Positions 1 through 64,000 of a stretch of DNA of 64,000 nt are shown one piece after another. The notes beneath the pieces were generated by a model that worked only from the letters and a program-made list of their open reading frames with translations, did not search any database and was not told the DNA's origin. The first letter of the stretch is position 1. Each line of letters opens with the position of its first letter. The stretch is from Desulfobulbaceae bacterium (GTDB lineage Bacteria; Bacteroidota; Ignavibacteria; Kapaibacteriales; UBA2268). The stretch lies in NCBI GenBank assembly GCA_018335795.1, contig JAGXRP010000033.1, forward strand, positions 193,973-257,972, written 5' to 3'. The position numbers were made by a program, and so were the translations under genes.

Positions 1-927
1 GATTATGAAGAAGCGAAAACTGTTTGCGATGAAATCGGCTATCCTGTAATGTTGAAAGCTGTCGCAGGTGGAGGCGGCAAAGGGATGAGACTCGTCGAAA
101 GCCCTAAGGATTTAGCTGCTGCATTTAGTGTAGCAAGTAATGAAGCGGAAGCATTCTTTAGCAATCCGGATTTATATATCGAAAAACTCGTTATAGGCTC
201 TCGCCACATCGAAATTCAAGTTATTGGTGATAAACACGGTAATGTAATACATTTAAACGAAAGAGAATGTTCTATACAAAGACGCCATCAGAAACTTATT
301 GAAGAGGCTCCATCACCGGTGGTTTCAAAAGCTTTGAGAAAACAAATGGGCGAAGTATCAGTCATGGGAGCAAAATCCGTGAATTATTACGGACCCGGTA
401 CAATAGAATACTTAGTTGATGCGGAAATGAATTTCTACTTTATGGAAATGAATACACGAATTCAAGTTGAACATCCGGTCACAGAGGAGTCATTGGGAAT
501 AGACTTGATTACTGAGCAAATTTTAGTCGCATCAGGTGAAAAACTGAGATTAAAACAATCAGAACCAAAATTCCATTCAATAGAATGTAGAATCAATGCC
601 GAAGACCCCGAACATAATTTCCGTCCAAGTCCGGGACGTATTGATGTATTTCATGTTCCCGGAGGTCGTGGCATCAGAACAGATTCACATGCTTACCAAG
701 GCTATACTATACCGAGTAATTATGATTCATTAGTGGCAAAATTGATTGCTACTGCTCCTACTCGAAAAGAAGCAATTGCTAAGATGTATAGAGCTTTAGA
801 CGAATTTATAATCGAAGGAATCAAAACCACGATTCCTTTCCACAAGAAAATGATGATGAACAAAGACTTTATCTCGGGTAACATTGATACAAAATATTTA
901 GATAAAGTTGATTGGAATTCGCTGTAA
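1..927 (+). CDS. accC: Biotin carboxylase subunit of acetyl-CoA carboxylase (3' part)
   Basis: ATP-grasp enzyme that carboxylates biotin on the carrier protein, the first half-reaction of acetyl-CoA carboxylase in fatty acid synthesis. The frame is open from base 1, so the start lies outside the window; the 308 codons present imply about 140 missing N-terminal residues compared with the usual ~450. Visible motifs are the glycine-rich ATP loop GGGGKGMRL, the biotin carboxylase signature around [15 protein letters not shown], and the active-site stretch [16 protein letters not shown] with the conserved Glu/Asn/Arg/Glu set. The C-terminal region ([10 protein letters not shown]) is normal. A gcvH gene follows 57 nt downstream on the same strand. 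A propionyl-CoA or pyruvate carboxylase biotin carboxylase subunit is possible, but this short free-standing form fits AccC. Confidence 0.93.
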
Positions 928-984
928 TTTTCTTAATTTTACACATTGATAATTATTTTTTTTCAATTAAAAGTTGGAGATTGT

Positions 985-1365
985 ATGAATTTCCCGGAAA
1001 ATTTAAAATACACAGAAGACCACGAATGGGTCAAATTAGAAGGTAATATCGGCACAATAGGTGTCACAGACCATGCTCAAGGCGAACTTGGCGATATCGT
1101 TTACATTGATATTCCGGAACCTGACGCGACAGTAAATGCCGGCGATAGTTTCGGTACTATTGAAGCCGTAAAAACAGTTGCGGAAATGTACGCTCCTGTT
1201 TCAGGAAAATTAGTGGAAGTCAATTCCATATTGAATGATGCCCCCGAAACTGTCAATTCTGACCCTTATGGCGAAGGATGGATTGTAAAAATTGAATTAA
1301 GCAATCCCGCAGAGTTAGACAATCTGATGGATGCGACCACTTACAAGGCTAAACTCGGACATTAA
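985..1365 (+). CDS. gcvH: Glycine cleavage system H protein
   Basis: Lipoylated shuttle protein that carries the aminomethyl group between the P, T and L proteins of the glycine cleavage system. The 126-residue length is typical. The lipoyl attachment lysine is about residue 63, in EAVKTVAEMYAP, and the N-terminal DHEWVKLEG is diagnostic. The ATG at 985 is chosen because a Shine-Dalgarno-like TTGGAGA lies just upstream and the product then starts like other H proteins; an upstream in-frame start at 946 would add a non-homologous hydrophobic leader. It follows accC and is closed by a strong hairpin terminator. Other gcv genes are not in the window. The kbl gene at 14 kb also makes glycine, but is too far away to be co-transcribed. 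Confidence 0.95.
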   Translation: MNFPENLKYTEDHEWVKLEGNIGTIGVTDHAQGELGDIVYIDIPEPDATVNAGDSFGTIEAVKTVAEMYAPVSGKLVEVNSILNDAPETVNSDPYGEGWIVKIELSNPAELDNLMDATTYKAKLGH

Positions 1366-1388
1366 TCAAATTATTTGTATTACAATTA

Positions 1389-1417
1389 GCCCTCAAAGCA
1401 AAAAATGAGGGCTTTTT
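1389..1417 (+). terminator. Rho-independent terminator after gcvH
   Basis: A 7-bp stem GCCCTCA/TGAGGGC with a 10-nt A-rich loop is followed by five T residues. It lies 24 nt after the gcvH stop and would end the accC-gcvH transcript. Confidence 0.85.
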
Positions 1418-1519
1418 GTTATATAAATAATTTTGTTAAATTTTATTAAAAAATTGTAACTTTCTCTTCATTCATGTGTAATTTAAAAATGGAATATGTT
1501 TAATTATAGAAAAATTAAT

Positions 1520-3625
1520 ATGAAAAAGTTTTTATTACTTATCACGATCATAATTGTTTTGCCAAACGTTAGCTATGCCGGAAATTCCGAATCCCAAAAT
1601 TTGAATGCTATTTATGATGTTTTACCTGATATTAACTCATGTAAAGCAGGTGTATTAAAACAAACTGAAATTGACCGAGTTTTGGAACGTGTCAATTACA
1701 TTCGCAGCCTTCATAAGCTCAAACCGGTGACTTATGAATACAACGGGCAACAAATGTCAATGGAAGGTTGCTTGAATATGATTGCAAGTGGTAATATCGG
1801 ACACATTGACGACCCGTCTTCAAAATGCTATACTCCGGGTGCAGGTCAAGCTAGAATGAAATCCAATTTGCACTTCCAACAAGGCACAAATCCCTCTACT
1901 GTTATAAGTGAAGATATAATAATCGGCTGGTTGATTGACGACCATAATGCAGACCAAGCTCAAGAGTATAAAGTCGGACACAGAAGAGCCATAATCAACC
2001 CCTTCTTGACGCGATTTGCTTTTGGTAGAGCAGATGCTCAACAGCAAGGTTCGTCAATGTATTATACCGGTGGAAACTTCCTATATCAAGATTATACCAA
2101 TGGTAATATATCAGAAACAGACTTGGAATACATTGCTTATCCTTTCGAGTATTATCCTCCTTCATACTTCAATAAGTCATTTTATTTGTCATTCAATGCA
2201 ATTTCAAGTAAGACAAATTTATGGCAAAACCAATCTGTTGATTACTCATCAGCAGTTGTTACAATGAAAACTGAAAGTGGGGCAAATGTAAATGTTAACT
2301 CTGTCAAACACGACAATGAAGGCTGGGGAAGTTTCCCAAACAACATCAGTTGGAAAGCTGATGGTTTGGCAAATGAAGTCAGATACAACGTTGAAATTAA
2401 AGGAGTTGTAGTAAACGGGCAAACCAAGAATTATTCTTATTGGTTCAAACTAACTGATAAGAATCAAACAAGTCCGCCACAAACTCCAACACCAAAATTG
2501 CCGGAAAACTTAGCAAAAAATGTCAAAGTTTCAAATGCGCTTACTTGGTCACTAACTGATAACACGAATAAATATATTTTGCAAGTCAGTACAAATTCGA
2601 ATTTTTCAAGTTTAGTAATCGACAAAAATGCTTTACCGACTAACGCATATTTACCGAATGAATTAACACATTCGACTCAATATTGGTGGAGAGTAGCAGC
2701 GAATAACGATGCAGGAACAAGCCCTTGGTCAGAAGTGTTTACATTTACAACTGCTTTGCCTTTGCCGGCGAAAGTTGTATTGAAAACACCTGCAATCAAT
2801 GCTGACATCAAAACTACTACCCCAACTTTGGCTTGGGAGGCTGCAGACCGTGCTGATACTTATGCAGTTCAAATTGCAAACGATAATACTTTCGAAGGCT
2901 TTGCCATTAAATTTACTAAATCAGGAATCGAAGATTTAAGTGCCGAAGTAACTCCCAATCGTTTAGTAAACAACACAACTTACTATTGGCGTGTACGTGC
3001 ATCGAATGGTACCGGATATGGCGAATTTTCAGAAATTTGGTCATTCAATATTGGCTCAAGTATGCCGGGTCCGGTTTTACTTTACCCTGCTAATGGTGCT
3101 CAAAATATTGAACAGCATCCAATTATCAAATGGGGTGAAATTGAAGGCGCTGATTCATACAGAATTCAAATCACAACCAAAGAAAATTTTGAAGGAAGTT
3201 TAGTAGTAAATCAAAGTGGACTGACAGATAAAGAATTCCTATTTAACACTAGCGAACCCGGTACTCTGTATAAATGGCGTGCTCGCGGTGAATCATCAGG
3301 CGGAAACGGCGATTGGTCGCAAGTAAATTCGTTCACAACTGACCCTTCATCTTCAGTTTCAAGTTTTGTTGAACGAAATCTTTTAATGTTCCCAAATCCT
3401 GCTAATGAACAAATCAAGTTGCAATTGAATTTGTTCTCAATTGCTCCTATTAAGATACTCATATTTGATATAGAGGGCAATGTTGTGCATGAATCAACAA
3501 GCATAACATCCGAAGGTGTAAATGAATACATTATCAATATCAGTCATTTACCAATTTCTACTTATACGATTTCTATATACAGTGGCTTGAATAGCTTTGT
3601 TAAAAGCTTTACAATTGTAAGATAA
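1520..3625 (+). CDS. Secreted CAP-domain protein with Fn3 repeats and T9SS sorting domain
   Basis: Predicted secreted or surface protein of 701 residues; substrate unknown. The start at 1520 gives a clean signal peptide (MKKFLLLITIIIVLPNVSYA) and is preferred to an upstream in-frame start at 1496. Residues about 40-200 look like a CAP/SCP domain (ERVNYIRSLHKLKPV near the start, VGHRRAIINPF near the end). A linker is followed by about three fibronectin type III-like modules, each with the repeated pattern YWWRV or YWRVRA and then a W-F-T edge strand. The C-terminus (MFPNPANEQIKLQLN, ending in IVR) is a type A T9SS sorting domain, so export through the outer membrane by T9SS is expected. A weak promoter-like pair (TTTG 1432-1435, TAACTTTC 1457-1464) precedes it. 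It stands alone between two terminators. Confidence 0.8.
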   Translation: MKKFLLLITIIIVLPNVSYAGNSESQNLNAIYDVLPDINSCKAGVLKQTEIDRVLERVNYIRSLHKLKPVTYEYNGQQMSMEGCLNMIASGNIGHIDDPSSKCYTPGAGQARMKSNLHFQQGTNPSTVISEDIIIGWLIDDHNADQAQEYKVGHRRAIINPFLTRFAFGRADAQQQGSSMYYTGGNFLYQDYTNGNISETDLEYIAYPFEYYPPSYFNKSFYLSFNAISSKTNLWQNQSVDYSSAVVTMKTESGANVNVNSVKHDNEGWGSFPNNISWKADGLANEVRYNVEIKGVVVNGQTKNYSYWFKLTDKNQTSPPQTPTPKLPENLAKNVKVSNALTWSLTDNTNKYILQVSTNSNFSSLVIDKNALPTNAYLPNELTHSTQYWWRVAANNDAGTSPWSEVFTFTTALPLPAKVVLKTPAINADIKTTTPTLAWEAADRADTYAVQIANDNTFEGFAIKFTKSGIEDLSAEVTPNRLVNNTTYYWRVRASNGTGYGEFSEIWSFNIGSSMPGPVLLYPANGAQNIEQHPIIKWGEIEGADSYRIQITTKENFEGSLVVNQSGLTDKEFLFNTSEPGTLYKWRARGESSGGNGDWSQVNSFTTDPSSSVSSFVERNLLMFPNPANEQIKLQLNLFSIAPIKILIFDIEGNVVHESTSITSEGVNEYIINISHLPISTYTISIYSGLNSFVKSFTIVR

Positions 3626-3641
3626 AATATATAACTCTACG

Positions 3642-3677
3642 GCACGATTAATTAATAAGTTTAATCGTGCCTTTTTA
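3642..3677 (+). terminator. Rho-independent terminator after the CAP-domain gene
   Basis: A 10-bp stem GGCACGATTA/TAATCGTGCC is followed by TTTTT. It sits 16 nt after the stop of the secreted protein and just before pdxH. Confidence 0.85.
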
Positions 3678-3692
3678 TTTTATAGGAAATCA

Positions 3693-4331
3693 ATGGAAGA
3701 TTTAGGCAATATCAGACGAGATTACAACAAGTTCAAACTTGACGAATCTTCGATTAATAAAAACCCTTTTGACCAATTCAAAATTTGGATGGATGAAGGT
3801 TTGAAAGGTGATTTTTACGAACCAACAGCTATGGTGATTTCAACTGTTAATTCGGAAGGACGACCATCTTCAAGAGTTGTACTATTGAAAAGCTATGATG
3901 AGCATGGATTTGTTTTCTTTACTAACTATTTGAGCCGTAAAGGTACGGATATAGCTTTCAATCCCTATGGTTCTTTGATTTTTTATTGGGATAAATTTGA
4001 AAGGCAAATCCGAATCGAAGGAAAAATCGAAAAAGTCACTCCTGAGGAATCAAAAGCCTATTACGACAAACGTCCTTATACAAGCAGGATTGGAGCTTGG
4101 GCTTCCGAGCAAAGTCAACCACTTAAAAGTAGATTTACATTGATTAGAAAAGTAGTAAAACTTATGATGAAACATCCTATTAATGTGCCTTTGCCTGACT
4201 TTTGGGGAGGTTACCGTTTGGTGCCTGATGAGTTTGAATTTTGGCAAGGTCGAGAAAATAGATTGCATGATAGATTCAGGTTCAAATTAATAGATACCAA
4301 AAAGTGGGAAATAGAAAGGCTATCCCCTTAA
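3693..4331 (+). CDS. pdxH: Pyridoxamine/pyridoxine 5'-phosphate oxidase
   Basis: FMN enzyme that oxidises pyridoxine or pyridoxamine 5'-phosphate to pyridoxal 5'-phosphate, the last step of PLP supply. At 212 residues it has family length. Recognisable blocks are GRPSSRVVLLKSYDEHGFVFFTN (FMN and substrate binding), SRKG, the dimer/FMN region FYWDKFERQIRIEG, ASEQSQPL, and the C-terminal block PDFWGGYRLVP, FWQGRENRLHDR with the substrate-binding Arg/His. It follows a terminator and its stop lies 2 nt from the convergent anti-sigma gene. PLP enzymes in the window that could use its product include Kbl and SerC. Confidence 0.95.
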   Translation: MEDLGNIRRDYNKFKLDESSINKNPFDQFKIWMDEGLKGDFYEPTAMVISTVNSEGRPSSRVVLLKSYDEHGFVFFTNYLSRKGTDIAFNPYGSLIFYWDKFERQIRIEGKIEKVTPEESKAYYDKRPYTSRIGAWASEQSQPLKSRFTLIRKVVKLMMKHPINVPLPDFWGGYRLVPDEFEFWQGRENRLHDRFRFKLIDTKKWEIERLSP

Positions 4332-4333
4332 AC

Positions 4334-4753
4334 TTATTTGAAAAAATATGTCATCTCGACAACTGTTCCGTCTGAATTTGAACGAATTTTGACTTCATGC
4401 ATCAATTCACGTATGATAAAAACACCTCTACCACTTGCTTTGAGCAAATTTTCAGGCTCAAGGCAATCGTCAATATCCTGAGGATTGAATCCATTACCTT
4501 CGTCTTTAACGTAGATGTAAATCTTCTCATTATCAGCTTCAACATCAAACTGAACCTTTTTGTTTGGGTCTAATTTATTTCCATGATTGATAGCATTATT
4601 CACCGCTTCAGTAACAGCAATCATGATATTGTAAAATACAGTATCATCTATGGCAAATTTAGACCTCAAATCAGCTAAAACGGGTTCAATATTTGTAATT
4701 GAATGTCTTTCACTCTTAAGTGTATTATGAGAATAGAATTTTTTTTCGCTCAT
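4334..4753 (-). CDS. RsbW-type anti-sigma / serine kinase ATPase domain protein
   Basis: Small GHKL-fold ATPase of the RsbW/SpoIIAB class, which usually binds or phosphorylates a partner in sigma-factor or partner-switch signalling. At 139 residues it is a single HATPase_c_2 domain. The N-box reads EAVNNAINHGN at about residues 49-59, the G1 box is DEGNGFNP and the G2 box is GRGVFIIREL. No STAS antagonist or PP2C phosphatase is adjacent. It is the last gene of a minus-strand run (half-ClpB, FlbD-like, barrel protein, this gene), only 4 nt after the barrel protein's stop. Its target is unknown; a sigma factor such as FliA at 39 kb is only a guess. Confidence 0.82.
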   Translation of the reverse strand: MSEKKFYSHNTLKSERHSITNIEPVLADLRSKFAIDDTVFYNIMIAVTEAVNNAINHGNKLDPNKKVQFDVEADNEKIYIYVKDEGNGFNPQDIDDCLEPENLLKASGRGVFIIRELMHEVKIRSNSDGTVVEMTYFFK

Positions 4754-4757
4754 GAAA

Positions 4758-6674
4758 TTATAATGAAATTTGTGAAACTAAATAAACATTTGGTATTTCG
4801 CCCGAAAACCTATCATTTATATATCTAAATTCATACCAACCTACAAAAGATATTAACGAATAATGCGAAAAATTAACTTTAATGTTTATTTCAGGACCTA
4901 AACTAACACTTACGTAGTCATTTGGATTGCTTCTGCGGATTGCGATGTTTCTGTTAGACAAATTGTAGTATCTGAACCCACAAGCCACGTCATAGACTTC
5001 ATTTTCCCTATATTTTACGAAAAATTTCCCGAAAAATTTCATATTCCCACTAACGGGCGATTCTTGAAAACTTGACCAATATAATACTCCCGTTTCGCGA
5101 TATATCAAATCATAATTCAGCAATAGGCTTGTCTTTTCAGTCAATCTGACTGTAATCGAATCATTATATCCAATTTGCCTAAAACTATAACTTGAGACTC
5201 CCGGTGAAATTGATTCGAAATCGTAAACTGTATAATTTGCCAGAATGTTGAAAGTCGGTTTCAATGAAATGAGTTTACTATTGTAGCTGAAAAAAGGGCT
5301 CAATTTTATTATTCTCATCCAATAATTAGAGGCGCTACGTTGTGATTTGAGATATACCAAATGATTCATTTGTAATTCAGCATTTATCCCCATTGAGAAC
5401 AATTTATTAACTTTTCGTGAATATTGAGTTGAAATAATCGTCAAGAACTCGTCCCTATCACTGTAATTTGTCTCCGATGGAGTATCGAAACGAGTTAGCA
5501 TCAACAAAATGTTCGACTTCAAAGTATCAGATTTGGTCAATATAAATTGCGTTTGGTTTGTAATATTGGTGATTGAAGTTATATTGTCTAATGAAAATGC
5601 TTCACTTTTCATTTGGTTGAACCTATTATCATCGATATTTTGTAGCTTGGAAACAGTATTTTGGTCATCTTCAGTTGAATAGTTCAAAAGCAATCTATTT
5701 GTAAATGATGGTTTAACGTAATTCAAATCTGCATTCAGTCTGAATGAAGTTATGTCGCGTGATTTGGAAACACCTGTGTTTAAATCATTCTGTACGTAAG
5801 TGCCATACCATTTCTCAACAGAATTCCGATTAAGAGATAACTTAATCCCACTAAAAATATAATTGCTAATTAGAAAATTCAAATTCAGTTCAGCAAAATA
5901 TGTCATACTGCCACGTTCCTCTACTGAAAATGGGAACTCGAGATTATTTGAAGCCATGTAAACCGAATCACGTCTTAGTAAGTTAGACCTATCTAAATAT
6001 GAAACACCAAAATCAGCTCTTATATAATCATAAATAGAGAACATTCGTGACACATTTGAATTGAAATTAATTGTATTTAGTGAACGGTCGTAATTGAGTT
6101 TTAACATCTCACCTTTCAAATTCCCATCAATATCTAAATCACTGTGATTGTTCAAATATTTGGCTTCAAATTGGATAATATCGCCTCCTGAGACGACCCC
6201 TACTTGCGAATTTTGTTCACGTCCATAAGCAAAGTTAATGTAATTTATTTCCGAAATGTCATATTGAATCCCTAATAATCCATTCAGCCTGCTTAGTTCA
6301 TTTAATTCGACACTGCCGGGATTGGATGTGAGTAAGTAAGATTTGTTGAAAAGTAACCTAAAATTATTGGTTTGAGGTGATAAGTAGTTGAATTTGAAAG
6401 TTTGGTCGTCTTGATATATTGTCCGTCCTTCAAGAGATGCGTTGCCATAGTAATTTTGTTCAATATTGAAGATGCCAAATTGTGTATCAGTATGATAATC
6501 CAACAAAAGGTTAAAATTATATACATTCATCACCTTGTTAAATCCATATCGAAGCAAATTGCCAATTGGCAATGTATTAGTCGAATCATGAGGCAAAGTC
6601 GAAAACACCGAATTTGACTTCAAAATCAGTATGATGAAAATTACAAATACGACTTTCAATGCTCTATTGCTCAT
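4758..6674 (-). CDS. Putative outer-membrane beta-barrel protein, unrecognised family
   Basis: A 638-residue protein that I do not recognise. It starts with a signal peptide (a basic MSNRALK followed by a hydrophobic run and SVFS) and then shows many short alternating-polarity strands rich in Asn, Tyr, Phe and Ser separated by turns, with a strand-like end (NVYLVSQISL). This is the look of a large outer-membrane barrel, such as the DUF-type TonB-independent porins of Bacteroidota. There is no plug, TonB box, enzymatic motif or T9SS tail. Its start overlaps the FlbD-like gene by 11 nt and it is followed 4 nt later by the RsbW-type kinase, so it is almost certainly co-transcribed with both. Confidence 0.6.
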   Translation of the reverse strand: MSNRALKVVFVIFIILILKSNSVFSTLPHDSTNTLPIGNLLRYGFNKVMNVYNFNLLLDYHTDTQFGIFNIEQNYYGNASLEGRTIYQDDQTFKFNYLSPQTNNFRLLFNKSYLLTSNPGSVELNELSRLNGLLGIQYDISEINYINFAYGREQNSQVGVVSGGDIIQFEAKYLNNHSDLDIDGNLKGEMLKLNYDRSLNTINFNSNVSRMFSIYDYIRADFGVSYLDRSNLLRRDSVYMASNNLEFPFSVEERGSMTYFAELNLNFLISNYIFSGIKLSLNRNSVEKWYGTYVQNDLNTGVSKSRDITSFRLNADLNYVKPSFTNRLLLNYSTEDDQNTVSKLQNIDDNRFNQMKSEAFSLDNITSITNITNQTQFILTKSDTLKSNILLMLTRFDTPSETNYSDRDEFLTIISTQYSRKVNKLFSMGINAELQMNHLVYLKSQRSASNYWMRIIKLSPFFSYNSKLISLKPTFNILANYTVYDFESISPGVSSYSFRQIGYNDSITVRLTEKTSLLLNYDLIYRETGVLYWSSFQESPVSGNMKFFGKFFVKYRENEVYDVACGFRYYNLSNRNIAIRRSNPNDYVSVSLGPEINIKVNFSHYSLISFVGWYEFRYINDRFSGEIPNVYLVSQISL

Positions 6675-6867
6675 CTCGAAAAAGCCCTTTGTTGCACTCT
6701 CGCTTGTACAAAATTACGAGTTCTGCAATTAAAGTCTTATTCTCCTTGACAATGATTTTCCTTCCGGATTTCAAAGTGATAGTAGTATCGAAAGCCGATT
6801 CTACGGTTTCGATTTCATCGGCGTTCACAAGGATTTTTTCGCCGTCAATTTTTGTCAATTCAATCAT
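6664..6867 (-). CDS. flbD: FlbD-family small protein (flagellar-associated)
   Basis: A 67-residue protein matching the FlbD family, found in flagellar operons of spirochaetes, Firmicutes and Ignavibacteria-like bacteria; its biochemical role is unclear. The family pattern is easy to read: [20 protein letters not shown], then a [15 protein letters not shown] strand pair and an ELVILYKRE helix. The ATG at 6867 is chosen because family members begin MI-L-; the longer frame from 6906 would add 13 unrelated residues. It overlaps the stop of the ClpB-like gene by 8 nt and the barrel gene by 11 nt, indicating translational coupling. No flagellar structural gene is adjacent, but flhF, flhG and fliA occur at 36.7-40.1 kb. 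Confidence 0.75.
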
Positions 6868-8179
6868 CGTTGTTCTCAAATTCGTGAAGTAAAGCCTGTC
6901 TCTCAATTTCCAACTGTCTGATTCTTCTGTCTATCGAATCTATTTCTTCAGGCATCGAATCCATCTCTAACCTGAGTTTGCTTGCAGCTTCATCAATCAA
7001 ATCAATTGCTTTATCAGGAAGAAATCTGTCAGAAATATATCTGTAGGATAGTTCTGAAGCAGCTATAATTGCAGCATCTGTGATTTTAACACCATGATGA
7101 ACTTCATATCGTTCTTTTAATCCACGTAAAATCGAGATTGTATCCTCGACTGTAGGTTCATCTACAATAACCTTTTGAAAACGTCTTTCCAATGCAGCAT
7201 CCTTTTCTATATATTTTTGATATTCGTTGAAGGTTGTTGCTCCAATGCAATGCAACTCACCGCGTGCAAGTGCCGGTTTGAGAATGTTAGCGGCGTCCAT
7301 GCTGCCGGAAGTCGCACCCGCACCGACTAAAGTGTGCAGTTCATCAATAAAGAGGATTATTTCACCGTTCGAATCCGAAACTTCCTTAATCAATGCTTTG
7401 AGACGCTCTTCAAATTGTCCGCGAAAACTTGTTCCGGCAATTAAAGTTCCCATATCCAACGCTACAATTGATTTCGATTTAAGATTTTCGGGTACGTCAC
7501 GATTTACAATTCTTTGAGCAATTCCCTCAACAACAGCAGTTTTGCCAACGCCGGGTTCGCCAATAAGCACGGGATTATTCTTTGTTTTCCTCGATAACAC
7601 TTGCAATACACGTCGGATTTCGTTTTCTCTCCCGATTACGGGGTCTAATTTCCCATTAATAGCTTCTTCATTCAACATTCTGCCATAACGTTTAAGTGCT
7701 TGATATTTGTCTTCAGGATTTTGGTCAGTTACGCGACTTTTGCCCCTTATTGAATGCAATACTTGAAGAATTATCTCTTTAGTCAATCCGGCTTCTTTAA
7801 GTATTTCGTAAGAATCGCTTTTCGTTTCCATCATAGCTAAAAAAAGATGCTCTGTGCTTACGTATTCATCTTTTAGTTTATTCGCATTTTTTAGTGCAAT
7901 GTTGAATAAATCATTTGTGGAATTTGATAAGTATTGCTGTACAATCGAAGAATCCGATATTTTAGGTAATTCTTGCATCTTACTGTTCACCATGATTTTT
8001 ATAGCGCCCAAATTTGCTCCTGCTTTCAAAATCAAATCGGGTATAATTCCGCTCGAATCTTGCACCAATGCGGCTAACAAATGCATAGGTTCAATTGCTT
8101 GGTTATTATAGCTTGAAGCAATCTCTTGCGCAGTTTGCAAAGATTCTTGTGCTTTTAAAGTCAATTTTTGGTAATTCAC
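6860..8179 (-). CDS. Half-length ClpB: Clp N domain plus first AAA+ module only
   Basis: A 439-residue protein that matches the first half of the disaggregase ClpB. The Clp N repeats span about residues 1-145 ([14 protein letters not shown] at the start). The first AAA+ module has Walker A GEPGVGKT at about 207-214, Walker B IILFIDE at 274-280 with Glu280, and an arginine pair ALERRF at about 330. The chain stops just after [15 protein letters not shown], the first helix of the ClpB middle domain, whereas ClpB is normally about 860 residues with a second ATPase. No remnant of the missing half follows, because flbD begins 8 nt before the stop codon. The start codon is GTG, supported by the usual ClpB N-terminus. 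It may be a regulator or adaptor rather than a disaggregase; a full clpB elsewhere is likely. Confidence 0.85.
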
Positions 8180-8399
8180 AATCTACTTTGAATACATGTT
8201 AAACAATATACAAGTTGATTTACGAATTACGTAGATAAGATATTTTATAACTCAATAATGGTTGGCGTAATTATTTCAAATCAGTTCCGTCTTAAAACTT
8301 TGAATAAGTTGAAAGTAATAATTAGGAATGATTTGATGATGGTTTTTGCTACATTTTTGTTAGGCTTTTTGTTGAAATTTTTGGGAAGGTGCGAAAACT

Positions 8400-9974
8400 A
8401 TGGATAAAATCAAAGGAAAGATACTCTGGATAGATGACGAAATTGACTTATTACGTCCTCATATCATATTACTCAACCAACGCGGCTTTGATGTTGCGAC
8501 TGCTACTAACGGTGAAGATGCAATTGAAATGTTGAAACAACAGCATTTCGATTTAATTTTTTTGGACGAATCAATGGTAGGAATTTCGGGATTAGAAACT
8601 TTGCCAATTTTGAAAGAAATTGACCCAACGACTCCAATTGTGATGGTCACTAAGAATGAAGCCGAAAGCGTAATGGAAGAAGCAATCGGTAGCAAAATTG
8701 ATGATTACTTGACAAAACCTGTCAACCCTACTCAAATTTTGATGGCTGCCAAAAAATTCCTCGAATCTTCGAGAATTGAAGAGGAGAAATTCACTCAAAA
8801 TTATTTGATGGGCTTCAATGAAATTTCCAGACAAATGCTCGGTCAAGTTGAATGGAAAGATTGGGTCGAGATATATACACGATTAGTACAATGGTCAATG
8901 GAATTGGACAGAATGCCCAATTCGACACTTACTCAGACATTACAGGACCAATTTCGAAATGCGAATGCAGAATTTTCAAAATTTATCGAACGTAATTATA
9001 TAAATTGGTTAGACACAAAATACGAAGATGCTAATCCTGTGCTTTCACCACATCTTTTAGATACATATTTAAAGCCTCTACTCAGTCAATCTAAGACTGT
9101 TTTCGTTTTTGTTGTGGATTGCTTGAGGCTTGACCAATGGCTCGTCATGCAAGAGCTTTTAGCATCATATTATTCCTTCAAGACAAATTATTATTGCACA
9201 ATACTCCCGACTGCAACTCAATTTGCACGGAACTCGATTTTTTCGGGTTTATATCCGATTGAAATTAAGAAGCATTACCCTCAGTGGTGGAACTCTGATA
9301 CCAATAGTGAAGACCATAAATTAAATGCTTTTGAAAAAGAATTACTTGAAGCATGGATCGAACGACGTAGAATAAAACTCAGGAACAGACCCGGCTATGT
9401 CAAAATATTCGATACTGAGTTCGGTCAAAAAATCGAACGAGATATAATGCAATATACTCAAAATCATTTGAATGCTTTCGTTTTAAATGCTGTGGATATG
9501 ATTGCCCACTCGCGTTCTGATTATGCTATTTTGAAGGAAATCGCGCCCGACGAATCAGCTTATCGCTCCTTGACACGTTCATGGTTCAGACATTCCAGCT
9601 TTTTCGGTATGCTCAAGGCTCTTTCAAAACAAAAAGACATCAGTATCATCATCACAACTGACCACGGTTCCGTTAGATGTATGCGTGGAGTAAAGGTATT
9701 AGGCGATAGAGATACTTCTACAAATTTGCGTTATAAATTCGGTAAAAACGTTAAAGCTGAATCCAGATATGCAATGCAAATAGCAAGACCTGAAGATTAC
9801 AAACTTCCTGCTCACGGAATTACAGTCAACAATATTATCGCAAAAGAAGACTATTATTTCGTGTACCCTACTGATTATCATCATTATTTGAATAAATATC
9901 GTGACAGTTTCCAGCATGGCGGCATTTCGATGGAAGAAATGATTTGCCCGGTTGTGCAGCTGACACCAAGGTAA
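8400..9974 (+). CDS. porX: PorX: two-component response regulator with PglZ domain (T9SS control)
   Basis: Response regulator of the T9SS in Bacteroidota. In known cases PorX is phosphorylated by PorY and works with the ECF sigma factor SigP. At 524 residues it has the usual length. Residues 1-125 are a CheY-like receiver with acidic residues D12/D13, phospho-acceptor D56 in FLDESM, and K110-region TKPVNP. Residues about 225-520 are a PglZ/alkaline-phosphatase-like domain with VVDCLRLDQW, the TATQFARNSIFSG block, and metal-ligand motif TTDHGS followed by LGDRDTSTNLRYK. Its presence agrees with the T9SS-tailed proteins and the PorV-like protein in the window. tsaE starts 3 nt after its stop. 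PorY is not in the window. Confidence 0.93.
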   Translation: MDKIKGKILWIDDEIDLLRPHIILLNQRGFDVATATNGEDAIEMLKQQHFDLIFLDESMVGISGLETLPILKEIDPTTPIVMVTKNEAESVMEEAIGSKIDDYLTKPVNPTQILMAAKKFLESSRIEEEKFTQNYLMGFNEISRQMLGQVEWKDWVEIYTRLVQWSMELDRMPNSTLTQTLQDQFRNANAEFSKFIERNYINWLDTKYEDANPVLSPHLLDTYLKPLLSQSKTVFVFVVDCLRLDQWLVMQELLASYYSFKTNYYCTILPTATQFARNSIFSGLYPIEIKKHYPQWWNSDTNSEDHKLNAFEKELLEAWIERRRIKLRNRPGYVKIFDTEFGQKIERDIMQYTQNHLNAFVLNAVDMIAHSRSDYAILKEIAPDESAYRSLTRSWFRHSSFFGMLKALSKQKDISIIITTDHGSVRCMRGVKVLGDRDTSTNLRYKFGKNVKAESRYAMQIARPEDYKLPAHGITVNNIIAKEDYYFVYPTDYHHYLNKYRDSFQHGGISMEEMICPVVQLTPR

Positions 9975-9977
9975 TAA

Positions 9978-10433
9978 ATGCAAGAACAACTTTATAAGTC
10001 AAAAAGCGAAAAAGATACTATTAAAATTGGTTTTGAGTTTGCTAAGGAAGTAAAATTAGGCGACGTAGTGGCACTAATTGGTGAACTCGGCGCCGGAAAA
10101 ACTGAATTTATCAAGGGTTTGTGTCAAGCTTTAAGCGTAGAGCAACTTGTCACAAGCCCTACTTTCACTATAATGAATTGTTACCAAGGTAAGATTAACA
10201 ATCAAGAGGTAAGCATTTATCACATTGATTTGTATAGAATCAATAAGGTTTCCGAGTTAGACGAAATTGGTTTCGACGAATGTATCCATTCCAAAAATGA
10301 TATTAAACTCGTTGAATGGGCTGATAAAGCCGGAAACAGATTATCAAAAGTTGATTATAAGGTACGATTTGAATTAGATGAAGATAATGAAAATGTACGT
10401 CAAATTTCAATCATGAATGAATTTGTACGATAA
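9978..10433 (+). CDS. tsaE: tRNA threonylcarbamoyladenosine synthesis ATPase TsaE
   Basis: ATPase that works with TsaB and TsaD to make threonylcarbamoyladenosine at position 37 of ANN-decoding tRNAs. The 151-residue length is normal. Walker A is GELGAGKTEF at about residues 35-44, followed by the family block TSPTFTIMN, the HIDLYRI motif and the LVEWADKAG motif. It lies 3 nt after porX and is probably translated from the same transcript. Its end lies 9 nt from the convergent GH16-like gene, with no visible terminator between them. Confidence 0.95.
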   Translation: MQEQLYKSKSEKDTIKIGFEFAKEVKLGDVVALIGELGAGKTEFIKGLCQALSVEQLVTSPTFTIMNCYQGKINNQEVSIYHIDLYRINKVSELDEIGFDECIHSKNDIKLVEWADKAGNRLSKVDYKVRFELDEDNENVRQISIMNEFVR

Positions 10434-10442
10434 TAAATTGAC

Positions 10443-12068
10443 TTATCGTAGTATGATAATCGGATGAAATAAGCTACGATTTCCACCTATAATTTTCAGA
10501 TAATATATTCCTTGAGCAAAAGAACTTGTTGAAATTTTTCTGAATTGTTCAATATTTACTATGCTTTCCGCTTGTTCATCGTAAATCTTCCTACCAATGA
10601 AATCATATATTTCAAAAATTGTAGTTTGCGAATTACTGTTGAAATACTGAATATTCAGGTTATCTAAGACTGGATTTGGGAAAACTTTCGTTAATTTTAA
10701 ATTCGAATCATCGAAGCAATCTGCCAATTTTATGACTTTTACATTCTTATTTAAAGTGTCTGCCGGTAGCTCCCATTCATCTGTAGCAATTAGTTTGATT
10801 TCGAGACTATCGTATAGCGGACTAATGTATATCTTCATTTCAGTATTATAAACGTTGAACCACTCTGTTGGCGAATCATTTATAAAAGCTCTATATGAAT
10901 AATCAAGATTATAAGTATGTCGTCCTTTGTAAAGGGGTTGGATGTTCCACATAGCTATTTCACAAGTGAAAACTTCATTGGGCCCTGAAATTGTTATGTT
11001 ATTATTTACAAATGATGTGGTATTGTTTGATAATGGCTTAAAGGTAGTATTGATTCGGGAAATATTCATTCCTTTCAATTCATTTACTTTAGATTTAATC
11101 TCACTAAAGCCGGTTCTCGGGTTTGCGGTATAAAGAAACCAATCAATCTCAATTTTGTGTTCTTCTTTTATTCCATTTAGGGCGCTTTCGCCAATTGAGT
11201 GCATTGAATACCAAGTCTGAAAATCATACTGAGGATAATAATTTTTAATAGTATAAGGTTGGAGCCATGAATCAGATTCGTAGGATTCGCCTGAGTAAAT
11301 TAAGTAATCCACATCAGGTTCGTCACTCAAAATCTCGAAAGCTATCATATTGCCTAATTTATCAACACGCATAACATAAATCATCCATCTGTCGCCAATT
11401 AAAGGTCTCCCCTTGTACTCACCAACGCATTGTTTATATCCTGTGAGTTTGCCATTTTCGCAACAGATGCAATCCAAGTCTGTGTTTAATATATTGATGC
11501 CGGAGTAATTATTACAACCGGTTTTCAACCTTGGGTGACCGTCATGATACCAACCATTATTCCATTCAAAGTCCATTTCAGCCCAATATCTGATTTCATC
11601 GTCACCATCTTTAAATTTAAACATTGTGCTACTCCATAGCCAATACGCTTGGGTAATTTTGTCGGGATCTTTCAATGCTTCAAGTTTGATTCTGGTGGCA
11701 TAAGTACCTTCCCTGAATAAAAAGCTTGATACGATAAATGGGTGCGGATGAGGTTCCCATTTCCCTTTATTAAAAATTAATTGCACTCCGACTGAATCAA
11801 ATCTGATTGTTGTATTCGGATGTTGCTTAGTAGAATCATGATAAACATAGCCTTGCCAAGCTCGTGAACTAACGATTCCGTCACGGGTTATCCATGGATT
11901 ATTTCCAAATATCGAACCTGATGAATCAAATGGTGCCGGATTAATGAAATTCGTATAATGAAAATCATCAAATAGGTACTCTGTATCAAACAAATCTTGC
12001 GATTTTAATAAACTAATCTCTAATAAAAGAATAGTAATAGTAGCAGCGACTAAATAAAAGAAGTTCAT
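10443..12068 (-). CDS. Secreted GH16-like (concanavalin-fold) protein with T9SS sorting domain
   Basis: Predicted secreted protein of 541 residues. An N-terminal hydrophobic signal ends near KSQD. Residues about 30-310 look like a glycoside hydrolase family 16 jelly roll: the strand YATRIKLEA, AYWLWSS, and then AEMDFEW, which fits the GH16 catalytic pattern E-x-D-x-E. The middle region holds Ig-like strands, and the C-terminus (VFPNPVLDNLNIQYF, ending in ILR) is a type A T9SS sorting domain. The ATG at 12068 is preferred to the adjacent GTG. The substrate is not predictable; agar, laminarin and related beta-glucans are typical of GH16, but similarity outside the motif is weak. It lies 27 nt after the DUF62/ABC-binding lipoprotein and may share its transcript. 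Confidence 0.65.
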   Translation of the reverse strand: MNFFYLVAATITILLLEISLLKSQDLFDTEYLFDDFHYTNFINPAPFDSSGSIFGNNPWITRDGIVSSRAWQGYVYHDSTKQHPNTTIRFDSVGVQLIFNKGKWEPHPHPFIVSSFLFREGTYATRIKLEALKDPDKITQAYWLWSSTMFKFKDGDDEIRYWAEMDFEWNNGWYHDGHPRLKTGCNNYSGINILNTDLDCICCENGKLTGYKQCVGEYKGRPLIGDRWMIYVMRVDKLGNMIAFEILSDEPDVDYLIYSGESYESDSWLQPYTIKNYYPQYDFQTWYSMHSIGESALNGIKEEHKIEIDWFLYTANPRTGFSEIKSKVNELKGMNISRINTTFKPLSNNTTSFVNNNITISGPNEVFTCEIAMWNIQPLYKGRHTYNLDYSYRAFINDSPTEWFNVYNTEMKIYISPLYDSLEIKLIATDEWELPADTLNKNVKVIKLADCFDDSNLKLTKVFPNPVLDNLNIQYFNSNSQTTIFEIYDFIGRKIYDEQAESIVNIEQFRKISTSSFAQGIYYLKIIGGNRSLFHPIIILR

Positions 12069-12095
12069 CACAATGTCTGCATATTGTACAAAAAA

Positions 12096-13847
12096 TTATT
12101 CTACAATATATGTTGCTTTCAACAATAAATCGGTAGAAAATGTGAAATTTAATGCTTGAGCTGTCCTTTTATTCAAATAAATTTGAGTTGTAGGTAAATA
12201 TTTGACTGCAATGGCATCAGCGTTAATACCCAAAATTACCGAAATTGCAGAAACTCCCGTTTCGAGCGCTAATTCATCATAATCAACAGAAACACCACCT
12301 ATTGCACCGTCTTCAACGTTTTCTCGCGAATCTCCAATCACAAACATGTTCTTGACCATTGCATTCTGTGAAAGATTTTTCATTCCCAAATTCATCGTAT
12401 TATCAGCGGCGATAAGAACTGTATTGATTTGTTTATTTTCAAAATTTGACAACGCCGGTGTTATCTGACTTATGTTTTCAACAATTTCATTAGTGAATTC
12501 CAAACCGTAAAGAACAGATAATGAACTCAATCTCTGTTGAGCATAGAGAGAATTTGGTTCACTTGGATTATACATCCGTCCTGCATGAGTCAAATCAGGG
12601 AATAATTCTTTAACAAATTTTAAATAATCATCAAAATTAGTTGCATCTGATAATCCTGTGACATTTTCACGTGCATTTATAATTCCTGCAAACTCCGGCG
12701 AAGTTACATAAGTAAATACTACAGGAATATTTGAAGGTATGTATTCAACAGCGGCTTTGGAAGCAGGAGTAGAAACAGGGATGATTATATCGCATTTCAA
12801 GTCAACCAACTCTTTACACAAAGATGCTAATTTTGATGCATCTCCGTTTGCATTTTTTTCAAAATATTCAACATTTTTGTCATCAATCAATCCATATTGT
12901 AGCATTGTTTTTTTAGTGCCTTGAATTATATTCTCCGAAAGTTCAGACATGTTGTATCTTAAAAATCCAACTTTAATATTTGCAGCCGAAATTTGAATTG
13001 TATCGCCGGCATTCAAATTATATTTCTCAGACATATTTCCAAAATTCACAGCAAGGATTAATTTATTGTCGGCATCAAGCAATGCAACATTAGCCCCGAC
13101 AGGTACACTCGAAAAAGTACTTGACCAACGAGCGTAGAAAGTACTTTCTCCTGCTTGAACTTTCAAAATCGAGCCAAGATCAATCCCTGATAATAAATCA
13201 CTCGTGATATTTGTTTCCACGTTGCCGATATTGTCGATATATAGGCTCTGCCCTACTATATTGCCACCATTACGATAAGCATCATAAACTGGTCTTAGAA
13301 TTGGGTCAGTACATACTGAGCCGAATCTGTTAAGCGGAGCACCTGAAAGAACAGTTCTCACTGCTGAATTATAAATTTCAAAAAATGTTACATCATCAAT
13401 ACTTTTGTGTTTGCCATCGAATAGAAGCATATTATCAATATATCTGATTTCGCCGTAAGTATAATTTGCCAAGACTCGCGAAGCTAAACCATTATCAGGC
13501 AAAATAAAGGCTTGGTCGCCTACTTTGAAAATGATATTTCTTTCAGTATCACCATCATCAACAGTTGACAAAAAGACTGTGTTAATAGGATAATTCTTAT
13601 TTGCTTGTTCCAAAACGTAAGCAGCTTGGGCTACGTCAAAATTTCGGGTTTGAATGTATTCGAACTTGACATTTGGAAATTCTTTATTTACGATTCCGGA
13701 CAAGCTCATGACTAATTCGCTACTACGGTCATAATCGGTAATCAAAACAAAAGTGCGGTCGTAACCGATATAGTTATTTGTTATGTTTTCATCACCACAA
13801 GAACTGAACAATATTGCAATCAACACTAAAAGAATATATTTCATCAT
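12096..13847 (-). CDS. Lipoprotein fusing a degenerate SAM-hydrolase (DUF62) fold to an ABC substrate-binding domain
   Basis: A 583-residue lipoprotein with lipobox LFSSC (Cys17). Residues about 32-287 follow the DUF62 SAM hydrolase/halogenase family throughout: FVLITDYD at the N-terminal strand, FLSTVDDGDTER, LPDNGLASRVL, then the C-terminal barrel with SLYIDNIGNVETNI and LAVNFGNMSEKYNLNAGD. The catalytic His-Gly-Arg-Asp region is replaced by FFEIYNS and the DPGVGTxR loop is one residue shorter, so hydrolysis is unlikely. Residues about 290-583 match the ABC_sub_bind family (TrpX-like): VGFLRYN, IIPVSTPASKAAVE, IPVVFTYVTSPEFAGI, NVTGLSD, MYNPSEPNS, IAADNT. No permease or ATPase is adjacent. 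It may be a periplasm-facing ligand sensor or a solo binding protein. Confidence 0.8.
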   Translation of the reverse strand: MMKYILLVLIAILFSSCGDENITNNYIGYDRTFVLITDYDRSSELVMSLSGIVNKEFPNVKFEYIQTRNFDVAQAAYVLEQANKNYPINTVFLSTVDDGDTERNIIFKVGDQAFILPDNGLASRVLANYTYGEIRYIDNMLLFDGKHKSIDDVTFFEIYNSAVRTVLSGAPLNRFGSVCTDPILRPVYDAYRNGGNIVGQSLYIDNIGNVETNITSDLLSGIDLGSILKVQAGESTFYARWSSTFSSVPVGANVALLDADNKLILAVNFGNMSEKYNLNAGDTIQISAANIKVGFLRYNMSELSENIIQGTKKTMLQYGLIDDKNVEYFEKNANGDASKLASLCKELVDLKCDIIIPVSTPASKAAVEYIPSNIPVVFTYVTSPEFAGIINARENVTGLSDATNFDDYLKFVKELFPDLTHAGRMYNPSEPNSLYAQQRLSSLSVLYGLEFTNEIVENISQITPALSNFENKQINTVLIAADNTMNLGMKNLSQNAMVKNMFVIGDSRENVEDGAIGGVSVDYDELALETGVSAISVILGINADAIAVKYLPTTQIYLNKRTAQALNFTFSTDLLLKATYIVE

Positions 13848-14008
13848 TTATAAATGTCCGTTTAAATAATAGTAAAGTAGCAATAACGAATACCCTTGTA
13901 CATTAATTATATTTTTTATTCAATTTAGTGTCAATTTCTCGTATGAATTTCGTATTTTTAGAAACTTATGAAATCAAATTATTAACAATATTTAATTAGG
14001 TGAGTTTT

Positions 14009-15253
14009 ATGTATGGACAAATGAAAGAATTTCTGAATCAAGAATTGCAATCACTTAGAGAACAAAAGCTATACAAAAGCGAAAGAATAATCGAAAGTCC
14101 GCAAGCGGCTGAAATCGTTGTAGGAGGCAAGAAAGTACTGAATTTTTGTGCGAACAATTATCTTGGATTGTCATCTCATCCCGAATTGATAAAAGCGGCT
14201 CATGAGATGATAGACTATCGCGGTTATGGATTATCTTCAGTAAGATTTATCTGCGGTACCCAAGATATTCACAAAGAATTAGAGCAGAAAGTTTCCGAAT
14301 TTCTTGGTACTGAGGACACAATCTTATTCTGCGCTGCATTCGATGCAAATGGTGCAGTGTTCGAACCACTTTTCGGACCTGATGACGCAATCATTACCGA
14401 TGCACTCAATCATGCTTCAATTATTGACGGAATCAGACTTTCCAAGGCTAAAAGATGGGTTTACAAGCACAGCGATATGAGAAACATCGAAGAACTTGAC
14501 CCCGCGACAGGAAAAGATTTGAAAGGCTTGGAAAGATGTTTGATTGAAGCTAACGAGCAAGGTTGCAGATTCAAAGTTATCGCAACAGACGGCGTTTTTT
14601 CGATGGATGGCGATATAGCTCGTTTGGATGAAATTTGCGATTTAGCTGAAAAATATGATGCACTTGTTATGGTAGATGAATGTCATGCTTCGGGCTTTAT
14701 GGGCAAAACCGGTCGCGGAACTCACGAACATAAAAATGTAATGGGTAGAATTGACATCATCACAACCACATTTGGCAAAGCACTCGGAGGCGCCTCCGGC
14801 GGTTGTATTTCCGGCAGAAAGGAAATAATCGAATGGATGAGAAATAAGGCTCGCCCCTATTTGTTCAGCAATACATTAGCTCCGGCAATTGTAGGAGCTA
14901 CATTGAAATGTCTAGAAATTTTGACTGCAAGCACAGAATTACGCGACAAATTGGAAAGAAACACTACGAGATTCCGCAAGGAGATGACCGAAGCAGGATT
15001 TGATATTATTCCCGGTGTCCATCCTATTACACCGATTATGTTCGGCAAATACGAAAATTGTTCAGCATTGGCAGTTGAATTTGCGAATCGCATGCTCGAA
15101 GAAGGAATTTATGTAATCGCATTCTCCTTCCCTGTGGTTCCTCGCGGCAAAGATAGAATCCGTGTTCAACTTTCAGCTGCACATGACGAGCAACATTTAG
15201 ATAAAGCAATTGCAGCCTTCATCAAAGTGGGCAAAGAATTGAAGATGATATAA
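14009..15253 (+). CDS. kbl: Glycine C-acetyltransferase (2-amino-3-ketobutyrate CoA ligase)
   Basis: PLP enzyme that cleaves 2-amino-3-ketobutyrate with CoA to glycine and acetyl-CoA, the second step of threonine degradation. As read from 14009 it has 414 residues. The N-terminal block KLYKSERIIESPQ, the Gly-rich NNYLGLSSHPE, SVRFICGTQ, DECHASGFMG and the PLP lysine region TTFGKALGG (about residue 256) are characteristic. The ATG at 14009 is preferred because AGGTGAG at 13998-14004 is its ribosome binding site; an in-frame GTG at 14000 lies inside that site. A closely related 8-amino-7-oxononanoate synthase is the main alternative, but the sequence fits Kbl better. No threonine dehydrogenase is adjacent. 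Confidence 0.9.
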   Translation: MYGQMKEFLNQELQSLREQKLYKSERIIESPQAAEIVVGGKKVLNFCANNYLGLSSHPELIKAAHEMIDYRGYGLSSVRFICGTQDIHKELEQKVSEFLGTEDTILFCAAFDANGAVFEPLFGPDDAIITDALNHASIIDGIRLSKAKRWVYKHSDMRNIEELDPATGKDLKGLERCLIEANEQGCRFKVIATDGVFSMDGDIARLDEICDLAEKYDALVMVDECHASGFMGKTGRGTHEHKNVMGRIDIITTTFGKALGGASGGCISGRKEIIEWMRNKARPYLFSNTLAPAIVGATLKCLEILTASTELRDKLERNTTRFRKEMTEAGFDIIPGVHPITPIMFGKYENCSALAVEFANRMLEEGIYVIAFSFPVVPRGKDRIRVQLSAAHDEQHLDKAIAAFIKVGKELKMI

Positions 15254-15277
15254 GATTGTTGAGAAGAAAAAAAAAAA

Positions 15278-15317
15278 ATCCTTCCTTAGGTATTGAGCCC
15301 AAGGAAGGATTTTTTGT
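15278..15317. terminator. Bidirectional terminator between kbl and serC
   Basis: A 10-bp stem ATCCTTCCTT/AAGGAAGGAT is flanked by A-runs on the left and T-runs on the right. It can end transcription from kbl on the plus strand and from serC on the minus strand. Confidence 0.88.
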
Positions 15318-15331
15318 AATTAATCTAAAAA

Positions 15332-16411
15332 CTATTTGTTGTTCTTGTAGAAATCTTCCATGAATTTGGCAAGAGTTTCTACAGATGCCATAGGACAAGC
15401 ATTATATACAGAGGCACGAATGCCACCTACTGAGCGATGTCCCTTCAAACCAAGCATGTTTTGTTGTTTAGCTTCGTTGATGAATTTTTCTTCCAATTCC
15501 GGAGTTGGCAAATTCCAAGTGATGTTCATCAAAGACCTGTCAATAGCTTCAGCAACTGCGCCCTTGTAAAAATCGGTATGAGCATCAATCACATTGTAAA
15601 TTGTATTTGCTTTTTTGATATTATGAGCTTCGATTGCTTCCAATCCACCCATGCTTTCAATCCATTTGAATGTGCGTCCAACTGTGAAAATCGGTAACGT
15701 TGGTGGTGTGTTGAACAATGATTCTTCTTTTACATGAGTGTTGTAATTCAACATTGTCGGCATACCGGATTTACCAGCTTTTTCGAGCCATTCTTTCTTG
15801 ATGACAACTAAAGTTACGCCTGATGGACCAATATTTTTCTGAGCACCTGCATAAATCAAACTATATTTGGAGAAATCGCGACGCATAGCCAAAAAATCTG
15901 ATGACATATCGGCAACGAGTGGCACGTTTGCTGTGTCTGGGTCAATTTTCCATTCAGTTCCGAAAATTGTATTGTTCGTTGTAATATGCACGTAATCCGA
16001 ATCCGGATGGAAGTTCCAAGATTTAGGAATATAATTATGATTAGCTTCTTTAGAAGTCGCTGCTACATTGACTTCTCCAAAAAGCTTTGCTTCTTTGGCA
16101 GCTTTTTCAGCCCAAACGCCTGTTAGAACATAATCAGCTTTTGTTTTCAAAAAATTCTGTGGTATCATCATGAATTGTGTGCTTGCTCCGCCACCAAGGA
16201 AGAGTACAGCATATTCTTGGGCATCTAATCCTAAGATTTTCAAACAATCTGCTTGAGCCGTTTTAATCACTGCATCAAACTCTTTTGAACGGTGGCTGAT
16301 TTCCATAATACCAATGCCTTTGCCTGTGAAATCAATACAAGCAGCGGCTGTTTCTTTTACTACTACTTCCGGAAGTACTGCCGGACCCGCAAAAAAATTA
16401 TGACTCGACAT
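15332..16411 (-). CDS. serC: Phosphoserine aminotransferase
   Basis: PLP aminotransferase converting 3-phosphohydroxypyruvate to phosphoserine, the second step of serine synthesis; it also acts in PLP synthesis in some bacteria. The 359 residues match family length. Motifs are HNFFAGPAVLP at the start, GIMEISHRSKEF, FLGGGASTQF and the PLP lysine in YAGAQKNIGPSG at about residue 190. The ATG at 16411 is chosen because GGAG lies about 8 nt upstream; a TTG 12 nt further upstream overlaps that site. serA is 2.5 kb away on the opposite strand, with a GT-C/TPR gene between. No serB is present in the window. Confidence 0.95.
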   Translation of the reverse strand: MSSHNFFAGPAVLPEVVVKETAAACIDFTGKGIGIMEISHRSKEFDAVIKTAQADCLKILGLDAQEYAVLFLGGGASTQFMMIPQNFLKTKADYVLTGVWAEKAAKEAKLFGEVNVAATSKEANHNYIPKSWNFHPDSDYVHITTNNTIFGTEWKIDPDTANVPLVADMSSDFLAMRRDFSKYSLIYAGAQKNIGPSGVTLVVIKKEWLEKAGKSGMPTMLNYNTHVKEESLFNTPPTLPIFTVGRTFKWIESMGGLEAIEAHNIKKANTIYNVIDAHTDFYKGAVAEAIDRSLMNITWNLPTPELEEKFINEAKQQNMLGLKGHRSVGGIRASVYNACPMASVETLAKFMEDFYKNNK

Positions 16412-16474
16412 TTTAAACTCCAATTATTTTACAACTGAGCAATTTTTAATTGCATTTTTACAAATTTCGTTACG

Positions 16475-16506
16475 CAAAAATATCATTTAATTGCACAATA
16501 AGCAAT
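16475..16506 (-). promoter_or_regulatory. Possible Bacteroidota-type promoter for serC
   Basis: On the minus strand, TATTTTTG (fits TAnnTTTG; plus-strand 16475-16482) lies about 64 nt upstream of the serC start. An ATTG at plus-strand 16503-16506 is separated from it by 20 nt. The -7 element is exact, the -33 element is imperfect. Confidence 0.35.
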
Positions 16507-16553
16507 AAAAATGCGTTTTTATTAACTTTTAATCACAAAAAACATGAAAATCG

Positions 16554-18698
16554 TCACTTTTTAGAAATCTGCTTGCTTTGACAGGCTCTAGTATAAAAAT
16601 CTGTACTTATACTATCGCCTCTTTGCATAGAAATTTCCCAATCCTGGCAAGCTGCATTTTTGTTTCCGTATGCATATAGGGCTTTCCCTCTCTGGCGAAG
16701 AGTGAGAGTTGTATCATGATGTTGTTCGAGCGCCAAATTGAAATCATCAATTGCCTTTTTATAATCCTTATACATGCCGAAAAGCACTCCACGATTGAAA
16801 TACGCCTCGGGATAAAACTCTCGTAATTCTAATGCAGCATTCAAATCTTTCATTGCTTTATCGTTTTGAGCAGATTTGATTAGCGTCACACCTCGGAAAT
16901 ATAGTGCTTCCGGATATTTTTCTCTTAGTTTCAAAGCTTCATTGAAATCTGCCAAAGCACCACCAAAATCATTCAAATCATATTTTACAACACCACGATT
17001 GAAAAATGTAAATGCGGAGTGTTTGTAAAATTCCAATGCTTTGTCAAAATCTTTTACAGCAAGTTCTGATTTTTTCAATTTCCCATAAGTCAATCCTCTT
17101 GCTCCATATGCTTGAGTATAGTTGGGATTTACTTCAAGCACTTTGTTCAATTGCTCAAGCGATTCTTCAAATCTATTGTTTTTTTGAAGTAGCATGGCAA
17201 AATTTGTCCTAATTTGGTACGCTTCGGGTTTCAATTCCAAAGCTCTTTTATAATCTTTATATGATGAATCTAACATTCCAAGAATTGAATAGCAGTTTGC
17301 GCGATTATTCAATGTGTTAAAAGCATCAGGATTTTGCCTAATAGCCATATTGTAATCCAACAAAGCTTCTTTATGCTTTCCTTTTCTCATCAAATAGTTG
17401 CCACGATTATTGAATGCTGAAAGTATATTGTCCGATTTTTCGATGATGTATGAATAAAACGATATTGGATTATCGTATAGCTTCCCATGATTATTAGAAT
17501 AATATGCAAATCCTGCCACAACAATTAAGAATATCGGGATTACCAATTTCAATTTCATGTGAAATTCTTTCATTGGTATGATTGCAGCTAATATCATTAG
17601 TAGTCCCACAACCGGCAAATAAGCACGATGTTCGAGGTAAGAAAAAGTGAAGGAATCTGTTGATTGGCGATAGAGCATCGGTGGCAATGTAAATGCCAAG
17701 AACCAAACCAATCCCATCAAAAACAACTTTTTATCGGATTCTTTATTGAGAATTAAAAAAATAAAAGAAACTACAAAGCCGATTATACCGATTGCTGTTA
17801 CAGGCAGAGTCATATCTGCCATTGGAGTCAGATTAATTGGTACTAAAAACTTGCCGAAAAACTCCGGAATAGTCGAAATATTCAGGAAGAAGTTTGCTAT
17901 TTTGAAATTGGAGTCTCCGGGATTGAAGCCTATCATCAACGTTCTAAACCAAATGTAAAACACCACAACTGCAATCCAAAATGCCAGGCCAGTTAAATAT
18001 CGTGGCTTAAGGAAAGCCTTGAAATCATTTTTTGATTCTATGAAATAGTATGCCGTAAACACTCCTATTGACAGCAGTGCCGTTTCTTTCGAAAATATAG
18101 CGAAAAGAAAAGCAACCACATTCAGTACCAAATACAAATAATTTCGTTTTTCAAGAAAGTTGATGTAGAATATCAGCGAAACAACTGCAAATATTGCCAA
18201 TAAAATATCACCTCTTGACGGAATCCATACTACAGTATGAACAAAGAAGGGATGAATCGAATAAAGGAGACTGAAGCCAAAGGCAATGTAACGGTCAATT
18301 TTGAGCTTGAGTAATAATATAAAGAGAATAAGGCAAAAGATTATATGATAAATCAAATTGCTAAGATGATAAACAAAATTACTATTGTCGCCTATTGTCG
18401 AATCCAAAAGATAGCTGAGTGATTGGAGTGGTCTGTAAAAGTCCCCTGAGCCATATTTCAAAAAAGCGTCCCGTTTGAATGCCTCCTCATAATTTCCGAT
18501 TCCTTTGATTTGCTTTGCATTCTCGAGTATAATATCGTCATCAAAACCGGATAGACCTAAATCAGTTGCATACCAAAATACTAATAATGGCATAATAATC
18601 AGTAGGGCAAGCCCGATTATTATCGAGAAGCCAAATTGCTTCCGAACTTTAGCCTGTTTCTTAGTCTTTGAATGTGGATTCTTCTTCATGTTGTTCAT
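16554..18698 (-). CDS. GT-C-like membrane protein with C-terminal TPR array
   Basis: A 714-residue membrane protein resembling the TMTC/O-mannosyltransferase-like family, in which a polytopic GT-C domain is followed by TPRs. The N-terminus is cytosolic and basic; roughly eleven hydrophobic segments fill residues about 25-410. The first large loop contains GFDDDIILEN and FYRPLQSLSYLLD, typical of this family, and the acidic pair is a plausible catalytic site. Residues about 425-700 contain around eight TPR units (for example FNNRGNYLMRKGKHKEALLDY). It may glycosylate exported proteins using a lipid-linked sugar, but this is inferred. It lies between serC and serA; nothing in its sequence relates it to serine. 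Confidence 0.7.
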   Translation of the reverse strand: MNNMKKNPHSKTKKQAKVRKQFGFSIIIGLALLIIMPLLVFWYATDLGLSGFDDDIILENAKQIKGIGNYEEAFKRDAFLKYGSGDFYRPLQSLSYLLDSTIGDNSNFVYHLSNLIYHIIFCLILFILLLKLKIDRYIAFGFSLLYSIHPFFVHTVVWIPSRGDILLAIFAVVSLIFYINFLEKRNYLYLVLNVVAFLFAIFSKETALLSIGVFTAYYFIESKNDFKAFLKPRYLTGLAFWIAVVVFYIWFRTLMIGFNPGDSNFKIANFFLNISTIPEFFGKFLVPINLTPMADMTLPVTAIGIIGFVVSFIFLILNKESDKKLFLMGLVWFLAFTLPPMLYRQSTDSFTFSYLEHRAYLPVVGLLMILAAIIPMKEFHMKLKLVIPIFLIVVAGFAYYSNNHGKLYDNPISFYSYIIEKSDNILSAFNNRGNYLMRKGKHKEALLDYNMAIRQNPDAFNTLNNRANCYSILGMLDSSYKDYKRALELKPEAYQIRTNFAMLLQKNNRFEESLEQLNKVLEVNPNYTQAYGARGLTYGKLKKSELAVKDFDKALEFYKHSAFTFFNRGVVKYDLNDFGGALADFNEALKLREKYPEALYFRGVTLIKSAQNDKAMKDLNAALELREFYPEAYFNRGVLFGMYKDYKKAIDDFNLALEQHHDTTLTLRQRGKALYAYGNKNAACQDWEISMQRGDSISTDFYTRACQSKQISKK

Positions 18699-18879
18699 AA
18701 TTTAGTTTTAAATAATTTCATTTTATCACTCACATAAGTTCAAATTTAACAAATTTCTTCAAGAATATGAAGCGAACATTTCAACTCTACTTTTTTATGA
18801 ATTTTTTTTTAATTAAGTTTGAATTAGGTTATTTTGCGAAAAGCAAAACCTTTTTATGAATATTTATTAAGGTAATATC

Positions 18880-19788
18880 ATGAGAATTTTAATCGCTGAC
18901 GGGTTATCAAAACAAGGCGCTGACATTTTATCAAATGCAGGGCATGAAGTTGTTGAAATCAAGCTCACTCCCGAAGAATTATTAGAAAACATTAAAGATT
19001 ATGACGCTATTATTGTAAGAAGTGCAACTAAAGTAACTAAAGATGTAATTGACAACGGTGTCAATCTTAAGTGCATTGCTCGTGGTGGCGTTGGTTTGGA
19101 CAACATTGACGTAGTTTATGCCAAAGAAAAAGGAATCCCTGTTCTCAATACTCCCGGAGCATCGTCAATTTCGGTAGCCGAATTAGCTATTGCACATATG
19201 TTCTCGGTTGCAAGATTTATCAATCTCAGCAATACTGCTATGAGACAAGGTCAATGGCCCAAAAAAGATTATGCAAAAGGTTTTGAACTAACAAGTAAAA
19301 CATTAGGTTTGTTTGGCTTTGGCAATATTGGCAAAGAAACTGCAAAACGTGCTTTGGGATTGGGAATGAACGTTATAGCATTTGACCCCTTTATCAAAGA
19401 CACTGATCTGAATGTGAGGTTGGTCACAAAAGATGAAGTTTTGGCAAATTCAGACTTCATTTCAATGCACATGCCTTTAATCAAATCTGAAGGTCCTGCA
19501 ATAACAGCCAAAGAATTTGACAAAATGAAAGATGGCGTCGTAATAATTAACTGTGCACGTGGTGGTGTAATTGTCGAAAAAGATTTGCTCGATGCACTCA
19601 ACTCAGGAAAAGTTAAAGCAGCAGGAATTGATGTTTTTGAAAACGAACCATGTACAGAAGCTCAATTAGCATTAATTAATCACCCAAAAGTCAGCGTGAC
19701 TCCACATATCGGAGCACAAACAGTAGAAGCTCAAGATAGAGTGGGAATTGAAATAGCCGAAAAAGTAGTAAATGCTTTAAAAAATTGA
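18880..19788 (+). CDS. serA: D-3-phosphoglycerate dehydrogenase, short form
   Basis: NAD-dependent dehydrogenase making 3-phosphohydroxypyruvate, the first step of serine synthesis. At 302 residues it lacks the C-terminal ACT regulatory domain, so feedback by serine through an ACT domain is not expected. The cofactor fold GLFGFGNIGKETAKR is at about residues 143-157; catalytic Arg lies in NCARGGVIVE, Glu in DVFENEPC and His in TPHIGAQT. serC is encoded nearby and a DUF1015 gene follows 29 nt downstream in the same direction. A 2-hydroxyacid dehydrogenase of other specificity is possible, but context supports SerA. Confidence 0.9.
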   Translation: MRILIADGLSKQGADILSNAGHEVVEIKLTPEELLENIKDYDAIIVRSATKVTKDVIDNGVNLKCIARGGVGLDNIDVVYAKEKGIPVLNTPGASSISVAELAIAHMFSVARFINLSNTAMRQGQWPKKDYAKGFELTSKTLGLFGFGNIGKETAKRALGLGMNVIAFDPFIKDTDLNVRLVTKDEVLANSDFISMHMPLIKSEGPAITAKEFDKMKDGVVIINCARGGVIVEKDLLDALNSGKVKAAGIDVFENEPCTEAQLALINHPKVSVTPHIGAQTVEAQDRVGIEIAEKVVNALKN

Positions 19789-19817
19789 TTTTTAATAAAA
19801 TAAAATAGGAAAAAAAC

Positions 19818-21059
19818 ATGGCAATATTTAGAAGATTCAAAGCATTTATGCCTGTTCCCGAAAAGGCTCACGAAATTGCAGCACCACCTTATGATGTCAT
19901 CAATTCGGACGAAGCCAGAGAATACGTCAAAAATAAACCGAATTCTTTTCTTCATGTCGGTAAACCGGAAGTAGATTTAGACCCTAAGATTAGTACATAT
20001 GATAAAAGCGTTTACGAAAAGGGTAAAGAAAATTTACATAAATTGATTGAAAATGGCTTACTTTTCGAAGATGAATCGGCACATATTTACGTATATGCTC
20101 AAACAATGAACGGTAAAACGCAGTACGGTCTTGTAGGTTGCGCTTCGGTTGAAGATTATTGGAATGATATAATCAAAAAGCACGAAAAAACACGCAAAGT
20201 TAAAGAAGAAGACAGATGCAATCATGTTAGAGTTACAAATGCTCATACGGGACCCATCTTTTTGACATATCGCGATACTGAGGAAATAAACCGCATTGTG
20301 GCAAATATTGTGAAGAATCCTGCAACAACAGATTTTGTCGCCGAGGATGGAATTCGTCATCAATCATGGGTAATTAAAGATTTAGAACTTATTTCTAAAA
20401 TTGAGAATATGTTACATAATGTACCCACTTTTTACGTCGCAGATGGACATCACAGGTCTGCAGCAGCAGCCATCGTAGGACGTGAACGACAAGATGCAAA
20501 CCCCAAACATCAAGGCACTGAAGAGTATAATTATTTCCTTGCAGTCTTATTCCCGGCTTCACAACTTTATATAATGGATTACAATAGATTAGTAAAAGAT
20601 TTGAATGGTCTAACTACTAATGAATTTATCAACAAGTTGGGTGATGTATTTGAAATTGAAGAATCAGAAAATCAGTTTAAGCCAAATTCAAAAGGCGAAG
20701 TCGGAATGTATTTGGATAAAAAGTGGTATAAATTGAAATTCAAATCAAATTTCAAAAATATTAACGACCCTGTTGATAGCTTAGATGTAGCGTTGCTACA
20801 AAGATACGTCTTAGACTTAATACTTGGTATCGAAGACCCACGTACAGATACCAGAATTGACTTTGTTGGCGGCATCCGTGGATTAGGTGAATTGGAAAGA
20901 CGCGTTGATACTGATGGTATGAAAGTTGCCTTTTCGATGTATGCAACTTCGGTTGATGAATTGATGGCAATTGCCGACGCCGGTAAAATAATGCCACCAA
21001 AATCTACATGGTTCGAACCAAAATTACGTGACGGGATGTTTGTTCACTTTTTAGATTAA
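19818..21059 (+). CDS. DUF1015 protein, candidate free-serine kinase
   Basis: A 413-residue protein of the DUF1015 family, recognised by AAPPYDVINSDEAREYVK near the N-terminus, the central motif VADGHHRSAAA at about residues 206-216, and the C-terminal FVGGIRGL and MPPKSTWFEPK blocks. The family has no settled function that I can state. The DGHHR motif resembles the (D/E)GHHR motif of ParB/sulfiredoxin-fold serine kinases such as archaeal SerK and SbnI. With serA immediately upstream (29 nt) and serC nearby, a role in O-phosphoserine metabolism is a reasonable inference. The start has an A-rich upstream with a GGAAAAA ribosome site. A strong terminator follows. Confidence 0.85.
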   Translation: MAIFRRFKAFMPVPEKAHEIAAPPYDVINSDEAREYVKNKPNSFLHVGKPEVDLDPKISTYDKSVYEKGKENLHKLIENGLLFEDESAHIYVYAQTMNGKTQYGLVGCASVEDYWNDIIKKHEKTRKVKEEDRCNHVRVTNAHTGPIFLTYRDTEEINRIVANIVKNPATTDFVAEDGIRHQSWVIKDLELISKIENMLHNVPTFYVADGHHRSAAAAIVGRERQDANPKHQGTEEYNYFLAVLFPASQLYIMDYNRLVKDLNGLTTNEFINKLGDVFEIEESENQFKPNSKGEVGMYLDKKWYKLKFKSNFKNINDPVDSLDVALLQRYVLDLILGIEDPRTDTRIDFVGGIRGLGELERRVDTDGMKVAFSMYATSVDELMAIADAGKIMPPKSTWFEPKLRDGMFVHFLD

Positions 21060-21084
21060 TATTGCATTTTGAATAGTTATATCT

Positions 21085-21112
21085 AAGCCACCAATTCATG
21101 GTGGCTTTTTTT
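21085..21112 (+). terminator. Rho-independent terminator after the DUF1015 gene
   Basis: A 9-bp stem AAGCCACCA/TGGTGGCTT with a 5-nt loop is followed by a T-run. It ends the serA-DUF1015 unit. Confidence 0.87.
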
Positions 21113-21213
21113 TCATAGATCATATTTTTTTTAAATATGACAATTAATTAATTTATCAATTCAAGTACAAGTATTAATTTCGTATATTCAATTCACAAAT
21201 TTTGGAGTTTTTT

Positions 21214-22209
21214 ATGAAAGTCTTAAAAATGATACTAATGATAATTGTTGCAATTGTCATACTGTTCCTTGTGGTTGCTGCTTTTATGCCATCTTCTTAT
21301 CATGTAGAAAGAAGCATTGACATTAATCAGCCTGTCGAACTCGTTTTTGAGCAAGTCTCGGATTTGTACAACTTTGAGCAATGGAGCCCATGGAATGAAA
21401 TGGAACCCTCCGCTTATTCCCCTGTCGAAGGAATGGGAGTCGGTCAAGTATCTAAATGGGATGGCGATACCGTTGGCAAAGGTGCTTTAACAGTTACCGG
21501 TATTACCGAATATGAATCTGTTACACAATCATTGAAATTTGAGAAACCATATGAAGGTGCAGCAGATATTACTTTTACTTTCGTAAAAAATGCTGATGGC
21601 ACCATCAAGGTAACATGGTCAACTGTAGGCGAATTAGGCTATCCTATTGAAAGATTTTTCAAGCCTATGATTGAATCAGAACTTTCTAAATCTTTTGATG
21701 AAGGTTTGGCAAAATTGAAAGCTCGAAGTGAGGCAATTAAAGATTTTGTTAAAATCGAAGTAACAGATTTTCTTGGAGGAAAGTATTATACAATATCTGA
21801 TAATGGACATATAAGTGAAATTGAAGGTAAAATGAATAAGATATTTCCGGAACTATATGAATTTATTGGTAGGAGTGGTTTGAAGATGTCAGGGTTACCA
21901 GTTACTATTAATAATGCATGGAGCATGGAATTAATGACTTGGGATTTTACTGTTTGCATTCCAGTAAACGATAACTCTGTCGCTCCGACAGGAAGAATCA
22001 AAGCTATGGAATTGCCGGCTATGAAAGTAGCTAAAGCTGTTCACGTTGGTCCTTATGACAGTTCCGAAAAAACTTACATGGCAATTGAAGCATTCCTTAA
22101 AAAACGTACATTAGAATCTGCCGGAAAATCTATGGAAGAATATGTAAATAGTCCACAAGATACTCCACCTAATGAATTGATAACAAATATTTACTATCCT
22201 ATAAAATAA
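21214..22209 (+). CDS. Membrane-anchored SRPBCC + GyrI-like effector-binding protein
   Basis: A 331-residue protein with an N-terminal membrane anchor (KMILMIIVAIVILFLVVAAF), then an SRPBCC/polyketide-cyclase-like domain at about residues 30-175 (VERSIDINQPVELVFEQVSD, WSPWNEMEP), then a GyrI/AraC effector-binding-like domain at about 180-331 (PAMKVAKAVHVGPYDSSEKTY and LITNIYYPIK at the end). These domains bind small hydrophobic ligands; the ligand is unknown. The ATG at 21214 follows a GGAG site at 21204-21207; a TTG 12 nt upstream overlaps that site and is rejected. The gene is flanked on both sides by terminators, so it is probably monocistronic. Confidence 0.82.
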   Translation: MKVLKMILMIIVAIVILFLVVAAFMPSSYHVERSIDINQPVELVFEQVSDLYNFEQWSPWNEMEPSAYSPVEGMGVGQVSKWDGDTVGKGALTVTGITEYESVTQSLKFEKPYEGAADITFTFVKNADGTIKVTWSTVGELGYPIERFFKPMIESELSKSFDEGLAKLKARSEAIKDFVKIEVTDFLGGKYYTISDNGHISEIEGKMNKIFPELYEFIGRSGLKMSGLPVTINNAWSMELMTWDFTVCIPVNDNSVAPTGRIKAMELPAMKVAKAVHVGPYDSSEKTYMAIEAFLKKRTLESAGKSMEEYVNSPQDTPPNELITNIYYPIK

Positions 22210-22227
22210 TAGAAAAGATTAATATTT

Positions 22228-22260
22228 AAAGACTGCTTCTTTGATGCAGTCTTTTTTTTT
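22228..22260 (+). terminator. Rho-independent terminator after the SRPBCC gene
   Basis: A 9-bp stem AAAGACTGC/GCAGTCTTT is followed by a long T-run. It lies 18 nt after the stop. Confidence 0.88.
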
Positions 22261-22290
22261 ATTCATTACTTAATTACTGATTAATTTCGC

Positions 22291-22320
22291 TTTGTAGGTA
22301 GTGTAAAAATTGTAAATTTG
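22291..22320 (+). promoter_or_regulatory. Bacteroidota-type promoter of the saccharopine-dehydrogenase-like operon
   Basis: TTTG at 22291-22294 and TAAATTTG at 22313-22320 are separated by 18 nt, matching the Bacteroidota -33/-7 consensus (TTTG ... TAnnTTTG). Transcription would begin about 25 nt before the ATG at 22351. Confidence 0.65.
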
Positions 22321-22350
22321 TAAGATGTTAAAATATTCTATCGAAAAGCA

Positions 22351-23481
22351 ATGAAAAAAGTTTGTGTATTAGGTTCAGGAATGGTTGGAAGTGCTATGGC
22401 AATTGATTTAAGCAGGCGTTTCAAAATTACTGTCGCTGACAAATCCCAAGACCATTTATCGCAATTAGTCAAGTTAGGCATTGCCACTGTTGTTACCGAC
22501 TTATCAAAATCTGAGAATGTAGCACAAGTAGTTTCAGAAGCAAACTTAGTTATTTGTGCTGTACCCGGTTTTATGGGTTATAAAACGCTTGAATACGTTA
22601 TTAATGCCGGTAAAAATGTGGTTGATATTTCATTTTTTCCCGAAGACGCTTACAACTTAGATGCAAAAGCTAAAGCAAAAAATATTACAGCTATAGTTGA
22701 TATGGGGGTTGCACCAGGCATGGATAATTTTCTGTTAGGTCATCATGTCCGTAAAATGGAAGTTACGGATTTCAAATGTTACGTTGGAGGTTTGCCAAAG
22801 CTTCGAAGCCACCCGTTCCAATACAAGGCACCGTTCTCACCTGTTGATGTACTCGAGGAATACACCAGACCAGCTCGATATATTGAAAATTCTCATCTTA
22901 TTGTCAAGCCTGCTTTAACCGACCCTGAATATTTGGAATTTGAAGGAATCGGCACTTTGGAAGCATTTAATACTGACGGATTACGCACAATTATGCGAAA
23001 TATCACAGCTCCAAATATGATTGAAAAAACACTACGGTGGCCAGGACATATTGATTTGATGCGCGCTCTGATAAAAGCCGGATTCTTGGATACAAACAAA
23101 ATCCAAATAGGGAAAGTCAAAATTTCTCCTATGGACTTTACTTCACATATTTTATTCGAAAACTGGAGATTACAACCTGGTGATTTGGAATTTACAGTCA
23201 TGAGAGTGGAAATTGTAGGAAATGAAAATGGGCAAAGAGTTAAATACGTTTACGATGTATATGACGAAACAGACATTGCTACAGGAACTTCATCAATGGC
23301 TCGCACCACAGGTTATACAGCGACTGCAGTGGCTTCACTATTCTTAGAAGGGTTGTTTAATGAAAAGGGAATAATTGCACCTGAAATGTTACCAATAAAT
23401 GACACTATTTTCGACTATGTAATGGATTACCAACTTCAACGCAATATTTATTACAACATCAATAAACAGATTCTTGACTGA
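22351..23481 (+). CDS. Saccharopine dehydrogenase-like oxidoreductase
   Basis: A 376-residue NAD(P)-dependent oxidoreductase of the saccharopine dehydrogenase family. The Rossmann motif VLGSGMVGSAMA is at residues 6-17; the middle has DMGVAPGMDN, the family fingerprint; and the substrate half contains GGLPKLRSHPFQYKAPFSP. Candidate reactions include saccharopine or carboxynorspermidine dehydrogenation; the sequence alone does not decide. It follows a convincing promoter and its stop overlaps the start of the methyltransferase gene by 1 nt (TGATG), so it heads a four-gene operon with the methyltransferase, dprA and the polyprenyl synthase. There is no neighbouring lysine-degradation gene. Confidence 0.85.
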   Translation: MKKVCVLGSGMVGSAMAIDLSRRFKITVADKSQDHLSQLVKLGIATVVTDLSKSENVAQVVSEANLVICAVPGFMGYKTLEYVINAGKNVVDISFFPEDAYNLDAKAKAKNITAIVDMGVAPGMDNFLLGHHVRKMEVTDFKCYVGGLPKLRSHPFQYKAPFSPVDVLEEYTRPARYIENSHLIVKPALTDPEYLEFEGIGTLEAFNTDGLRTIMRNITAPNMIEKTLRWPGHIDLMRALIKAGFLDTNKIQIGKVKISPMDFTSHILFENWRLQPGDLEFTVMRVEIVGNENGQRVKYVYDVYDETDIATGTSSMARTTGYTATAVASLFLEGLFNEKGIIAPEMLPINDTIFDYVMDYQLQRNIYYNINKQILD

Positions 23482-24293
23482 TGATATCTATTGACAATAT
23501 TGATGATGATAGAATCGTAGATTATCGTAATTTGAAGCAGCAATCTATTCATGGAGCAAGGAAAGACAGATTCGTGGTTGAGGGTAGAAAAGTAGTTCAA
23601 AAATTATTGGAAAGCAAACTCGAAACCCTTTCGATTTTTGCAACTAAAGAGTTTTATAGCGAAAATATAGATTTGATAAATAGTAAAGTAAATGTTATTT
23701 CCCAATTTGTTGCTTCAAAATCAATGATGAATGAAATTGCAGGTTTCAAGTTACATTCAGGTATTTTAGCAGTTGCTCTTACACCAAATTTCTGCAATGT
23801 CGGCGAACTATCAGATACAATAGTCGCGCTAAACAAAATTGGAGATGCCGAAAATTTAGGTTCGATTATTCGAAATTGTATTGCTTTTGGAGTTAATTCG
23901 ATTATCATAGATTCGGGCACATATTACCCTTACTCGAGAAGGGTCGCGAGGGTCTCAATGGGTGCACTTTTTAAAATAAAAATTGCATCATATAACACTT
24001 TAAGTGAATCGCTTAAACCATTGAAACGTAATAAATATAATATTTACGCAATCGAAAATAATATAGACTCGGAGCCAGTAGAGAATTTTAATTTTGTTGG
24101 TAAAAAAATCCTTATATTTGGTAACGAAACAAATGGAATAAGTAGAGAGATTTTAAAAGTTTGTGATAGTATTTTGGAAATTAAAATGAATAACGATATT
24201 GAATCATTAAATGTAGCATCTGCATCAGCTATTTTACTCAATAAAATATACGAAAATAGACATGGCGATACCATCAGATTGGAATATACTTGA
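23481..24293 (+). CDS. SpoU/TrmH-family RNA methyltransferase
   Basis: A 270-residue SAM-dependent RNA 2'-O-methyltransferase of the SPOUT superfamily. The N-terminal substrate-binding domain (SIHGARKDRFVVEGRKVV) is followed by the three SpoU motifs: NLGSIIRNCIAFG, LIFGNETNGISRE and ESLNVASASAILL. The target may be 23S rRNA (RlmB-like) or tRNA; it cannot be set from sequence alone. The start ATG shares an A with the upstream TGA, and the end overlaps dprA by 32 nt, so translation is coupled on both sides. Confidence 0.9.
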   Translation: MISIDNIDDDRIVDYRNLKQQSIHGARKDRFVVEGRKVVQKLLESKLETLSIFATKEFYSENIDLINSKVNVISQFVASKSMMNEIAGFKLHSGILAVALTPNFCNVGELSDTIVALNKIGDAENLGSIIRNCIAFGVNSIIIDSGTYYPYSRRVARVSMGALFKIKIASYNTLSESLKPLKRNKYNIYAIENNIDSEPVENFNFVGKKILIFGNETNGISREILKVCDSILEIKMNNDIESLNVASASAILLNKIYENRHGDTIRLEYT

Positions 24294-25356
24294 CATACTT
24301 AGATTGAGTTTTACAAAAGGAATTTCCTCTTATGAATTGATGAGAATTGTAAGTGATTTCAAATCATTGAAAGAGTTAGTTGAATCATCACATCCGATTA
24401 GGAATAAAGTCTTTGCTGATGAATTATTTGCATCCGGCAATCATTATTACGATGAAAGCATGAAGCAAATTGAACTCGCAGATAATCACAAGAGCAAATT
24501 GATTACAATTTGGGACTCGGATTACCCTGAGTTACTGAAGTCAATTGCCTATCCACCACCAATACTATTTGTAAAGGGGCAATTACAAGAATTTGATTCG
24601 ATTGCTATAGCAATTGTTGGTACAAGACACCCTTCAACGTATGGAAGGCTCTGCACAGAGAGATTTGCTGATTATTTTGCTTTGAATGATATTGTCGTTG
24701 TAAGTGGCTTAGCATATGGAATAGATACCACAGCACATATGACGACAGTAAAAAGCAAAGGAATAACCTATGCAGTAATTGCTTCCGGAATTGATAAACT
24801 CTCCCCTTCGACGTCTGTTAGTAATGCCGACAAAATCATCGAAGCAGGCGGAGCGATAATTTCAGAATATAAATTTGGAGTTAGCGCCAATTTAAGCTCA
24901 TTTCCTCAACGAAATAGAATTATTGCAGGCATTTCCAAAGCTGTTCTGATTGTAGAAAGCGCTACAAAAGGTGGCTCTTTGATTACGGCAAGAATTGCAT
25001 TCAACGAGGGTAGAGAAGTATTTGCAATTCCCGGAAATATAAATAATAAAACTAGTGATGGCACAAATGAATTAATCAGAGTTGAATCAGCAAAAATCGC
25101 ATTGACTCCTCAGCAAATATTGCAAGATTTAGGATTTGACAAAGTGGGATTTGAATCAAACAAGAAAGCCCCTGTATTCACTAATAAAAGCGCCGAACAA
25201 CTCTATAGCTTGTTGTCATACGAACCTGTCCATATAGATGCATTACTTCAACAAAGCGAACTTGACATTTCAATGTTACTCGTTTTGCTGCTCGAATTAG
25301 AATTTAATGGTCATATCAGACAATTACCCGGTAAGTATTATATACTAAACAATTAA
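24262..25356 (+). CDS. dprA: DNA processing protein DprA
   Basis: Single-stranded DNA-binding protein that loads RecA on incoming DNA during natural transformation. It has 364 residues with the SAM-like N-terminal domain (residues about 1-70), the Rossmann-like core with GTRHPSTYG, SGLAYGIDTTAHM, EAGGAIISEYKFG, FPQRNRIIAG and SATKGGSLITAR, and a C-terminal winged-helix domain (about 300-364) ending in GHIRQLPGKYY. It overlaps the methyltransferase gene by 32 nt and precedes the polyprenyl synthase by 13 nt. Presence of DprA suggests competence, but no other competence gene is in the window. Confidence 0.94.
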   Translation: MAIPSDWNILDILRLSFTKGISSYELMRIVSDFKSLKELVESSHPIRNKVFADELFASGNHYYDESMKQIELADNHKSKLITIWDSDYPELLKSIAYPPPILFVKGQLQEFDSIAIAIVGTRHPSTYGRLCTERFADYFALNDIVVVSGLAYGIDTTAHMTTVKSKGITYAVIASGIDKLSPSTSVSNADKIIEAGGAIISEYKFGVSANLSSFPQRNRIIAGISKAVLIVESATKGGSLITARIAFNEGREVFAIPGNINNKTSDGTNELIRVESAKIALTPQQILQDLGFDKVGFESNKKAPVFTNKSAEQLYSLLSYEPVHIDALLQQSELDISMLLVLLLELEFNGHIRQLPGKYYILNN

Positions 25357-25369
25357 GAATGGTGACATC

Positions 25370-26353
25370 ATGGATTTCAAGTTAGAATTAGAAAAATTTA
25401 TTAATGAAATTGAAAAAAAAATTCAAGAATCATTACCAGTTGGACAACCGAATAATTTATATGAACCATTCCGTTATATTATGCAAGAAGGAGGTAAACG
25501 GATTAGACCTGTTCTTTCGATGATTTGTGCAGGAGTAGTCGGAGCCAATCCATATGACGCAACAAAAAGTGGAGCCGCAATCGAAATTTTGCACAATTTC
25601 ACACTCGTACATGACGACATTATGGATGGTTCGCCACTTCGTAGAGGTCGCCAAACAATACACATGAAATGGAATAGGGATATTGCAATTCTCACAGGGG
25701 ATGTAATGGTCGGGTATGCCTATAGTATGCTACCGAAACCATCGGAGCATGTAAGAAGCGAACAAATCATGAACATTTTCTCTAATGAGTTGATTGAAGT
25801 TTGCGAAGGTCAAGTCTTAGACATGGAATTCAACGACCGTAAAGATGTAACTATGCTTGATTACATCAATATGATTGATAAAAAAACAGCGCGCTTGATT
25901 GAAGCTGCTTGCTTAATTGGAGCACATATTGGAAATGCGAATGATGCTCAACTCAGAACACTCAAAATCGCAGCACATAATATAGGCTTGGCTTTTCAAA
26001 TTCAAGATGATTTATTGGATATGCTTGCCGATGAAAAGAAATTAGGCAAAAAAATCGGAAAAGATATTATCGAAGGCAAAAAGACTTTCTTAATTTTAGC
26101 AGCAAAGGAAATGTCTATAAAAGAATCGGACAAAGATCTTATTGATGATTTTTACAATAAAAACGGATTGCCTGAGCAATTCATCCCACAAATGGATGAA
26201 TTATTCAGACGCACCGGAGCTTACGAGCTTGCCTCAGAGCAGATTCGAACATATTTCGAAAATACTTATGTCGAATTGAAAAATCTCGAAGAAAATGATT
26301 ACACAAGAATGCTTACTTGGCTAATCAGTTCAATCGAAAATCGAAATTTCTGA
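25370..26353 (+). CDS. Trans-isoprenyl (polyprenyl) diphosphate synthase
   Basis: Condenses isopentenyl diphosphate with an allylic diphosphate, supplying quinone side chains, undecaprenyl precursors or carotenoids. It has 327 residues. The first Asp-rich motif is LVHDDIMDGSPLRRG at about residues 82-96 and the second is FQIQDDLLDMLAD. The N-terminal block GGKRIRPVL is typical. Chain length cannot be set reliably from the residues before the first motif. The ATG follows a GGTGAC site and the gene ends the operon. Its stop lies 4 nt from the convergent TM2 gene, with no clear terminator between. Confidence 0.92.
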   Translation: MDFKLELEKFINEIEKKIQESLPVGQPNNLYEPFRYIMQEGGKRIRPVLSMICAGVVGANPYDATKSGAAIEILHNFTLVHDDIMDGSPLRRGRQTIHMKWNRDIAILTGDVMVGYAYSMLPKPSEHVRSEQIMNIFSNELIEVCEGQVLDMEFNDRKDVTMLDYINMIDKKTARLIEAACLIGAHIGNANDAQLRTLKIAAHNIGLAFQIQDDLLDMLADEKKLGKKIGKDIIEGKKTFLILAAKEMSIKESDKDLIDDFYNKNGLPEQFIPQMDELFRRTGAYELASEQIRTYFENTYVELKNLEENDYTRMLTWLISSIENRNF

Positions 26354-26357
26354 TATA

Positions 26358-26708
26358 CTATAATCTAATCAATGCCATTGTTTCTTGCATCATTTTAGAG
26401 TTGTGCTCAAGCGTCAATTGCTTGTAATTGATAGAGTCCACAATTGTACCAATCAAACACAATCCGAAAGTTAGGAAGTATAAAATTCCCATACCAATTT
26501 GTTTAAGAAAAAATCTTTGCAAACCTGCAAAACCTAAGAACCCTACGATACAAAAGATCAGGATATTTTGGGATGTTTGGCGCTTGTTGCGGTAAATTTG
26601 TGCAAACAGCATTAATTGCTGCTCACTCAAATCAGCCGTATATCTTTCTAAAATACGTAATTCTTCGAACTCAACGTCCGGGAACATTTGGATTAAATGT
26701 TGATTCAT
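26358..26708 (-). CDS. TM2-domain membrane protein
   Basis: A 116-residue protein: about 50 soluble residues, then two transmembrane helices forming a TM2 domain (GFLGFAGLQRFFLKQIGMG, then the second helix with FGLCLIGTIVDS), and a short C-terminal tail. TM2 proteins are common in Bacteroidota and their function is generally unknown. It overlaps the preceding DUF2752 gene by 38 nt. The two are a recurring pair in this phylum as far as I recall, suggesting a membrane complex, but no role is known to me. Confidence 0.85.
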   Translation of the reverse strand: MNQHLIQMFPDVEFEELRILERYTADLSEQQLMLFAQIYRNKRQTSQNILIFCIVGFLGFAGLQRFFLKQIGMGILYFLTFGLCLIGTIVDSINYKQLTLEHNSKMMQETMALIRL

Positions 26709-26994
26709 TGTGTAACTCCTTAAATTTGATATAATTAGAAATCAGTACGAAAATCCTGTGCAAAATAATTATTAACGCAAACAATCCTAATGGATGTGCT
26801 TCAAAAGATTGTAAAACATTGCAGGAAAAAATTAGCGATATAGATTGGCCTAATCCGCAACCAGGACAAAAATCCAATCCGGCATTATTTAAAGGGCAAA
26901 AAGTAAAGTGCGCCGTTTTGATTTCGACCAACGAAAGCCAAAAAAGAGCCGAAACCCAGAAAATCAGTTCAATATGTCTGAAAATATTTTTCAT
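26671..26994 (-). CDS. DUF2752 membrane protein
   Basis: A 107-residue integral membrane protein of the DUF2752 family. The signature FCPLNNAGLDFCPGCGLGQS gives a Cys-rich loop (CP-x7-CPGCG) between hydrophobic helices. A role in metal or redox handling has been suggested only by the Cys motif; function is unknown. It overlaps the downstream TM2 gene by 38 nt, implying tightly coupled translation. The upstream gap of 183 nt to pckA is divergent and AT-rich, with no confident promoter. Confidence 0.85.
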   Translation of the reverse strand: MKNIFRHIELIFWVSALFWLSLVEIKTAHFTFCPLNNAGLDFCPGCGLGQSISLIFSCNVLQSFEAHPLGLFALIIILHRIFVLISNYIKFKELHNESTFNPNVPGR

Positions 26995-27177
26995 TTTTTC
27001 GTTACAAATATACTTTATTTCTTAACAAAAACAGTTCGAATTATAAGTTTAAGTATTTGATTTCACTAAATTTTAATTTTATAATATTAAAACAATATTT
27101 CAACCTTACATACGAATTATTCAATTGATAGTATATAAAACAAACAAAATGTTTCACTAACTATAAGATAATTCGAA

Positions 27178-28818
27178 ATGTCGGTAGAAAAGTTTCAAAC
27201 TAAAAATCTCAAATTAGACATTTATGGAATCACTGATGCAAATCAGATATTTTATAACTTAAGTTATGATGAACTATATCATCATGAATTAAATCCTCAT
27301 CTTGACGGATTTGAGAAAGGATACGTCACCAATCTTGGTGCAATTACTGTAGATACAGGAATCTTTACAGGACGTTCTCCTAAAGACAAGTATATTGTCA
27401 AAGAGCCAAGTTCCGAGAATAATGTTTGGTGGGCAAATCCAGGTAGAAAGAGTTCGGATAATAAACCCATTACTCCAGAAATTTGGAATCATTTGAAGGA
27501 GCTATCCACAAATCAATTATCCGGTAAAAATTTATACGTAGTTGATTGCTTTGCCGGTGCAAATGAAGAGACAAGACTAAGTGTTCGATTTATAATGGAA
27601 GTGGCATGGCAAGCTCATTTTGTTACGAATATGTTCATTCGCCCTAACGAAGCCGAACTTGTTGATTTCGAGCCTGACTTTGTTGTAATGAATTCTTCTA
27701 AAACATCTAATCCATTATGGAAAGAGCAAGGTTTGAATAGTGAAGTTTTCGTTGCTTTTAACTTAGCTGAAAAAATGGCTGTAATTGGTGGCACATGGTA
27801 CGGTGGCGAAATGAAAAAAGGCATTTTTTCGATTATGAACTACTATTTGCCTTTGAAAGGTATCGCTTCGATGCATTGCTCGGCAAATATGGGCAAAAAT
27901 CACGATACTGCAATCTTTTTTGGTTTATCAGGCACAGGCAAAACTACATTATCTACCGACCCACATAGATTACTTATCGGTGACGATGAGCATGGTTGGG
28001 ACGATGAGGGTGTTTTTAATTTCGAAGGCGGATGTTATGCAAAATGTATTGACCTTGACCCTTCAAAAGAACCTGATATTTACAATGCTATCAAACGCAA
28101 TGCATTGCTCGAAAATGTAGTATTTGATGCCGAATCGGGTGTGATTGATTTCAGCAACACTTCAAAAACCGAAAACACACGCGTTTCATATCCACTGAAT
28201 CATATCGCAAACATTGTTAAACCAATTTCTCGCGGAACTCACCCAAATGTTGTAATCTTTTTGACTGCAGATGCCTTTGGTGTTTTGCCTCCCGTATCGA
28301 AATTGACTAAAGAGCAAACTGAATATCACTTCTTGAGCGGATATACAGCTAAATTAGCCGGAACTGAACGTGGTGTGACTGTGCCAACACCATCGTTTTC
28401 ATCTTGTTTCGGGAATGCTTTTTTGATGCTCCACCCCACTTTATATGCCAATGAATTGACTCGTAAAATGGAAATGCACAACTCAAAAGCATACCTAATA
28501 AATACTGGCTGGGTTGGTGGTCCTTACGGCATTGGACGTAGAATTGATTTACCTTCAACACGTGCGATTATTGACGCAATACTTGATGGTTCTATTGAGA
28601 ACTCAGAGTTTGAAACTCTTCCGATTTTCAACCTTTCGATTCCAAAGTCTTTGCACGATGTGAACCCTGAAATTTTCAATCCTCGTAATTTTTGGAGTGT
28701 AGCCGAAGATTGGGATGCTGCAGCACGATCTTTAGCTGAAAAATTTATTAAGAATTTCGAGAATTTTGCTGACAATGAACACGGCAAAAGCTTAATTTCT
28801 GCCGGTCCAAGTTTGTAA
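27178..28818 (+). CDS. pckA: Phosphoenolpyruvate carboxykinase (ATP)
   Basis: ATP-dependent decarboxylation of oxaloacetate to phosphoenolpyruvate, the entry to gluconeogenesis; it can run in reverse under fermentation. It has 546 residues. Diagnostic blocks are [21 protein letters not shown], the kinase loop [13 protein letters not shown] at about residue 249, the metal site [19 protein letters not shown], and the C-terminal [11 protein letters not shown]. The ATG at 27178 follows an AT-rich leader. A strong terminator follows. Divergent from the DUF2752/TM2 pair. Confidence 0.96.
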
Positions 28819-28840
28819 TTTTCAAAAAATATTTAATTCC

Positions 28841-28875
28841 AAGCCGCACAAACGACATATTGTGCGGCTTTTTTA
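28841..28875 (+). terminator. Rho-independent terminator after pckA
   Basis: A 10-bp stem AAGCCGCACA/TGTGCGGCTT with a 10-nt loop is followed by a T-run; it is 22 nt after the pckA stop. Confidence 0.88.
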
Positions 28876-28910
28876 TTTATTTTTAAACTTTGACAAAATG
28901 AGATTATCTT

Positions 28911-31900
28911 ATGGCATATATATTATATAATTCCGGATTCGATATAAAAGCGAAGCTTTACGACATCAATAATTTGATTGACAAACATATTGCAAACGAC
29001 AGTTTGAATTCGATGCTTATAATTGTCCCGACCGGAAAGCTTGTGTTCAAATTTAAAAGCGAAATCATAAAAAGATATTACTCAATTCATGGCAAACCTT
29101 GCGATAAGCCTTTGGTCTATAATTTGCAAACTTTTGCTTCGCATTGTTTTAATAATTATTACAAAGACAGACCCTACTTTATTTTTTCTGAAGCCTACAG
29201 AAATACTCTATTTGAAGATGCAATTGCCAAATCCAATCTTAGCTTTTATAAGCCAAATGCCAGAATCAAACACGCTCTTGTTGAGAGATTGGGAAGTATA
29301 ATTTATGGAATCAAGGAAGACGGTATAAATGTCGAAGACATTGAAATTGATTTGTTTGAAGTGGAAAATGAAACAAAAAAAGCAAAGGAACAAATTATTG
29401 ACCATGTGCGGCTTCATGATATTTACGAAATCTACAAGAAGTATCAGGAATTGATTCAGCCAAATTTGTTTGATATGGCTGAAGTATTGAACAAATTAAA
29501 CAAAGACTTCACTGAAGAATTTGTGAGAAATGACAGATTCTCAGAAATATTAATGGATAATATTTTTCCAAGTAATGCCCAAAAAGATGTTTCAAATCTA
29601 TTGGTTTGGGGCTTCAGCGATTTCAAGACTCCCGAAGTTGAATTTATTTCTCATTTTGGTAAAAGCAAAATAGCAACTGCAATCCATTTAGATTTTTCAG
29701 AGAAAAATGGACCTTTATTTGGGAATTTAAGTGAAGTAACTGATAGACTATCCCAAGCCGGATATTCAATTTTGAGTTTCGACAAAGAATTGACCCAATC
29801 TTATCTGGAATTGAAACCGAGCGACTTTTTGCGTAAATATTTGTTTGAGATTGAAAACAAAAGTCCTTACACCAAATTGAATAATAATTTGGCAATCCTC
29901 GAATTCGAAACTATTGAAGATGAAGTCGAATACATTTTAAAACTCGTGAAATATTTAGTGCTGATTCAGAAAATCAAGCCTACAGATATTTGTATCGTCA
30001 GTCGGAATCCTGCTAAGTATGCTCATAATTTTCGAGAAGGCTTTTTCCTCGAAGGCATTCCGGCACATATTACCGATAGATTTGAACTATCAAGCTCGCC
30101 TGTGGTCAATGCAATATTCAACGTTTTGTCTGTTATTTCTAATGGATTTGAAAAAGACGATGTTTTCAAAATGTTAAATAATAGTTTGTTAAACATTACT
30201 TATTTCGATGGTTCATCCCTTCGCAAACCCGACAAAACAAGTTTGTTTTTTGCTGCTTCAGAATTAAGAATCAGAGGAGGACTAAAATTCGGCGGAGCCA
30301 AGCAATGGATTATTCGTTTAGAAAAGGCGATTAAGTTCTACGAATCTGTCAAAGACAAATATGAAGATTATCACGAAAAACGTGACATTGCATCAAGGCT
30401 CAAACATTGTGTAGTCGCTTTGGAAGATATAAAAATATTAACCGAAATACTTAAAATTGACAAAGAAAAATTTACTTTAAACGATTTTATTAAGCTAATC
30501 AAGAATGATATTATTGAACGATTTGCGATTCAAGAAAATATTTCATCAGCTTTCAACAACATTTTGCACGAAAAAAGCAAAAAAGACTATTTTGATTACA
30601 TCACTATCAAGGAACAAGCTGAAAAGAATGGCAAAGCGCTTAATAAGTTCATAGCTCTTCTTGATGAGATGTTTTTCGTCATGAACGAGCGAAATCCAAA
30701 GCAAATGTTTAGTTTAAGAGAACTCATCGAACGATTAAAAACTGCCGTTAAGTCCGAAAAATACCAAATCCTCGACAAAATGAATTATGGAGTAACCGTA
30801 ACATCTATAGAACAAATCAGAGGATTGGATTACAAAATTGCTATTCTGTGCGGAGTAAATGACGGTGAATTCCCGATACCGTACAAATCGGAAGCATTGT
30901 TAGGCAAAAAATTGCCTGATAGTGAAATTAGGCATGAAAATACAGAAAGGATTCAATTTTATCAATTCCTGACAAATGCACATCATCTTTTAGACGCTTC
31001 TGAGAAAATGATATTCATTTCCTACATTTGCAATGATGAAGGCGGTGACGTTGTCAAATCACCATTCTTAACATATTTGAGCAAAATTACAGGAATATAT
31101 CCCATCCGTCCGAGTGATTTAAATGAAAGCGATAATCATAGCGAGATTTGGGCAATCGCAAGAAAACCCCTTGAATACATAGTCAATGATAACGAGTTAT
31201 ATGAAAAAAGTTTTGAAGTGAATGACGCAAATGAATTAAGCGGCGAATATCCAATTAGAAGCAAAACCAAATTAAATCTTGAATATCTGAAGAAACATAA
31301 AATTTCGGAGATGAAAGATTGGGTTGTGGATTCAATTGATTTATTAATCTTGAACGAAAACAAAGATTTACTAAAAAGCATTTTTTCGGCTAGTGAAATT
31401 GAGCAATACGTCAAGTGTCCTTATCAGTATTATGTTTCAAAGTTGCTCAGGACAGATAAAATCGAACAAAAAGAACCCTCTTTGACTCCATTAGAGCTTG
31501 GTTCTCTGATGCACAATATTCTTTACTATTTCTATGTCGCAATTCAACAAGACCCTAACTCCACCGGTAGTTGGGTTGTACCTAATCCAAAATTTGAAAA
31601 TTTGCCGGAATTGAAACCTATACATTTGGAAGCAGAATATCGTGATAATTATTTGAAAATCTTGTTTGAAATTGCAGATATGTCTTTACAAAAATTTGCC
31701 ATAAGCCCGGAAATGTTCAAATATGAGCGCGACCATCTACTTGGAATGAATAAGAATGGATTTTATAAAAAAGGTATATTAGAAACATGGTTAGACAATG
31801 AATTAGGTAAGGAAGTCGAATATAGCAAATTCAAGCCTATTTTATTTGAAATGGGATTTGGCATGAATGAAGGCATTCCACCAATAGAGTTAACGTCACA

Positions 31901-32375
31901 TAACGGAACTATGAGAATTCGCGGAAAGATAGACAGAATCGAATTGTATTTGGATAATGAGTCTAACAATTTCGATTTCCGAATCGCTGATTACAAAACA
32001 ACTATCAAACAAGAACATAAAATTGGCGGTGTTAAGAGTTTCAAAAACTTCCAGACTCCTTTATATACCAAAGCTGCCGAACAATTACTAAATGATTTCT
32101 ATGGAATAAAAGCACAACCGGATGGGGCACTATACTATAGGCTGAATTTGCCTGATTCGGGAAAAGACAAGTTTTTGAGTTATATTACGGATAATAATTT
32201 TGAAGAATTATTAAACGCTTCTACCGCAAAAGCTATTGAAATAACACAAAATATCGCGGATTTCATATTTCCGGTTGAGCCGACAAGTGCAAATGTTTGT
32301 ACTTATTGCAAATTCCAAACCTTATGCAGGATTAAATCCAGAATTATCAGAGATTACGAAACAGATGAGGATTAG
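28911..32375 (+). CDS. AddB-like PD-(D/E)XK nuclease / inactive helicase
   Basis: An 1154-residue protein of the AddB/RexB-like double-strand-break repair family. The N-terminal region (MLIIVPTGKLVFKFKS) occupies the place of the helicase Walker A, but lacks a canonical GxxxxGK[ST], so ATPase activity is doubtful. The middle has helicase-like segments (CGVNDGEFP; NTERIQFYQFL). The C-terminal nuclease carries RGKIDRIELY and RIADYKTT (catalytic Asp/Lys), and the four iron-sulphur ligands Cys at about residue 836 (YVKCPYQYY) and the CTYCKFQTLC set near residue 1130. No AddA/RecB-like partner is adjacent. Its end overlaps the convergent nucleotidyltransferase gene by 29 nt. Confidence 0.82.
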   Translation: MAYILYNSGFDIKAKLYDINNLIDKHIANDSLNSMLIIVPTGKLVFKFKSEIIKRYYSIHGKPCDKPLVYNLQTFASHCFNNYYKDRPYFIFSEAYRNTLFEDAIAKSNLSFYKPNARIKHALVERLGSIIYGIKEDGINVEDIEIDLFEVENETKKAKEQIIDHVRLHDIYEIYKKYQELIQPNLFDMAEVLNKLNKDFTEEFVRNDRFSEILMDNIFPSNAQKDVSNLLVWGFSDFKTPEVEFISHFGKSKIATAIHLDFSEKNGPLFGNLSEVTDRLSQAGYSILSFDKELTQSYLELKPSDFLRKYLFEIENKSPYTKLNNNLAILEFETIEDEVEYILKLVKYLVLIQKIKPTDICIVSRNPAKYAHNFREGFFLEGIPAHITDRFELSSSPVVNAIFNVLSVISNGFEKDDVFKMLNNSLLNITYFDGSSLRKPDKTSLFFAASELRIRGGLKFGGAKQWIIRLEKAIKFYESVKDKYEDYHEKRDIASRLKHCVVALEDIKILTEILKIDKEKFTLNDFIKLIKNDIIERFAIQENISSAFNNILHEKSKKDYFDYITIKEQAEKNGKALNKFIALLDEMFFVMNERNPKQMFSLRELIERLKTAVKSEKYQILDKMNYGVTVTSIEQIRGLDYKIAILCGVNDGEFPIPYKSEALLGKKLPDSEIRHENTERIQFYQFLTNAHHLLDASEKMIFISYICNDEGGDVVKSPFLTYLSKITGIYPIRPSDLNESDNHSEIWAIARKPLEYIVNDNELYEKSFEVNDANELSGEYPIRSKTKLNLEYLKKHKISEMKDWVVDSIDLLILNENKDLLKSIFSASEIEQYVKCPYQYYVSKLLRTDKIEQKEPSLTPLELGSLMHNILYYFYVAIQQDPNSTGSWVVPNPKFENLPELKPIHLEAEYRDNYLKILFEIADMSLQKFAISPEMFKYERDHLLGMNKNGFYKKGILETWLDNELGKEVEYSKFKPILFEMGFGMNEGIPPIELTSHNGTMRIRGKIDRIELYLDNESNNFDFRIADYKTTIKQEHKIGGVKSFKNFQTPLYTKAAEQLLNDFYGIKAQPDGALYYRLNLPDSGKDKFLSYITDNNFEELLNASTAKAIEITQNIADFIFPVEPTSANVCTYCKFQTLCRIKSRIIRDYETDED

Positions 32376-33879
32376 AAGCTCTTATGTCATCCAACCAAGA
32401 ATCTTTATTTTCTATTAAATATTGCAATGCTGCCTCAAATTCGTTTGGAATCAAACCATCAAGTATAGCATCTTCAATTTTGGATTTTATTATACCTACA
32501 GGCTTTGATGGTTGCAAAGCACATAATTCCATAATGGTTTCACCACGTACAGGTGATTGGAACTCTCTCAAACGGTCTTTTTCTTGAACTTCTATGACTT
32601 TGTTGAAAACATTTTCATAGTTCCGTTTGTATTTTTCAGAAAGATTGGGATTCTTGGTAGTTATATCAGCACGAACGAGAGTAAACAAGTCTTCCAAATC
32701 AGCACCGGCGTGAGCTGCGAGCCTACGTACAGCTGAATCTGTCACTTGTGAATCAACCAAAACCATTGGTCGCTGATGCAAACGAATTAGCTTCTGAACG
32801 TATTCGAGTGGTTCCAGTGGCAATTTCATTTTACGAAATATTTTCGGCATCATTCGTGCGCCAATTTCTTCATGTCCGTGAAATGACCAACCGGTTCCTT
32901 CGATGAATTTTTTGGTGCGCGGTTTTGCAATGTCATGAACTAATGCTACAAAGCGAAGCCAACGATTATTTGTGGTATTGCAAATATTATCCAACACTTT
33001 TAAAGAGTGCCAAAAAACATCCTTATGAGCGTAAGATTTCGTAGTCTTTTCAACAATATCCACTCCCGCAGTTTCAAAAATTTCAGGGAAAATTATCTTC
33101 ATCAATCCAGTATTGAACAGTATCCCCAAACCTTTGCTTGGAACGTCGGAATCTATGATTTTAAGAAATTCATCAGTAATTCGTTCTTGTGAAATTATCG
33201 AAATTCGCTCAGACATGGATTTAATCACTTCGAGCGAATTCGAGTCAAGTTCAAAGTCAAGTTGAGATGCAAAACGTGCTGCACGCATCATTCTCAAGGG
33301 GTCGTCTGTATAAGTAGTTTCAGGGTCAAGCGGAGTTCGCAAAATTTTATTACGTAAATCATTAATCCCGCCAAAAAGGTCAATCAAATTGCCAAAATCG
33401 GACTTATTCAATGAAATTGCTAGTGCGTTTACTGTGAAATCACGCCTTTTGAGGTCGTCTTCAAGCGTTCCAACTGTTACAATGGGATTTCGGGATGTCG
33501 GTTCGTAGATTTCCGTACGAGTTCCAACAAATTCGCAATTGAAATTACTGATTGGGACAAGTGCAGTTCTGAATCTTTCATAAATGACAGCTTTCGTATT
33601 GAAAGCTTTTGCCACAAGATTTGCAAATTCAATTGAATCACCTACAATTGAAAAGTCAAAATCTTTTCTTTCTCTCCCTAAAAGTGAATCTCTAACATAG
33701 CCACCTACGATATAAATCTCGTATCCATTTTGTTCGGCTAATTCAGCAATTTCAAGTATAATAGGTTCGTCAATTTTGATTATTCCACCTAGATTGGAAG
33801 CTTCATTTTCAATAGCTTGCTTGTTTTTTCGTTTACGAAATTTCTTAGGTTTTTCGCTACTATAATCTTGGTCTTTCAT
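32347..33879 (-). CDS. CCA-adding enzyme / poly(A) polymerase family nucleotidyltransferase with HD domain
   Basis: A 510-residue class II nucleotidyltransferase. The head is VGGYVRDSLLGRERKDFDFS, with the catalytic Asp pair, at about residues 57-76. The RRDFTVNALA and DPLRMMRAARFASQL motifs follow. Next comes an HD domain with VALVHDIAKPRTK and a second pair HGHEEIG, which CCA enzymes use for 2',3'-phosphatase-type activities. A charged N-terminal extension of about 45 residues (EKPKKFRKRKNKQ) could bind RNA. CCA addition to tRNA is the likely role. The stop overlaps the AddB-like gene on the opposite strand, and the tktC start is 15 nt upstream. Confidence 0.88.
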   Translation of the reverse strand: MKDQDYSSEKPKKFRKRKNKQAIENEASNLGGIIKIDEPIILEIAELAEQNGYEIYIVGGYVRDSLLGRERKDFDFSIVGDSIEFANLVAKAFNTKAVIYERFRTALVPISNFNCEFVGTRTEIYEPTSRNPIVTVGTLEDDLKRRDFTVNALAISLNKSDFGNLIDLFGGINDLRNKILRTPLDPETTYTDDPLRMMRAARFASQLDFELDSNSLEVIKSMSERISIISQERITDEFLKIIDSDVPSKGLGILFNTGLMKIIFPEIFETAGVDIVEKTTKSYAHKDVFWHSLKVLDNICNTTNNRWLRFVALVHDIAKPRTKKFIEGTGWSFHGHEEIGARMMPKIFRKMKLPLEPLEYVQKLIRLHQRPMVLVDSQVTDSAVRRLAAHAGADLEDLFTLVRADITTKNPNLSEKYKRNYENVFNKVIEVQEKDRLREFQSPVRGETIMELCALQPSKPVGIIKSKIEDAILDGLIPNEFEAALQYLIENKDSWLDDIRASNPHLFRNL

Positions 33880-33893
33880 ATTTTAAAGCTCAA

Positions 33894-34910
33894 TCAAAGC
33901 CCTTCGTGGTAAGATGCAATATCTTTCACTTGTCGAATTTTGTTGAAAGTGCCATTTTTACGTTCGATTGCAACCAAAGCAGAAGCATAAATTTCTTTCC
34001 AAGTCAATCCGTATTTTTCTATTAGTTCAAATGGCTCTCCACTTCCGCCAAAAGTATCTTTCATACCGACAATTTCAATCGGTACAGGTGAATTTTTGGC
34101 AGTAACTTCTGCGACTGCTCCACCCAATCCGCCATGAACTTGGTGTTCTTCAGCTGTGACGATGCATTTACATTCAAGCGAAGCGTCAACAATAGCTTGG
34201 ACATCAATTGGTTTGATAGTGTGCATATTAATTACTCTGGCATTAATACCATGAACTTCTTGCAATTTTTCAGCGGCTAAAAGTGCTTGCCATACGAGAA
34301 GTCCACAAGCGATTATCGCGACATCATTACCTTCTCGCAAAATATTGGCTTTACCTAAAATAAAAGGCGTATCATCATTTGTGAACATCGGTACAGCCGG
34401 TCTTCCGAATCTAATAAAAGCAGGTCCGGCCATTTCACAAATAGCTTTTGTAGCTTTTTTGGCTTCGAGGTAATCGCAGGGCGATACTAAAGTTAGATTG
34501 GGCAATGCTCTCAGAAAAGCAAGCTCTTCGAGGGATTGATGGGTTGCACCATCGGGACCAACAGTTATACCTGAATGTGCTCCTCCGATTTTAACATTAG
34601 CCTCATTGTAACATACTGACACTCTTAATTGGTCTGCATTTCGGAAAGCCGAAAAGGCACTATAGCTCGAAAATACGGCGACTTTGCCACTCAATGCCAT
34701 TCCAACGGCAACAGTTGTGGCATTTTGTTCTGCCACTCCAACTGAAAAAAATCTATCGGGATGCTTTTCTTGAAAAAAGGAAGTCAAAACGGAACCCGTT
34801 ACATCTGCACCAATCACTACAAGTTCTGGCATGACATCTCCAAGTTCAGCCAACGCTTCACCGAAACCGTTTCTGGTTGCTTTATCGCCTTTTTTTTCGT
34901 AAGTTTTCAT
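33894..34910 (-). CDS. Transketolase, C-terminal subunit
   Basis: Second half of a split transketolase (338 residues), carrying the pyrimidine-binding and C-terminal domains. Motifs are GVAEQNATTVAVGMAL (Glu that activates thiamine diphosphate), FSSYSAF, SVCYNEANVKIGGAHSG and GPDGATHQS. With the N-terminal subunit it forms the pentose phosphate pathway enzyme using thiamine diphosphate. It lies 9 nt after the lipoprotein gene and is in the same run as tktN. The fusion point of full-length transketolase corresponds to this break. A split DXS-like enzyme is less likely. Confidence 0.9.
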   Translation of the reverse strand: MKTYEKKGDKATRNGFGEALAELGDVMPELVVIGADVTGSVLTSFFQEKHPDRFFSVGVAEQNATTVAVGMALSGKVAVFSSYSAFSAFRNADQLRVSVCYNEANVKIGGAHSGITVGPDGATHQSLEELAFLRALPNLTLVSPCDYLEAKKATKAICEMAGPAFIRFGRPAVPMFTNDDTPFILGKANILREGNDVAIIACGLLVWQALLAAEKLQEVHGINARVINMHTIKPIDVQAIVDASLECKCIVTAEEHQVHGGLGGAVAEVTAKNSPVPIEIVGMKDTFGGSGEPFELIEKYGLTWKEIYASALVAIERKNGTFNKIRQVKDIASYHEGL

Positions 34911-34919
34911 ATTTATAGT

Positions 34920-35606
34920 CTAATTTCCAAGTTTAATCAAATTTTCAAAATTAATCAAATCTAAATATTTCATTGCTTGCTCTTTTTCTACGTCAGGGTT
35001 GTTAAATCGAAGAATTATCAAATAACGATTTTGGAGAAGAACTTCAACTCGCATATATTTCATTTTTTCGTCATAATATCGGAATCCTTTGGCTCCTTTG
35101 TGAAGGACTTTGATAGTTGGTACTTCCAAATCCATAGGAGGATTATCATACATTTCAACATTCGGAATCTTTGGGTTACGTCCGTAATCAAAAATATCAA
35201 TTATGATAGATTTTTTCCCGGAAACGTATTCGCCCTTTGTATTTGTAATTACATAACCATCATCATCAACCATTTTGCCTGAGCTACCGGGCAATTTTTC
35301 GTATCCTACGATGGTTTTGGGAATCAATTCTGAAAGCTTATCTTGATGAATATTATTCACGAATGAAATTACTCTTTTTTTCAATTCTTCTTGCTTTCGC
35401 AAATATTCTTTTTCCTTTGGGTTAAGGATAGTGGTATCAATCATTGAAAGTTTAAATTCAGTTCCGTAATTGGAGTCAATCTTACTTTCAATTTTACTGA
35501 GAGTATCAGTGTTTTCGTAAATCTCACGTTCAATTTCTGATTTTTCACAAGATGTAATCATCAGAAAGCATAATGAAACGAAAACATAAATAATCCGAGT
35601 CATCAT
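34920..35606 (-). CDS. Lipoprotein of unknown function between transketolase subunits
   Basis: A 228-residue lipoprotein, not recognised. The signal peptide ends at a lipobox LMITSC (Cys about residue 20). A helical, charged segment (residues about 20-95) is followed by beta-strand-rich sequence containing KTIVGYEKLPGSSGKM, KSIIIDIFDYG and a C-terminal RVEVLLQNRYLIILRFNN. Its first codons overlap the stop of the transketolase N subunit by 4 nt (ATGA), and its stop is 9 nt before the C subunit. The coupling implies it is co-translated with tkt, although a periplasmic lipoprotein has no evident metabolic link. An embedded housekeeping gene is possible. Confidence 0.7.
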   Translation of the reverse strand: MMTRIIYVFVSLCFLMITSCEKSEIEREIYENTDTLSKIESKIDSNYGTEFKLSMIDTTILNPKEKEYLRKQEELKKRVISFVNNIHQDKLSELIPKTIVGYEKLPGSSGKMVDDDGYVITNTKGEYVSGKKSIIIDIFDYGRNPKIPNVEMYDNPPMDLEVPTIKVLHKGAKGFRYYDEKMKYMRVEVLLQNRYLIILRFNNPDVEKEQAMKYLDLINFENLIKLGN

Positions 35607-36484
35607 TTGGAAAGTTCCTCTAATGCTTTAATAGCTTGCTCTTTATTTGGAGGATTGCCGTGCCATTTGTAGTTGTCGTGCATAAACGAAACGCCATTGC
35701 CCATAAAAGTTTTAGCAATTATGCAAACAGGCTTGCCTTTTCGCAATGCGTGAAAACGTGTGAATTTATCTAAAGTTGCGATAATATCAACAATATTATG
35801 GCCATCAATTTCAAAAACGGTGAAACCAAATGCCTCAAATTTTTCCTTCAATGGATAAACACTCATCACATTCTTAACCCTACCGTCAATTTGGCAATCA
35901 TTATTGTCAACTATCCAGCAGAAATTGTCCAATCCATAAGTTCCGGCGGTCATCGCTGCTTCCCAGCAAATACCTTCTTGTAGTTCGCCATCACCTGTTA
36001 TTGAATAAACCTCCTTCGAGTCTTTGTCCACAAGTTTATGACTCATAGCCATACCTACGGCTATCGAAACCCCTTGCCCTAAAGAGCCTGATGAGGTTTC
36101 TATTCCGGGGAGTTTAACATCCAATCCCGGATGTCCTTGCAATCGGCTGCCAAACTTACGCAAAGTAGCAAGTTCTGATGCAGGAAAATATCCTGCCCTC
36201 GCTAATACTGCATAAAGAATCGGTGCCATATGACCTGCACTCAAGATAAATCTATCTCTATCTTTCCAATCAGGTTCGTGAGGATTGTAGTTTAAATATC
36301 CACCAAAATACAATACAGACATCAAATCGGCAATCCCAAGAGGTCCACCGCTATGTCCGGAGCCTGCTAAAAGCAAACTTTTGATAATATCTTGCCTGAG
36401 TGTATTTGCGATTATCTTGAACTCATCGGGTGACCGTCTTTTGTTCTCGAAAATCTTTTCTTCAAATTCGATTTTTAAATCCAT
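35603..36484 (-). CDS. Transketolase, N-terminal subunit
   Basis: First half of a split transketolase (293 residues), binding the diphosphate of thiamine diphosphate. HSGGPLGIADLMSVLYFG, GSRLQGHPG, GSLGQGVSIAVGMA and the ThDP motif GDGELQEGICWEA...NNDCQIDG are all visible. It begins the tktN-lipoprotein-tktC unit and overlaps the lipoprotein start by 4 nt. Together with the C subunit it interconverts sugar phosphates in the non-oxidative pentose phosphate pathway; rpe lies about 10 kb away. Confidence 0.92.
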   Translation of the reverse strand: MDLKIEFEEKIFENKRRSPDEFKIIANTLRQDIIKSLLLAGSGHSGGPLGIADLMSVLYFGGYLNYNPHEPDWKDRDRFILSAGHMAPILYAVLARAGYFPASELATLRKFGSRLQGHPGLDVKLPGIETSSGSLGQGVSIAVGMAMSHKLVDKDSKEVYSITGDGELQEGICWEAAMTAGTYGLDNFCWIVDNNDCQIDGRVKNVMSVYPLKEKFEAFGFTVFEIDGHNIVDIIATLDKFTRFHALRKGKPVCIIAKTFMGNGVSFMHDNYKWHGNPPNKEQAIKALEELSK

Positions 36485-36617
36485 GTTTTTTATTTTGTAA
36501 AGCGAAAATTTACCAAGTCCAAAATTACGAAATTTAATTGAGATTGAATAATTTGTTAATAATTTGATATTTGTTAAGTCTCCGATTTAAGTATTTGCAA
36601 AATATCGAAAATCATTA

Positions 36618-36646
36618 TTTGGCATAGTTTTTTTATAGTACTTTTG
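36618..36646 (+). promoter_or_regulatory. Bacteroidota-type promoter of the flhF operon
   Basis: TTTG at 36618-36621 and TACTTTTG at 36639-36646 are separated by 17 nt, an exact fit to the Bacteroidota housekeeping consensus. It lies 20 nt upstream of the flhF ATG, so the flagellar regulator run seems to be driven by the primary sigma factor, not by FliA. Confidence 0.7.
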
Positions 36647-36666
36647 TTGAAAATAGAGTACGATAT

Positions 36667-37803
36667 ATGAAAATCAAAAAATATGTAGCTGAAAATTTGA
36701 GAGAGGGTAAGAATAAAATCGTAGCCGATTTGGGAGACGATGCTATAATTCTGTCTAGTAGAGTGATTCAAGACCCTGTTTCTGGTAAAGAATTCGTCGA
36801 AATTGTTGCTGCATTGGACGAGAGTTCGATTAAAACCGAACCAAACAAGTCATATGTTCAAATCAACAAAGGCATATCGAAATCAACAGATTCAAATCCA
36901 AGTGCTAAATCTTTTCGTCCCCCGATACAAAACGACAAGACGAAGGATTCATACAACAGACAATTCGACGAAATCAAAGAAATGTTGGCTAAATTGAATG
37001 ATAATATCAAAGTTGAAAAACTTGTATCTAATGATAATATTATAAATGAATTGTATCGGAAAATGCTCGAAAGTGATTTTAACGAGAGTACAAGTAAGGC
37101 GATTTTGGCAGCAATGAATGAATTCAAAAATTATAATGATGTAAACGAAGCGTTGATCGAGGCACGAAAAATTATATCGTCGGGCATTATTGTTCATCCA
37201 CCATTGAATAAGTCCAATATTAGCCAAACATGTATTTTCTTAGGTCCGACAGGCTCCGGAAAAACATCAACTTTGGTAAAATTATCTCTAATTGCAAAAT
37301 TGATATACAAAGCAGATGTAATGATAATTTCTACAGATACTTACAAGGTTGGTGGAGCGGAACAATTGGAGACATTAGCCTCTATTGCTTCGATTCATTA
37401 CAAAACTGTTTATACCGCGGCTGATTTGAAGGAATTAATCATACAAGAAAGCAAGCGTGACTTTATATTTGTTGATACAGCAGGGAAAAATTTCAAAGAC
37501 AAAGCACATATTGAAAGCCTTAGAGAATTCATTGCTGCAGGAAAATTCAGTCAGATATACTTGGTATTATCAGGGAATCATTCGTCAAAATTTTACGAAT
37601 CTGCTTATGAGTCATTTGGAAAATTAACCCCCAGTAGTCTGATAATAACAAAAATAGATGAAAGCGACAGCTTGGGGTCCTTGTATTCTATTTTAAACGA
37701 GAATATGCTCCCTATTTCGTATATCACAACAGGACAACAAATTCCAGACGACATTGAACCGGCAGATAAATTATTGTTGACTAAACTAATTTTACCGGAT
37801 TAA
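36667..37803 (+). CDS. flhF: Flagellar biosynthesis GTPase FlhF
   Basis: SRP-family GTPase that sets the position and number of flagella. It has 378 residues: an N-terminal B domain (MKIKKYVAENLREGKNKIV), a charged, low-conserved linker, and the NG GTPase at about residues 175-378 with P loop FLGPTGSGKTSTLVK (about 192-206), STDTYKVGGAEQL, DTAGKN and a TKID guanine-specificity motif. flhG starts 3 nt after the stop, and fliA follows two genes later, the classic flhF-flhG-fliA order. It opens a nine-gene run with a good promoter. FtsY and Ffh are excluded by the N-terminal domain and context. Confidence 0.92.
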   Translation: MKIKKYVAENLREGKNKIVADLGDDAIILSSRVIQDPVSGKEFVEIVAALDESSIKTEPNKSYVQINKGISKSTDSNPSAKSFRPPIQNDKTKDSYNRQFDEIKEMLAKLNDNIKVEKLVSNDNIINELYRKMLESDFNESTSKAILAAMNEFKNYNDVNEALIEARKIISSGIIVHPPLNKSNISQTCIFLGPTGSGKTSTLVKLSLIAKLIYKADVMIISTDTYKVGGAEQLETLASIASIHYKTVYTAADLKELIIQESKRDFIFVDTAGKNFKDKAHIESLREFIAAGKFSQIYLVLSGNHSSKFYESAYESFGKLTPSSLIITKIDESDSLGSLYSILNENMLPISYITTGQQIPDDIEPADKLLLTKLILPD

Positions 37804-37806
37804 GAA

Positions 37807-38604
37807 ATGAACAATATTTACACTCAAAGCTTTTTACATTCACGTGAAAAAACACCTATTGCAATATCAATTTGCTCAGGCAAAGGTGGAGTGGGGAAAA
37901 GTTTCATTTCTTCAAATCTTGCATATTTGCTTTCCGAATCCGGTGCTAAGGTATTGATTTTCGATGCAGATTCTCAGTTTCCGAATCAACATCTGATAAT
38001 GGGAGTAGAACCACCTGTAAGATTGTCTCAAGTTTACAAAAAAAATGTTAAAGTATCAGATGCGATTTTTCAAGTTGATAAAAATCTTTTCCTTCTGGCT
38101 GACATGCCTGCCGGCGGATTAAACAATACAACAGATGAATACGCACTCATTGATGTATATAAAAAGATCCTATTAGAGCATGATTTCGATTTCATTATTT
38201 TGGATTCTCCTGCAGGGGCAACTCAAAGAGTAATCGAAAGTTGCGAAATAGCAAATATGACTATATTTGTAATAACAGACGAGCCGACTTCTTTATTAGA
38301 TGCTTACGGATTGATTAAGATATTGCTTAATTATATTCCGGTCAGTAAGATGAGACTATTAGTGAACAATGTAATTGATTTTGAGGATGCAGATGAAATG
38401 TCGAGAAAACTAAATGCAGCCACAATGAAATTTCTGGGATTAGAAATTGAAGCACTTGGATTTGTACCTTATGACCGAATGGTCAGATTATCCATCCAAA
38501 AACAAGAATTACTATGTCAGATTAATCCCAATCATGAGGTTTCTAATGCACTCAAAAGGATAATTACAGCAATAAACAACGATTCAACCGTTATTATCAG
38601 TTAA
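37807..38604 (+). CDS. flhG: FlhG/FleN/MinD-like ATPase
   Basis: ParA/MinD-family ATPase that restrains flagellar number and normally stimulates FlhF. It has 265 residues. The deviant Walker A CSGKGGVGKSFISS occurs at about residues 22-35, then IFDADSQFPNQHL, the switch II region ILDSPAGA and the C-terminal TNEPTSLLDAYG-like stretch (here TDEPTSLLDAYG). The N-terminal segment before the P loop is about 20 residues and has no DQAxxLR motif, the helix that activates FlhF in other species. It begins 3 nt after flhF. A MinD for cell division is unlikely in this context. Confidence 0.9.
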   Translation: MNNIYTQSFLHSREKTPIAISICSGKGGVGKSFISSNLAYLLSESGAKVLIFDADSQFPNQHLIMGVEPPVRLSQVYKKNVKVSDAIFQVDKNLFLLADMPAGGLNNTTDEYALIDVYKKILLEHDFDFIILDSPAGATQRVIESCEIANMTIFVITDEPTSLLDAYGLIKILLNYIPVSKMRLLVNNVIDFEDADEMSRKLNAATMKFLGLEIEALGFVPYDRMVRLSIQKQELLCQINPNHEVSNALKRIITAINNDSTVIIS

Positions 38605-38613
38605 GGTGGAAAA

Positions 38614-39288
38614 ATGGCAAAAGAGAAATTAACGGCAGAAGAAAAGAAAAGAAGAGAAGCTTTGGCTAAGGAAGAGAAAATCCGATTACAAAAAGTCAAA
38701 GAAGCTGATGCCAAAAAGAAAAAACGAATGAAATTGCATCAAAGCAGGATTAATGCTTTGGTAACTTATCCTTATAGCGCATTATTACAAGTAGCTACTG
38801 TTTTGGCTATAATAACTTTCATTTATTTTTACATGTGGGTATCGGCGACATTGTTAAGTTCATTACTTAATTTGTTTTTCGTTTTTGCAACCATCTACCT
38901 GGGTGGCGGACTGCTTATGATGGGATATTACTTCATCAAATCCGATGTAAAACGCAGGGAATTGGAAGAGAAAATCCAAATAGAGAAAATGAAAATTGAA
39001 AAAGAAGAAAAGGAAAGGCAAGCAAAAGAACTTGAGGAATTGGAAGCTATCGAAAAAGAACTGTTAACGAAAAGAATAGCTCATAAATTGGAACAGCAGA
39101 ATATGAACGCTCAAGAAAAGTCGCAAACTCAAATACCGGATAATAATGAATCTCTTGAACAAATTGTCGGGCGAAAAAGCAATGGCAATAATGGTAACAA
39201 AAGCCAAGTTGATACTGAAATTGGGAATATAGACAAAGATACTAACGATTATTTAGAAGAATTGCTAAACTCTGAATTTGAAAAATGA
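38614..39288 (+). CDS. Small membrane protein with charged coiled-coil flanks
   Basis: A 224-residue protein, not recognised. The N-terminal 45 residues are Lys/Glu-rich and helical (AKEKLTAEEKKRREALAKEE). Two transmembrane helices span about residues 52-78 and 83-107 (ending in LGGGLLMMGYYFIKSD). A long acidic coiled coil follows (residues about 108-170), and then a polar, Asn/Gln-rich tail. This domain plan, with one membrane hairpin and large cytosolic coiled-coil arms, is unlike a transporter. It lies between flhG and fliA, where chemotaxis or flagellar genes often sit. A polar scaffold or a spacer between the FlhF/FlhG pair and the membrane is only speculation. Confidence 0.6.
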   Translation: MAKEKLTAEEKKRREALAKEEKIRLQKVKEADAKKKKRMKLHQSRINALVTYPYSALLQVATVLAIITFIYFYMWVSATLLSSLLNLFFVFATIYLGGGLLMMGYYFIKSDVKRRELEEKIQIEKMKIEKEEKERQAKELEELEAIEKELLTKRIAHKLEQQNMNAQEKSQTQIPDNNESLEQIVGRKSNGNNGNKSQVDTEIGNIDKDTNDYLEELLNSEFEK

Positions 39289-39357
39289 TGCTTAAATTTC
39301 GTTTAATATTGCTTGAATACACATACTATTACATTAGATTCTTATTGAGGTCAAATA

Positions 39358-40137
39358 ATGGCTGAATTAAGAACTAATCCTGATGAAATTTGGGTTGCAT
39401 ATTTTGGTGAGAGAAATTACCACGAAAAAAGCAAGTTGATTTCACATTATATTTGGCTTATTAAATATGCTATTGCCAACATGCCACTACCTTCTAATAC
39501 TATATTAGAAGACCAAGACTTCATGAATTTTGGTATTTTGGGATTAAACAACGCAATAGAAAGATTCGACCCAAACCGTGGTGTTAAGTTCGAATCATAT
39601 GCCATCAAGAGAATAAGAGGAATCATTCAAGATGAGCTACGAAAGTTGGATTGGCTAACGAGAACAACACGAAAAAAGGCTCAAGACTTAGTCAAAGCGA
39701 GTGATAAAATTAAAAGTCGCGAAGGCAGAGAAGCCACTACAAATGAAATAATCAGCCTTCTTAATATAACTCCTGAAAAGTATAAATCCTACTTGCAAGC
39801 GGTGGCTGATTCGAAAGCTTCATTAAATGCAAACGAAAACGGAAATATTCAGTTTAATGACGATGATGATGACAGAAATGACATTGAAGAAGTTGCCGAT
39901 TCCGATACTACATTTTATGAATTGATTGAAGAAGAAGAACGTTCTGCTTACATTCAGGACTATATCAAATCACTTAAAGAAAATAAAAGGATAGTGTTAA
40001 CATTGTATTATTTTGAAAATTTAACTTTTAAAGAAATCGGTAAGGTACTAAATATATCAGAAAGCCGAGTATGTCAGATTCACACACAAATAATCAAAGA
40101 CCTGAAAGAGAAATTAATCGAGTATGATTATGCTTAA
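39358..40137 (+). CDS. fliA: Flagellar sigma factor (sigma-28, FliA/WhiG type)
   Basis: Sigma factor directing late flagellar gene transcription. It has 259 residues: region 2 with FGILGLNNAIERFDPNRGVK (core-binding and -10 recognition) and FESYAIKRIRGIIQDELRK; region 3; an acidic insertion (EDDDRND-like segment, residues about 165-180); and region 4 with YYFENLTFKEIGKVLNISE, a helix-turn-helix for the -35 element. The ATG follows GAGG at 39347-39350. A possible ATTG ... TACATTAG pair lies upstream, so it may have its own weak promoter. It overlaps the HDOD gene by 14 nt. No anti-sigma FlgM is visible nearby. Confidence 0.92.
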   Translation: MAELRTNPDEIWVAYFGERNYHEKSKLISHYIWLIKYAIANMPLPSNTILEDQDFMNFGILGLNNAIERFDPNRGVKFESYAIKRIRGIIQDELRKLDWLTRTTRKKAQDLVKASDKIKSREGREATTNEIISLLNITPEKYKSYLQAVADSKASLNANENGNIQFNDDDDDRNDIEEVADSDTTFYELIEEEERSAYIQDYIKSLKENKRIVLTLYYFENLTFKEIGKVLNISESRVCQIHTQIIKDLKEKLIEYDYA

Positions 40138-41044
40138 TAGAGTCAAGAAAAAGCTGGAATCAATAAGAGATTTACCTACTATCCCGATTGTGATTTCTGA
40201 AGTACTTGCTGCTATTGATAATCCGAACACGAATGCAGCGCATTTGGCGGAATTAATCGAAAAAGACCAAGCACTGACTGCAAGAGTTTTAAGAATAGCC
40301 AACTCACCATTTTACGGTTATTCTCGAGCTATTTCTACTATTGATTTGGCAATAGTGATTATGGGGTTAAATACTCTTAAAGAAATTGTTCTAAGTCTTA
40401 TTATAAAACGCTTCTTCTCGAAAATTACTGCCAATATGTTTGATGCAAAGCAATTTTGGAATTACTCTGTATATTGCGGTGCTGCCTCGAAACTACTCTC
40501 CAAAAAGCTCGGATATAAAATCACCGGAGAAGCATTCATTGCCGGCTTGATGCATGATATTGGCTTCTTGGTTATGATTGAATATTTCAAAGCTGACTTA
40601 CAGAAAATTGCTCAACTACATGAGCATACTAAACTTTCTCACTTAGAAGCTGAAGATTTGATTATAGGTTCAACTCATGCTGAAATTGGTGCTTGGATTG
40701 CCGAGAGATGGAATTTCCCTGATAATATAGTCGAATCAATTAGAAATCACCACACTAATTATCAAAAATTTAATCCAGAAAACGGTATTATCTCACTCGT
40801 TGATGATTTTAACGAAATTCAGCATCCTCTGACGGCAATAGTTTCACTTTCTGAGTGGTTTGCTGAAATCAATGGTTTCAAAAATTGGCTTCAATCCGAT
40901 GACGCCACAGAGTATTATTTTTCAAGCGAACTTTTTACAGATGACAATGAAATTTTGGACTATACCAATGAAACTGCGTTTATCACTCTTAAAGAGGAGA
41001 TAAACGAAGAATATGAAAAGGCTGCAATTTTCGGAGAAGTATAA
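40124..41044 (+). CDS. HDOD-domain signalling protein
   Basis: A 306-residue protein of the HDOD family, a hydrolase-like domain used in bacterial signalling and motility control. The HDOD core is at about residues 10-210: LPTIPIVISEVLAAI, ANSPFYGYSRAISTIDLAIVIMGL, an intact LMHDIG metal motif and NHH later. The rest is a helical tail. Its start overlaps fliA by 14 nt, and the downstream kinase-like gene begins 3 nt after its stop, so it is tightly embedded in the flagellar run. An HDOD partner of a sensor protein is the usual theme; the target is unknown. Confidence 0.85.
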   Translation: MIMLNRVKKKLESIRDLPTIPIVISEVLAAIDNPNTNAAHLAELIEKDQALTARVLRIANSPFYGYSRAISTIDLAIVIMGLNTLKEIVLSLIIKRFFSKITANMFDAKQFWNYSVYCGAASKLLSKKLGYKITGEAFIAGLMHDIGFLVMIEYFKADLQKIAQLHEHTKLSHLEAEDLIIGSTHAEIGAWIAERWNFPDNIVESIRNHHTNYQKFNPENGIISLVDDFNEIQHPLTAIVSLSEWFAEINGFKNWLQSDDATEYYFSSELFTDDNEILDYTNETAFITLKEEINEEYEKAAIFGEV

Positions 41045-41047
41045 TTT

Positions 41048-42364
41048 ATGGATGATGAAAAGTATAGCATGAACAGTGAATATGTTAAATCCCTTGAGAT
41101 CGCATTGCAACTACTTCAAGAGGAAGTAGAATCATTGAGGAGTAAGTTAAAAAAAGGATTGATACCGATCGGCAATAACGGAGTTAGTACTGATGATGCC
41201 CAAAAAAGCTTTCAATCGTTATTATTCAACTGTAGCACAGGATGCGAAATTTTGAATTTTCTGAACGAGTATTTAATTGGGAAATTTGGAATTAGCGAAA
41301 TTTGCATTTATACCTATGATGAAAAAACATTACTCACACCTGTTTGCGAAGTGTCAGGAACGTCTGATATATTTGAAAATTCAATCAATTACCTCCAAGA
41401 AAATGGCATAATTTCTTGGGCAATGAAACATAAGTCACCCACGATTCTGAAAGACCCTTTTACTTCTGAAGGTAGTGATTCCAATTATATTTTGGTGAGT
41501 ATGCATATGAAGAATAAGGCTCTCGGTGCTCTGATAGCAAAAAGTTCAGAATCGAAAACTATTTTAGAGAATAGTTTTGAAGAATTTGCCGTTATATCCG
41601 AGTTGATTGCTGTCGCAGTCAAAAATGTCATTGGCGCCAATATTTTAGAACAAACCAATCGAAAGCTAATCAATCTCCGCTCCCAATTAGAAAATCAATC
41701 GCAAATGGCAAGTTTTGGCGAAATAGCAATGAATATGGCAAAAGAATCTTTTGTACCTATTAGTATTATCGAGTCCAATCTTCATTTGATTAAAACCGGA
41801 ATCTCCGAAAAAAAGAAAAGATACGAAATTATCGATATTCAACTCGACAATCTAAGAAGTATCAACAACAAATTGATAAATTACTTCAAACTAATTTCCG
41901 ACAACAATGAGCGACGAAGCTCTATCAATGTTCGTATCGTATTGGATGATGTATTATCATTGCTTAGTGTGATTTTGATGAGGTACGGAATTGAATACGA
42001 AATTGCTGAATCCGACAGCGATATTGAAGTAGTATGGAATAAAGCTGATTTGGAGCAAACGATTTTCGGTATAGTGATGTTTTGTGTTACAAATATGATT
42101 GACGGCGGCAAAATCAGTTTTTCATATCTTAAATCTTCCAAAAAATCAGCAGTTATAAATATTAGTGATAATGGCGAAGCACTGAGCGGATACGATAATG
42201 TGTCAATTTTAGATTCTGAACGACGTCCGGCTCACATCAAACAATCACTTATCAGCTTCTATTCGATTGAACAATACCTATCGAGAAATCGTTCAAAACT
42301 TGAATTTGAAGCGATCGAAAAAAAAGGTAATACCTTTAGAATAATTTGTCCTGTATCAAGTTAG
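41048..42364 (+). CDS. GAF + degenerate histidine-kinase-like protein (phospho-acceptor His lost)
   Basis: A 438-residue protein with an N-terminal coiled coil (residues about 10-38), a GAF-like sensor domain (about 50-200) and a histidine-kinase core (about 215-438). The dimerisation box reads ASFGEIAMNMAKESFVPI: the usual A-H-E is A-K-E, so Lys232 replaces the phospho-acceptor His. The ATP-binding half is also weak, with an unclear N-box (QTIFGIVMFCVTNMIDGG) and DNGEALS where DxGxG is expected. It probably acts as a non-phosphorylating sensor or scaffold. It lies 3 nt after the HDOD gene, so the two are likely partners. Confidence 0.8.
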   Translation: MDDEKYSMNSEYVKSLEIALQLLQEEVESLRSKLKKGLIPIGNNGVSTDDAQKSFQSLLFNCSTGCEILNFLNEYLIGKFGISEICIYTYDEKTLLTPVCEVSGTSDIFENSINYLQENGIISWAMKHKSPTILKDPFTSEGSDSNYILVSMHMKNKALGALIAKSSESKTILENSFEEFAVISELIAVAVKNVIGANILEQTNRKLINLRSQLENQSQMASFGEIAMNMAKESFVPISIIESNLHLIKTGISEKKKRYEIIDIQLDNLRSINNKLINYFKLISDNNERRSSINVRIVLDDVLSLLSVILMRYGIEYEIAESDSDIEVVWNKADLEQTIFGIVMFCVTNMIDGGKISFSYLKSSKKSAVINISDNGEALSGYDNVSILDSERRPAHIKQSLISFYSIEQYLSRNRSKLEFEAIEKKGNTFRIICPVSS

Positions 42365-42423
42365 TTTTTCTCGGATTTTTTTGTTATTTTAAATTTTTTA
42401 CAATATGGAAATTGATTATCTTG

Positions 42424-43923
42424 ATGGCAAAAAGACTCAAAATATTTTTTTTAATCATTTGGCTCATGATTGCGTCAGGTGATGACTTATTTTCAAAAGA
42501 TATTTTGAATCGAATTGTTATCAATCCACTGAATAGAGCAAGTTTGTTTTTTGATAATATGCCCAAAAATTTCCAATCTAAATTGTCAGATGATAAAAAA
42601 ACAATTTCGATTGAATTCCCTTCTATAAATGTTGTTGACTCGTGCAGACAGTTTATCGGCCAAGGTATAATCAATTCTATCCAAGTTCAGACATATCCGG
42701 CAAAGACCTTAGTCACTATAATGCTAAAGGACAAACGCGGATATAATGCTGTACTTCTTCCTTACTCCAAGTCTGTCATGATTGAGGTATTCAATTGGAA
42801 CGACCTTACTCCGGCTGAAGACAAATATCGGACGGCATTACTTGCGTACGAAGACGGAATTTATCAGGAATCTTTAAACGAATTAGTTGAGTCAATCAAA
42901 TCAGGGAACACAAATGCCTTGGCATTCGCAGGTTTTATCAGTCTGAAGCTCGGGCAAATTTATTCAGCTAAAAATTTCCTCAAGCTGGCTATTTCAAAAA
43001 ATACTGACATTTATGATGCTCATGCTGCTTTATATCATGCTTATATGATTTCCGACAGCATTGCTGAAGCAGAATCGCATCTAAATACATTTAAAAATAT
43101 TACAGGAGTAGCCTCAATCGGAACTTTTGAAATTGACTTGTCTATTCCCCTCGATACTGTATTGTTTGCATTCTCGGAAAGTGTTGTTGCAGGAATTGAT
43201 TTGAGCGTCATTACTCCACTCGATTCTACATCATTTAGCGAAGCAAATGCCGATACAACTGCTCCACTCGGTGATTTAACTTCGGAAATGAGTGATACTC
43301 CATTTTTGACTAAATATTTCCTTGAGACATTAGTATTTATTGCCTTTGCGGTATTAGTAATGTTAATGTTCTTTTATTTTCGTTGGAGGACGGCACAGCA
43401 AGAGATTATCTCTCGTCAAAAAGGGGCAAGATTTTCGGATGATTTGAAAGAAGCAAAAGTCAATCTGAAACCCAAACAAGTTACAGATATTTATGCCGAA
43501 TCTGAAAAATTTGCAAATCCTGTTACGCTTCCGGTAGTCTCGGCTGAAGAAGAAGCCCAGCAAGTTATGGTTAAAGATATCGAACAAATACTGAAAGAAT
43601 CTGACCAAAAATCCGAAATAAAATCTCAATCTAAAGTAAGTTTAAAACCAATAAAAAAAATCGAAAAATCTTCTAATCCTAAAGTCGAATTAGCAATGCA
43701 TTTGATTGAGGAACAACGAAAAATCAAAACTTCGCAAATTGATAACCTGAAAATTGAAGATTTGCCTGATGAATCAGGGAAATTGAATGACATAGCAAAA
43801 AAATTCGGAATAGAAAAGGGTGGTCTTGAAACTAAACAAGCGATTGAACGTTTACTGAAAGATGAAAAGTATTTCGAAAGAATTTCTAAAAAATTTCAAA
43901 ATCAAAATAACAATGAACAATAG
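42424..43923 (+). CDS. AMIN-like / TPR / single-pass membrane protein
   Basis: A 499-residue protein if started at the ATG at 42424, which gives a signal peptide (MAKRLKIFFLIIWLMIASG); an in-frame upstream start at 42346 adds a second hydrophobic stretch and is less likely. Residues about 25-130 have AMIN-like beta strands. About 135-230 show TPR-like helices (YEDGIYQESLNELVESIKS). A transmembrane helix lies at about 304-325 (TLVFIAFAVLVMLMFFYF), and the cytoplasmic tail of about 170 residues is charged, with a helical end (IAKKFGIEKGGLETKQAIERL). The layout (AMIN, TPR, membrane, cytosolic tail) is FimV-like in broad terms. It overlaps the next gene by 11 nt. Confidence 0.6.
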   Translation: MAKRLKIFFLIIWLMIASGDDLFSKDILNRIVINPLNRASLFFDNMPKNFQSKLSDDKKTISIEFPSINVVDSCRQFIGQGIINSIQVQTYPAKTLVTIMLKDKRGYNAVLLPYSKSVMIEVFNWNDLTPAEDKYRTALLAYEDGIYQESLNELVESIKSGNTNALAFAGFISLKLGQIYSAKNFLKLAISKNTDIYDAHAALYHAYMISDSIAEAESHLNTFKNITGVASIGTFEIDLSIPLDTVLFAFSESVVAGIDLSVITPLDSTSFSEANADTTAPLGDLTSEMSDTPFLTKYFLETLVFIAFAVLVMLMFFYFRWRTAQQEIISRQKGARFSDDLKEAKVNLKPKQVTDIYAESEKFANPVTLPVVSAEEEAQQVMVKDIEQILKESDQKSEIKSQSKVSLKPIKKIEKSSNPKVELAMHLIEEQRKIKTSQIDNLKIEDLPDESGKLNDIAKKFGIEKGGLETKQAIERLLKDEKYFERISKKFQNQNNNEQ

Positions 43924-44350
43924 AATTCTAAATTTAGGTTTTTTATCAATTCTGCTATTATTCAGCTTATTCAATTCACTATATTCATCAGAACCAAACA
44001 ACCCCAAATCCAATCGTGGCACAAAATTTGTAGATACTAAGTCAACTGAAATGCCTCTTACTGCGAGAGTCGAAAATGATACAGTAATGACAAATAATAT
44101 TGTCAGTGTTTGGAACAATAACGACGCTTACAATGTAAAAGTAGCATTGAAGGATAAAGATAGTGAAATTGACATCGGGATTTATAATATGTTGGGGAAA
44201 GAAGTGTTGAAAGTTGTCCAAAAAGGAGTTCAAACTTCTGACGAAGCCATATATGAATTTAATGTCAGTAAGCTACCCAACGGAGTTTATCTGTGTGTAT
44301 TGATAGGTAGAAACTTCAGGGATGTTGAGAAATTCATAATTTCAAGATAA
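43913..44350 (+). CDS. Minimal secreted protein consisting mainly of a T9SS-tail-like domain
   Basis: A 145-residue protein. The ATG at 43913 gives a signal peptide (MNNRILNLGFLSILLLFSLF) and overlaps the upstream stop by 11 nt; an in-frame start 51 nt earlier is rejected. After a polar segment of about 40 residues, the rest resembles a T9SS type A sorting domain: NNDAYNVKVALKDKDSEIDI, GIYNMLGKEVLK, YEFNVSKLPNGVYLCVLI and the ending FIISR. The usual PNP motif at the front is absent. There is no passenger domain, so it may be a small surface protein or a component rather than a typical cargo. It precedes a PorV-like gene by 1 nt. Confidence 0.65.
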   Translation: MNNRILNLGFLSILLLFSLFNSLYSSEPNNPKSNRGTKFVDTKSTEMPLTARVENDTVMTNNIVSVWNNNDAYNVKVALKDKDSEIDIGIYNMLGKEVLKVVQKGVQTSDEAIYEFNVSKLPNGVYLCVLIGRNFRDVEKFIISR

Positions 44351-44351
44351 A

Positions 44352-45419
44352 ATGCCGATTATTTGGAAAACATATTCATTGCCTTACTTGAGGATAGTTA
44401 TACTATATTTGGCTATTCTTGGCTTATCGCATCAGATTGGCACAGCAAAAGTATCTTCGGGTGGATATGCCGAAACATATTTACTCAGAAACGTTGGGGC
44501 AAGAGCTATTTCTATGGCTGGAGCTTATTCAGCTGTTGTGAATGAGCCATCGGGAATATATTACAATCCGGCAGGAATCGGCTTTATGAATGATATTCCG
44601 ACAGTAAGTGCCTCTGTCTCAATTCTTGGTCTGGGGCGTTCCTATAATTCTCTTACATGGGCTCAACAAATTCTTCCAAATTTTGGCGTAGGCTTTGGTT
44701 TTAATGCCCTCTCTACTCCCGAATTTACTGCTCGTGATGTAATGGGCAACCAAATCGGAACAATTTCGGCAATGCAATACAATCTTGCCTTGGCAGCTGC
44801 ATATAGTCTCGAATTCATGAGTATGGGTGTGTCAGTAAAATATTTAAACCACGGCGTATCAGGTATTTCAGCAGGAGCGAGTGGCTTTACCGTTGATTTG
44901 GGAACCAAATTCGATGTTATGGATATGTTTTCAGTTGGCATTGCTATGCAAAATATTTCGGGTATGATGTTTTGGGATACTCCGTATGAACCACGCGAAG
45001 ATATTCCGTTTAGAGTAAGAGCAGGTTTAGCGATGGAATTTGCTTTGAATGATGAAACTTTTATTACTCGTTCAGCTACTACCGGCGAACAGTTACAAGT
45101 ATATGTTCCTGCCACTCGATACATTTTGGTCTCCTCCGATTTAGTGATTACACAATTTGAAGAAAATCCAACATGGGTTATTGGCACAGAAGCCGTCCCT
45201 CATGAATTAATTGCTTTCAGAGGTGGGATTGCTATCTATGGCGATAAATATGGCGAAGCGGAGCTTTTCCCGATGACTTATTGGGGTGCAGGAGTTTCAA
45301 TCCGTCCTGATTTGAAAGAAAATCTCCCTTTTAAATTCAATGTTGATTACTCATTATCAAATGAATATCTAACCGAATCAGGATTAGCGCATCATATCAG
45401 TATTATATTTGAATTTTAG
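44352..45419 (+). CDS. PorV/PorQ-family outer-membrane protein
   Basis: A 355-residue predicted beta-barrel of the PorV/PorQ (UPF0164) family. PorV shuttles T9SS cargo in known systems. After a signal peptide, the diagnostic N-terminal block reads NVGARAISMAGAYSAVVNEPSGIYYNPAGIG. Repeated Gly/aromatic strands follow and the chain ends in a strand with terminal Phe (ISIIFEF), as expected for Bam-inserted barrels. It is the last gene of the flhF run and overlaps convergent rpe by 4 nt. Whether it is PorV or a paralogue is open; porV is more often near porU. Confidence 0.8.
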   Translation: MPIIWKTYSLPYLRIVILYLAILGLSHQIGTAKVSSGGYAETYLLRNVGARAISMAGAYSAVVNEPSGIYYNPAGIGFMNDIPTVSASVSILGLGRSYNSLTWAQQILPNFGVGFGFNALSTPEFTARDVMGNQIGTISAMQYNLALAAAYSLEFMSMGVSVKYLNHGVSGISAGASGFTVDLGTKFDVMDMFSVGIAMQNISGMMFWDTPYEPREDIPFRVRAGLAMEFALNDETFITRSATTGEQLQVYVPATRYILVSSDLVITQFEENPTWVIGTEAVPHELIAFRGGIAIYGDKYGEAELFPMTYWGAGVSIRPDLKENLPFKFNVDYSLSNEYLTESGLAHHISIIFEF

Positions 45420-46084
45420 AGTAAGCTCGTTGCTTTTTTTCTCATCAGCTTCAAGTTTTCAACTACATCTCCATTAAAAATTCCCGAACCGCTTACAATA
45501 ACATTTGCTCCAGAAGCTACTACTTCTCGAACATTATCAATCTTAATTCCGCCATCAACTTGAATATCAATATGTTCAAGATTATTATCAACTAAAAAGC
45601 TTTTTAATTTGTAGCATTTGTTGTGGAATGAATTGATAAAACTTTGTCCTCCAAAACCCGGGTTGACTGACATCAGCAATACGAAATCGCAATATTCTAC
45701 CGCATCGTAAATCAATTCGATTGGCGTCAGAGGATTGAGCACTATTCCGGCTTGTTTGCCGTGACTTTTAATGCTCGACAATGTTCTGTGCAAGTGATTG
45801 CAAACTTCGTAATGCACCGAAATCATATCGGCGCCGGCTTCAGCGAAATCGTTAATATACCTGTCCGGTTCACTAATCATTAGATGTGCATCAAGCAACA
45901 AATCAGAGACTTTGCGAATTGCAGATACCACGGGCACTCCAATCGTAATGTTCGGTACAAAATGCCCATCCATAACATCTATATGAAGTATCTCTGCCCC
46001 ACCCTGTTCGCATTTTCTGATGTCTCTTTCGAGATTTGCAAAATCAGCTGATAATAATGAAGGTGCTAATTTAATATCTTTCAT
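45416..46084 (-). CDS. rpe: Ribulose-phosphate 3-epimerase
   Basis: Interconverts ribulose 5-phosphate and xylulose 5-phosphate in the pentose phosphate pathway. The TIM-barrel protein has 222 residues with LAPSLLSADFANLE at the start, the metal/catalytic HIDVMDGHFVPN, DAHLMISEPDRYI, LMSVNPGFGGQSF and VDGGI motifs. Its start overlaps the Lon-like protease stop by 4 nt (ATGA), indicating coupled translation, and its stop overlaps the PorV-like gene on the other strand. Transketolase subunits are elsewhere in the window. Confidence 0.96.
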   Translation of the reverse strand: MKDIKLAPSLLSADFANLERDIRKCEQGGAEILHIDVMDGHFVPNITIGVPVVSAIRKVSDLLLDAHLMISEPDRYINDFAEAGADMISVHYEVCNHLHRTLSSIKSHGKQAGIVLNPLTPIELIYDAVEYCDFVLLMSVNPGFGGQSFINSFHNKCYKLKSFLVDNNLEHIDIQVDGGIKIDNVREVVASGANVIVSGSGIFNGDVVENLKLMRKKATSLL

Positions 46085-48561
46085 TTGCGCGTTCCCTTTT
46101 GTTTATCGATTTCCTTTTTTGGAGGTTTTGGTTTGAGTATTTGAGCAAATTCTTCAATTCGTGCATCAACTAATCCGTAAAGCGATTGTTTTGGATAATT
46201 TCCGTCTTTGTCGGCTTCGCCTGCTTCCAATCCGAAAAGTAATTCAATTGCATCGTCGATAGTGTCGATTGAATAAATATGAAAATTCCCTTTGCGAACA
46301 TCTTCAATTAATTCATTACTCAGCATTAAATCTTTTACATTGCGAGATGGAATAATGCAAGCCTGTTCTTTTGTAAAACCACGTTCTCTACAAACTTCGT
46401 AAAATCCGATGATTTTTTCGTTCACTCCGCCGATTGGCTGAATTTCACCTTTTTGGTTTACTGAGCCTGTAATAGCAATACTCTGTTTTATAGGCATATT
46501 AGAGGTGGCTGACAATACTGCATAAATTTCTGCTGCAGAAGCACTGTCACCGTCAATTCCGGAATAATTCTGTTCAAATGCAATCGAAGCACTCAGCGAT
46601 AAAGTTCGTTTAGTGGCAAATTTTTCACGCAAAAATCCGGAAATGATAAGAATACCCTTGTTGTGCAATCTTCCGCTCATATCAGATTCGCGTTCTATAT
46701 TAATGATTCCGGCATTACCAACGCTTACGTTTGCGCTGATTCGAGCAGGTTTACCGAACGAATAAACTCCACTATTATAAACAGTCAAACCGTTGATTAC
46801 GCCAACTCGCGAACCAATAGTATCAATCATTATTGTATCTTTTACTATATGATTTCTGATTTTCTCATCAGTCATATCATTGCGTCTTTTGCGAGATTCT
46901 ATTGCTTTTTCGACATCTTCTCGGCTTATGAATTTCTTTTTAGATTCACTTACAAAATAAGCCGATTCGCGAATTAAATCGGCAACATCTGAGAATTTGA
47001 GTGTAATGACATCTTGAGAGCCTGCAAATTCGACACCCCATTCAACTAATGCTGCTACAGCACTTGGGTCGCAATGCGGAAGATTTTCTTCAACGCTTAT
47101 TTTGGCTGCAAATCTTGCATAATTATGAAATACTGTTTCATTCTTATCGGTCTCGTAATCAAATTGTGCGTTGATTTTGAATATCTTCTTGAAACCTTTT
47201 TCGTAAGAGTGCAAAAATCTGTATAGGGTTTGCCCGCCAATGATGATAACTTTGATATTCACATCAATTGACTCAGGCTTCAGGTGCGATTGAGTTAACT
47301 GGAATATCGAATCATAAGGCTGAATTTCAATTTTATCGTATAGCAGGACTTGTTGCAACTTATTCCAAACGTTTGGCTCTTGAAACAAATCGTTGGCATT
47401 GACGACAAGGAAACCTTGGTCTGCGCTCAACAATGAGCCTGCTTTGATTTTCGTGAAGTCCGAACGCCAAAATCCGCGATTGTCATAAACCTTCTCGATA
47501 GTTCCAAAAAGATTAGTATATGTTGGATTTGTTTCGATTATGACAGGTGCACATTTACTTTTGGAATTATCCAAAATTACATTTACGTAAAATATTGAAA
47601 ATATTTCTGATTCTTCAAGTTTAATAATAAGATCGTTTTTGGCGAAATTTTGATTGGGATTTGGGATAAAAAAGTGTAAATTTTCAAGAATATGCTCTTT
47701 TACATGCCCGATGTACGCTTGAAGTTTTTCGTTTTCGAAACGTTCGAGTGTATCAGCAAAAACCGCACTAACGAGCTCCTTTGCGAAATTCTTATCGCTT
47801 TCGATTAGTGCAGCCCTATATTCTTGCATGATTTTCATTCCCTTGCGCGCAAGGTCGTATATTTCTTCATGAAAGGCTTGCCAATACTTTTTGAAAAGCG
47901 CCGCTTCGTTTGCTTTCAATTTCTTTTCAGTCACAAGCCTGTCCAAATCGCCTATTGGAACTGCTTCTCCATCTACCACCGGGAATACCTCCGCTTGGAC
48001 AGTTCCATCATCTTTTTCTAGTTGCCCTCGAACGAAACCATGCTTGCTAATTTTTGCATCAAAATTTTCGATTACCAAGCGTTCTTGAGTTTGGTATTCA
48101 TTCGTGATTTTTTTTCTGGTCTGATGATAAGATTCCTCCTCGAACAAGCCCGGAATCTTTCTTCTCAGATAGTTGATACTTTCGTTCATGGCGGTTTGGA
48201 ACGCTTTGCCTTGACCGGGCGACAATTTGAGTAAGATTGGCTTGTCCGAATCAACAAAATTATTGACGTAACAATAATCGAATAAATCGGGGCAAACGTC
48301 GGAAAAGGATTCGAGGATTTGCTTAACGGTGGTCGTTCTGCCGGTGCCGGAAAGCCCCGTAACGAATATATTGTAACCTTTTGCCCTCATCGAAGCGCCG
48401 AGCTTGATGGATTCGACTGCTCTGGGTTGACCTATGATTTCGTGCAAAGGGTTGATATCGGCTGTAGTCTTGAATTTGAAAATGCTTGTGGGGCATTGCC
48501 ATCTCAGCTGATTATACTCTAATTTTGTAGCAGTGCCGATGTTGGGTTTCGTTTTTTTCAT
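46081..48561 (-). CDS. Lon-family ATP-dependent protease (LonB/AAA_32 type)
   Basis: An 826-residue protease with a divergent N-terminal domain, an AAA+ module (PF13654-like) and a C-terminal Lon serine protease. The ATP loop reads VTGLSGTGRTT, with Arg where Lys is usual. The protease carries the catalytic Ser in GIDGDSASAAEIYAVLSA and Lys in GGVNEKIIGFYEV. There is no LonA-type N-terminal substrate domain. It precedes rpe with a 4-nt overlap. The likely role is quality control or regulated proteolysis; its substrates are unknown. Confidence 0.88.
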   Translation of the reverse strand: MKKTKPNIGTATKLEYNQLRWQCPTSIFKFKTTADINPLHEIIGQPRAVESIKLGASMRAKGYNIFVTGLSGTGRTTTVKQILESFSDVCPDLFDYCYVNNFVDSDKPILLKLSPGQGKAFQTAMNESINYLRRKIPGLFEEESYHQTRKKITNEYQTQERLVIENFDAKISKHGFVRGQLEKDDGTVQAEVFPVVDGEAVPIGDLDRLVTEKKLKANEAALFKKYWQAFHEEIYDLARKGMKIMQEYRAALIESDKNFAKELVSAVFADTLERFENEKLQAYIGHVKEHILENLHFFIPNPNQNFAKNDLIIKLEESEIFSIFYVNVILDNSKSKCAPVIIETNPTYTNLFGTIEKVYDNRGFWRSDFTKIKAGSLLSADQGFLVVNANDLFQEPNVWNKLQQVLLYDKIEIQPYDSIFQLTQSHLKPESIDVNIKVIIIGGQTLYRFLHSYEKGFKKIFKINAQFDYETDKNETVFHNYARFAAKISVEENLPHCDPSAVAALVEWGVEFAGSQDVITLKFSDVADLIRESAYFVSESKKKFISREDVEKAIESRKRRNDMTDEKIRNHIVKDTIMIDTIGSRVGVINGLTVYNSGVYSFGKPARISANVSVGNAGIINIERESDMSGRLHNKGILIISGFLREKFATKRTLSLSASIAFEQNYSGIDGDSASAAEIYAVLSATSNMPIKQSIAITGSVNQKGEIQPIGGVNEKIIGFYEVCRERGFTKEQACIIPSRNVKDLMLSNELIEDVRKGNFHIYSIDTIDDAIELLFGLEAGEADKDGNYPKQSLYGLVDARIEEFAQILKPKPPKKEIDKQKGTRK

Positions 48562-48640
48562 ACTTAAAAATACTTATTCGGAAAAATGAAAAATTAATAA
48601 AGTAAAATTAGCGAATGTATCGCTTATAAAAAAGCAAAAA

Positions 48641-48674
48641 AACTCTTCTGAAAATTAATACAATCAGAAGAGTT
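48641..48674 (-). terminator. Rho-independent terminator after the VIT-domain gene
   Basis: An 11-bp stem AACTCTTCTGA/TCAGAAGAGTT is followed on the minus strand by a T-rich run. It ends the 48703-50859 gene. Confidence 0.85.
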
Positions 48675-48702
48675 TTTTTTACGAAAGATAAAAACATTAT
48701 GA

Positions 48703-50859
48703 TTACTTGACAACGATAATCTTATGACTAAAAGATTTCAATCCAACATTGACAATAACAAAATAAGCTCCTTCAGGAACCGGACGACCGAAATCATCCA
48801 ATAAATCCCAAAATATGATGTATTCTCCTTTAATTGAATGTGTCGGCACATTTAATTTTCGAATTACCGAACCATTCAAATCGTAAATATCAATAGATGT
48901 GATATTAGTTTCAAGAGGCGAGTTGAAGATAAGATTAGTATTTATCATAGCAGGATTTGGGTGAGCAGAAATGCCTAATTCGCTGTTTAAAATTTCGATT
49001 TCATCATCAATGTCTGAAAGTCCGGGATCGTCAGGATCATCTCCACCAAGCAAAATTTCCCTCATCCATGGCTCAAGTGCCAGGAATGCTGTGTAAAGCG
49101 ATAATACGCGGTTATCCATACTTATTTTTATTATATCTTGGACTGTACTGTTGTTAGGTTTAGCGATAGCTTCGAGGTACTTAAGGTGGTTTCCTACCCA
49201 TATTTGTGGCAATGCATTGCTTTTTATTATTACGTCATCAGTTATTTTTACTTCTTTTATATGTGGCTTATCATCAAGCATAAAAGTCAATCTAATTATG
49301 AAATCTGGACCACCGACATATTTACCGAGACTTGATAACATTCCTTTTGAAGATAATATAGACTTATAAGGTTCGAAAGTTTGATAAACGAACCCATCGG
49401 ATGTAAGTATATAATAATTTAAGTCCTTATATGATGTATTAACACCATTAAAGAAAATTGAGAAAAGATTGCCGATGCTATTTGCATTACTCCAAATGTT
49501 ATAGTATTCACCTTTAGTAGCTCTTGATAAATTGATATAAAGATACTCGTTGCCTATATAATTGACAGAATTAATAGAATATTTTTTATTTGATGTCGAC
49601 CCATGGTCCAGAAAGTAAAATGGAATTTTACCTTTGCTTTTATCCATTATAAGTTTAATAAATGTATTCGCTATATCTAAAGAGCCAAGTTCATCATTAT
49701 TAGAAAAGACTACTACAGAACCGGTCGTATCTGTAGTTTGCAAAAGAGAAACAGCATTATTTAAAAGTAAAGGTAAAAATGCTGAGCGAGAAATTTTACT
49801 TTGTACTTTTTGAAATTCTGATTTCAGCTTACCAATACTCTCAGGATTCACCTCAATAAAATCCGGAAAGAGTAATTTGACATCACTAATCATATCACAA
49901 TACATTATGTTTATCGAATCCCCAGCACTGTAAGTAATGTCTAAAGCATCCAAAAAAGGTTGGATGGTGTTCTCAAAACTAATTTTGGATTTACCGTTAA
50001 CATATTCAAAAAGGACAAGATGTTTAAGTGCCTTACGATTTGGTGTCAAAGTATTCAAATCCATAATCATATGATAGTACTTTTCGCCGGCAACATTATA
50101 ATTAGTAATGCTAATACCGTCTTTGAAATTTGATTTGTAACCGTATGTATTGTAACTCAGAAAATTCTGCATTGGAATTACCGCTGACTTATAATGACCA
50201 AAGAACATATCGTTATCATCATTCATAGGCAAATCCATATCATTTGACACATACAAATTATTGACATCGTTTCTGTTAATGAAGACAATTTTCATATTAT
50301 TCGGCATCGTTGTTTGTGTAAACCAAATTTTGGGAATTTCGAATTTGAATTTGTCATTTTCAATTCGATTTGGTATCATAAAACTAATTAAAAATTTTCT
50401 GTGTGTAGTGCCTACAAGCGGGAAAAGTCTAAATTCGTAAGCTGTTGGAGAATTTTTCAAGAAAAGTGACGGGTCACGGCGAACTCGTTTTACAATATTT
50501 TCATAAATCTGGCTTGCAGTCCATCGGTCTATCAAATCTGCATATACAAGAGTATCTTCGACCCAGAGCCATGAATCAACTACGATAGCTTCTTCGGGCA
50601 ATGTAAAAAAACTTTCAATTTCGACAGTATCACTTTTTTTGTCAAAAATTGTACCTGAAGTGGAAATGTTAATTAAGTAAGAAATCTGTGTATAACCTCC
50701 ATTTGGTTGTATAACTACGGTCAAACTGTCCATGACAGCTTTTGAACTCATCCAAGATCTCTGAGGGTCAATCAGTTTGATTGATGTATTTTGTGCAAAA
50801 CCAGAACAAATTGACAGCAAAAATGCAAGTAACAATGTACAAACTAAATGCTTTTTCAT
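48703..50859 (-). CDS. Secreted VIT / vWA-like protein with C-terminal sorting domain
   Basis: A 718-residue secreted protein with a signal peptide (KHLVCTLLLAFLLSICSGFA). Residues about 30-190 follow the VIT domain: FFTLPEEAIVVDSWLWVED, ASQIYENIVKRVRRDPSLF and YEFRLFPLVG. The next part (about 265-480) occupies the place of a vWA domain, but the metal site is not DxSxS (here FEYVNGKSK), so metal-dependent adhesion is unlikely. The C-terminus has HPNPAMINTNLIF and a FlgD-like strand (WDLLDDFGRPVPEGAYFVIV) and ends IIVVK, a T9SS-type A tail. It has a clear promoter just upstream and a strong terminator. Function unknown; VIT proteins often act at the surface. Confidence 0.72.
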   Translation of the reverse strand: MKKHLVCTLLLAFLLSICSGFAQNTSIKLIDPQRSWMSSKAVMDSLTVVIQPNGGYTQISYLINISTSGTIFDKKSDTVEIESFFTLPEEAIVVDSWLWVEDTLVYADLIDRWTASQIYENIVKRVRRDPSLFLKNSPTAYEFRLFPLVGTTHRKFLISFMIPNRIENDKFKFEIPKIWFTQTTMPNNMKIVFINRNDVNNLYVSNDMDLPMNDDNDMFFGHYKSAVIPMQNFLSYNTYGYKSNFKDGISITNYNVAGEKYYHMIMDLNTLTPNRKALKHLVLFEYVNGKSKISFENTIQPFLDALDITYSAGDSINIMYCDMISDVKLLFPDFIEVNPESIGKLKSEFQKVQSKISRSAFLPLLLNNAVSLLQTTDTTGSVVVFSNNDELGSLDIANTFIKLIMDKSKGKIPFYFLDHGSTSNKKYSINSVNYIGNEYLYINLSRATKGEYYNIWSNANSIGNLFSIFFNGVNTSYKDLNYYILTSDGFVYQTFEPYKSILSSKGMLSSLGKYVGGPDFIIRLTFMLDDKPHIKEVKITDDVIIKSNALPQIWVGNHLKYLEAIAKPNNSTVQDIIKISMDNRVLSLYTAFLALEPWMREILLGGDDPDDPGLSDIDDEIEILNSELGISAHPNPAMINTNLIFNSPLETNITSIDIYDLNGSVIRKLNVPTHSIKGEYIIFWDLLDDFGRPVPEGAYFVIVNVGLKSFSHKIIVVK

Positions 50860-50884
50860 AGCAACACCCTTTAAAAATGAATAA

Positions 50885-50914
50885 CAAATCTATAACATTA
50901 TATTCTTTTTCAAA
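50885..50914 (-). promoter_or_regulatory. Bacteroidota-type promoter of the VIT-domain gene
   Basis: On the minus strand TTTG (plus 50911-50914) and TAGATTTG (plus 50885-50892) are separated by 18 nt, a full consensus match. It lies about 26 nt upstream of the ATG. Confidence 0.62.
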
Positions 50915-51238
50915 TCTGTCAATAATCAAAAGACAAATGCAACTTCTAAAAAGTTACAAAATATTTTGTCATAAGAAATAATTAATGATAACTTCATAAA
51001 TGATTAATAGATTATGTATGTCTAATTTAACATTGTATATGCTTTGAGCTTTTTTATCGAGAATTATATATCGAGATTTACATAGTCAGTTAGAAAATAT
51101 AGTGTAAAGGGCGTAAAACTACCACGAGGGTCATAGTCATGTGAATTGTCTATTGGATTATTATTACATAATCCACGAATAAATTCGTGGGCTATGATTT
51201 GCACATAACGCTGTTCTGTCCCTACATTTCAGACCCAC
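50915..51238. other. Gene-free stretch, AT-rich, with a palindrome
   Basis: No coding frame is convincing here. It holds only the palindrome at 51167-51196 and lies between the VIT gene promoter and the M2 peptidase terminator. No RNA gene was recognised. Confidence 0.6.
51167..51196. repeat. Palindromic hairpin, possible dispersed repeat
   Basis: An 8-bp perfect stem CCACGAAT/ATTCGTGG with a 2-nt loop is extended by 4 bp CATA/TATG after a 2-nt mismatch. An outer TCATAG at 51131 can pair with CTATGA at 51192. There is no T-run, so it does not look like a terminator. It may be a REP-like or IS200/IS605-related element. Confidence 0.45.
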
Positions 51239-51270
51239 AAAAAAAAAAGCTGCCCATTTGGACAGCTTTT
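51239..51270 (-). terminator. Rho-independent terminator after the M2-type peptidase gene
   Basis: A hairpin with arms AAAAGCTGCC and GGACAGCTTTT (one bulged base) is followed on the minus strand by a long T-run. It is 24 nt after the peptidase stop. Confidence 0.82.
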
Positions 51271-51294
51271 GGAAATTTAAAATCGAATCAAATA

Positions 51295-53007
51295 CTAATC
51301 AACAAATTGGATTGCGTAGTATTTTGGAGTGAGCTTTTCGCCGGTTGCTTTTTCAATCATATCGTTCCACAAATAGCGTTTGCCGGGTTGGAAAACGTTT
51401 TTGATTAGATATTCGCCGACTTCGGGATGTCCGACTAAGCCCGGATTAGCATTTGGTACATCTTTCAATACTTTCGTTGTGATTGTATTATATAGTTGCG
51501 ATGCAAGCAATTCGCCCAAATGATAGTTATGGTAGTAGCATGGCGATGTTGCAATGTGAATTTTTGTTGCCCAATCCGGCATGTCTCTGCCTTCGGGTTT
51601 CTTCATCATTTGATATTTTTCGACCAATGACCACCATAGTGCGTTCAAATCTTGCTCGGGATTGGCATAAAGTTCTTTTTCAAATCTGTACATTACTTGT
51701 GACCAGCGGCTGAAAACGAGTTGTTGGAGCTTCAGAATGTTGTGGCAAGTAGCAGCGATGCTGTCTTTTTCTGCGGCACTGATGCCAATCATTGATTGCA
51801 GCCATGATGGGTCCGATGCCATTCTGCCGAATAACATCGCAATTGCTTCAGTTGTGAAGATGTGTGCTGGTTCTTTGAGTGTCCAAGGCAATGCAGCATC
51901 GTAATGATATTCGTAAAGTGCGTGTCCGTATTCGTGAAGCATAGTTTCGCCCCAACGCGCATTTGGTACTACATTGCACAATACTCTGATGTCTTTTGCG
52001 TGGCGGTCAATGTTGATGCAATAAGCATGTTGATTTTTGTTTGGTTTCTCGAACAAATCACTTTTGGCAACTAAGTCATCAATCGGCAAATTGAGCGATT
52101 TGAAATAATCTACGGACAACTTTACCAAATCTTGGTCTTTGTAGTATTTATCCATATCAACTTCATAGATTTTCGGAGCTTCTTGGAAATAACGATTTTG
52201 GTAGTGCCAAGGCATTAATTGCTCGACTTTGATTTTGTTTTGTGCTGCTAAAAATGTGTCAATTTCGCCTTTTAATTTAACAAAAGTGTCTCGAGTTAAG
52301 CCATCTAATTCGTCAAAAAGATTTTCAATTTGTTCGGGGTCTTGTTCGCTAAGCTTCAAGCTCATTTCGTGATAATTGTTGTAACCCAATTCATGTGCGA
52401 TTTCGTTTCTCAATCTAACAAGGTTCAAAATATCTTCTCTTACAATAGGACCAATATCTTTATGGGCTAACCAAGTTGCCTGAAGTTCCTTTTGATTTTT
52501 CGATGTTTTCAAAACCTCTTCAACTTGATTATCAGTTAACTCTTTGTTTCCGACTTTCGCTCTGTAGTTAGAGTATTTGTTTTCGATTTGGGCTTGCATA
52601 GTCGAAAGTTGGTTAAGCTTGGAAGTATCAATTTGCTTGGACAACATCCCCAAATACATTACTTCCAATCTTCTTGCCATCAATTCATCTGTAATGAAAC
52701 CACTTTCCTTGAATTTTTTGATTGATTCAAAATTGCCCTTGTTGGCTAAAATTTCGTTGAATTTCATGTCCGCTTGTGAGTAATTATTCCAATTTTCTTC
52801 GTTGGAATTTAGTGATGCTTCCCAATATTTAGTGCAAACTTCGGTATATTCTACAGCAATTACTTTCTCCAGTGAATCTGCGAATGTTGAAAATTCTTGT
52901 TCCATCTTTGCAATTTCCTCTTTTCTTAATTGTTCGGCATTTTCCCCGCATGAGATTACTCCCATCATAAACAATGTTAACAGGGCTAAAGGCATAAATA
53001 TTTTCAT
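51295..53007 (-). CDS. M2-type zinc metallopeptidase lipoprotein
   Basis: A 570-residue peptidase of the M2 (angiotensin-converting enzyme-like) family. The start at 53007 gives a lipoprotein signal (MKIFMPLALLTLF, lipobox GVISC) and has a GGGAG site 9 nt upstream; an in-frame start 36 nt earlier would bury that signal. The zinc site is HEYGHALYEY, with the third ligand Glu in TTEAIAML about 25 residues later. The N-terminal helices (WEASLNSNEENW) and the C-terminal YYHNYHLGELLASQ fit M2 members. It probably trims peptides in the periplasm. It lies downstream of nuoI by 74 nt and ends at a terminator. Confidence 0.83.
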   Translation of the reverse strand: MKIFMPLALLTLFMMGVISCGENAEQLRKEEIAKMEQEFSTFADSLEKVIAVEYTEVCTKYWEASLNSNEENWNNYSQADMKFNEILANKGNFESIKKFKESGFITDELMARRLEVMYLGMLSKQIDTSKLNQLSTMQAQIENKYSNYRAKVGNKELTDNQVEEVLKTSKNQKELQATWLAHKDIGPIVREDILNLVRLRNEIAHELGYNNYHEMSLKLSEQDPEQIENLFDELDGLTRDTFVKLKGEIDTFLAAQNKIKVEQLMPWHYQNRYFQEAPKIYEVDMDKYYKDQDLVKLSVDYFKSLNLPIDDLVAKSDLFEKPNKNQHAYCINIDRHAKDIRVLCNVVPNARWGETMLHEYGHALYEYHYDAALPWTLKEPAHIFTTEAIAMLFGRMASDPSWLQSMIGISAAEKDSIAATCHNILKLQQLVFSRWSQVMYRFEKELYANPEQDLNALWWSLVEKYQMMKKPEGRDMPDWATKIHIATSPCYYHNYHLGELLASQLYNTITTKVLKDVPNANPGLVGHPEVGEYLIKNVFQPGKRYLWNDMIEKATGEKLTPKYYAIQFVD

Positions 53008-53081
53008 AACATAATACTCCCAAAAATTAGAAAACTTGCCCAAACAACAAATTGCTTCGGCATTTTTATTTTAAATTTTAA

Positions 53082-53579
53082 CTATCTATATTGGCGTAAG
53101 AACTCTAATCTATCCTGAAGTTGAGCTACTGGAACGAGCAATTTTTCTTTGTCCATAATAGCATCTTCTTGTCTTTGGAATACGAGCTCGTAATCCTTAC
53201 TCATTACAATGGCTTCTTCCGGGCAAACTTCCTCGCAAAATCCGCAATAAATACAACGAAGCATATTTATCTCAAATTTAACCGGGAATCTTTCCTTGTC
53301 GCGGTCCGTTTCATCAGCATTGACTTCGATAGCTAATGCAGGGCAAACGCGTGAACATAAACCGCAAGCAACACAACGTTCGCCATCAACATCGTCAACG
53401 AGAACAGGTCTGCCACGGTAAGAACCTAATGGCTCCCAACGCTCTTCAGGATACTGACGTGTAAATTTGGGTTTGAACATTTCTGCCAAAGTCAATCCAA
53501 GACCTTTGGCAATTTCCGGGATATATAATTTTTCCCAAAAACTTCTTCTCTCGACTTCTGTATTTTTAGTGTTATTCAT
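53082..53579 (-). CDS. nuoI: NADH-quinone oxidoreductase subunit I
   Basis: Membrane-associated ferredoxin-like subunit of complex I that relays electrons to the quinone site. It has 165 residues with two 4Fe-4S motifs: [16 protein letters not shown] and [16 protein letters not shown]. The N-terminal segment has an amphipathic helix ([18 protein letters not shown]). It is third in a nuoG-nuoH-nuoI run, 61 nt after nuoH. Confidence 0.95.
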
Positions 53580-53640
53580 CGAACACCTTTTATATTCATT
53601 TATAAAAAAATCTAAGAATAAAAACTACTAAAAGTAATTT

Positions 53641-54693
53641 TTATTTAAAAAACAAAACGCCTGCTGCAGTAACAACAACATTTACAAGAGCCAATGGCAA
53701 TAGTACTTTCCATCCCAAATTCATCAATTGGTCATAACGGAAACGCGGTATTGACCAACGTACCCAAATAAAGAAGAAAAGCATGAATAGTACCTTGACA
53801 AAGAAGACTAAGAAATGAACTAATGCGAGCATAATAGAGCCTTCTTGCAATCCTAATGCTTCGTAAGCAAATGGAATAGACCATCCACCCAAGAATAATA
53901 ATACTATGAGTACTGATGAAGTTGTCATGTTTGCATATTCAGCTAAAAAGAACATCCCAAATTTCATTCCTGAATACTCGGTATTAAATCCGCCAACAAG
54001 TTCCGGCTCTGCTTCAGGTAAATCGAATGGAGCTCTGTTTGTTTCTGCAAAGGCTGCAATTAAAAATATTATAAAACCGATTGGTTGTAAGAATATCAGC
54101 CATCTAATTCCTCCCCAACCTTGTTGATAATCAACAAAATCGTTAATTGAAAATGAGCCTACAATCAATACAGTACCGACTAATGACAATCCCATCGAAA
54201 GTTCGTAGGAAATCATTTGAGCTGAAGAGCGAAGTCCACCTAATAATGAATACTTATTATTAGATGACCAACCTGCAAGAGTTATTCCATAAACGCCTAA
54301 TGAGGTCATTGCTAATACGTACAGAATGCCGATATTCAAATCAGGTGCGATTCCGAGATAAATAATTCGGTCTTCTAATTGGATATAACTCGAAAAAGGA
54401 ATTACAGCCCAAGTCGCCAAAGCAACTCCTAAAGCAATCACCGGAGCTAACGAGTGAAAGAACTTATCTGCTGCATTTGGAACCAAATCTTCTTTTAAAA
54501 ATAATTTGGCAACATCTGCGAATGGTTGTAAAGTACCCCAGGGTCCTACCCTATTCGGTCCTATTCTACCCTGAATGAAAGCCGAAACTTTTCGCTCAAG
54601 ATAGACATTTAAAGCCGCCATTAACTGTATCGCCATCACAATGGCAAGACCCTTGGCGAGTGCTTCGATTGTTATCCATAATAAATCATTCAT
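53641..54693 (-). CDS. nuoH: NADH-quinone oxidoreductase subunit H
   Basis: Integral membrane subunit of complex I that forms much of the quinone-binding site. It has 350 residues and about eight transmembrane helices. Hallmarks are ERKVSAFIQGRIGPNRVGPWG, the acidic loop AETNRAPFDLPEAEPELVGGFNTEY-like region (EAEPELVGGFNTEYSGMKF) and RWSIPRFRYDQLM. It starts 29 nt after the nuoG stop and is part of the nuoGHI unit. Confidence 0.96.
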   Translation of the reverse strand: MNDLLWITIEALAKGLAIVMAIQLMAALNVYLERKVSAFIQGRIGPNRVGPWGTLQPFADVAKLFLKEDLVPNAADKFFHSLAPVIALGVALATWAVIPFSSYIQLEDRIIYLGIAPDLNIGILYVLAMTSLGVYGITLAGWSSNNKYSLLGGLRSSAQMISYELSMGLSLVGTVLIVGSFSINDFVDYQQGWGGIRWLIFLQPIGFIIFLIAAFAETNRAPFDLPEAEPELVGGFNTEYSGMKFGMFFLAEYANMTTSSVLIVLLFLGGWSIPFAYEALGLQEGSIMLALVHFLVFFVKVLFMLFFFIWVRWSIPRFRYDQLMNLGWKVLLPLALVNVVVTAAGVLFFK

Positions 54694-54722
54694 TTCTTAA
54701 TACATTTCTTGGTTGATAATAT

Positions 54723-56498
54723 TTATTCCGGTTTAAAAACATGAGATTCGTAATTAATCAATTTTGGGTCAGGGTTATTACCTTTTCCCAAAACTAAGCC
54801 CTGATACTCGTCAATCTTATCATAGGACATATTTGCAAATAAAGGAATTTTTATAGAAATCTCTTCAAAAATATCCTCTGAATTCTTAAATTTCCAATCT
54901 GTGCCAAGTAAATTAGAAATATTTGCAATTATTCTCCAACTTTGTTTGCAATCACGCAATTCGTGTTGAGTCCATTTGTCATTAAAGGCACCAAATTTAT
55001 CAAGTCTGCTCATTTTCATACCCATAAAACGCAGATTTTCTTTTGTAACTAACGCGGGACTTAAATGTTGTACACGTCTATCTTTATTGGTATAAGTTCC
55101 TTCGATTTCTGCATAAGTAGAAGCAGGAAGCACTACATGGGCTTTTTGAGTAATTTTATTATGATTATAATGAAGCACGACAAGAAATTCCAAGTTATCG
55201 AGTGTTTCTATTATATGTTCGTGATTTTTGAAATCCTCTTCGAGAACAACTAAAGCGCGAATATACCCTTTTTTGATGCTTTCGGCAAGTTCCTTGGCTT
55301 TTATGTGGCTTTCTTCACTCTTTATACCTACAGCAATTGCACCGTTGGTGTTAGGTGCTCTATCAGCAACAGCCAAGAAAAACTCATCGTTGAATGATTT
55401 GTCAATATGTTCGAGGAAATCAATATTAGGCGATTTAACTACCTGACGAGCAAGTTTCATAAAGGCATAATTATCTTCGTTTGTAGCTTTGGCGGAAGCG
55501 AGGAACATAATTTCATTTGGTTTGAAACTTATCAAACCGTCCGCTACTGCTTGACAAGCTTCTTGCCAACTTGACGGAACATGCTCGGCGCCTTGCTTAA
55601 TTAATGGCTGAATAATCCGATTCTTGTTTACAAATTCATAGCTGTTCAATCGAGCATCATCGGTCAACCAATGCCTATTAACATATGGATTGGTGCGTGG
55701 TTCGATTCTAAGAATTTCGTTATTACGAACACCTAACTTAATATTTGAGCCTGTAGAATCTGCAAATGAAATCGAATCATTGAAGCTCATGTCCCAGACA
55801 CGTGCTTTGAATCTGAAGTCAGGACTTGTCAATGCCCCAACAGGACAAATTTCAATGACATTCATTGAATAGGGGTTATCAAGTTGAGTGCCGTCGAATA
55901 ATTTGATTGTGACATGGTCGCCTCTTTGAACAAATGTCAACACATCTTGTTTGGCGATTTCTTGTGAATAACGAATACATCTCGAACAAGAAATACATCT
56001 TTCAGCATCGAACATCACATTCGGTCCCCATTTTTGGCGCTTATCCTTATGATTTTTCGTTTCGTCGAAACGACTTTCTCCATCAGAATACCGGAATGCA
56101 TAATCTTGTAGTTTGCATTCGCCTGCTTCATCGCAAATGGGGCAATCAAGCGGATGATTAATTAACAAGAATTCCATGACTGCTTCTTGGGCTTCGACTA
56201 CTTTTTCGTTTTTAGTATTGACATACATGCCATCTGAAACCGGTGTAGCACATGCAATTTGAAGCTTAGGAATGTAATTGACAAGTGGGTTGCCATTATC
56301 ATCAATTTCGGGAGTGCCGTCTGGTAATCTTTTGGGCATTCCCACTTCCACCAAACACATTCTACAGTTTCCGGATACAGACAACTCAGGATGCCAACAA
56401 AAATGGGGTATTTGCAAACCATTCTCGTAAGCGGCTTCGATTACTGTCTTGCCCTGCTTGGTTTCAATTTTTTTCCCATCTATAAAAAAATGAGGCAT
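54723..56498 (-). CDS. nuoG: NADH-quinone oxidoreductase subunit G
   Basis: Iron-sulphur subunit of the complex I input arm (591 residues). It has an N-terminal 2Fe-2S ferredoxin domain (HFCWHPELSVSGNCRMCLVEVG), the His/Cys 4Fe-4S cluster HPLDCPICDEAGEC, and another 4Fe-4S cluster CISCSRCIRYSQE with C in NVIEICPVGAL. The following molybdopterin-oxidoreductase-like domain lacks the extra N7 cluster cysteines and is short compared with E. coli NuoG (~900 residues). It starts the nuoGHI run. The nuoE and nuoF genes, usual neighbours, are not upstream; a HisA-like gene is there instead. Confidence 0.93.
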   Translation of the reverse strand: MPHFFIDGKKIETKQGKTVIEAAYENGLQIPHFCWHPELSVSGNCRMCLVEVGMPKRLPDGTPEIDDNGNPLVNYIPKLQIACATPVSDGMYVNTKNEKVVEAQEAVMEFLLINHPLDCPICDEAGECKLQDYAFRYSDGESRFDETKNHKDKRQKWGPNVMFDAERCISCSRCIRYSQEIAKQDVLTFVQRGDHVTIKLFDGTQLDNPYSMNVIEICPVGALTSPDFRFKARVWDMSFNDSISFADSTGSNIKLGVRNNEILRIEPRTNPYVNRHWLTDDARLNSYEFVNKNRIIQPLIKQGAEHVPSSWQEACQAVADGLISFKPNEIMFLASAKATNEDNYAFMKLARQVVKSPNIDFLEHIDKSFNDEFFLAVADRAPNTNGAIAVGIKSEESHIKAKELAESIKKGYIRALVVLEEDFKNHEHIIETLDNLEFLVVLHYNHNKITQKAHVVLPASTYAEIEGTYTNKDRRVQHLSPALVTKENLRFMGMKMSRLDKFGAFNDKWTQHELRDCKQSWRIIANISNLLGTDWKFKNSEDIFEEISIKIPLFANMSYDKIDEYQGLVLGKGNNPDPKLINYESHVFKPE

Positions 56499-56581
56499 AT
56501 TAAATGCTCCGCTTTATTTATTATAAATATTTCAATAACTTTTTAATCAAATCGTAAATTTTCAATATGCAAAATACGAAA

Positions 56582-56598
56582 TTATCCTTATCGGATAA
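56582..56598 (-). terminator. Weak hairpin after the HisA-like gene
   Basis: A 6-bp stem TTATCC/GGATAA with a 5-nt loop lies about 25 nt after the stop of the HisA-like gene. The following T-run on the minus strand is short, so termination is uncertain. Confidence 0.3.
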
Positions 56599-56622
56599 AA
56601 TCATTTATCACTTTATAGCAAT

Positions 56623-57360
56623 TTAGTTCATCAATTTTGATTCTGCTAATCTCCAAATTTTCTGACAAGGAAAACAATTTCGGAAAAGAGTTTCCGACAT
56701 TATCACAGAATCAATTCCTTTTAATGCTTCATTATTGAGCATTATCAAATTTTCAGCATCATAAACACCCTCAAATAGTGATATTTTCAAGTTGAAATCT
56801 TGCGACAATGATTTCAAAAATTCAAAACGCGAAATATCGAATAATCTGTCAAAATATTTGATTACTATTCTTCTACCTCCAACACTCTGAATCTGTCTCA
56901 GATACTCATCTAATGCTCTCTCACCTTTTTCATCTAACTCATTGCTATTGTCAAGTTCGCACCAGAATACAATACGCGAAGGTGAATATGATTTCAATAA
57001 ACTCTTAACAGAAAGTAAATTTTCATCTTTGAGCTCATTAATTATAAGGCGATAAATTCCACTATCAAGCAGCATTCGGCAATGATTTGCATCAACAAAA
57101 TTGGAATGTAGTTGAATCGGGATATCGAAGTTTTGGCTTAAGTTCAAAATTGATTTAAGATTTGCGGAACTGTCTAAAGTATGAAAAGAATCGTAATCAT
57201 AGACATGAAGCGCTTTGGAATTTTCTTCTCTCATTAGTTTCACTAAGAGCAAAGGATTTTCGAACAATTCTTGATAATAATCAAAAGTGCCTTCCTCGCC
57301 TTCAATACATCCGAAGCAAGTTCCATTTCTCATTTCTATAGCAGGTATTACTAATAACAT
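56623..57360 (-). CDS. Degenerate HisA-like TIM-barrel protein
   Basis: A 245-residue protein resembling HisA (phosphoribosylformimino-AICAR isomerase) but degenerate. The opening LLVIPAIEMRNGTCFGCIEG aligns with the HisA start, with Glu where the catalytic Asp normally sits; LHVYDYDS follows the HisA strand LHVVDLDG. Later conserved motifs of HisA (substrate phosphate loops) are weak. Two CxxC pairs occur, CFGC near the start and CFPC near the end, which could bind a metal. It starts 2 nt after ruvA's stop, so the two are co-transcribed. It is probably a paralogue with another function; the true hisA should be elsewhere. Confidence 0.55.
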   Translation of the reverse strand: MLLVIPAIEMRNGTCFGCIEGEEGTFDYYQELFENPLLLVKLMREENSKALHVYDYDSFHTLDSSANLKSILNLSQNFDIPIQLHSNFVDANHCRMLLDSGIYRLIINELKDENLLSVKSLLKSYSPSRIVFWCELDNSNELDEKGERALDEYLRQIQSVGGRRIVIKYFDRLFDISRFEFLKSLSQDFNLKISLFEGVYDAENLIMLNNEALKGIDSVIMSETLFRNCFPCQKIWRLAESKLMN

Positions 57361-57362
57361 GA

Positions 57363-57965
57363 TTATCTCATTTGAAATTTTAGGGCAAGTTTGATAATGT
57401 CCTCAACTGTCAAATTCTGACTGTCTCCGTCTCGCATTACGGCTTTAACGGATTTCTCTGCAACAGCATGATTATATCCTAAGGATGTAAGTGCAGCTAT
57501 GGCGTCATCTACATTTGAAGATAGACCGTGCTTTTTGTCGGACTTGCTGAATTTGGCAATGATTGCTAGTGATTTGTCTCCAAGTTCAAACAATATTCTT
57601 TCAGCTGTCTTTTTGCCAATTCCGGGGAATTTGGTCAATCTGTGCAAATCTTTGGATAGCAATATATCATGGAAATCATCAGGGGTAACGGAGGACAATA
57701 TTGCAAGTGCGCTTTTGGGACCGATGCCCGAAATGGAGATTAGTAATTTGAACAATTCCAATTCATTTACTTCCGAAAAACCAAACAAATAGGTACCGTC
57801 TTCTCTGGTTTGGTGATATGTGTAAACAAAGACGGGTTTGCCAATGTCGGGTAATTTTTCAAATGTATTGAGCGATATACCAGCCAGATAATGAATACCA
57901 CTACAATTCACTACCACTTCGGTGGACGTCTTATTGAATAATTTACCTTCTAATGCATATATCAT
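57363..57965 (-). CDS. ruvA: Holliday junction DNA helicase subunit RuvA
   Basis: Tetrameric protein that binds Holliday junctions and recruits RuvB to drive branch migration. It has 200 residues: an N-terminal OB fold (MIYALEGKLFNKTSTEVVV), a double helix-hairpin-helix domain with LLISISGIGPKSALAIL and LTKFPGIGKKTAERILFEL, and a C-terminal RuvB-binding domain (DAIAALTSLGYN). The ATG at 57965 is chosen: GGAGAGC sits just upstream and it fits the family; the longer frame from 58007 overlaps a terminator. It is co-transcribed with the HisA-like gene. Confidence 0.95.
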   Translation of the reverse strand: MIYALEGKLFNKTSTEVVVNCSGIHYLAGISLNTFEKLPDIGKPVFVYTYHQTREDGTYLFGFSEVNELELFKLLISISGIGPKSALAILSSVTPDDFHDILLSKDLHRLTKFPGIGKKTAERILFELGDKSLAIIAKFSKSDKKHGLSSNVDDAIAALTSLGYNHAVAEKSVKAVMRDGDSQNLTVEDIIKLALKFQMR

Positions 57966-57992
57966 ATTTTGCTCTCCATATTGGCAAAAATA

Positions 57993-58020
57993 ATAAAAAA
58001 CCCCCAACTACTGTGGGGGT
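57993..58020 (-). terminator. Rho-independent terminator after the first BNR/sortilin-like gene
   Basis: A GC-rich stem ACCCCCA/TGGGGGT with a 7-nt loop is followed by six T residues on the minus strand. It separates the BNR gene from ruvA. Confidence 0.87.
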
Positions 58021-58043
58021 GTTTAAAAGAAGATTGATTTTTT

Positions 58044-61000
58044 TTATTTTACAAGCAATTTTTCATAGAAAGATTTACTGCCAATAGTTAACTTAACGAA
58101 ATATACCGATGTTGGATAATCTTGCAAATCAATTTCGAATCGGTTTACGTTATTACGGATATTACTTAATAAGGTTTTACCCATGTAGTCTGTTACTTCG
58201 ATCTTTACTTCGTTTACGATTTCCGACAGCATAACTTCATACACATTATTATTGGAATTTGAAGAAATAGTTATTTCACTCGTTTGGGAAATATCTTCTA
58301 CACTTGTAGTGATTGAATATGGGTCAGAAATACTTGTGCAACCATTGGCATCAGAAATTTCAACTTGATATTCGCCAATTTGTTTGTACTGAATAGTCTG
58401 TTTGCGTTCAAATACTAATTTGTTTCCGTTCAAATACCATTGATAAGTATTAGCTTCAGAGGCTACCAAAGTATTTCCTTGGTGATTGATAAATGGTTTT
58501 GGAGGAGCAGGTCTTTGAACAATCGTTATCGTTTCACTAGTTGCGATGCAACCTTCTAAAGTTGTTCCTGTAACATAGTAATCACCGGGTTCGGTAATTG
58601 TGATATTCCTCTCTGTCATACCATTGCTCCATAAGTAAATTTCAAATCCGGATGAAGTGAACAATGTTGTTTCGCTATTCTCGCAGATAAAATTATCATT
58701 ACTACTTTGAATATTTAGTTCAGGCACTTCATTGACATTTACAAATATTGCTTTAGATTTTATTTCACATCCGTCTTGTCCGTCAATAACGAGCGAATAG
58801 GCTCCTGTTTTGTTTACTGTTATTGCAGGAGTCGTTTCGCCTGTTGACCATCTGTAATTGGAGTATTGTCCGTCAATGCTTAAAATTGCCGTTTCACCCG
58901 GGCATATTTCGGTTTTGGTATCAGCTTTGATGTTGGGTGATATACCGTCGCATTCTATTAGGTCGGCAACCCAAATTCCTCTACCGTAAGTTGCAGCAAC
59001 TAAACGATTAGACAGCTTATGTACTTCCAATTCATTGACAATTACATTTGGTAATCCATTGCCGAATCTTTTCCAATTGGCTGAACCAAAATCACTATAA
59101 AAAACGCCAATATCAGTACCGACATAAAGTCTATCAGGTGAGTCCTCTTGTTTGATAATACAATTAATAGGTACATTTGGTAAATTTCCTGAAATATTTA
59201 TAACTTCAGTTTCGTTGATTTCATAAACTTTATCATAATCTGTATATCCCGATTTTGAAACCCAAATTCGACGAGCATCATTTTCGTCAACCCATAGATA
59301 TGTTATCGCTCTTTCGGATGTATAGATTTCTTCCCAATTTGAGCCATTATTATAAGTTGCATAAATTTTGTTTAAAGATGCAGCGTAGACAACGTTTGTG
59401 TCTGAAGGTGCACTCGCAAGAGCAATCAAAGTTGCATTTGTTCCAAAAGTTGACATTTTAGACCAGGAACCTGAAGCACCATAATTTCGTGAAACCCAAA
59501 CGTTTTGAAAACCTGCGTATATTGTTTGAGGATTTCGTGGATTCAAAATTAATGGAGCAGTCCAAGCACCTTTTTCATTAGTATTATTTTCAGACAACAT
59601 ATGTCCGAAACTATTCCCACTATTGATTGAGCGACGAAATTGACCATCATATGTAGATGCGTAAACTCTCGAATTATCAATAGGGTCAATAATACATTCC
59701 ATACCATCACCGCCGTGTACTTTAGACCATTGATTGAATTTCAATCTTTTAGTGCCGTTATCTTGAGCCCCTGCTACAAATGATAAGGCTATATCCTTTT
59801 GAGAAACACCTATTCGGTAAAATTGTGTAATATTCAGTCCGTTGGAAATGTTGGTCCAGACATTACCACCATTTGTACTACGATAAATACCTCCGTCATT
59901 ACCCGAATATATAATCGAACCGTTTGTATTAAACACAAGGTCGTGAATATCGGCATGAACGTAGGGAAAACTTGGGTCTAATGCTACCCAATGCGAGTTT
60001 TTTGTAAAATTTCTGGCGGCGTTATTACTTTTCCAAATATTAATTCCACCGATGTAGACTTCTCTTGAGTTTGTCGGTGAAGCTGCAATACACAAATCGT
60101 ATTGACCCTGCCCTTTAAAATCATTTGAAAGAGTGCCGTCATACCAGCCAAGTATATTGCCATTAGATGTTGGATTCGCAACTGTTTCCCATGTTTTTCC
60201 CACATCATTTGATTCAAGCAATGAATGAAACCCGTAATTGTTTTTATTGGCTAAAAGTGCATATACCAAATTCGGTGCTGCCGGAGTCACAGCCAAGGCT
60301 ATTCTAACGATGTTAGTTCCGTTAAATGTGCTTACCCAAGTCAATCCACCATCTTCAGAAACATGAATAGTTGCCGAGCCGGATTGATTGTTCATTATGA
60401 ATGTCGAAGCATACATAATGTCAGGATTTTGTGGATTAACCTTCAAATCCATAAAAAACAAGGGGGCGCTTTTCAATTCCCAGGAGTCACCTCCGTCGAA
60501 TGATTTGAATATACCTTCACTTGTTGCTACAGTTAAATTATTAGGGTCTGTCGGATGAACGATCACTTTACAAGTGTGCTTTTGGTCGGCTAATTCACGT
60601 CGTAAATTAGTTGGCTCCCAAGTAGCACCACCGTTAGTAGTTTTGATTAATCCGATGCTATAAAAATCGCGTGAACCGGATGAACCATATACATCACCCG
60701 TTGCAACATAAATGATAGAGGGATTAGATTTGCTGAAAGTAATATCGGAAATTCCAAGAGAGAGGAATTGAGTAAAAGAAAAAGTTTCCCAGTTAGCTCC
60801 TGCATCCTGAGAACGCCATAAACCACCTGAAGCAGTCCCAATCCAAATATCATTTTCATTCTGAGGATGTAGTCTGATAACGTTTACTCTTCCAATCCCA
60901 CGTTGCTCATCAGAGGCATTTGGCACGCTGAATGGACCGAGTGATTGCCAATCAGAACTCATCAGCGATGGGTCATCTTTTGAATAGTTGTCTATAACTC

Positions 61001-61268
61001 TCATTTCCTCGAAAATTTCTATACCTTCTGGGAAATTTCCTGTAGGATAAGTTCGAGGAAGCCAAAATTGTTCCCAACGTTTGAATTGTTTGTATCCTTT
61101 TCGTTCAGAAATTGGAGTATCTCCCCAATGCAATTCTTGTAATTCTACGATTTTGTGAAAATTAAGTTCGTTTCCATCACTCAAATTTATGAATGTTTTT
61201 TGGGATTTTGCGGAATTAGCCGAAAAAAAAACTGTCATGAGGACAGCAATCATCAAAATGTTTTTCAT
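58044..61268 (-). CDS. Secreted sortilin/BNR-repeat protein with T9SS sorting domain
   Basis: A 1074-residue surface or secreted protein with a signal peptide (MKNILMIAVLMTVFFSANS). Residues about 95-770 form a BNR/sortilin (VPS10)-like propeller with many Asp-box motifs, such as SQDAGANWETF, TTNGGATWEPT and SFDGGDSWELK. Two Ig-like PKD-type modules follow, built around strands NYRWSTGETTPAITVNKTG and YLWSNGMTERNITITEPG. The C-terminal strands and end (FYEKLLVK) match a T9SS tail, without a clear PNP motif. The ATG at 61268 is preferred to a GTG 6 nt upstream. It has a tandem paralogue upstream. These proteins are probably glycan- or protein-binding; catalysis is not shown. Confidence 0.8.
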   Translation of the reverse strand: MKNILMIAVLMTVFFSANSAKSQKTFINLSDGNELNFHKIVELQELHWGDTPISERKGYKQFKRWEQFWLPRTYPTGNFPEGIEIFEEMRVIDNYSKDDPSLMSSDWQSLGPFSVPNASDEQRGIGRVNVIRLHPQNENDIWIGTASGGLWRSQDAGANWETFSFTQFLSLGISDITFSKSNPSIIYVATGDVYGSSGSRDFYSIGLIKTTNGGATWEPTNLRRELADQKHTCKVIVHPTDPNNLTVATSEGIFKSFDGGDSWELKSAPLFFMDLKVNPQNPDIMYASTFIMNNQSGSATIHVSEDGGLTWVSTFNGTNIVRIALAVTPAAPNLVYALLANKNNYGFHSLLESNDVGKTWETVANPTSNGNILGWYDGTLSNDFKGQGQYDLCIAASPTNSREVYIGGINIWKSNNAARNFTKNSHWVALDPSFPYVHADIHDLVFNTNGSIIYSGNDGGIYRSTNGGNVWTNISNGLNITQFYRIGVSQKDIALSFVAGAQDNGTKRLKFNQWSKVHGGDGMECIIDPIDNSRVYASTYDGQFRRSINSGNSFGHMLSENNTNEKGAWTAPLILNPRNPQTIYAGFQNVWVSRNYGASGSWSKMSTFGTNATLIALASAPSDTNVVYAASLNKIYATYNNGSNWEEIYTSERAITYLWVDENDARRIWVSKSGYTDYDKVYEINETEVINISGNLPNVPINCIIKQEDSPDRLYVGTDIGVFYSDFGSANWKRFGNGLPNVIVNELEVHKLSNRLVAATYGRGIWVADLIECDGISPNIKADTKTEICPGETAILSIDGQYSNYRWSTGETTPAITVNKTGAYSLVIDGQDGCEIKSKAIFVNVNEVPELNIQSSNDNFICENSETTLFTSSGFEIYLWSNGMTERNITITEPGDYYVTGTTLEGCIATSETITIVQRPAPPKPFINHQGNTLVASEANTYQWYLNGNKLVFERKQTIQYKQIGEYQVEISDANGCTSISDPYSITTSVEDISQTSEITISSNSNNNVYEVMLSEIVNEVKIEVTDYMGKTLLSNIRNNVNRFEIDLQDYPTSVYFVKLTIGSKSFYEKLLVK

Positions 61269-61362
61269 AAGCACCAGTTATAATTAAAAATCAAATTTGC
61301 AATATGCATTTACATAAAAGACACTTCAAATGCAAAAAAAGTTACACAATTGTGGATATATT

Positions 61363-64000
61363 TTATCTTATTTTGACGAATGTAATAGTGAAATAATGCA
61401 AACCGTGCTTGATAAAAAAGCTGTAAGCTCCTGATGCAAGTAATGAAGTTTGTCGTTCGAGATACAAATAATTTGACTCGCTTTTACCATCAAACCACAG
61501 CTCATTCTTCCCCAATAAATCAAAAAGCCTGATTTCAGTTTTTGATTTTTCTTTGAAAAATAATTCCAAAGTCACAGTTTCAGAAACAGGATTGGGGAAC
61601 AAATTATAGCTGAACAAATCGTTTTGATTGATGTATTCTACAAAAAGTTCATTTGAAAAAATTCTGCAAAAGTTACTGTCAACAAGACGAAGTTTGTAAA
61701 TTCCGGGTTTATCGGGTTGTAAAGTTTCCGGACCTGATAATATGAGCGAATCATTCCAAAACCAATCCAATCTATATGGCACAGTTTCGGATTCGAAAAC
61801 AAATCCTGACTGAGCCTTATAAAGGTTAACAGGTGGAAGTGTTGGTGAAATTATGACTACAATCGTGTCAGAAAAAGATTTGCATCCGTATTCGTTTGTT
61901 GCGGTCATGTAATACTCGCCACTTGAAGATGCTTTTAATATTGAACCTATTGTCCCATCATTCCAAAGCAATTCCCCGTCTGAATAATTTCTGACTACTG
62001 CTTCTAACACAACAGTATCACCAAAACAAGCCGGATTTCGACTTTTAAGTATAAAACTTATATCTGGATTCGAGTTAACATTTACAGAAACAGCTTTTGA
62101 AACATCTGCACAATGAGGTGTTTTCTCGGCAACGTGGTATTCACCTCGTTTATTTATCGCCCTCTCTGTAGCGACAACTCCATCATGCCAGATATAAGAA
62201 GCATTTGGTTCGATGTTCAATATTTCAGCCCGAATTTCTTCACCTTCACAAAGATTTATTTTTTTATCTATGTTGAGCATGATTTCTGATGGTGTGCAAT
62301 CATGAATTTTGCATCTCCAAATACCTCTGCCAAAAGTTGATACAAGTAATTCTCCTGTTAGATATGAAATTTCTATGTCTGAAATAATGCATTGAGGCAG
62401 TTGATTATTAAAGGCAATCCATTTTTCTGAGCCATTTTCTAATTTCCAAACTCCAATATCGCTCGCTAAATAATAGCATTGCTCGAGACTGTCGCAAACA
62501 ATCCTGTTCAGGTGTATATTCATCAAATTGTAAGTCATTGAAATTAAAGATTTGTTTTTAAATTTAAAGACTTTATTCTCTCTTGAGTATCCGCCAACTG
62601 TAAAAATTATACCGTCATTCAATATGATGGAATTGACTATGAGACCCTCATCTAAGTCAAGAACTTTACTTGATATACCAGAATGAAATCTATAAATGCT
62701 ATTTCTTTTGGCAAAATAAATGGTATCATTAACAACAGTAACAGCAGAAATCAAGATACCATCATCAATTTGAGTCAATTTCTCGTAAGCATTACTCTTA
62801 TAATTGATTTTCCATAAGTTTATGTACCCGGTTACAAATTCACCTTGATAATTTCGAATATCCACAACCCAAGGTTTAGGCTCTTTGATGGAAAAAGTAA
62901 GGTAATCAGATTTGACAGTTAAAGCGCCATCATCGGAGTGGGCTACCCGTCCGCCTTCTGCGGTCATCATTATGTTTAAGGGGTTTTCCAAATCAAATAC
63001 AGATTCCATTCCATCGCCACCCAAGACCTGAGTCCATTCTTTATAAAAATAACGGAATGTACCATTATCTTGAGTTCCTGCTAATATAACATTTGGATTA
63101 AAAGGATGTAGAGAAAGCCTGTAAACTTGAGATATATTCATATTCCTCGACATCAATTCCCACTCAGTACTTCTTCGCATCTTCCGGTACAAACCGCCAT
63201 CATTACATACCCAAATAGAGCTGTCATGAGGATTCATTTCAATATTGTGTTGGTCTTTGTGAATCAATTCATTTTCGTCAACATTTTCAAGATTACTAAG
63301 TTTGAATGTGTTCAAAATCAACCCACCGGCATAAATTGTCTGGTCGAAAGGGTCAGCAAAAAGTGAGAGATTATAATATCCTTGCGCTTCAACAACATCT
63401 TTTAATTGCAATGGGATGTATGTTTTACTTGACAAATCGTATATACCGAATACACCTTGAGCAAAAGTTGCTTTTTGCGCTCCTAATATCAAAATCTTAT
63501 TTTTTTCAATCTGTTCAAACTCCATTCGGACAGCATTTGGGAAAGTAATTAATGTATCTAATTTACTTGAATGAAATCTGTACCTATACAATCCGATCCC
63601 GCCGTTTAATTTGAAAGTGGATATATAAATAATATCAGGATCAAACTCATCAAATACCATAGACCCACATTCGGCACCTTCTAAAGCCAAGAAATTCCAT
63701 TTGATTCCCAAATCGTCAGAATAAATTATACCTTCAGATGTAGATGCGAACAACAATGAATCTGAATTTGGATGCCATAAAACATTTTTAATGAAGTAAA
63801 AAGGGATGTCCGTAAATGGGTCAACAATCCTCCAATTCATTCCTTGGTCGGTAGAAATCATGATTCCGAGTGAATATCCTCCCTGAAATTCTCGAGCATG
63901 AGCGTCTCCCGTCGCTATGGCAATCGTTTTGTTATTATTGGGATTGATTGAAATATCACTAATTCCTATCGAAAGTACGTTCGTGATTTCAGGGGAATAG
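61363..64000 (-). CDS. Second sortilin/BNR-repeat T9SS protein (5' end beyond window)
   Basis: The frame is open to the window edge, so at least 878 codons are present and the start is missing. It is a paralogue of the gene at 58044: the upstream stretch LSIGISDISINPNNNKTIAIATGD matches LSLGISDITFSKSNPSIIYVATGD in that gene. The body has BNR-like strands (MISTDQGMNWRI, YSDDLGIKWNF), a propeller end with LLVSTFGRGIWRC, then Ig-like modules (SYIWHDGVVATERAINKRG), and a type A T9SS tail (LFPNPVSETVTLELFF, ending VKIR). About 95 nt separate it from the downstream paralogue, indicating a tandem duplication. Confidence 0.8.
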   Translation of the reverse strand, partial: YSPEITNVLSIGISDISINPNNNKTIAIATGDAHAREFQGGYSLGIMISTDQGMNWRIVDPFTDIPFYFIKNVLWHPNSDSLLFASTSEGIIYSDDLGIKWNFLALEGAECGSMVFDEFDPDIIYISTFKLNGGIGLYRYRFHSSKLDTLITFPNAVRMEFEQIEKNKILILGAQKATFAQGVFGIYDLSSKTYIPLQLKDVVEAQGYYNLSLFADPFDQTIYAGGLILNTFKLSNLENVDENELIHKDQHNIEMNPHDSSIWVCNDGGLYRKMRRSTEWELMSRNMNISQVYRLSLHPFNPNVILAGTQDNGTFRYFYKEWTQVLGGDGMESVFDLENPLNIMMTAEGGRVAHSDDGALTVKSDYLTFSIKEPKPWVVDIRNYQGEFVTGYINLWKINYKSNAYEKLTQIDDGILISAVTVVNDTIYFAKRNSIYRFHSGISSKVLDLDEGLIVNSIILNDGIIFTVGGYSRENKVFKFKNKSLISMTYNLMNIHLNRIVCDSLEQCYYLASDIGVWKLENGSEKWIAFNNQLPQCIISDIEISYLTGELLVSTFGRGIWRCKIHDCTPSEIMLNIDKKINLCEGEEIRAEILNIEPNASYIWHDGVVATERAINKRGEYHVAEKTPHCADVSKAVSVNVNSNPDISFILKSRNPACFGDTVVLEAVVRNYSDGELLWNDGTIGSILKASSSGEYYMTATNEYGCKSFSDTIVVIISPTLPPVNLYKAQSGFVFESETVPYRLDWFWNDSLILSGPETLQPDKPGIYKLRLVDSNFCRIFSNELFVEYINQNDLFSYNLFPNPVSETVTLELFFKEKSKTEIRLFDLLGKNELWFDGKSESNYLYLERQTSLLASGAYSFFIKHGLHYFTITFVKIR

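Follow-up and report, generated by a model that had tools for sequence, protein, structure and literature searches.

A gene in the 64,000-nucleotide stretch of DNA analyzed here (the window) encodes a predicted lipoprotein in which a DUF62 domain is fused to an ABC_sub_bind domain of the TrpX type and has lost its catalytic motif. The fusion is real and not an artefact. We put at close to an even chance (roughly 0.45) the reading that the product is a double-binding, probably trimeric extracytoplasmic lipoprotein, combining a nucleoside-binding pseudo-enzyme with an amino-acid-type binder. Each part comes from a known family. What is new to us is their combination and the fact that the catalytic motif has been lost in such a setting, and no description of a DUF62/ABC_sub_bind fusion was found in the limited open-access literature searched. 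The gene adds a domain architecture in a bacterial group with few characterized proteins. In a small group of uncultured, Ignavibacteriota-like bacteria, an old enzyme has apparently been put to new use beyond the cell membrane, as a second part for binding or assembly.

The gene is a single unbroken ORF (Table 1), and three Pfam domains were detected in it far above their gathering cut-offs: SAM_HAT_N (58.9 bits against 26.3), SAM_HAT_C (50.4 against 25.5), and ABC_sub_bind (135.3 against 25.9). This bears out the first-pass annotation, which had described a lipoprotein fusing DUF62 to a complete ABC_sub_bind module and had placed DUF62 at residues 32-287, where both SAM_HAT domains are significant. 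Profile-profile alignment also gave an overall DUF62 match (probability, 99.9%). Among PDB sequences, the N-terminal half matched 2zbu, a DUF62 protein (8e-25), with PH0463 and chlorinases also among the nearest; the C-terminal half matched the TrpX-type structures 3lkv (3e-25) and 3lft (2e-23), with 6hni also near. The NCBIfam assignments lie far below the equivalog cut-offs, both for the C-terminal half as a TrpX-type binding protein (149 against 390) and for the N-terminal half as an (R)-SAM hydrolase. The linker is nearly nil: DUF62 homology extends to residue 286 and TrpX-type homology begins at about residue 290. The lipobox LFSSC noted earlier was found again, with Cys17 behind a hydrophobic leader, and this leader and the conserved Cys form a sequence pattern common to all six fusions. 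Acidic residues after the Cys of a lipoprotein are a surface-export signal (PMC5080379); two such residues follow it in the window's genus and one in the other genus. The leader and Cys pattern supports the prediction of an extracytoplasmic lipoprotein.

Table 1. Features of the fusion gene and its surroundings in the window
Feature	Coordinates	Strand	Basis or remark
T9SS-sorted protein, no assigned function	10443..12071	-	24 bp downstream, same strand
Fusion lipoprotein CDS, 583 aa	12096..13847	-	ORF of 583 codons; full-length homologous ORFs in 5 other genomes
ABC_sub_bind (TrpX-like), residues 306-579; T360, T382, D401, N483 at TrpX ligand positions	12111..12932	-	Pfam PF04392, 3e-39; PMC9382623
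SAM_HAT_C (DUF62 C-terminal domain), residues 202-285	12993..13244	-	Pfam PF20257, 3e-13
DN-GN-ETN motif, residues 205-213, with N209 as fluorinase N215 equivalent	13209..13235	-	Alignment; PMC4859513
Former F-H-G-R-D site, residues 153-157, now VTFFE	13377..13391	-	Motif absent from 6/6 fusions
SAM_HAT_N (DUF62 N-terminal domain), residues 34-141	13425..13748	-	Pfam PF01887, 6e-16
PDNG, residues 117-120, superfamily PxNG(L) motif	13488..13499	-	Alignment; PMC4859513
D38, fluorinase D16 equivalent, invariant	13734..13736	-	Alignment; role from PMC4859513, PMC3999930
Predicted signal peptide and lipobox (LFSSC, Cys17)	13797..13847	-	Sequence; pattern in 6/6 fusions
Sigma-70-like promoter, perfect TTGACA-17-TATAAT, upstream of gene	13906..13934	-	Consensus match only

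The search for the architecture covered this phylum and plasmids, plus close relatives in a scan with one query. Whole-genome searches showed that the fusion is carried by six genomes: every one of the three from the window's genus and every one of the three from a second genus of its family. No copy was found in the rest of the order (123 genomes searched), in a sample of 197 genomes from the class, or in one of 395 genomes from the phylum. Of the plasmid records, 80 matched, none of them spanning 80% of the query, and the top rows corresponded to the binding domain; four scans of viral contigs for further relatives and a PHROGs search returned no match. The species-genome scan detected a full-length copy with 86% identity in Ignavibacteriae bacterium HGW-Ignavibacteriae-1, and the independent full-length copies had 86%, 44%, and 41% identity. 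A frame error joining two genes, raised as a concern by the earlier reading, and an assembly chimera were rejected because the full-length fusion is present in six independent genomes. Within the window's genus, the DUF62 half had a dN/dS of 0.06-0.10 and the binding half one of 0.08-0.10, indicating that both halves, including the pseudo-enzyme half, are maintained by purifying selection. Across the two genera, the binding half shows 47-53% identity and the DUF62 half 33-36%; this faster divergence could reflect a weaker ligand constraint on the DUF62 half.

To describe the DUF62 half, the six fusions were aligned with 53 non-fused DUF62 proteins. All of these but L095 fit the canonical pattern; among the 52 that do, L027 has Gln in place of the His. 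As a reference, we used the 35 positions conserved to at least 90% in the 52 canonical proteins. Thirteen of them are kept in every fusion: D38 (D16), G51, V96, P117, N119, G120, G176, G199, D205, G208, N209 (N215), T212, and G281. Another 13 are kept in no fusion, among them HGRD and its flanks, the D21 equivalent, the Gly of TDFG, and the Asp and His of DxxH. The catalytic triad of the hydrolases is D68-R75-H127 of PH0463 (PMC10491745, PMC4859513). The HGRD motif is present in 51 of the 53 non-fused relatives (FQGRD in L027, lost in L095) and in none of the fusions, where the position of H127 is occupied by T, P, or Q; thus, the Asp-Arg-His triad is incomplete in all six. This agrees with the first-pass annotation, which had reported the His-Gly-Arg-Asp region as replaced, although the alignment has a two-residue gap at this site, so that the absence of the motif is surer than the exact replacement residue. 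The Asp of the triad remains, with Glu instead in L051, and an Arg or Lys is found near the R75 position in all six fusions, its exact register in the window's genus being alignment-dependent owing to a shorter loop. The shortened DPGVGTxR (VDPGVGTxR) loop previously described was confirmed for the window's genus but not for the other genus.

SAM-site features shared in the superfamily are D16, N215, PxNGL, and IDxxFGN (PMC4859513, PMC10491745; further residues in PMC3999930). The equivalents D38, N209, P117-N119-G120, and D205 are invariant in the six fusions; the F of the FGN motif is I in the window's genus. With the His and HGRD lost and the D16, PxNG, and N215 equivalents kept, the known DUF62 hydrolysis should fail, and the part of the pocket that faces the nucleoside looks preserved. 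The position of D21 is occupied by S, T, or V, so the D21 contact is gone, which makes adenosine or another nucleoside a more likely ligand of this half than whole SAM, as judged from the residues. Where the halogenases have a Tyr (Y77 of FlA, Y70 of SalL), the fusions have Asp or Glu, showing that the protein is no ordinary halogenase either. The earlier proposal of a noncatalytic ligand sensor fits this pattern of 13 kept and 13 lost positions of 35; the word "dead" claims more than is proven, since the characterized halogenases of this superfamily, FlA and SalL among them, are likewise without the hydrolase triad (PMC10491745), although the fusions have no Tyr at the Y77 position as these do.

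Compared with the SAM hydroxide adenosyltransferase/(R)-SAM hydrolase (PF01887 and PF20257; PH0463/1wu8, T. maritima 2zbu), the fusion contains the same two domains in the same order and near full length. Both have the D16- and N215-type and PxNG motifs, the triad Asp (Glu in one fusion), and usually the Arg. Unlike the hydrolase, the fusion lacks the catalytic His/HGRD and D21, is predicted to be exported and lipidated, and is joined to a binding protein. It shares with the SAM-dependent halogenases FlA and SalL the missing hydrolase triad and a similar C-terminal motif (NSRGRL...), but it lacks the halide-site Tyr and D21, and nothing points to a biosynthetic cluster. In Bacteroidota, secreted DUF62 proteins with a single domain (e.g., L081 and L085) similarly place this fold outside the inner membrane, but they retain the full HGRD and carry no binding-protein domain.

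The ligand residues of TrpX are T108, A127, T129, D152, N233, and Q273 (PMC9382623), and the spacing of these six residues in 3lft was matched exactly. All six fusions read T, Y, T, D, N, Y at these positions: T108, T129, D152, and N233 are kept, and A127 and Q273 are each replaced by Tyr, the former being Y380. A Tyr at Q273 is also found in 3lkv and 6hni. The side-chain pocket of the binding half is altered by the A127-to-Tyr change, as read from the alignment, and with both Tyr replacements the amino-acid ligand may be other than tryptophan. Among 21 ABC_sub_bind domains from related genomes, either non-fused or fused to a permease, none has all four conserved residues, and T129, D152, and N233 never occur together. 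Thus, the fused domain is the best candidate for an amino-acid-type binder among the domains compared. In relation to TrpX/ABC_sub_bind proteins (PF04392; 3lft, 3lkv, 6hni), the fusion has a complete domain with the T108, T129, D152, and N233 equivalents, and differs in the Tyr at A127 and the N-terminal pseudo-enzyme domain.

In the double-binding reading, the protein would be exported and lipidated, as its sequence pattern suggests, and would trimerize via the DUF62 fold, as expected from the family (PMC12120602). In the DUF62 trimer, the active site lies between protomers, and adenosine promotes the trimer (PMC12120602). Because the pockets lie between subunits, a further role of the DUF62 half is probably to keep three binding domains joined. 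Judging from the residues, the N-terminal unit would most probably bind an adenosine-like compound without hydrolysis and the TrpX-like C-terminal unit a small amino-acid-type ligand; the captured ligand might be used for scavenging or sensing. Ligand roles were carried over by alignment at roughly 22-30% identity. AlphaFold2 models of the full protein and of the DUF62 half, made with two near-identical sequences (the window's and L005), had mean pLDDT values of 33 and 41 and were unusable. Double binding would also presuppose nucleosides or SAM in free form beyond the inner membrane of these bacteria, which counts against it.

The main rival explanation is that the DUF62 half is a scaffold only, which trimerizes or positions the binding domain and takes up no ligand, while the TrpX-like half does all the ligand work. 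The loss of the catalytic motif in all six fusions fits this explanation, as do the better conservation of the binding half between genera (35% invariant columns against 17%) and the near-nil linker, which suggests a rigid spacer. We nevertheless consider it doubtful, since the invariant residues of the DUF62 half are SAM-site motifs (the D16, PxNG, and N215 equivalents) and not glycines alone. A more elaborate version of double binding appears unlikely to us: a two-input receptor in which the retired adenosyl-transferase domain would sense a SAM-like compound or a nucleoside and, through rigid coupling in the trimer, would control amino-acid-type capture by the fused binding domain. If true, the fluorinase/SAM-hydrolase fold would here act as a receptor beyond the inner membrane. 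What DUF62 proteins do in the cell is still a matter of debate, and one of them may have a function other than SAM hydrolysis (PMC12120602). A selected natural variant that has dropped the catalytic His, kept adenosyl-site motifs, and is predicted to be extracytoplasmic as part of a binding protein offers a handle on other ligands of the fold.

The first-pass annotation had found no adjacent permease or ATPase. Indeed, neither adjoins the fusion gene in any of the six carrier genomes, but a permease with two ABC_sub_bind domains and an ATPase are encoded elsewhere in the window's genome. This TrpYZ-like importer (L038:3467-8341; G000:C33, approximately 27.5-32.3 kb) has a permease fused to the two binding domains (944 aa), adjoined by ATPase and STAS-domain genes; in the relatives G117 and G221, three binding domains are fused to the permease. 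The fusion could be an alternative substrate-binding subunit of such an importer (a permease with two or three ABC_sub_bind domains plus the ATPase): a related importer permease is encoded in five of the six carriers, the domain family is shared, and the protein is a predicted lipoprotein. We regard this as quite unlikely. The genome G194 (98% complete, 6 contigs) has the fusion without an importer permease or any other ABC_sub_bind domain, which argues against the fusion serving only as a part of the TrpYZ-like importer. In addition, G222 and G210 have the importer with no fusion detected, the importer bears binding domains of its own with different ligand residues, and the two genes are not near each other. 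TrpX, by comparison, is encoded together with its permease TrpY and ATPase TrpZ, whereas the fusion has no adjoining importer gene and, in G194, no related permease at all.

In an unrooted tree, the fusions did not group with the cytosolic hydrolases. They were placed, with weak support, in the part of the tree that holds the secreted DUF62 and halogenase sequences, on a long branch whose placement is unsure. An active DUF62 half with other chemistry (halogenase-like, or with a different nucleophile or substrate) is decidedly improbable: the missing triad of FlA and SalL, this weak grouping, and an aromatic residue (F70) at the W50 position would favor it, but the fusions keep the hydrolase Asp/Glu in place of the halogenase Tyr, D21 is missing, SAM is unexpected outside the inner membrane, and the branch is long. 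Descent of the DUF62 half from the cytosolic enzyme of the same family was not supported, with the long branch again leaving the placement unsure. A separate DUF62 gene is present besides the fusion in G194 and G117, and no second SAM_HAT_N gene was found in the window's own genome. A cytosolic single-domain DUF62 protein from another family of the phylum (L095:943-1725) has also lost the catalytic motif (IDTVYNEET, FPLADIF). Single-domain DUF62 proteins of Bacteroidota with signal peptides (L078, L080-L085, and L089; L085 with a lipobox) have an intact HGRD and resemble extracytoplasmic SAM hydrolases.

The gene order with the T9SS-sorted neighbor is shared by the three congeneric genomes and not by the other genus, where the neighbors are a TrkA-domain channel protein, a GH57 protein, or a predicted epimerase; a conserved operon was thus rejected. 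At the promoter-like site, two congeners keep TATAAT and have TTAACA as the -35-type element; the total number of sigma-70-like matches in the region was not above that in shuffled sequences. Elsewhere in the window, positions 8400-9974 encode PorX, a T9SS response regulator with a PglZ domain (NCBIfam, 698 bits), which adjoins tsaE, and positions 51295-53043 encode a predicted lipoprotein with a Peptidase_M2 (angiotensin-converting-enzyme family) domain.
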